DNA of 32,027 nt from Terriglobia bacterium. GTDB lineage: Bacteria > Acidobacteriota > Terriglobia > Bryobacterales > Bryobacteraceae. The notes beneath the pieces are model-generated. The model was not told the DNA's origin. It did not search any database and saw nothing but the letters and a program-made list of their open reading frames with translations. The stretch spans positions 1 through 32,027 of the forward strand of contig JAIQEX010000079.1 of assembly GCA_020073615.1 (NCBI GenBank), read 5' to 3'. Made by a program: the position numbers and the translations under genes. Below, piece after piece: positions 1 through 32,027 of the stretch. Positions within the stretch are counted from its first letter, which is position 1, and each line of letters starts with the position of its first letter.

Positions 1-1130
1 CGCACCACGCTCAGCCCCAGGACGGCTACGCCGTACACCGCCAGGCAGGCCATCTGCGGCCAGAGCACGGAAAACCCGACGCCCTTCAGGAAAACGCCGC
101 GCACAATGTCGATGAAGTAGCGCAGCGGGTTGAGATAGGTGAGATACTGCACCGCCAGCGGCATGTTGCGGATGGGAAACGCGAAGCCGCTCAGCATGAA
201 GGCCGGGGTGGAGAAGAAGAACGAGGCCATCATGGCCTGCTGCTGCGTCTGGGAAATGGTGGAGAGCAGCAGGCCCGCCCCCAGCGTGGTCATCAGGAAC
301 AGCACCGCGCAGGCCAGCAGAAACAGGAAGCTGCCGTGCAGGGGAATGTGGAAGACCACCAGCGCCACCACGGTGATCAGCACCACGTCGACGATCCCCA
401 CCACGGCGAACGGCAGGGTCTTGCCCAGCATCAGCTCCACCGGGCGCACGGGCGTGACCATCAACTGCTCCATGGTGCCGATCTCTTTTTCGCGCACGAT
501 GGCCAGGGCGGTGAGCATGAGGGTGACCATCATAATGATGTTGGCGATCACGCCGGGCACGAAATAATTGCGGCTGAGGAGATCGGGGTTGAACCACACG
601 CGGCTGCGGGCATCCACCTGGACCACCGACGCGTTGACGGCCGCGCCTGGGCTGCGCGCCAGGATGCGCACGTTCTGCCTTCCGGCCAGGACATCGGCCG
701 AAAAGGCGGCGATGATCTGGCCGGCGTAACTGGAGACCAGCGATGCCGTGTTGGAATTGGTGCCGTCGATGAGCACCTGCACCCCCGTGGGGCGCCCGCG
801 GTGGATGTCGCGCTCGAAATCGGGCAGCACGCGCACCACGGCCTGCGCCTGGCCGCGGTCGAGCAGGCTCTGCACTTCCTCCTCGGTCGCGGGCAGCGCT
901 ACTACGTCGAAGCGGCCCGAGCCTTCAAAGCGCGCGCGCAGATCGCGGCTCACCGGGGTGTGGTCCATGTCCATCCAAGCGATGCGCGCGTGGTCGACGT
1001 CCAGGTTGACGGCGAAGCCGAAGACGATCGATTGAATGATCGGCGGGAAGAACAGCAGAATGCGCATGCGCGGATCGCGCAGCGCCTGGATGAATTCTTT
1101 GCGAAGGATGACTCGAATCCGCTCCCACAT
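1..1130 (-). CDS. ABC-2 type transporter permease (YbhR/YbhS-like), 3' end cut by window
   Basis: This is the second of two paralogous permeases at the end of an efflux operon, and the reading frame is still open at base 1. About 376 residues are visible, which is nearly the full family length, so only a few C-terminal residues should be missing. An N-terminal membrane segment (about residues 25-45) is followed by a roughly 130-residue periplasmic part and then five C-terminal membrane segments, as in ABC-2/YhgE-type permeases. The motif EIGTMEQLMVTPVRP before the third membrane helix is typical of the family. Its ATG lies 3 bases after the stop of the upstream permease, so translation is coupled. 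It should pair with the other permease and the two ATPases as the inner-membrane pump of a tripartite exporter. The substrate cannot be told from sequence; drugs or toxic compounds are likely because a TetR regulator heads the operon. Confidence 0.9.
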   Translation of the reverse strand, partial: MWERIRVILRKEFIQALRDPRMRILLFFPPIIQSIVFGFAVNLDVDHARIAWMDMDHTPVSRDLRARFEGSGRFDVVALPATEEEVQSLLDRGQAQAVVRVLPDFERDIHRGRPTGVQVLIDGTNSNTASLVSSYAGQIIAAFSADVLAGRQNVRILARSPGAAVNASVVQVDARSRVWFNPDLLSRNYFVPGVIANIIMMVTLMLTALAIVREKEIGTMEQLMVTPVRPVELMLGKTLPFAVVGIVDVVLITVVALVVFHIPLHGSFLFLLACAVLFLMTTLGAGLLLSTISQTQQQAMMASFFFSTPAFMLSGFAFPIRNMPLAVQYLTYLNPLRYFIDIVRGVFLKGVGFSVLWPQMACLAVYGVAVLGLSVV

Positions 1131-1133
1131 AGG

Positions 1134-2270
1134 TCACGCCAGCTTCCGGTTCAGTTTGCGCGTCGCCAGCGCGAAGATAATGGCGGCGTACAGCGCCAGG
1201 AACCCCAGCTCGCCCCACAAGACGCCGAATCCGACGCCTTTGAGAAACACGCCCTTCAGGATGGTGACCACGTAGCGCGCCGGAATGATCCGCGTGATCG
1301 CCTGGATCACCGGCGGCATGGTTTCGATGGAATACACGAACCCGGAGAGCAGGAACGCCGGCAGAAAGGAGCTCAGGATGCCCATCTGGTAGGCCTGTAT
1401 CTGCGTCCTGGCCGCAGCCGAGATGAAGATGCCCCAGAACAGCGCGCCGAACAGGAAGACGCAGGTGGAGACCACCATGAAGGGGAGGCTGCCGCGGAAG
1501 GGCACCTGGAACACGAAGATGCCCACCAGGACGGCCACGGCGGCATCGGCCAGGCCGATCACGAAGTAGGCCAGCATCTTGCCCAGCACCATCTCCGCGG
1601 GGCGCAGCGGGGTGGAAAGAATCTGCTCCATGGTGCCCATCTCCCATTCGCGGGCGATGGTGAGGGAAGTCAGCAGCGCGGCGATAATCTGCAAAATGAC
1701 GGCGATCAGCCCGGGCACAACGTAGTTCTTCGATTCGAGCGAGCTGTTGTACCAGACGCGCAGACGGGCATCGACGGGCGGCGCCGTGGCTCCGCCTCCG
1801 CCGCGGCGGTTCTGCATGTCGGAGCGCAGCTCGAGGGAGTAGTTGCGCACCACGCTTTCGGCGTATCCGAGGGCGATGGAGGCGGTGTTGGAATCGCTGC
1901 CGTCGAGCAGAAGCTGCACGGGCGCCTTCTGTCCCGCGCCGGCGTTGTTCGAGTAATCGCGCGGGATGACGATGGCCATGAGGACGCGATTGCGGTCGAT
2001 GGCGCGCTCGATGGGCGCGTAGCTATCGACATACCCGCGGATGTCGAAGAAGCGCGAGGCCGCGAACTGGCGGATCAGGTCGCGGCTGGCGGACGTGTGG
2101 TCCTGGTCGTAAACCAGCGTGGGGATGCGGTCCACGTCGAGCGACAGGGCGAAACCGAACAGCAGCAGCATCATCACGGGGACGGCCAGGGCCATGCCCA
2201 GGCTGCGCGCGTCGCGCGTGATGTGGTGCAGCTCCTTGACGAAGATGGCGCGGAGACGGCGGCGGCTCAT
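1134..2270 (-). CDS. ABC-2 type transporter permease (YbhS/YbhR-like)
   Basis: This 378-residue inner-membrane permease has one N-terminal membrane helix (about residues 22-45), a large soluble periplasmic domain and a C-terminal block of about five helices. It carries EWEMGTMEQILSTPLRP, the conserved loop of ABC-2 exporters. It is clearly homologous to the next permease downstream; both have the blocks LDVDR/H and DGxxSNTAS. The ATG overlaps the stop of the upstream ATPase gene by four bases (ATGA), and its own stop lies 3 bases from the next start. The pair probably forms a heterodimeric channel driven by the two neighbouring ATPases. The substrate is unknown. Confidence 0.92.
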   Translation of the reverse strand: MSRRRLRAIFVKELHHITRDARSLGMALAVPVMMLLLFGFALSLDVDRIPTLVYDQDHTSASRDLIRQFAASRFFDIRGYVDSYAPIERAIDRNRVLMAIVIPRDYSNNAGAGQKAPVQLLLDGSDSNTASIALGYAESVVRNYSLELRSDMQNRRGGGGATAPPVDARLRVWYNSSLESKNYVVPGLIAVILQIIAALLTSLTIAREWEMGTMEQILSTPLRPAEMVLGKMLAYFVIGLADAAVAVLVGIFVFQVPFRGSLPFMVVSTCVFLFGALFWGIFISAAARTQIQAYQMGILSSFLPAFLLSGFVYSIETMPPVIQAITRIIPARYVVTILKGVFLKGVGFGVLWGELGFLALYAAIIFALATRKLNRKLA

Positions 2271-3208
2271 GCGGCTTTACGCTCCTCGGCCTCGATCATG
2301 GCCACGAACACATCCTCCATCGAGGGCGCGATGCGCTCCAGGCGCCGCACCTCGATGCCCTTCGCCGCCAGCGCCTGGCGCATGCGCGCGGCGGTGGCAT
2401 CCGGGTCGTCCACGGTCACGTGCAGCCCGCCGCCGAAGACGGCCACGTCGCGCACGCCCTCCAGGCCATCGAGCGCGCGCATGGTTTCAAGCGGCGCCGT
2501 GGCGTCCAGTTGCATCAGGGTGTGCCCGGTCTCGGCGCCTTTCAGTTCGGCCGGCGTGCCGAGCGCGATTACTTTGCCGCGGTACATCAGCGCCATGCGG
2601 TGGCAGTACTCCGCTTCGTCCATGTAATGAGTGCTCACGAAGATGGTGTGGCCGGTGGAGGAGAGCTCGCGAATCAAATTCCAGAAATCGCCGCGCGCAA
2701 TGGGATCGACCCCCGAGGTGGGCTCGTCGAGGAACAGCACGGGCGGATCATGCAGGATGGCGCAGCCCAGCGCCAGGCGCTGCTTCCAGCCTCCGGCGAG
2801 GGTCCGGGTGAGCGCGCTCCGCCGTTCGCTGAGGTTGGCCATGCGCAGCACGTAATCCTTGCGCGCGGCGCGGCGTTCGCGCGGCACACCGTAGATGCCG
2901 GTGAAGAAGTCGATGTTCTCCTCGACGGTGAGATCGTCGTAGAGCGAGAACTTCTGCGACATGTAGCCGATGCTCCGGCGGATCTCCTCGGGTTGCGTGG
3001 CCACGTCGAACCCGTTCACCGAGGCGCGCCCGGAGGTGGGCGTCAGCAGGCCGCAGAGCATGCGGATGGTGGTCGACTTGCCGGCGCCGTTGGGTCCCAG
3101 GAAGCCGAAGATCTCGCCTTTGCTCACTTGGATGGAGACATGGTCCACGGCCATGAAGTCCCCGAAGGTCTTCACCAGGTTGTCGATCTCGACCGCCCAC
3201 TGGTTCAT
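2267..3208 (-). CDS. ABC transporter ATP-binding protein (YbhF C-half-like)
   Basis: This 313-residue ATPase belongs to the drug and lipid exporter class. Walker A (GPNGAGKST) is at residues 38-46, the Q-loop is in GYMSQKFSLY, and Walker B reads VLFLDEPTSGVDP followed by a switch histidine in VSTHYMDEAE. The signature motif is LAGGWKQRL rather than the usual LSGGMKQRL, a mild degeneration in one of the two catalytic sites. After the ATPase core there is a roughly 75-residue C-terminal extension typical of ABC-2-associated ATPases. The gene overlaps both neighbours by four bases. In E. coli YbhF the two ATPase modules are fused; here they are separate genes in the same order. Confidence 0.93.
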   Translation of the reverse strand: MNQWAVEIDNLVKTFGDFMAVDHVSIQVSKGEIFGFLGPNGAGKSTTIRMLCGLLTPTSGRASVNGFDVATQPEEIRRSIGYMSQKFSLYDDLTVEENIDFFTGIYGVPRERRAARKDYVLRMANLSERRSALTRTLAGGWKQRLALGCAILHDPPVLFLDEPTSGVDPIARGDFWNLIRELSSTGHTIFVSTHYMDEAEYCHRMALMYRGKVIALGTPAELKGAETGHTLMQLDATAPLETMRALDGLEGVRDVAVFGGGLHVTVDDPDATAARMRQALAAKGIEVRRLERIAPSMEDVFVAMIEAEERKAA

Positions 3209-3939
3209 CGCGCCTCCGCGGAATGGATGGCCTGAATGAAGGCGCCCTCCATATTGGCGGCGCCGGTCTCGCGCTTCATGACGTCCGGCGGCGAGCAGCG
3301 AATCAGCTTACCGTGGTGCATCAGCCCCACACGGTTGCAGCGCTCGGCCTCGTCCAGGTAGGCGGTGGTCATGAAAATGGTGATGCCGTCTTTGAGCAAC
3401 TGGTATAGGATGGCCCAGAAATCGCGCCGCGAAACGGGGTCCACGCCGTTGGTGGGTTCGTCGAGGAACAGGATTTGCGGCTTGTGCAGCAGGGTGCACA
3501 TGAGCGCCAGCTTCTGCTTCATGCCGCCCGAGAGGCGCCCGGCCTGGCGCTCGCGAAACGGCTCCATGCGGGTCATGCGCAGCAGTTGCGCGGTAAGCCG
3601 GCCGCGCTCCGCGCCGGTGATGGCGAACAGGTCGGCGTAGAAGATCATGTTCTCTTCCACGGTGAGATCGCCATAGAGACCGAAGCGCTGGGCCATGTAG
3701 CCGATGCGGTCCTTCACCTGGCGCGATTCGCGGGAAACGTCGTGGCCGGCCACGCGCGCCGAGCCTTCGCTCGGTTCCATCAGCCCGCAGAGCATGCGCA
3801 GGGTGGTGGTTTTGCCCGCGCCATCGGGCCCCACGAGGCCGAAGATTTCGCCCGCGGAGACAGTAAGGTTGAGGTGGTCGACCGCCGTCAGCGGGCCGAA
3901 GCGGCGGGTGAGCTCGCGGGTTTCGATGATCGGTTCCAT
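3205..3939 (-). CDS. ABC transporter ATP-binding protein (YbhF N-half-like)
   Basis: This 244-residue ABC ATPase has Walker A GPDGAGKTT at residues 37-45, signature LSGGMKQKL, Walker B ILFLDEPTNGVDP and a D-loop. The switch-histidine position reads MTTAYLDEAE, so the usual His is Tyr. With the partner ATPase's altered signature, this suggests a heterodimer with one degenerate site. The frame stays open upstream to 4230, but that extension lies inside the HlyD gene. The ATG at 3939 starts the conserved domain and is preceded by AGGAG and AGGA stretches within about 20 bases, so I chose it. It ends in a four-base overlap with the next ATPase. It powers the permease pair of this efflux operon. 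Confidence 0.93.
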   Translation of the reverse strand: MEPIIETRELTRRFGPLTAVDHLNLTVSAGEIFGLVGPDGAGKTTTLRMLCGLMEPSEGSARVAGHDVSRESRQVKDRIGYMAQRFGLYGDLTVEENMIFYADLFAITGAERGRLTAQLLRMTRMEPFRERQAGRLSGGMKQKLALMCTLLHKPQILFLDEPTNGVDPVSRRDFWAILYQLLKDGITIFMTTAYLDEAERCNRVGLMHHGKLIRCSPPDVMKRETGAANMEGAFIQAIHSAEAR

Positions 3940-3965
3940 GGTTCCTGCGGGGGCTCCTGTGGGGC

Positions 3966-5141
3966 TCACTCGAGCACGATTTCGGCATCGGCCGGCATGT
4001 TGGACTTCAGCTCGTGCCGCGGGTTTTCGACCTCGATCTTGACGCGGTAGACCAGCTTGACGCGCTCCTGCTGGGTCTGGATCTGCTTGGGGGTGAACTC
4101 CGCCTCCGAGGAGATGAAGGTGACCCGCCCGCTGTAGACTTTGCCGGGGTAGGAATCGGTGGTGACGTTGGCCTTCGATCCCAGCTTGACGCGGCCAAGG
4201 TCGGTCTCGTTGATGTAGCCGCGGAGCCACGGGTGGTCGATGTCGCCCACGGTAACGACCGTGGTTCCGGGCGCCAGCACTTCGCCCACGTCGGCCGATT
4301 TCACGAGCACCACGCCATCCACCGGCGAGACGGCCACGGTATCGGCGAGCTGTGAATCAATCAACGAGAGGCTGGCCTTGGAGCGGGCCGACTCGGCGCG
4401 CCGCGTGGCCAGTTCCTGCTGCCGCCGTTTCATTTCGAGCGCGTTGGCCTCGGCCATTTTCAGGGCGCCGCGGGAGCGTTCCACCTGCGCCTGCTGCGCG
4501 CGGATCTGCTCGTCGCGCGGCCCCTCGAGCACCATCGCCTGGCGCTGGCGCGCCTGTTTGAGGGCGGCATCGGCGCTCTCGAAGCGGTTGCGATACTGGT
4601 CGAACTGGGCGGTGGAGATGTCGTCGTTCTTGTAGAGCACCTGGCCGCGCTCCCAGTCTTTCTTCGCGCGGTCGTACTCGGACTGCGCCGCCTCCACGGC
4701 CGCTTTGGCCTCCTGGATCTCCTGCGGCCGGGAACCGTTCTTCAGCTCCGCGAGTCTCGCTTCATTGGCCGCCAGGTCGCCCTTCTTCTGCTCGATATCG
4801 CCGGCCAGGGTGGCCTTCTGCCATTCGAGCGAGGTTTCCGCCTGGGCCAGTTGCATACCGGCGGATTCGACGCCGGCGGTCTCGCGCTGCTGCTGGGCCA
4901 GCAACTGGTCGCGGTCCAGGCGCGCGATCACCTGCCCCTTCTTCACGGGGTCGCCTTCATCGACGGTGCGCTCGATGAGCCGCCCCGCGGTCTTGAAGGC
5001 GATATTGACCTCCGTGAGCTCGATATTCCCGGAGACGACGATGCGGTTGGAGGGCACGCGTCCGGCCCCGCGGAAGGCATACAGGGCGGCGGCCGCCGCG
5101 GCCGCTACCAGCGCGATAATCAGGATAGTCTTCTTCATCAC
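3966..5141 (-). CDS. HlyD/YbhG-type periplasmic adaptor (membrane fusion protein)
   Basis: This 391-residue adaptor links the inner-membrane ABC pump to the outer-membrane channel. A single membrane anchor spans about residues 4-22. It is followed by the first half of a biotinyl-lipoyl fold (GRLIERTVDEGDPVKKGQVI), a long coiled coil at roughly residues 75-265 rich in Q, A, E and R, the second lipoyl half (AVSPVDGVVLVKSADVGEVL) and a beta-barrel region. The order matches YbhG-like adaptors. The start overlaps the end of the tolC-like gene by four bases; a second Met follows at once, so initiation could be one codon later. The gap to the ATPase start is only 26 bases. It belongs to the tetR-led operon. 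Confidence 0.93.
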   Translation of the reverse strand: MMKKTILIIALVAAAAAAALYAFRGAGRVPSNRIVVSGNIELTEVNIAFKTAGRLIERTVDEGDPVKKGQVIARLDRDQLLAQQQRETAGVESAGMQLAQAETSLEWQKATLAGDIEQKKGDLAANEARLAELKNGSRPQEIQEAKAAVEAAQSEYDRAKKDWERGQVLYKNDDISTAQFDQYRNRFESADAALKQARQRQAMVLEGPRDEQIRAQQAQVERSRGALKMAEANALEMKRRQQELATRRAESARSKASLSLIDSQLADTVAVSPVDGVVLVKSADVGEVLAPGTTVVTVGDIDHPWLRGYINETDLGRVKLGSKANVTTDSYPGKVYSGRVTFISSEAEFTPKQIQTQQERVKLVYRVKIEVENPRHELKSNMPADAEIVLE

Positions 5142-6460
5142 AGCACCATGCTCCTGACCTGGCCCATGGCTTGCGCCAGATCCATGCGCGCCACGTTGTA
5201 GGCGTACAGCGCCGCGGTTTGATTGTCGCGCGCGCGCTCCAGGCGGGTCTGCGCGTCGGTCACTTCCAGGCTGTTGGTCACGCCGGCTTGGTAGCGCCGC
5301 CGCGCTTGCGTGAGCTCGTTCTGCGCGAGCTCCAGGCCCTCGCGGGCGACCTTCACCTGGTCTTCGGCGGAAGCGAGCGCGTCCAGCGCCAGGCGGACGT
5401 CGAGCTCGATCTGCTCCTTCAAATCGTTGGTGCGCACCCGTTCGGCGCGATACTGCGAGGCGGATTCGGCGCGGCGGGCGTCGCGCCGGCCGCCGTCGAA
5501 CACGGGCACGCGCAGGGAGATGCCGTAGGTGCGCGTGGGCAGCGCGTTGGTCAGGGCGGTGCCGCTCGAGCCGTAATCGCCGAACGCGGTGAGCGAGGGC
5601 AGCCGCTCCATGCGCGTGGCGCCGGCGGAGATCCGCGCGTTGGCTTCGCGGTCCTGCTGGGCCTGCAGATCGGGCCGCTGGCGGACGGCGAGGGCCTTGG
5701 CCTGGTCCAGGGTCACGGCGTCAACCGGCTTGTAACTCAGGGTATCGGTCAATTGGAGCTCGGTATCGAGCCGCAGCCCCATGGCGCGCAGGAGCTGAAG
5801 ATGCGCGCTGCGCCGCGCGTTGCCGGCCACCAGCAGGCGCTGCCGGTCGTTGGCCAGTTGCACGTTGGCGCGCGTGATTTCGATGCCGGTTCCGGTGCCC
5901 GCTCTTTTTTGGCTCTCGGCCTGGGCCAGTACGGCCTGGGAAAGGGTCACGTTGGCCTGCGCGGTCTCGACGTCGGCATCGGCGCGGAGCGCGCCGAGGT
6001 AGGCGCGCGCCACCTGCGCCGCCACCTGCTCGGCGGTGCCGGCAATGTCCGATTTGGCGGCGGAGACTCCGGCTTGCGAGGCCTGGTACCGCCGGATGGA
6101 GCTGAAATCGAACACGCTCTGCGACGCCGAGACGCGCGCGTCAATAGTGGTGAACGGCCCCACGAAGGTGGGGAAATGAAAATTGGGGATGGGCACGGCA
6201 ATGTTGATTCCCTGGGCCGCCAGGTTGCGCGTCAGGTCCTGATCGGTGAAGGCGGCATCCAGGTTGGGCAGGAGCGCGGCCCGCGATTCGGCGCGCCGCC
6301 CCTGCGCCTGCCGCAGCGCTTCTTCGGCGAGCTGCACCTTGGCGCTGCCTTCCGGGGAAGTGGCGATCTCCACGGCCCGCGCGAAGCTCAACGGGAGCGG
6401 CGCCTGGGCGAAGGCCACGGGGGCCCCAAGCATCCATATCCAAATCCATGCTAATTTCAT
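5138..6460 (-). CDS. TolC-family outer membrane efflux protein
   Basis: This 440-residue outer membrane factor begins with a signal peptide (about residues 1-18, cleavage expected after AFA) and has two tandem outer-membrane-efflux halves rich in long amphipathic helices. The second half shows the family-typical segments RVPVFDGGRRDARR and the C-terminal RYQAGVTNSLEVTDAQTRLERA. It should form the trimeric channel-tunnel for the exporter encoded downstream. Its ATG directly abuts the tetR stop codon with no spacer, and its end overlaps the HlyD start by four bases, so regulator and channel are probably on one mRNA. E. coli ybhGFSR lacks a dedicated channel, whereas this locus carries its own. 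Confidence 0.94.
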   Translation of the reverse strand: MKLAWIWIWMLGAPVAFAQAPLPLSFARAVEIATSPEGSAKVQLAEEALRQAQGRRAESRAALLPNLDAAFTDQDLTRNLAAQGINIAVPIPNFHFPTFVGPFTTIDARVSASQSVFDFSSIRRYQASQAGVSAAKSDIAGTAEQVAAQVARAYLGALRADADVETAQANVTLSQAVLAQAESQKRAGTGTGIEITRANVQLANDRQRLLVAGNARRSAHLQLLRAMGLRLDTELQLTDTLSYKPVDAVTLDQAKALAVRQRPDLQAQQDREANARISAGATRMERLPSLTAFGDYGSSGTALTNALPTRTYGISLRVPVFDGGRRDARRAESASQYRAERVRTNDLKEQIELDVRLALDALASAEDQVKVAREGLELAQNELTQARRRYQAGVTNSLEVTDAQTRLERARDNQTAALYAYNVARMDLAQAMGQVRSMVL

Positions 6461-7081
6461 CTATTCGACCTCGATCTTTTGACCGCGCGGCACCGGCGCG
6501 CGGAACCCTGCGCTCAGAAAGGCCACCAGCCGGTCGATGCGCTCGCGGAAACTTCCGGGCACACCGGAGACCCGCGTGTAATCGGGGGCCCCGCACATGG
6601 TGTGCGCCATGGCCCCGATCATGAAATGGATGCGCCAGAGGAACTCTTCCTCGGGTAACCCGGGCAAGGCTTTGCGCATAACCGTCAGGAATCGCCCAAT
6701 GGCGGGCTGAAAATGCCGTTCCACGATACCGGGCATCAATCCCTCCGCATGCATGCGGCCCATCAGGCGGACGAACTGTGGGTTTTGGTCCGCCGTCTCC
6801 GACATGGGCGCCATGAAAGCCTCCAGCACTCTTTCGACGGACAACGGTTCGCCGCTCGCTTCGACCAGGTCCAGGCGCGCGATCCGCTCCTGATTTACGG
6901 GTTCGGACTTGCGCAGGACCACTTCGTCGAGCAGGTGCTCCTTGGATCCGAAATGGTAATGGACGGCAGCCAGATTGACACCAGCCTCGGCGATGATCTG
7001 GCGGAGAGATGTGGCGGCATAGCCCTGCTCGCCGATGAGTTTTTCCGCGGTGTCGAGGATCCTCTCCCTGGTATCAATCAT
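6461..7081 (-). CDS. TetR/AcrR-family repressor (CecR/YbiH-like)
   Basis: This 206-residue regulator has an N-terminal TetR helix-turn-helix at about residues 5-50; the segment AATSLRQIIAEAGVNLAAVHYHFGS is characteristic up to HFGSKEHLL. An all-helical ligand-binding domain with the layout of the CecR/DUF1956 group follows. It heads the efflux operon and abuts the tolC-like gene, so it most likely represses its own operon and is released by an exported compound. An in-frame stop lies 9 bases upstream of the ATG, which fixes the start at 7081 or later. The best promoter hexamers end only a dozen bases before the ATG, so the message may be almost leaderless. The regulatory assignment is by context; the ligand is unknown. 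Confidence 0.92.
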   Translation of the reverse strand: MIDTRERILDTAEKLIGEQGYAATSLRQIIAEAGVNLAAVHYHFGSKEHLLDEVVLRKSEPVNQERIARLDLVEASGEPLSVERVLEAFMAPMSETADQNPQFVRLMGRMHAEGLMPGIVERHFQPAIGRFLTVMRKALPGLPEEEFLWRIHFMIGAMAHTMCGAPDYTRVSGVPGSFRERIDRLVAFLSAGFRAPVPRGQKIEVE

Positions 7082-7093
7082 TCGAGTGATTCA

Positions 7094-7123
7094 AGCATAC
7101 GATTCAATCGAACGACTTGTCAA
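7094..7123 (-). promoter_or_regulatory. Promoter and candidate TetR operator of the efflux operon
   Basis: Read on the minus strand, a perfect -35 hexamer TTGACA (7118-7123) is followed by an 18-base spacer and TATGCT (7094-7099), four of six matches to a -10 box. The spacer contains the odd perfect palindrome CGATTGAATCG (7100-7110) directly touching the -10, and TTGAATC recurs once more downstream at 7088-7094. A repressor bound here would block RNA polymerase. Transcription would start about 5-7 bases before the tetR ATG. Confidence 0.6.
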
Positions 7124-7190
7124 GAGGGAATCTGAGAGAAATCCGATTTAAGTTTCGGTACGTAGATTGCTACGAGAAGATGCTAAGTCG

Positions 7191-7204
7191 CCACCTACGT
7201 GGTG
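7191..7204. promoter_or_regulatory. Imperfect palindromic box upstream of the small CPxC gene
   Basis: CCACCTACGTGGTG is the core of the larger palindrome at 7431-7454 with one inserted T. It lies just upstream of the Shine-Dalgarno of the small gene, in the position of an operator or mRNA hairpin. The function is unknown. Confidence 0.35.
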
Positions 7205-7224
7205 TCGGAGGAGGGAAGTCCTGT

Positions 7225-7425
7225 ATGTTGAACTGGATATCGGAACTCTGGTGCAAGAAAATGCACGTTCAGGCAATGTGGCCGATACACGGCCGGTACA
7301 TTTGTCCACAGTGTCTGCGGGAATACCCCGTGGTGTGGGAGGGTCCGGCGACTCCCGCGGAGTACGCCGATCCATCGCTGCGCAAGGCAAGCCTTCCCAT
7401 GACCTCCACGGTCCCGGTCAACTGA
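7225..7425 (+). CDS. Small hypothetical protein with CPxC motif (zinc-ribbon-like?)
   Basis: This is a 66-residue frame on the plus strand between tetR and nfo. The start ATG at 7225 has a strong Shine-Dalgarno AGGAGG at 7209-7214. The frame is open further upstream to a TTG at 7117, but without a ribosome site. The middle of the protein, WPIHGRYICPQCLREYPVVWE, has one CPQC pair, with an earlier Cys and His in LWCKKMH, which could form a mixed C/H-C/C metal site. I do not recognise a named family. The composition (one tight conserved-looking core, Trp and Cys rich) and the ribosome site argue for a real gene. Similar palindromic boxes sit before and after it. Confidence 0.55.
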   Translation: MLNWISELWCKKMHVQAMWPIHGRYICPQCLREYPVVWEGPATPAEYADPSLRKASLPMTSTVPVN

Positions 7426-7430
7426 TCGCC

Positions 7431-7454
7431 GCTGTCCACCACGTGGTGGACAGC
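7431..7454. promoter_or_regulatory. Perfect 24-bp palindrome between the small CPxC gene and nfo
   Basis: The 24 bases are exactly their own reverse complement; each half is 12 bases, with core CCACCACGTGGTGG at 7436-7449. It begins five bases after the stop of the small gene and ends five bases before an ATG at 7460. No T-run follows, so a Rho-independent terminator is unlikely. It could be an operator for a dimeric regulator, or an RNA hairpin hiding the GGTGG that would serve as the nfo ribosome site. Confidence 0.55.
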
Positions 7455-7477
7455 CGTCCATGCGGTAGCATATTGTT

Positions 7478-8341
7478 CTGCGACTGGGCATCCATACATC
7501 TATAGCCGGGAGCCTCGAGAAGGCCGCGCTGCAGGCCGCGGCGCTGGGCGCCAACACGTTCCAGATCTTTTCGGCGAGCCCGCGCATGTGGCGGGCCACG
7601 CATCCGGCGCGCGACCGGGTGCGGCTTCTGCGCGCGGCGCGCGAACGGTTCGACCTCCACCCGCTGGCGATCCACGTGAACTACCTGGTGAATCTGGCGT
7701 CGCGCGATCCCACGATCCGGGGGAAGTCGATCGCCGCCTTCCGCGGCGAACTGGAGCGGGCCGCGGCGATCGGCGCGGAGTACCTGGTGGTCCATCCCGG
7801 CAACTACAAAGGGCGCTCGGTGGAGGAGGGCATGGCCGCATTTGCGCAGGCGCTGGGCGACTCGGTGAAAGGTGTCCGTGCGCGCGGGGTCACGGTGTTA
7901 TTGGAAAGCACCGCCGGCTGCGGCGCCAGCATCGGCAGCCGCTTCGAGGAACTGCACTCGCTCCGCGAGCTAGCGCGCGGCCACACGGATCTCCCCGTGG
8001 GCTACTGCCTGGACACCTGTCACCTGCTGGCGGCGGGATTCGACATCGCGACGGCAGCGGGCCTGCGCGCCACACTCGGCCGGGTGGAAGAAGTGCTCGG
8101 CCTGGCCAACGTGCACGTGATTCACGCCAACGATTCCAAAGCGCCGCTCGGCTCGCGAGTCGACCGCCATGCGGGAATCGGGGAAGGGCACATCGGCAAG
8201 GCCGCTTTCCGGCGCATGCTGCGGCATCCCAAGCTGCGCAGCAAGCCGTTCATCCTGGAGACGCCGGTGAAGCATCCCGGCGACGACCGGCGCAACCTGG
8301 ATACACTGAAAGCGCTGGCGAGGCGCGCGGGGCGGCCATGA
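7478..8341 (+). CDS. nfo: Endonuclease IV (AP endonuclease), atypical start codon
   Basis: Endonuclease IV cleaves DNA 5' of abasic sites in base excision repair using three zinc ions. The metal-ligand blocks of the family are all visible: HVNYL, VVHPG, VLLES, CLDTCH, HANDSK followed by DRHAGIGEGHIG, and ILETP near the end. The N-terminal RLGIHTSIAGSLEKAAL is canonical and shows that coding begins well before the first in-frame ATG (7586). No ATG, GTG or TTG exists between the in-frame stop TAG (7466-7468) and that block; the only candidates are CTG 7478, CTG 7484 or ATT 7472. I use CTG 7478, giving 287 residues, about the normal length. An ATG CGG sits directly before the TAG. The stop overlaps the next gene by ATGA. 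Confidence 0.9.
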   Translation: MRLGIHTSIAGSLEKAALQAAALGANTFQIFSASPRMWRATHPARDRVRLLRAARERFDLHPLAIHVNYLVNLASRDPTIRGKSIAAFRGELERAAAIGAEYLVVHPGNYKGRSVEEGMAAFAQALGDSVKGVRARGVTVLLESTAGCGASIGSRFEELHSLRELARGHTDLPVGYCLDTCHLLAAGFDIATAAGLRATLGRVEEVLGLANVHVIHANDSKAPLGSRVDRHAGIGEGHIGKAAFRRMLRHPKLRSKPFILETPVKHPGDDRRNLDTLKALARRAGRP

Positions 8342-8748
8342 AAAAAGCCTTCTACTGGCTCGACGTCGTTGGTTTTCTGGTGCTGGCCGCGCTGCTGGCG
8401 GTCTACGGGCGCCGCGGCTTCCGCTTCGCGGCCGGCATGGGGATCGCCGCGGCGGCCTTGGCATGCTGGGTGACGGCGCGCCGGCAACTGGGCGCCTCGT
8501 TCAGCGTCACGCCGCAGGCCAGGCGCCTGGTTACCAGCGGGCTGTACTCCAAATTCCGCAATCCGATTTATCTGTTCGGCCAGTTGGCATTCCTGGGGCT
8601 GGCGATTGCGTGGGGACACTGGGGCGGCTTTGTCTACCTGGCGCTGCTGACTCCGGTGCAGATTCTGCGGATCCGCAAGGAGCGGGCGGTGCTGGAGCAG
8701 GCGTTTGGCGAAGAGTACCGGGCTTACAAGGACGGCACCTGGTTCTGA
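8338..8748 (+). CDS. Isoprenylcysteine carboxyl methyltransferase-like membrane protein
   Basis: This 136-residue integral membrane protein has about four hydrophobic segments. The C-terminal core carries the hallmarks of the ICMT/phospholipid methyltransferase superfamily: GLYSKFRNPIYLFGQL, then RIRKERAVLEQAFGEEYRAYK, which in this family hold the SAM-binding and catalytic residues. The methyl acceptor in bacteria is generally unknown. The start codon overlaps the nfo stop by four bases, so the two are co-translated, although no functional link to DNA repair is evident. The frame extends upstream inside nfo, but that part is an overlap artefact. The 3' end runs slightly into the broken padR gene on the other strand. 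Confidence 0.82.
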   Translation: MKKAFYWLDVVGFLVLAALLAVYGRRGFRFAAGMGIAAAALACWVTARRQLGASFSVTPQARRLVTSGLYSKFRNPIYLFGQLAFLGLAIAWGHWGGFVYLALLTPVQILRIRKERAVLEQAFGEEYRAYKDGTWF

Positions 8749-9081
8749 GCGCGGGTAAGAACGAACCGTGATCCTTCGTACTGCAGCTCGCTGAAACCAG
8801 AGAGCCGGCGCCGCCTACAGCTCTCGCGTTGCGCGCGAAGCACCTTCCGCCCCTCCGGCGTCAGTTTGTAATAGCGCCGCCGGCGCTCGCCGGCTCTCTC
8901 CACCCAACGCCCGTCATCCAACCGCGCTTCTCCAGCCGGTACAGCGGCGGATATAGGGAGGTGACGTGGAAATGCAGGGCCCCGCCCGAGCGGAGCTGAA
9001 TCAGCTTCGAGATGTTATACCCGTGGCGCGGCTGACCCTCCAATAGGGAGAGGACGAGAAGCTCCGCGCTTCCCTTTTTCC
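8724..9081 (-). pseudogene. PadR-family regulator, frameshifted
   Basis: Two minus-strand frames together give one PadR protein. The first part reads WKKGSAELLVLSLLEGQPRH and on through SGGALHFHVTSLYPPLYRLEKRGW (about 9080 to 8918). The second reads DDGRWVERAGERRRRYYKLT and on (about 8920 to 8724). The break falls at about 8914-8919, where one lost base in the codons for W-I-D-G-R-W would restore the frame. No ATG, GTG or TTG was found in frame just before WKKGSAE, so the start may also be damaged. PadR proteins are small winged-helix repressors. The gene ends overlapping the convergent methyltransferase by 25 bases. A sequencing error is the alternative explanation. Confidence 0.75.
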
Positions 9082-9224
9082 ATTCCTGATCGACGGCGAA
9101 ATGTGGTTTTACCCGTGTCAGACCGGCCGGCGACCATGCGCATTACCGCCCAATGCTCCATGCACCGCGATGGTGTATGGTGGTGCGCTAAAATGGATTC
9201 GATCGGATGACGAAGAGGCACCAC

Positions 9225-9422
9225 ATGGGGAGCAAGAAGGCGAAGGCGGCCGGAATGCCTCGCGCGTCGGTAAGCTTCCCGCCCGAGCTCTATAGAACGC
9301 TCGAGGAACTGGCCAAAAAGAAAAAGGTTTCCATCGCCTGGGTCGTTCGCGAAGCTGCGGAGCAATATGTCTCGGCGGAATGGCCCCTATTAGGTAACAG
9401 CCTCTCGCGAGAGGAAAAGTAG
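9225..9422 (+). CDS. Ribbon-helix-helix (CopG/Arc-like) DNA-binding protein
   Basis: This 65-residue basic protein contains a short strand and two helices (RASVSFPPELYRTLEELAKK, then VSIAWVVREAAEQYV), the ribbon-helix-helix pattern. Two ATGs are available; the one at 9225 has AAGAGG at 9213-9218 with six bases spacing, so it is preferred over 9207. A TAAAAT hexamer at 9188-9193 could be the -10 box, with the inverted halves GCACC and GGTGC around it as a possible operator. The stop codon touches the start of the next gene, so it probably autoregulates a two-gene operon, either as an antitoxin-like or a specific regulator. The partner is truncated by the insertion element. Confidence 0.72.
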   Translation: MGSKKAKAAGMPRASVSFPPELYRTLEELAKKKKVSIAWVVREAAEQYVSAEWPLLGNSLSREEK

Positions 9423-9639
9423 ATGCCCACTGTCAGGAAACCTCCGCAGAGCGGAGCCGAAACAGGACCCTCGGCGGTAAGCGGACTCAGATCCGCGATC
9501 AAGCTCGCGCAGCGCACGGAGGCGCCCGCCGCCGTCTCACCCGCAGGTAAGCCCGCCATTTTTGAGCACGGATCTGTTTGGGTCCGTGCCGACTTTCACA
9601 TGCACACGCTGGCGGACAAGGAGTTCGCCTATACCGGAG
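9423..9639 (+). pseudogene. PHP-domain protein, N-terminal fragment cut by insertion element
   Basis: The gene starts immediately after the ribbon-helix-helix stop. The first 50 residues are low-complexity and probably disordered. Then GSVWVRADFHMHTLADKEFAYTGD begins a metal-dependent phosphoesterase fold: the HMH pair is the first metal-binding motif of PHP domains, as in PHP-ATPase and TrlF-like proteins. After about 72 residues the frame runs into the left end of the IS element and stops at 9671, so only the first strand of the catalytic domain remains. No continuation was found on the other side of the element. The protein cannot be functional; its former role, perhaps in a nucleic-acid or defence system, is inference. 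Confidence 0.65.
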
Positions 9640-9659
9640 ATCACTATTGTCCAAAACAG
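9640..9659 (+). repeat. IS left terminal inverted repeat
   Basis: Pairs with 11231-11250 in inverted orientation with three mismatches. It lies directly where the PHP reading frame loses its family resemblance. Confidence 0.7.
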
Positions 9660-9837
9660 CAGTTACTCTGAGCGGCTGTACGCATCAGTGATGAGTTAAA
9701 GTGCCGCGATGATCGTGTCGTACACCGCCAACCGCGTCTGTTGCCGGATTGCGGTGGGGCGCGCCCTCCTGTCAACGTAGTGAGTGAACCAGACGCTCAT
9801 CTCGGTTCCATCACTCGCCTCAAGGAGGGCATTGTTT

Positions 9838-11013
9838 ATGCTACAGGCTGCCAGCCTGTTCAATCAACTTCTGCAGCATTTTCCCAGAACGGAGTTCGCC
9901 TCGCTGGTCAAGAAGCACCTGGCCGAACGCGCCGCCAAGGGTTTTGCCTGCTGGACTCAGTTCGTGGCCATGACGTTCTGCCAGTTGGCCCACGCGGATT
10001 CGTTGCGCGAGATCTGCAACGGGTTGGCCTGCAGTGAAGGCAAACTGGTGCATCTCGGCATTACCAACGCGCCCAACAAATCCACCCTGTCCTATGCCAA
10101 CGAGCACCGCCCGGCGGCGCTCTTCGAAGACCTGTTCTACACCTCGCTGAACCGCTTCCGCGAACAGCAGGGAATGGGTGCCCGCAAGGCCAAGTTCCGG
10201 TTCAAAAACAAACTTCTGTCGCTGGACTCCACCACCATCTCGCTGTGTCTGGACCTGTTCCCCTGGGCTAAGTTCCGCCGGGCCAAAGGGGGCGTGAAGG
10301 CGCATGTGCTCTTGGACCACGACGACTACCTGCCGTCCTACGTTCTGATCACCGAAGCCAAGAAGAGCGATGTTCGCATGGCGCAGTCGCTGGATCTCAA
10401 TGCCGGTTCCATCGTGGCCATGGACAGGGGCTATAACGACTACGCGCTATTCGGCAAGTGGACCGACGGCGAGGTGTTTTTCGTGACACGCTTGAAGGAC
10501 AACGCCGCCTATGAAGTGGTGGAATCCGCCATGGGGCCGTTGCCGCGCAACATCTTGGCCGATGAACTCATCCGCTTTACGGGCGCGCAGGCGGTCCAGG
10601 ACTGTCCCCATCTCATGCGGCGCGTGGTGGTTTGGGATCCAATCCACGAGCGGGAAATCGTCCTGTTGACCAATCTTCTGCACTTCGGGCCCACCACCAT
10701 CGCCGCCATCTACAAGGACCGGTGGGAAATTGAATTGTTTTTCAAAGCTCTCAAACAAAACTTGAAAGTGAAGAGTTTTGTCGGCACCAGCCGAAATGCA
10801 CTCCTGATCCAGATTTGGACCGCGCTGATCGCCATGCTGCTGTTGAAATGGCTGCACCATCTTTCCAAGGCGAAGTGGTCCTTCTCCAATCTGGCTTCCA
10901 TGCTGCGTTTGAACCTGTTCACCTACCGCGATCTCCGCCGCTGGTTGGAGAACCCTTTCGGCACGCCGCCGCTGGTCCCACTGGCCGAACAACTCAGCCT
11001 GGATCTGAGCTGA
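9838..11013 (+). CDS. IS4-family DDE transposase
   Basis: This 391-residue transposase has an N-terminal DNA-binding part followed by an RNase H-like catalytic domain interrupted by a beta-rich insertion, as in IS4. Catalytic acidic residues are seen in LSLDSTTI, in IVAMDRGYNDY, and in the Y-x2-R-x3-E-x6-K signature YKDRWEIELFFKALK, which is perfect here. The frame opens at 9784, but AAGGAGG at 9822-9828 sits nine bases before the ATG at 9838, which I take as the start. No frameshift or stop is present, so the enzyme may be active. Confidence 0.93.
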   Translation: MLQAASLFNQLLQHFPRTEFASLVKKHLAERAAKGFACWTQFVAMTFCQLAHADSLREICNGLACSEGKLVHLGITNAPNKSTLSYANEHRPAALFEDLFYTSLNRFREQQGMGARKAKFRFKNKLLSLDSTTISLCLDLFPWAKFRRAKGGVKAHVLLDHDDYLPSYVLITEAKKSDVRMAQSLDLNAGSIVAMDRGYNDYALFGKWTDGEVFFVTRLKDNAAYEVVESAMGPLPRNILADELIRFTGAQAVQDCPHLMRRVVVWDPIHEREIVLLTNLLHFGPTTIAAIYKDRWEIELFFKALKQNLKVKSFVGTSRNALLIQIWTALIAMLLLKWLHHLSKAKWSFSNLASMLRLNLFTYRDLRRWLENPFGTPPLVPLAEQLSLDLS

Positions 11014-11230
11014 TTAGGACAGGCTATTGACGATATTTGCGGACAAGCGTGGGGCACTTGGATTCACCGCTCGCCCGCCACACACTGATTGCGGTATTAA
11101 CCCAGTCCTACCTCGGATGGCATGGCTTTTGGACAGGAGACGCTAACTCACAGCGGCAGACCTCAACCTCAGAATTCCAGTTTCGGGCACGCAAAGCTCC
11201 CGTTTGCAACACGGGCCGCTAGGTTCTTGC

Positions 11231-11250
11231 CTGTTTAGGACAGCAGTGAT
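11231..11250 (-). repeat. IS right terminal inverted repeat
   Basis: Inverted partner of 9640-9659 with 17 of 20 bases matching. Coding sequence of the neighbouring gene fragment resumes immediately after it. Confidence 0.7.
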
Positions 11251-11680
11251 TTACACTGACGGCGTCATTGCGGACACCCGCTCATCTACCAGGGACTCCG
11301 AATCGTTCCTTGAGGACCTGTTCGAGTTTCTGGCAAGCGGTGAGTTTGGCATTGAGTACGGCCCCAGTCTGATCCGCCGAAGGGCGTTCGTCAGCGAAAT
11401 CCTCGTTCACACTGAGAAATCACTGCGTGGCGTCAATCCTAATGTGGCCAAATTCGCGAGCCGTTTGAATGAAATCAACGGAGGAAGGCACCCTCCGTTT
11501 GACGTTTCTGGCATCACGTTTCGAACGGATCAGACGGTACAGTTTCCGCCAGCTCCATTCCAATTTGAGCGCAGAGTCGGCGTTCCATTCTCGGAGAATC
11601 GCTACTATTCACAGGCTCCATTCCACACGGATGAGCACAGAGCCCTCCTCCAGGAATTCGAAGACCTTTTCCTTGGATAA
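11251..11680 (+). pseudogene. Hypothetical protein, C-terminal fragment bordering the IS
   Basis: Beyond the right end of the IS a reading frame of about 142 residues runs to a TAA at 11680 (YTDGVIADTRSSTRDSESFL and on, ending EHRALLQEFEDLFLG). It has the mixed charged and hydrophobic pattern of a globular domain and no internal start with a convincing ribosome site; the apparent start at 11204 lies inside the IS. It is probably the 3' part of a longer gene whose beginning was lost. I do not recognise the family. It is not an obvious continuation of the PHP gene left of the IS, so intervening DNA may be missing. Confidence 0.55.
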
Positions 11681-11776
11681 ATGGCGTAAACGGTTTTTCT
11701 CATCTCCATGTTAATGCCCGGTACCGGCCAAGAAGCAGGCATCACCATTTTGTTAGACTAGGACTGATCCAACCCT

Positions 11777-11784
11777 GGGAGGAA
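11777..11784 (+). promoter_or_regulatory. Ribosome binding site deciding the TTG start of carA
   Basis: GGGAGGAA lies nine bases before TTG 11794. No ATG or GTG fits between it and the conserved CarA N-terminus, so TTG is the likely start. Confidence 0.7.
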
Positions 11785-11793
11785 CAGCCTAAC

Positions 11794-12918
11794 TTGAATT
11801 CTGCAATTCTCGCCCTGGAAGACGGCACGGTCTTCGAGGGCAGGAGTTTTGGTGCGCCCGCCGAGCGCTCCGGAGAGGTGGTCTTCAATACCGCGCTCAC
11901 CGGCTATCAGGAAGTCTTCACGGACCCTTCGTATTCCGGCCAGATCGTCATTCTGACCAACCCGCAGATCGGAAATTACGGCACCAACGCCGCAGACAAC
12001 GAGGCCGCCCATCCTTATATCGAGGGCCTGGTGGTGCGCGAATTCTCGGCCATGGCCAGCAACTGGCGCTCCGATACCGAGGCGAATGCCTTTCTCACCC
12101 AGGCCGGCATTCCCGTAGTGGACGATCTCGATACCCGCGCGCTGGTGCGCCACCTGCGCACCCGCGGCGTGATGCGCGGTGTGCTTTCCGCCACCGAAAA
12201 AGACGCGGCGAAGCTGGTGGAGAAAGCGCGCGCCATCCCGTCTATGACCGGGCTAGATCTCGCCAGCCGCGTTTCCACCGCCGAGCGCTACGAATGGACC
12301 AGGCCCCTCGACCGCTGCTCGCCTTCCGAACTGCTGTCGCCCGCGCCCGAGGTGCGCTATCACGTGGTGGCCTACGATTTCGGCATCAAGCAGAACATAC
12401 TGCGGCGGCTGGTGCAAGTGGGCTGCCGCGTCACCGTGGTGCCGTCGTTGACCTCCGCCGAGGACGCGCTGGCGCTCCACCCCGACGGCATCTTCCTCTC
12501 CAACGGTCCCGGCGATCCCGAGCCGCTCCACACGCAGGTGGCGAACATCCGCAAGCTCATCGGCCGCAAGCCCATCTTCGGCATATGCCTGGGCCACCAG
12601 TTGCTGGGTCTCGCCTGCGGCGGCAAAACCTACAAGCTGAAATTCGGGCATCGCGGCGCCAACCACCCGGTGCGCAACGAAGTCACCGCGCGCGTCGAGA
12701 TCACTTCGCACAATCACGGCTTCGCGGTGGACCCCGACTCGCTCAACCTCAACGAGCTGGAGATTACCCACACCAATTTGAACGATGGCACGCTCGAGGG
12801 CTTCCGCCACCGCAGCCACGCCATGTTCTGCGTGCAATACCATCCGGAGGCGGCGCCCGGCCCGCACGATTCGCACTACCTGTTCGACGATTTCGTCAGG
12901 CTGATGGGCGGGAAATAA
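11794..12918 (+). CDS. carA: Carbamoyl-phosphate synthase small subunit
   Basis: CarA hydrolyses glutamine and passes ammonia to CarB for carbamoyl phosphate, the precursor of arginine and pyrimidines. The 374-residue protein has the N-terminal CPSase small-chain domain (LALEDGTVFEGRSFGA) and a C-terminal class I glutamine amidotransferase. The nucleophile is Cys265 in FGICLGHQLLG, and the His/Glu pair is in YHPEAAPGP. The HNHGF block that contacts the large subunit is present. Translation begins at a TTG with a good Shine-Dalgarno. carB follows after three bases, giving a two-gene operon. No PyrR site or attenuator was recognised in the 113 bases upstream. Confidence 0.97.
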   Translation: MNSAILALEDGTVFEGRSFGAPAERSGEVVFNTALTGYQEVFTDPSYSGQIVILTNPQIGNYGTNAADNEAAHPYIEGLVVREFSAMASNWRSDTEANAFLTQAGIPVVDDLDTRALVRHLRTRGVMRGVLSATEKDAAKLVEKARAIPSMTGLDLASRVSTAERYEWTRPLDRCSPSELLSPAPEVRYHVVAYDFGIKQNILRRLVQVGCRVTVVPSLTSAEDALALHPDGIFLSNGPGDPEPLHTQVANIRKLIGRKPIFGICLGHQLLGLACGGKTYKLKFGHRGANHPVRNEVTARVEITSHNHGFAVDPDSLNLNELEITHTNLNDGTLEGFRHRSHAMFCVQYHPEAAPGPHDSHYLFDDFVRLMGGK

Positions 12919-12921
12919 GCG

Positions 12922-16146
<3,225 letters not shown>

Positions 16147-16234
16147 GAATTCGTGCTGTCATTATCGGTGAAGCAAGCAGCCGGTTGACCTGTCCCGCCC
16201 GCGGGTTCGTGTGGAATGCCGGGGTCCCAGCGCG

Positions 16235-17440
16235 TCATCGTAGAACCATGTCGGCGGCTAAAACATCCTCGCCCGCGATCGGTTTGAACCCAGACAAGGG
16301 CTTTTCCTCCGCCACTTGTTCCGAACTCAAGACGCGCCTTCCATCGATGGCCACCTGAATCACCTGACCTCCAGAAAAAGATACCTCGGTTCCTCGATCT
16401 TTGACCGAACCGATCTGCAACCTCCTCGCTCCTGGCTCCATTCTAATCCTGGCATAACACATGGGCCCGATCAAAACGACCGGCCGCCCGTCGAGATAAA
16501 CGGCCACCTTGCCACCGCGCCGTTCCTGGTTATAGACGATCAGTAGACTCGTGCGGCTCCTTCTCAGACCCTCCAGCCTTTGTCGTGCTGCGTTACCCAA
16601 TTCCACCTCCGGAAAGCGCTTGAGACAGAGCTGGAGCATTCGCTCATCGGCGTCTTCCGGAACAACCTGCCAGAACAACGGATCGGCCCGGCGAGCGGCC
16701 GCCTTCTCTACCGCTTCGAGCAATGCCTGCGAAGCACCCAGTCCCCGAAAATGCTCCAATTCGCTCGCCGAAGGCCGAAACGAGACACCGGCCCTCCCAA
16801 CACCGGTCACCAGCAGTTCCTGCGGCACCTCGAGCGACAGAAGTTCTTCGATGTCACTCCTCGCAAAAGACGCCCGCTGCCGGTGCTCCGTCAAAGGCTT
16901 CATTGGAACCCTTCCGTCCTGTGCCATCCGTTCCAGGTCTGCATACGGCCTTCCAAAGAGAGCGCGCGCCAGCAGCTCACGATATCCAAGGCTCGCCACT
17001 TCGGGTGCGGCCAGCGGCAAGAAACGGATCGTGAAGCCGAAAAGCCGGCTCCCACCGGACTTTTCGCGCAGAGCAAGACCGATGCGCAGAAAATCGCTGT
17101 CCAGACCGTCATCGTCGATGCCCAAGAACCTCGGACTCGCAACGTGAAGGATCTTTCCGTGATCCAGCACCTGCGCCGCGTATTCCCGATCCGCTGCGTC
17201 GAAAAACGCGGGCCACCCGGTGACCGTCCCTTGCGGTGCGGCAGCCGTGACCGCTCCGCTGGATGCCAGGAAAACAAATTGAAAGGAGATCTTCGGATCG
17301 TTGACCCAGAGAACCTCGGCTTCGTATTGAGACTTGGTTTGGGTTGGGGAATCAGGCGCCACGGCCAGCGACACAAGTACGGCGAAACCCAGCAATCGCA
17401 CATGGTGAAGAACTACGGGAATTCCGCTCGCCCGCTTCAT
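16235..17440 (-). CDS. Hypothetical exported protein with C-terminal beta domain
   Basis: This is a 401-residue protein of unknown function. The start is firm: AAAGGAGG stands six bases before the ATG. A hydrophobic N-terminal stretch (about residues 8-28) looks like a signal peptide or anchor. The C-terminal part (about residues 300-370: GKVAVYLDGRPVVLIGPMCY and on to GGQVIQVAIDG) resembles the PEGA/DUF2846 type of small beta domain often found on cell-surface proteins. The middle is mixed alpha/beta without recognised motifs. It lies 47 bases downstream of another exported protein on the same strand, probably in one operon. Base usage looks less GC-biased than carAB. Confidence 0.75.
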   Translation of the reverse strand: MKRASGIPVVLHHVRLLGFAVLVSLAVAPDSPTQTKSQYEAEVLWVNDPKISFQFVFLASSGAVTAAAPQGTVTGWPAFFDAADREYAAQVLDHGKILHVASPRFLGIDDDGLDSDFLRIGLALREKSGGSRLFGFTIRFLPLAAPEVASLGYRELLARALFGRPYADLERMAQDGRVPMKPLTEHRQRASFARSDIEELLSLEVPQELLVTGVGRAGVSFRPSASELEHFRGLGASQALLEAVEKAAARRADPLFWQVVPEDADERMLQLCLKRFPEVELGNAARQRLEGLRRSRTSLLIVYNQERRGGKVAVYLDGRPVVLIGPMCYARIRMEPGARRLQIGSVKDRGTEVSFSGGQVIQVAIDGRRVLSSEQVAEEKPLSGFKPIAGEDVLAADMVLR

Positions 17441-17487
17441 GCCGCGCCTCCTTTACAACACTCTTTGAACGTCCGCCAGGCCGCTCG

Positions 17488-18411
17488 TCACCGTCCGCGA
17501 AGCAGCTCGATCACTCGCGAGATCTTCTCCCGCAATGCCTGCACCTGCCCGTTGTCAGGGTCCAGTTCGCTGGCACGCTCGCACTCCCGGGCCGCCTCGG
17601 AGAGTTGGCCGCTGCGAAACAGGTTCTCCGTGTTGCTCACATGCACGGCTACCCGTTTATCGATTTCTGCCCGGATCTCAGTTCTGAGCTGCGCCGCTTC
17701 GTGGTTCTCAGGCGCCTCCCTCAGAATGTCATCGCAAGCCCGCCGGGCGCCGGGTAAGTCCCCCGAGTTCGACAGCGTCTTGGCGGTCGCAAGCCGCGCG
17801 GCGATCTTCGTGGCGCGGATGGACTCGCTCGACGGCTGCATTTTCTTGAATTCTTCAGCAACCTGCGCAGCTCTCTTTTCGGAACACTTTCCCGCCATCG
17901 CACCCAGGCGGCCGGCCGTATCGTCCACGGCACCTACCGCCGTGGCCCGCAACTGCTTTCCAACCACCCTTCCCTTCACCGCAAAGAATCCCACCGTGCT
18001 GAGGCTGAAGTCGGCGAAGGGCGGTTCAACGAACTCGTAGACATGGCAATTGGAAACATCGGTGAACGCCATTTTGGCATCGGAGAAACGCCCCGTTGGC
18101 GATTCCAGGTTGAAGGAGCCGAGGTACACTCCGGCTGTTACTTGTTTTCCGGCGGTTTTCGCCGCGCTAGCCGGCGGGTTTTTGCCGGATTCCACAGTCG
18201 CGCCGGGCTGTTTCTGCTGCTTGCGTGCTGTCTGCTGAGGAAGAGCCAAACCGGTGGAAAGAACGATCAGGGTGATCGCCGGTATCAAGATCGTCCCGGC
18301 AGGTCCCAAACCAACCCGGCGGGCCGCCGGGCGTCCTAATCCAAGCCGCCCTCCTTCAGGACAATCGGATTCCATACTCGTGATACTAGCGCAACCAGCA
18401 TTGCTTCGCAC
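17488..18411 (-). CDS. Hypothetical membrane-anchored protein with TPR-like C-terminus
   Basis: This protein has up to 307 residues. The GTG at 18411 has a purine-rich stretch (GGCGAGAG) before it, and an ATG lies at 18375, so the start is uncertain. Residues about 38-56 form one hydrophobic helix (ILIPAITLIVLSTGLAL), followed by a low-complexity K/Q/P region. A globular middle follows (VYLGSFNLESPTGRF and on). The C-terminal 100 residues look like tetratricopeptide-type helices (NTENLFRSGQLSEAARECERASELDPDN). The family is unknown. It precedes the 401-residue exported protein by 47 bases, suggesting that the two act together at the envelope. Confidence 0.7.
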   Translation of the reverse strand: MRSNAGCASITSMESDCPEGGRLGLGRPAARRVGLGPAGTILIPAITLIVLSTGLALPQQTARKQQKQPGATVESGKNPPASAAKTAGKQVTAGVYLGSFNLESPTGRFSDAKMAFTDVSNCHVYEFVEPPFADFSLSTVGFFAVKGRVVGKQLRATAVGAVDDTAGRLGAMAGKCSEKRAAQVAEEFKKMQPSSESIRATKIAARLATAKTLSNSGDLPGARRACDDILREAPENHEAAQLRTEIRAEIDKRVAVHVSNTENLFRSGQLSEAARECERASELDPDNGQVQALREKISRVIELLRGR

Positions 18412-18474
18412 CTCTCGCCTTATCTCTTTGCTCGCCGGCCTCAGTTGGACCAGTACGCCAGTCGTCGAAACAGT

Positions 18475-18497
18475 CGCCCGGCGGAATTGCCCGGGCG
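18475..18497 (-). terminator. Possible terminator hairpin downstream of the pyrophosphatase
   Basis: A GC-rich stem CGCCCGG / CCGGGCG (7 bp, loop 9) lies about 80 bases after the hppA stop on the minus strand. It is followed only by a weak T-rich stretch (ACTGTTT), so it may be a weak or Rho-assisted terminator. Confidence 0.35.
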
Positions 18498-18575
18498 AAC
18501 TTATCCCCGCGGGCGGCGGTTCTGGCGAGAGGAGCCCTATGGCCGCCCCAGCGGAGTTATGGCCGTGGTCCCACC

Positions 18576-21065
<2,490 letters not shown>

Positions 21066-21098
21066 GGGAAAACCTCCTCAGGTGTGCACCGATCCCAC

Positions 21099-21128
21099 AG
21101 TATAAGAGATAGACGCATCGGAATTCAA
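21099..21128 (-). promoter_or_regulatory. Sigma-70-type promoter of the pyrophosphatase gene
   Basis: On the minus strand TTGAAT (21123-21128), an 18-base spacer and TATACT (21099-21104) lie 34 bases before the hppA ATG. The TATACT hexamer matches five of six consensus positions. The Shine-Dalgarno GGAGG follows close to the ATG. Confidence 0.6.
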
Positions 21129-21273
21129 ATCGCCCGAGCCCCGAACTGGCCGCGGAATGGCAAGCGCCGTGCTAGCGCAGGGCCCTGGAGCGGGTATGCG
21201 GGCCGATTCGTTCATGCCGCGTGTCCAAGCGGCGACGCGGCGTATCATGAGAGCAACACACCGTGGAGCGCGC

Positions 21274-22002
21274 GTGAGAAGTGGCTGGATCGTAGCGGCG
21301 GCGGCGGTATTCGTCCTGGCAGTGGCTGTGCGCGAACGCCGCCCCGACCCGCTGCCCGGCTTCCCCCGCCTGGTGCTGTGGGCCTGGGAGCGGCCCGAGC
21401 GCCTGCCGTTTGTGGACCCGCGCGCGGCCGGCGTGGCCTTTCTGGCGCGCACCGTCGCCTGGCACGATGGCGTCGTCGAATCGCGCCCGCGCCTGCAGCC
21501 ACTCGTCGTCCCTCCGGCCACGCCGCTCATGGCCGTGGTGCGCCTGGAGTCGGGCCGCGGGCCGCTGCCCGATGCGTCCGCCGTGGCGCACGAAACCGCG
21601 CGCGCCGCGGAGTTCCCGGGCCTCCGCGCGCTCCAGGTGGATTTCGACGCCAGGCTCTCAGAACGCGCGTGGTATCGAGCCATGCTCGGGCACCTGCGCC
21701 AGGCGCTGCCGCCGGCCCTGCCGCTGGGCATCACCGCGCTGGCGTCGTGGTGCCAGGATGACGATTGGATCGGCGGCCTCCCGGTGACCGACGCGGTGCC
21801 CATGGCCTTCCGCATGGGGCCGGGCGAGGCGTTCGTGGGCGCGCGCGTTCGCGAGGGTCTGTGCCGATCGAGCCTGGGCGTGGCCACCGATGAGCTGCCG
21901 GCCAGTGCCCCGCGCAGCCGGCGCCTGTACGTATTCCATCCGCGGCCGTGGACCGAAGCGGCATACCGCGGCGCTGTCGAACTGGCAAGGAGATGGCGAT
22001 GA
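21274..22002 (+). CDS. DUF3142 domain protein
   Basis: This is a 242-residue protein from a GTG start at 21274, which has GGAG five bases upstream; the frame is open to 21157, and an ATG at 21247 lacks a ribosome site. One hydrophobic helix near the N-terminus (WIVAAAAVFVLAVAV) indicates an anchor or signal. The remainder matches the DUF3142 pattern: PRLVLWAWERPERLPFVDP, VAFLARTVAW, LQVDFDARLSERAWYRAML, ITALASWCQDDDWI. This looks like a TIM-barrel glycoside-hydrolase-like fold, but no activity is established for the family as far as I know. The stop overlaps the start of the next gene by ATGA, so the two are co-translated. It diverges from hppA. Confidence 0.8.
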   Translation: MRSGWIVAAAAVFVLAVAVRERRPDPLPGFPRLVLWAWERPERLPFVDPRAAGVAFLARTVAWHDGVVESRPRLQPLVVPPATPLMAVVRLESGRGPLPDASAVAHETARAAEFPGLRALQVDFDARLSERAWYRAMLGHLRQALPPALPLGITALASWCQDDDWIGGLPVTDAVPMAFRMGPGEAFVGARVREGLCRSSLGVATDELPASAPRSRRLYVFHPRPWTEAAYRGAVELARRWR

Positions 22003-24185
22003 GGTACCTGCGTGTGGTGTTGATCCTGGTGGCGGCCGCGTTTGTTGTCGATCCGCCCGAGGGCAGTGGCTGCGGGCCATTCCTGCCCGAAGCGCAGTTC
22101 GGGTACCTTTACAACCCCGGCCCGGAATTCCTGCGCGGCGAGCTGGGCATCGTCCGGCCGCAATATTTCCGGCGCAACCTGGTGGTGGCCTACCGCTATC
22201 TTTCCGGCGCGCCCTTGACCGCCGAAGAGATCGCCGCGCTCTCTCCGCAAGTGGCGCAGCCAACCCAGTGGCCGCAAGGGCTCCAGTTCGGCGGACCGGT
22301 TTCCGCGGCGCGCTGGTTGGCGGCGCGCAATGCCGTACCCGGCGTGGCGCCGCTCAAGAGCATCGAGACCGACCGCCACACCTTCGTCGACGGCTACTAC
22401 GCCGCCTATCAGAACTGCCTCGACGATGCCTTTGACACCGCCGCCGCCACGCTGGCCAAGCGCGTCGCGCAGTGGGGCGGCAAGAGCGCGCAGGTGGCCG
22501 AGTGGGTTCGCGGCCAGGATGAGGTTTTCGCCAATTGCGGCGGTGGCGAGCCCCTGCCGGGCGTGCCCCAGACGCCGGAGCAGGCGGCCGCCCGCCAGCC
22601 GCATATCCCGGCGCCGCTCCCCGCGGACGCCGACCCGCTGCTGGCCGCCGACCGCCAGTACCAGATCGCCGCCGCGGCTTTCTACGCCACCAGGTATAAG
22701 GATGCGGAGGCGGGCTTCCGCGCGATCGCCGCCGATGCCGCTTCGCCCTGGCGCGATTCCGCCCCCTACTTGGCCGCCCGCGCGCTCATTCGCGAAGGGA
22801 CCGTCGGCGGCAGCCGCGATGCGCTGGTGTCTGCCGAATCGGCCCTGCGCGCGATTCGCGACGATCCCCGGCAGGCGCGCTGGCACGGCTCCGCGCAGGG
22901 TCTGCTGGATTTCGTCGCCGCGCGCCTGCGGCCCGAAGACCGCATGGTCGAGCTTGGCGCCGCACTCTCCCGGCCGGGACTGGGCGCGCGCATCGTACCG
23001 GCTTTGACGGACTACACCGCCCTGTGGGACCGCCAGAACAAGGTGCCGGCGGAGCGCAGCGGCATCGCCGATTGGATCGCATCGTTTCAGGGCGGCGGGC
23101 CGCACCCCATCGAACACTGGCAGCAGGCGCGCTCCACCGAGTGGCTGGTGGCCGCACTCGTGGCGGCGAAACCGAACGACCCCGCCGCGCCCGAGTTGAT
23201 CGCCGCGGCCCGCAAGATTCCGCCCGGCAATCCCGCCTATGCCACCGCGGCCTATTACGGCATCCTGCTGCAGACGGCGCGTCAGCAGGGCGACGCGCGC
23301 CAGTGGGCGGACGAAGCGCTGGCTGCAAAGCCGCCGCGCGCGGCGCGCAATTCCTTCCTGGCGGAGCGCATGAGCCTGGCGCGCGACTGGACGGAGTTCC
23401 TGCGCTACGCCCCGCGCCTTCCCGTGGCGGCAACCGTGGCGGTGGCCGACGAGCCCCTCGCGGACTATCGCGGCGAAGCGCCCCCGGATGTTACCTTCGA
23501 TCACGATGCCGCCACCGTTCTGAACCGGCGGGTGCCGCTCGATCTGTGGGTGGATGCCGCCGGCAACGCCCTGCTCCCCGAGAGGCTGCGGGCCGCGGTC
23601 GCGCAGGCCGGCTGGGTGCGCGCCGTGCTTCTGGACCGCACCGCCGAAGCCCGCGCGCTCGCCCTCCGCGCGGCCGGCCTGCACCCGGAGCTGGCCGCGC
23701 CGCTGCGCGAGTACGCTGCGGAAAATGCCCGGGACGCCCGCCGGTTTGCCGCCGTCTTCCTCATGCTGCGAACGCCCGGCCTGGCGCCGGTGGTGCGCGA
23801 GGGCTTCGGCCGCTACACGGCCAAGGTGGGCGCTATCGACTCGTTCCGCGACAACTGGTGGCGCCTGGGGACGCCGGCCCCCGCCGCCGCGCCGCCGCCC
23901 GCCGATTTCCTCCCGCCGGACGCCCGCGCGCGCGCCGACAAGGAGTGGGAGATGCTGGCTGCCGCCCCCGCCGCGCCCAACTACCTGTGTGCCCAAACAC
24001 TGGCCTGGGCGCGCGCGCATCCGCACGACCCGCGCGTCCCCGAGGCCTTGCACCTGGCCGTCCGCGCCACCCGCTACGGCCCCGGCGACCCGTCCACCCG
24101 CGCCTGGTCCCGTCAGGCGTTCCAACTGCTGCACGCGCGCTACCCGCGCTCGGAATGGGTGCAAAAGACCAAGTATTGGTACTGA
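21999..24185 (+). CDS. Large secreted protein of unknown function, partner of DUF3142
   Basis: This is a 728-residue protein. The ATG at 21999 has AAGGAG six bases before it and overlaps the DUF3142 stop by four bases, so the start is secure. Residues 1-22 form a signal peptide. A Cys in GSGCGPF could also be a lipid attachment site, but the spacing from the hydrophobic core is long. The rest is Ala/Arg/Pro rich and helical, with TPR-like stretches (RQYQIAAAAFYATRYKDAEAGFRAIAADAASP). No catalytic motif is recognised. The last 180 residues have a damaged, very similar copy at 29687-29992. It ends 12 bases from the convergent NACHT gene. Function unknown, probably envelope related. Confidence 0.82.
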   Translation: MRYLRVVLILVAAAFVVDPPEGSGCGPFLPEAQFGYLYNPGPEFLRGELGIVRPQYFRRNLVVAYRYLSGAPLTAEEIAALSPQVAQPTQWPQGLQFGGPVSAARWLAARNAVPGVAPLKSIETDRHTFVDGYYAAYQNCLDDAFDTAAATLAKRVAQWGGKSAQVAEWVRGQDEVFANCGGGEPLPGVPQTPEQAAARQPHIPAPLPADADPLLAADRQYQIAAAAFYATRYKDAEAGFRAIAADAASPWRDSAPYLAARALIREGTVGGSRDALVSAESALRAIRDDPRQARWHGSAQGLLDFVAARLRPEDRMVELGAALSRPGLGARIVPALTDYTALWDRQNKVPAERSGIADWIASFQGGGPHPIEHWQQARSTEWLVAALVAAKPNDPAAPELIAAARKIPPGNPAYATAAYYGILLQTARQQGDARQWADEALAAKPPRAARNSFLAERMSLARDWTEFLRYAPRLPVAATVAVADEPLADYRGEAPPDVTFDHDAATVLNRRVPLDLWVDAAGNALLPERLRAAVAQAGWVRAVLLDRTAEARALALRAAGLHPELAAPLREYAAENARDARRFAAVFLMLRTPGLAPVVREGFGRYTAKVGAIDSFRDNWWRLGTPAPAAAPPPADFLPPDARARADKEWEMLAAAPAAPNYLCAQTLAWARAHPHDPRVPEALHLAVRATRYGPGDPSTRAWSRQAFQLLHARYPRSEWVQKTKYWY

Positions 24186-24197
24186 TGTCGCGGGGTT

Positions 24198-27100
24198 CTA
24201 CCGTTCCGGCGCCGCCACCAGGGAGAGCAAGGCGTTGTAGGCGCCATCGAGCAAATGGGGGCCTTCCTCCTCTGCCATCAGTCGCACCACCCGTGGTAGA
24301 ACTGCAGGGTCGCGCCGCTCCGCGTTCAGCGTGCCCAGAGCGACCGCGGCCCGCCTGCGCACTTCCCCTGAAAGCAGAACAAAAACCAAAGGGTGGGTTC
24401 CGTAATCGAGCGCGGGCAGTATTGTCTGTATCGCTTTCTCGCTCCACTGATAATCGTTCAGCAGGAACTCGGCAGCCGCAATCCGGGCGGGCCAGCTATC
24501 CAGGCCCCGAAAGTCATCCAGGACCTCGACCAGTTCCGGAACTATTTCCCGCAGGGCATCGGTGTTGGCGCCCGCCAGCACTTCAACCGCACTGAGACGG
24601 GTTCGCCAGTCTTCCGCGCGCAGTAACTGCACCATTTCAGCCCGAACCGCCGGATTCGTGGCGGCCAGGCGGCTGAACAGCCGAACCGCCGCCTGTCGGG
24701 AACCGTCGTTGTCTTCGGAGCCTAACACGGGTAGCAGCCTCCGATACAGCACCTCGTCTTCCAGGGGGTTCCGGCAGATCGCGTCGACCGCGGCAGCGCG
24801 CACTCGCGAGTCCGGGTCATCGAGCTTGGACACGATCGCAGAGCGTACGGCGGGATACTGGCTCATTAAGCCGCCCAGTTGCCGGACTGCCGCGGCGCGA
24901 ACGTCTCCATCTTCGTCTTGGACTATGGCTAGGACTGCGGCGCGGACCTGCGGCTCTTCCCCTGTCAGCACTCCCAGTGCCCTCACAGTCGCCCTCCTGA
25001 CTCCGTAACAGCTGTCGTTGAGCCTGCCAACCAGAGCAGTCCGCACCCTCTCGTCACCGCTCGCCACTCCTTCCAGGGTTTCAATTGCGGCCCTCCGCAG
25101 GATTGGCTCCGGATCTTTCAGTTTTGCGAGGATGGCATCTCGCACCACCGGGTCCAGCGTCGCCAATTCCGCCATGGCCCTAATCGCGCCGGCCCTCAGG
25201 GTAACATCCGGTTCGCCGGTCTTCGCGAAAATCTCCGTGCGAACCGCGGCATCCTGGACTACCAGCCCGGCGAGAGCCGCTGCCGCCTCCTCCCGGACGG
25301 ACGGGTCTCCCAGCCGGCCGATGACGGCAGCGCGAGCCTCGGCATCCCGGTCTATCAACCCGGCCAACGCCAGAATTGCCGCGCCGCGCACTCGCCCATC
25401 CTGGTCGCCGGTTCTCGAAATGATAGTTGCACGTGCCGCCGGATCCTCTTGGACCCACAGCTTCACCCCTTCGACCGCCGCGAGGCGGACGCCCGCATTC
25501 CTATCCTCGAGCTTCTCAATGATTGCCCTTCGTATTGCTTCGTCGTGGCTTGACAGTCCGGCCAACACGTCGAGGGCGGCGGCACGCACCGCACCGTCCG
25601 GGTCGTCAAGCGCGCCAGTAACCCGCGAACGGATCAATGTATCCTGGCTCGCAATCCCGGCCACTGCCCTGACCCCGGCAGCGCGCACGCTCCCGTCCGT
25701 ATCGTCGAGCTTGGCCACGACCGCCGACCGGACCGAAGCGTCTCGATCCACCAGGCGAGCCAGCGCTTCAACGGCAGCGCTACGCAATCGGGGCTCCGGA
25801 TGGTTGAGCCGGGCTGAAATCCGTGCGGCGATTGCCCCATCCCCGGCCAGCTTTCCTAACGCGCGGATCGCACCGGCCCGCGCCCCTGCCGATTCAAGGC
25901 ATTGTAAGTTCCCCATCTCATTGCCGATCAGTTCGCGCACGGCGCCATGGCCCCGGACGCCCGGCGTGAGCGCACTGAGCGTTTGCCGGCGAGTCACCCA
26001 GTCTGGATGCGAAAAAAGGGCACACATGGCCGCGGTGATTGTCGAATCCTTGCCGGCGAATCGGCTCAAACCGGCAATGGCTTGCGCCCGTACCGTGCCG
26101 TCGATGTCTTGCAATGTGGAGACAACCGCGCGGAGCACCTCGGCGCTTGGGTATGCCATTCCCGCCAGCACGCGCGTAGCGGTCCTGCGCAACTCGCTAT
26201 CTGTATCGTTGAGCGCCGCCATGGCAGCCGTGAGCACCTCGGTATCCTGATCTAACAGCCCGGCCAGCGCATCCAGGGCAGCAGCACGCACTCCCGGTTC
26301 AGGGTCCCCCAACCGAGCTTTCACATGTTTGCGCACCGCGGGGTCGCCACCCACCAGTTCGGCCAACGCCCGAATCGCCGCTGCGCGCGTATCCGGGTCT
26401 CCGTCGTCGAGCTTGCCGGTTACCGCCAGGCAAAGCTCCGTGTCCTGCGCGAGCAGCCCACGCAGCGCGCCCATCGTCCACTGGCGCACGTTGGTCTGTG
26501 CATCGTTTAGTCTCGCGGCTACCGCGGCGCGCACGGCCGGATCCTTGGCCGCCACCCCTCCCAGCGCCCTAACTGCTCTCATACGGACAATCGGTGATGG
26601 ATCTTGTAGCTTTGAGATGACCGCTGCCCGCACCGACGGATCCTGGCCAACCAGTGAAGTAAGTGCCCCGATGGCGCCGGCGTGCACGATATCTTCTATT
26701 CCCTCCAATCTTTCGACCAGTGCTTCGCGAAGATCGTCGGATTGACGGACGAAGGACCCGATTTCGGCATCTGCCTCGTCGCTGAAATAAAAACCGCTGG
26801 CCATCCTAAGTACGAGCATCTTTGTGCTCTCATGCAGCCGGCCAGGTTCTACCCATACCCGCGAAAGAGGGCGAAGCATACCTATGCTCCAAATCCCGGC
26901 AGCATCCACAATCCCCGCCAATGCGTCCAGCGCCTCTGGGAGCCGAATGACGTCCCCCGCCCGCAGCAGCCCCAGGCGGCTCAGCAGGTCAATAGCCCTC
27001 GATGCCATGGTTCGCACGTGCGACGCCGCAAGGGGAACCAACTCCTGGACAAGCCCGCGCAGCACCCGCAAGTCGACGCCGATGTCATCCGCCGCGCAGT

Positions 27101-29555
27101 CACACGCCAGAAACAGATCGCGATGCAGAATCGCTTCGTAATCGCTGCCCGCGCCCAGAATCTGCTCCACCAGGTCGGTGACTTCCGCACTGCGATTCTC
27201 GGTCACGCCAAGTCGCGCGGCGGCCAGCAGGATGGGCTCGCGCCAGCGGCTCGCGTGCAGGTTGGGCCACAACAGCGCCCAGCGTTTCTCGGGCTGCATG
27301 CGGGCCAGGGCGCGCCCCGCAAAGTATTCCTGAAAGGTGAGATGCCGGAATCCGAAGGCGTTCTGCCCGCGCTCCACCAGCACCCCTGAAAACTGGCGCA
27401 TGTCGGCCAGGAAGATCTCCGCCCGGCGTTGGGCCGCGTGCAGGGTGGCCGCCGGCACATCCTTTGCATCGGGGTCCTCCCCTGCCTCGGCCAGATAGAT
27501 GGCGACTAGCTGCGCCATCAGTTCTTCGCGCGTCGCCGTGCCGCTCGCCCTGTTCTGCTGCAGCCACAGGGACAGCGGGATCAACACCGTTTCCGCCTCC
27601 AGGGTATCGGTGTGCTTCGGCGCGCTCAACCGCGCCCCGCGGCTGCGGTTTTCCTCCCAATTCTGGATCAGCGCGCGAACGTAGAGATCGTATAGCTGGA
27701 TGCGGCGTTGCGGCAGCCCGCCCACCTGCCGGTAGAGCAATGCGAGCATGGTCAGCAGCAGCGGATTCGCTGCCAGCCGCTCCACCCCCGGATTGCTCCG
27801 GAGTTCCTTGAGCAGGCGCCGCTCTTCCTCTTGCGCTACCAGCTCGGTCTGAGCGTCCCACGCCGCCATCGCGCGGCTCCACTGCCGCGCGAAAATCTCG
27901 ACCTCGCGCCGGAAGTCGAGCACCGTTACATGCGGCAGGTCGATGGAAAGCGGCGCGGCGCGGTACCCGTAAATGCGGCTCGTGAGCAGCACCCGGTTGC
28001 CGCGCAACATCGCTTCCCGAATAAACGCGCTCACCTGCTCCGCCACGTACTTGCGGCGGCTCTCTTCCACCACCTCATCGAGGCCATCGAGCAGCACCAG
28101 GGCGCCGCCTGCCTCGAGGGCCGCCTGAAAGATCGGATCGAGACCCGGCGCCGCGCGGCGGCGGTCGTAGTACCGCCCCAGAAACTCGCGGATGGTGAGT
28201 TCGGGCGCCTCGCCGAGCATTTCGTCGTAAGCGGCCAGCGGAACGAATATCGGCAGCCGCCCCCGGTCGGGACCGGTCAGTTGCAAATGCCGGGCGACGT
28301 CCTCCGGCCCCCGCGCGAACATCAACGCGAGGAATTGCAGCAGAGTCGTTTTTCCGCTGCCGGGGTCGCCCAGGATCACCAGGCCCCGTTTTTGCGGGTC
28401 CCGCAGTGCATCGGCGATGGGAAAACGCTCCACCCTCTCCTTCGCCCAGCGCTCCCTCCGCAAAGCGTCAAGCCGCAGTTGCGCTTCCCGAACATCAGCC
28501 TCGCGCCCACCCTCTTCCATCGCGCGCAGGACGCTGCGTTCTTCCGGGCTGAACACATCCGCCCCTTCGGGAAGCTGACTCACGGCGCGCAGGTGAACAT
28601 AGACATCCTCCAGAGGAAGAACGATGGGTTTCAAGCCTGTGGAGAGCCCTTCCAGGCGCAGATTGCAGTACGAGGCCTTGACCAACTCGCGATACCGCAC
28701 CTCCCGGGCAGCAAGTTCTTCCGCGGATAGTTGTTCCGCGGGGCGGTCGATGGCCCGGCGCAGTATCTCCAGAACGTCTACCAGCGGCGAAAAATCGATC
28801 GCCGGCTTAATATCCGGTCCGGCTGCGTTAATCGACGGATGACCGCCCGCATCGAGCGTAATGTAACCGCCCTGCGTCCAAAGGCCTGCTGCCAACTGCT
28901 GGTAGATATCGACGTTCTGGCCCGGCTGCGGGGTTTCCATCGCGCGCCGAACCGCTTCGATCACCTCACCGATCTTCGTCTGCCCCCGTAATAGCTGCTT
29001 GATGAGGCGGACGAGTTCGCTGCCGTGCGCCGCTGAGGACTCGGCCGCTTTCGCCTGTCGTTCCAGCAAGGCTAACTGCGCCCTGCTGTTCTCCGCAATC
29101 TTCCGCAACAGGCCGATCTTAATGGCGCCCTGCAACTCGCGGTTCTTTGCCGCGGCATCGTAGAACGCCGCCACGAAGGCCGAAATGACGTCCTGAAATG
29201 CGATGGTGTCCGGATCGAATCCCGCGTCGGCGAATTCGCTGCGAAGCAGGTCCATGTTGAGGCTTGCGCCAGGGCGGGGATCGATCACTTGACTCAGTTC
29301 TTCTATGACCGCCTCCCGCTTCATGAACGCCTGGAACAGCTCCAGGTAATGGTCGCGATATTCGGAGGTCAGCGGGAGCCGGCCAACCGCCTTGGTCAGC
29401 CCCTCACTCAGGGCTTGCTGCAGGGCTCGTGTGTGTGGCTCATCCTGGAAGAGACGAGCCACCCGCGTGCCGGCGGCTATCAGCAGACGCATGGTGAGGT
29501 CAGCCGCAATCTTGCCTGTATAGCCGCTCAGCCATGCCGCATCCGGTAATATCAT
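24198..29555 (-). CDS. Giant NACHT-HEAT STAND NTPase, candidate immune sensor
   Basis: This is a 1785-residue soluble protein. I place the start at ATG 29555; the open frame continues upstream to 30830, but that part is antisense to other sequence. Residues 1-380 are helical and match no effector I recognise. A NACHT module follows: Walker A GDPGSGKTT at 396-404, Walker B LVLLDGLDE at 486-494, a sensor arginine in LLTSR near 525, a winged-helix-type region near NPLLLTMLALLYRQVGG (about 593) and FGFRHLTFQEYFAGRAL at 734-750. From about residue 945 to the end there are some 24 HEAT-like repeats with a 33-residue period, consensus DpxVRaAvxxkLxDpdxxVRaaAvraLagL. Such proteins oligomerise on ligand binding; bacterial NACHT proteins often protect against phage. 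The immune role is inference. No partner gene is intact nearby. Confidence 0.9.
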   Translation of the reverse strand: MILPDAAWLSGYTGKIAADLTMRLLIAAGTRVARLFQDEPHTRALQQALSEGLTKAVGRLPLTSEYRDHYLELFQAFMKREAVIEELSQVIDPRPGASLNMDLLRSEFADAGFDPDTIAFQDVISAFVAAFYDAAAKNRELQGAIKIGLLRKIAENSRAQLALLERQAKAAESSAAHGSELVRLIKQLLRGQTKIGEVIEAVRRAMETPQPGQNVDIYQQLAAGLWTQGGYITLDAGGHPSINAAGPDIKPAIDFSPLVDVLEILRRAIDRPAEQLSAEELAAREVRYRELVKASYCNLRLEGLSTGLKPIVLPLEDVYVHLRAVSQLPEGADVFSPEERSVLRAMEEGGREADVREAQLRLDALRRERWAKERVERFPIADALRDPQKRGLVILGDPGSGKTTLLQFLALMFARGPEDVARHLQLTGPDRGRLPIFVPLAAYDEMLGEAPELTIREFLGRYYDRRRAAPGLDPIFQAALEAGGALVLLDGLDEVVEESRRKYVAEQVSAFIREAMLRGNRVLLTSRIYGYRAAPLSIDLPHVTVLDFRREVEIFARQWSRAMAAWDAQTELVAQEEERRLLKELRSNPGVERLAANPLLLTMLALLYRQVGGLPQRRIQLYDLYVRALIQNWEENRSRGARLSAPKHTDTLEAETVLIPLSLWLQQNRASGTATREELMAQLVAIYLAEAGEDPDAKDVPAATLHAAQRRAEIFLADMRQFSGVLVERGQNAFGFRHLTFQEYFAGRALARMQPEKRWALLWPNLHASRWREPILLAAARLGVTENRSAEVTDLVEQILGAGSDYEAILHRDLFLACDCAADDIGVDLRVLRGLVQELVPLAASHVRTMASRAIDLLSRLGLLRAGDVIRLPEALDALAGIVDAAGIWSIGMLRPLSRVWVEPGRLHESTKMLVLRMASGFYFSDEADAEIGSFVRQSDDLREALVERLEGIEDIVHAGAIGALTSLVGQDPSVRAAVISKLQDPSPIVRMRAVRALGGVAAKDPAVRAAVAARLNDAQTNVRQWTMGALRGLLAQDTELCLAVTGKLDDGDPDTRAAAIRALAELVGGDPAVRKHVKARLGDPEPGVRAAALDALAGLLDQDTEVLTAAMAALNDTDSELRRTATRVLAGMAYPSAEVLRAVVSTLQDIDGTVRAQAIAGLSRFAGKDSTITAAMCALFSHPDWVTRRQTLSALTPGVRGHGAVRELIGNEMGNLQCLESAGARAGAIRALGKLAGDGAIAARISARLNHPEPRLRSAAVEALARLVDRDASVRSAVVAKLDDTDGSVRAAGVRAVAGIASQDTLIRSRVTGALDDPDGAVRAAALDVLAGLSSHDEAIRRAIIEKLEDRNAGVRLAAVEGVKLWVQEDPAARATIISRTGDQDGRVRGAAILALAGLIDRDAEARAAVIGRLGDPSVREEAAAALAGLVVQDAAVRTEIFAKTGEPDVTLRAGAIRAMAELATLDPVVRDAILAKLKDPEPILRRAAIETLEGVASGDERVRTALVGRLNDSCYGVRRATVRALGVLTGEEPQVRAAVLAIVQDEDGDVRAAAVRQLGGLMSQYPAVRSAIVSKLDDPDSRVRAAAVDAICRNPLEDEVLYRRLLPVLGSEDNDGSRQAAVRLFSRLAATNPAVRAEMVQLLRAEDWRTRLSAVEVLAGANTDALREIVPELVEVLDDFRGLDSWPARIAAAEFLLNDYQWSEKAIQTILPALDYGTHPLVFVLLSGEVRRRAAVALGTLNAERRDPAVLPRVVRLMAEEEGPHLLDGAYNALLSLVAAPER
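24210..26720 (-). repeat. Array of about 24 HEAT-repeat units, 99-bp period
   Basis: Within the NACHT-HEAT gene the 3' half is made of about 24 diverged units, most exactly 33 codons long, each beginning near Asp-x-x-x-Arg and carrying Leu-x-Asp at position 12-14 and Val-Arg at 19-20. A few units are shorter or longer (for example around 25300 and 25900). The regularity also creates long spurious open frames on the opposite strand. Confidence 0.8.
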
Positions 29556-29645
29556 GTCGCCCCGACCAGGGAATGATAGTACATCGCGCCGCGGATGTCC
29601 TTCTCGGTCACCGTGAAAACAAGAGCGCCTGCGCGGCGAGCTCGG
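29552..29645 (-). other. Short open frame coupled to the NACHT start (leader or gene remnant)
   Basis: On the minus strand a frame reading GALVFTVTEKDIRGAMYYHS and a few more residues ends in TGA at 29552-29554, overlapping the NACHT ATG as ATGA. Upstream it is closed by a stop near 29645, leaving about 30 codons. A GTG inside could start a 19-residue peptide. The amino-acid pattern looks like the end of a real protein. It is either a translationally coupling leader or the last codons of a lost partner gene. Confidence 0.35.
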
Positions 29646-29686
29646 TATCACGCCCCGCGGCTTCCCGCGGCGGCGCGGCCTCGGAT

Positions 29687-29992
29687 GCCGCGGTCGCTCA
29701 GGCCGGCTGGGTGCGCGCCGTGATTCTGGACCGTACCGCCGAGGCCCACGCTCTCGCCCTCCGCGCGGCCGGTCTGCGCCCGGAGCCGCCCGTGCGCGGC
29801 GGAGAATGTGCCCGACGCCCGCCGCTTCGCGGCTGTCTTCCTCACGCTGCGCACGCCCGGCCTGGCGCCGCCGGTGCGCGAGGGCTTCGGCCGCTACCCC
29901 GCCGCGCACGCGCATCCGGCCGGCCCGCGCGTGCCCGAAGCCCTGCACCTGGCCATCCGCGCTACCCGCTACGGCCCCGGCAACCAGGACAC
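29687..29992 (+). pseudogene. Decayed partial copy of the 728-residue secreted-protein gene
   Basis: The segment aligns to 23592-24092 in the same orientation. The first 99 aligned bases show about eight differences by eye (for example QAGWVRAVILDRTAEAHALA against QAGWVRAVLLDRTAEARALA). A small deletion then shifts the frame near 29795, similarity continues through RTPGLAPPVREGFGRY, a gap of roughly 190 bases follows, and it resumes at VPEALHLAIRATRYGPG. It has no start, no signal peptide and no intact frame. It is the remnant of a second copy of this gene. With the intact copy it forms a direct repeat bracketing the NACHT-HEAT gene. Bases 29993-30016 hold nothing recognisable. Confidence 0.8.
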
Positions 29993-30016
29993 CGCGCCTT
30001 CTCCCGCCAGGCTGGT

Positions 30017-31661
30017 CTAGGCCTGCGCACCGTGTTCCAGCAGCAGATCCATGATTTCCACGAATCCCTTGTCGCGGGCAAGTTGCACGAGCGGCCGGCC
30101 GTCGGGATGCCGGCCCATGACGCCGGCGCCGTGTTCGAGCAGCACGCGCACCGCGCCGGTCTTGCCGCGATCCACCATTCGTACCAGAGGCGTTTGCCAG
30201 TCCTCCGGTTTGGGATCGCGCGAGAGGCACTCGGCGAAAGGCCGGTTGAGCGCCTTCGCTCAGCAACATGTCCCGCACCCGGGTCTGGTCGAAGAAGTCC
30301 GCCCACCCGGCCGGTGTGCCATCGTAAAACGGCTCGCGGAGCGATAGCGAGGCTCCCCGCTGCACGAGCAGCCGGACGATCTCCTCCTTGCCCCCAGCCG
30401 CGGCATGGTGGAGCGCTGCGGACTCGTCCAGGTAGTCGGGATCGAAACCCAAATCGAGAACCAGCCGGACCGCCTCGGTCCGCCCCGTGTTCGTGGCCTG
30501 GATGACCATCGACTTAGGAGCGCGCGCGAGAAGATCGGGAGAGCGCTCCAGCATGGCGCGGGCGCCGGCCTCATCGCCCGCCAGGCAGAGCGATGCGAAT
30601 CGCTCGACATCGTTCAGTTCGGCGGCCGGTGCGCCGGCTTCCTCCAGCAGGCGTGCGATGTGGAGATTACCCAGCTCCATGGCGTGGCGCCAGGGCGTTT
30701 TCCCTTGGAACATCTCGCCGGTTCTCGCTCCGTGGGCCAGCAGGAGCCGCACCCGATCCTCGTGGCCATGGCGGGCGGCTTGAGAGAGCTCGCGCCCCAA
30801 GCAGCGTGATGGCGCCGGCTTCCGTCGCAATGGCCGCGTCCGGCTTCAGGCCGTGGCGTAGCTGGATCTCCAGCGACGCACCTTGGTTGATCCACAGCGC
30901 CTGTTCGTCGGCGGGATCGGCGCCGCGGGAGAGCAGGAGTTCCGCCAGCTCCCGCCATTGCGGATGAGGCGGCTGGTTCACCAAACCGGTCGAGCCGCCG
31001 CCGAAGACGCCGGTCAATGCCGTGAAGCGGCGCGCGCGGCCGCTGCCTGCGGGTCGTTGCGCTTGATCGTGTAGGCGTTGGGGTCCGCGCCGCGGTCGAG
31101 CAGGAGCTTCGCCGCCTGCCAGGTGGAGTGGCCGGGGCCGGCTGGTTGAACGCGCGAGTAGCAGGCGCAGAGGAGCGGCGCCCAGCCGTGCGGCCCTGGG
31201 CGATTCACAAGCTCGGGGTCCGCACCTAGAAATGAATCGATGGCGCGTACGGCGCCCGATGCCGACGCGGCCCAGATGTTGGCTTCGCCCAGTTCCGGAT
31301 GGTGGGCCAACAGGTCCTGCGCGCGGGCATGAAACGAGCGGTGGTCGTAGTGTGGATCGTCGTAGCATAAGCAGGCGAGATCGACGAGCTGGTTCGCCTC
31401 TTTCTGGTGTGAGGATTGCACCGCGGCTTTCATTTGCGGCCAGCTCTCGAAGCCGGCTTCGCGCGCCAGCACGAGTTGGCAATCGGCCAGGCGTGGCTTC
31501 GCCGCGGCGAGTTGCCCGCCGGACATTCCCGTGTACTGCGGGTGAGCGGCTCGAATACGCGAGAGCGTCTCCGGGTCGCCGGCGCGCCATTTCTTTTGCA
31601 GGGTCCGGGCTTGCTTCTTGAGGTTTTCCAGTGAGGGATGCAGTGGTAACGAAGTGGTCAT
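30017..31661 (-). pseudogene. Ankyrin-repeat protein, broken by three frameshifts
   Basis: An ATG at 31661 with GGAAG before it opens a protein starting MTTSLPLHPSLENLKKQART, in the style of ankyrin proteins common in Acidobacteria. Four segments in changing frames make about 540 residues: 31661 to about 31035 (RGADPNAY), about 31035 to 30800 (FTALTGVFGGG, GLKPDAAIATEAGAITLLG), 30798 to about 30250 (RELSQAARHGHEDRVRLLLA, TGRTEAVRLVLDLGFD) and about 30250 to a TAG at 30017 (GKTGAVRVLLEHGAGVM, DLLLEHGAQA). The shifts fall in a GCGCGCGC run near 31030, a C4 run (30795-30798) and near 30250. It is either true decay or sequence error; three events favour decay. Ankyrin repeats mediate protein binding; the partner is unknown. 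Confidence 0.8.
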
Positions 31662-31855
31662 GACAACTTCCTTTCAGGGCTTGCCGCCCGGCAGCGCCCG
31701 ATCGCTCGCATGGTCAGGCTGAAAGGACAGTTGTTATGTCCGGTTGCTTGGTTGACGTCTCAGGAAGGCTTGGCCCTTTCCGCGAGCTGGCGGCACCCTG
31801 AAGTGCTCAAGCCCAACATAACCGAAAGGGGCTATCACGTCAAGGAAGAGTCTTG

Positions 31856-31878
31856 TCTCATACAAGATGAGCCTGGAG
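31856..31878 (+). repeat. 23-bp direct repeat, copy 1
   Basis: Starts TCTCATACAAGATGAG and is repeated exactly at 31891-31913, 35 bases later. It contains interlocked small inverted repeats (CTTGT/ACAAG and CTCAT/ATGAG). It probably belongs to the left end of the transposon that begins here. Confidence 0.7.
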
Positions 31879-31890
31879 TGGGGGTGCGTT

Positions 31891-31913
31891 TCTCATACAA
31901 GATGAGCCTGGAG
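31891..31913 (+). repeat. 23-bp direct repeat, copy 2
   Basis: Exact copy of 31856-31878. The last nine bases (GAGCCTGGA) occur a third time at 31968-31976 inside the first codons of the transposase gene. It could be a transposase-binding site or a duplicated gene start. Confidence 0.7.
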
Positions 31914-31947
31914 GAGCGATCCGGCATGCTGGGAGTTGATCATCAGC

Positions 31948-32027
31948 ATGCAAGCACCAGAGAAGTTGAGCCTGGAACAGATCCGGGCGTTTTTGGAAGG
32001 GAGCAATGAGGTCCGGTTCGAAGGGCG
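31948..32027 (+). CDS. Integrase-core transposase, N-terminal fragment at window edge
   Basis: The last 80 bases open a frame MQAPEKLSLEQIRAFLEGSN and continue to the window end. The SLEQIRAFLEGS segment is like the N-terminus of the integrase-type (rve) transposases abundant in Solibacter-like genomes; that family has a helical DNA-binding start and a DDE core further on, outside this window. No clear ribosome site precedes the ATG. The 286 bases between the ankyrin gene and this ATG hold the ankyrin upstream region, the 23-bp repeats, and no other gene I can support. Confidence 0.55.
   Translation, partial: MQAPEKLSLEQIRAFLEGSNEVRFEG

Follow-up and report, generated by a model that had tools for sequence, protein, structure and literature searches.

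What is a perfect palindrome of 24 bp doing in the short gap before nfo, the gene of the repair enzyme endonuclease IV, in this member of the Bryobacteraceae? An earlier note had suggested that it may control nfo, either as a DNA operator or as an RNA hairpin, and that it includes the only purine-rich stretch able to serve as the ribosome site of the gene. We compared the window (the whole stretch of 32,027 nt analysed here) with a sample of its own genome, with one genome of the same genus (hereafter the congener) and with nfo loci from across the family.

Layout of the Locus

On the + strand, a small gene is followed after 5 bp by the palindrome, then come 11 bp, the hexamer TAGCAT, 6 bp, and the CTG opening the nfo frame, which runs to 8341. 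The small gene (7225-7425, + strand) encodes 66 aa with a CPQC motif and is preceded by a ribosome site read from the sequence, GGAGGAGGG (7207-7215, + strand); 17 of the 18 bases at 7207-7224 are identical in the congener. Its product had no match in Pfam or NCBIfam, and relatives were found in 13 of the 61 genomes searched, our own genome and the congener counted. At 12 of 115 family loci the small gene precedes nfo in the same orientation, 60 of the 115 being searched over only about 500 upstream bases; the thirteenth match (L185) is on the other strand and has an E value of 0.71.

Further upstream, a TetR gene (6461-7081) is carried by the strand opposite to nfo. Repeats such as GATTCAAGCATACGATTCAATCG lie before it at 7085-7115 and are mostly kept in the congener; they are likely the operator of this TetR gene and do not resemble the palindrome. 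Similar sequence precedes nfo in L006, L132, and L137. The gene after nfo belongs to the PEMT family (PF04191) and overlaps the nfo stop codon, a DDE transposase gene (PF01609, DUF4372) is located at 9784-11013, and a LexA_DNA_bind gene is present in the genome.

The Probable Start Codon of nfo

The palindrome does lie directly upstream of nfo, as the earlier note had it: the gene (+ strand, 7478-8341, stop codon TGA at 8339-8341) matches TIGR00587, and position 3 of this model falls on residue 3 counted from the CTG at 7478. The frame is interrupted by a stop at 7466-7468, after which the first ATG, GTG, or TTG comes only at 7586, and an annotation restricted to these three codons lists nfo from 7586, 36 codons short. 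Start codons were compared at 115 loci of the Bryobacteraceae, one per genome, from the 159 genomes with an nfo match among 200 drawn from a larger family set; the other 44 matched genomes, partial matches among them, were left out. The codon aligned with CTG 7478 was NTG at 106 of the 115 loci (TTG 42, CTG 38, ATG 13, GTG 13) and another codon at 9 loci, 8 of which carry ATG, GTG, or TTG within the five codons before it. The leucine-type codons at the aligned position, 80 in total, are without exception CTG or TTG, whereas other leucine codons make up 46.6% of the 2085 counted in the rest of the fetched nfo frames, and we thus take this position to be the start codon. At 24 of the 38 CTG loci the frame is closed without another start, the remaining 14 being otherwise.

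The base before the codon is T at 37 of the 38 CTG loci versus 12 of 68 at other start codons, and positions -2 to -5 vary, although counts across loci, for the start codon and for this T alike, are not phylogenetically independent. A U before CUG is perhaps favoured through pairing with the base next to the anticodon of the initiator tRNA; such pairing of U(-1) is reportedly the subject of work by Esposito in 2003. In an nfo tree of 20 rows, only 3 of the 17 inner branches were well supported; the window and the congener were joined with 100/100 and the rest was unresolved.

A Predicted Leaderless Promoter

The hexamer TAGCAT (7466-7471, + strand) resembles a -10 element and ends 6 nt before the CTG. 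The pattern TAnnnT was recovered 5-7 nt before the start at 74 of the 106 NTG loci (6 nt in 49, 7 nt in 18, 5 nt in 7) and at most 4 times at any other distance up to 44 nt, 60 of the 115 loci offering only about 500 upstream bases to this count. Among the CTG loci, 28 of 38 have it at exactly 6 nt. The hexamers of 76 aligned loci are preceded by an extended -10 (T 0.55, G 0.80), where the window has CG and not TG, and no -35 signal was seen in the same 76 promoters. No Shine-Dalgarno site precedes the CTG in the window; SD-like tetramers occur at 12 of the 38 CTG loci, 10 of them within TAGGAT.

Since the start is NTG by comparison and is preceded at a distance of 5-7 nt by TAnnnT at most of these loci, nfo is predicted to be leaderless, with a transcript beginning at or next to the CUG. 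A hexamer at -12 to -7 fits transcription from the start codon itself; C is not the usual first base of a transcript. In PMC3160421, leaderless genes are called from signals of the TANNNT type placed some 12 bp ahead of the start codon. Within the 1.05-Mb sample of our own genome, nfo was the only convincing leaderless gene with a CTG start, a second match, in the window, looking spurious. TAnn[AC]T was found 6, 7, 8, and 9 nt before in-frame ATG codons 7, 9, 10, and 7 times out of 687, and is only mildly raised genome-wide, so that leaderless genes are a minority in this genome. Our literature search found no report joining nfo, endonuclease IV, and leaderless, or describing a leaderless nfo with a CUG start.

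Statistics and Copy Number of the Palindrome

The palindrome GCTGTCCACCACGTGGTGGACAGC (7431-7454, no strand) is exact, with two arms of 12 bp, no mismatch, and no spacer, and it is the only perfect palindrome of more than 14 bp in the window. Its symmetry (24/24) is that of a twofold-symmetric DNA site. From base composition, the probability of a perfect 24-bp palindrome is 1.5e-7 per position, and 0.005 are expected in the window, 0.16 in 1.05 Mb, and about 1.05 in the 7.0-Mb genome, so that the occurrence is far beyond chance if one considers the window or the short gap, but not genome-wide. When 1.05 Mb of our own genome (the window and 60 further stretches) were surveyed, there were two perfect palindromes of at least 24 bp, the one at 7431-7454 and an A+T-rich one of 26 bp; in three Markov controls of 1.05 Mb each, the longest reached at most 22 bp. 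The palindrome is unusual for the gap before nfo, and chance can supply one in a genome of this size.

Other symmetric sequences were observed in the sample. Two A+T-rich perfect palindromes, 26 and 22 bp long (L077, 5795-5820, and L088, 4429-4450), are related to each other, share GCATATATATGC, and lie on short contigs. A palindrome of 18 bp, CGGAGTAACGTTACTCCG, between two diverging frames (L037, 15952-15969) is kept in the congener at 17 of 18 bases together with its flanks and looks like an operator. The inverted repeat GAGAACTGC-NN-GCAGTTCTC, with identical flanks, was present in seven copies near contig ends (near the first 120 bases in L041, L054, L055, L056, and L096, near the ends in L076 and L094), probably a repeat that broke the assembly.

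A search for further copies, which the earlier note had proposed as a check, recovered none in the 7.0-Mb genome at up to 3 mismatches; as a single copy, the palindrome is not a member of a repeat family or part of a mobile element. Nor is it a known RNA family, the two matches (E 0.86 and 2.4) falling far under their cut-offs. With up to 2 mismatches, a 20-mer of the palindrome was present in 5 of the 200 family genomes, two of them being those of the window and the congener; the sites in the other three (G113, G204, and G145) lie within open frames of at least 114 aa. The exact 20-mer gave four records in a search of genome contigs, the congener and three Rhodococcus. In the latter three, the 20-mer forms the core of perfect palindromes of 32, 40, and 40 bp that are, by a crude gene call, intergenic or in short frames of doubtful coding status.

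Conservation in the Congener and in Related Genera

The congener keeps 22 bp of the palindrome in place. The conserved block (7432-7471, + strand) comprises palindrome, spacer, and -10 hexamer without any indel inside, with identities of 24/25, 10/11, and 6/6, respectively, and the nfo start is identical at 16/16. The flanks of the block are poorly conserved, with 2/5 just before the palindrome and 3/6 in the six bases after the -10, and the background amounts to 95 of 144 identical columns for the intergenic region 7085-7206 and 175 of 210 for the small gene. At an identity of 0.78, the ungapped rate of 7085-7206, the chance of 22 unchanged bases is 0.004. Judged from this alignment, the palindrome through the putative -10 is conserved as one unit. 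Of two control palindromes, one matched the congener at 17/18 and the other at 19/20 positions, with the symmetry broken in each; palindromes are thus not rarely well conserved between the two genomes, in a control as small as n = 2.

Beyond the genus, the element is partly retained in a few genomes. Of the loci in which the small gene also precedes nfo, G086 has ACTGTCCAC-GCA-GTGGACAGT, G073 retains GTGGACAG, G131 retains GTGTCCAC, and G091 has GTCTAC and GTAGGC; G086 and G091 are the only genomes of their genera in the comparison. No such element was seen in the remaining loci among the 12 with the small gene beside nfo. The half-site GTGGACA/TGTCCAC occurs in 6 of the 115 nfo upstream regions versus a shuffle mean of 0.6, and five of the six share the small gene. 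Inverted repeats upstream of nfo reached p < 0.05, against 60 shuffles each, in 5 of 115 regions, which is about chance, and a general nfo palindrome in the family is ruled out by this count. Conservation upstream of nfo in relatives, the check named in the earlier note, extends to the congener and partly to these few genera, and not to the family at large.

Discussion

We tentatively read the palindrome as a dimer-binding DNA operator over the -35 region of nfo, an interpretation that we hold to be only just short of probable. A homodimeric regulator, most likely a repressor, would bind the palindrome, whose center lies 35.5 bp before the point where the start codon opens. The gene would have a promoter of its own, with TAGCAT as -10, no recognisable -35, and a transcript starting at or next to the CUG. 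Counted from the C of CTG, the palindrome occupies -47 to -24, at the promoter predicted by comparison, and a dimer bound there would cover the stretch before the -10 on which RNA polymerase depends and would in this way set nfo expression. The regulator, the sign of regulation, and the transcription start are what we infer in this scheme, next to a palindrome, its conservation in the congener, a hexamer with a family-wide position, and a start codon set by comparison, which can be read from the sequences.

Such an operator explains both the conserved unit and its placing at the promoter. The block kept without indels between diverged flanks, the position of TAnnnT, the missing -35 signal in the aligned promoters, the excess of half-sites, and the lack of a T-run speak for it. 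Against it stands the single copy, without a regulon: sites of the form TGTCCACN{0,12}GTGGACA were otherwise absent from the own genome, and at most one more was present in the congener, the reversed control giving one match in the own genome. No linked regulator was found, the adjoining TetR gene having different repeats in front. In other genera, the distance to the -10 and the gap between half-sites vary (the latter from 6 to 3 in G086); moreover, inverted repeats in the family are at chance level, both control palindromes are well conserved, and about one such palindrome is expected per genome. As to the control of nfo suggested earlier, an operator in the DNA is plausible, being conserved in the congener and overlapping the would-be -35. 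A hairpin in nfo's own mRNA is unlikely because the predicted mRNA, if leaderless, starts downstream of the palindrome, which is therefore outside it; the hairpin could form only in read-through RNA from the small gene upstream.

A rival reading places a hairpin in this upstream transcript. With a 10-bp stem and an ACGU loop at the 3' end of the small-gene RNA, it would stop or protect this RNA and keep read-through out of nfo, a role that we find doubtful. The palindrome starts 5 bp past the stop codon of the small gene and folds at -19.0 kcal/mol alone (z-score of the region -3.0). The stem is kept in G086 with a 3-nt loop, and GTCTAC/GTAGGC of G091 still pairs with one G-U; a hairpin accounts for the varying spacing and loop. 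However, no T-run follows the stem (CGTCCATGCGGT is found instead), although one follows several strong post-gene hairpins of this genome (L080, L090, L059, L037, and L040, others being without), and only a weak stem (-3.3 to -6.5 kcal/mol) is formed in G073, G091, and G131. In addition, the small-gene frame passes through the element in G086, while in G091 and G131 it ends with its stop inside the element, its final residues being encoded by the left arm. The conserved spacing to the -10 is not predicted by a hairpin either.

The palindrome could also have no function, being a chance or older imperfect palindrome that template switching at replication made perfect and has since maintained; template switching is described in PMC8794818 as able to create and keep perfect stems. 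This agrees with the one 24-bp palindrome or so that composition predicts per genome and with the imperfect versions that G073, G091, and G131 have in this position, from which kind of ancestor the perfect palindrome may have grown. We nevertheless consider it unlikely, the conserved block reaching through spacer and -10 and ending sharply, and both controls (n = 2) having lost their symmetry in the congener where the palindrome kept 22 bp. Finally, the proposal that the right arm holds the only possible ribosome site of nfo, hidden by pairing with the left arm in RNA, is very improbable: GGTGGA (7445-7450) is indeed purine-rich, but the start codon set by the 115-locus comparison, CTG 7478, lies 27 nt past it with the -10-like hexamer in between.

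Preferring the operator, we note that there would be nothing unusual in a palindromic operator confined to a single gene of a single genus, and the palindrome alone is of modest interest. It would be out of the ordinary, however, for a repair enzyme of many genera to keep a CUG start on a leaderless mRNA; in leaderless mRNA of Escherichia coli, CUG, GUG, and UUG are reported in PMC9031893 to be much less efficient than AUG. The larger surprise is that nfo is predicted to be leaderless throughout the family and often to start at CUG. In full, the proposition that nfo of the Bryobacteraceae is expressed from a leaderless mRNA, with CUG at a third of the loci and a near-obligatory U before it, and that one genus gained a palindromic operator over the -35, is one that we regard as possible and somewhat short of probable. 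If it is true, a repair gene would be under two unusual layers of control, the leaderless CUG start and the palindromic operator. The aligned nfo promoters offer a ready test of how far bacterial ribosomes accept CUG and of the help given by U at -1.

Comparison With Known Systems

Like intrinsic terminators, the palindrome gives a G+C-rich stem after a gene; unlike them, it has no T-run and is followed at once by a promoter-like hexamer. Dimeric repressors of the TetR, LacI, and MarR types bind palindromic operators, which the palindrome resembles by its perfect twofold symmetry, its size within 20-30 bp, and its position in the -35 region of a predicted promoter; it differs from them in having neither a known regulator nor a second genomic site, and in a spacing that is not kept across genera. 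The predicted promoter, for its part, resembles that of the TA-led leaderless genes treated in PMC3160421, which have TANNNT about 12 bp upstream, as found at nfo, and which occur in Acidobacteria among other groups. In contrast to these, nfo of the Bryobacteraceae is one gene that keeps the arrangement family-wide, with a CTG start at 38 of 115 loci.
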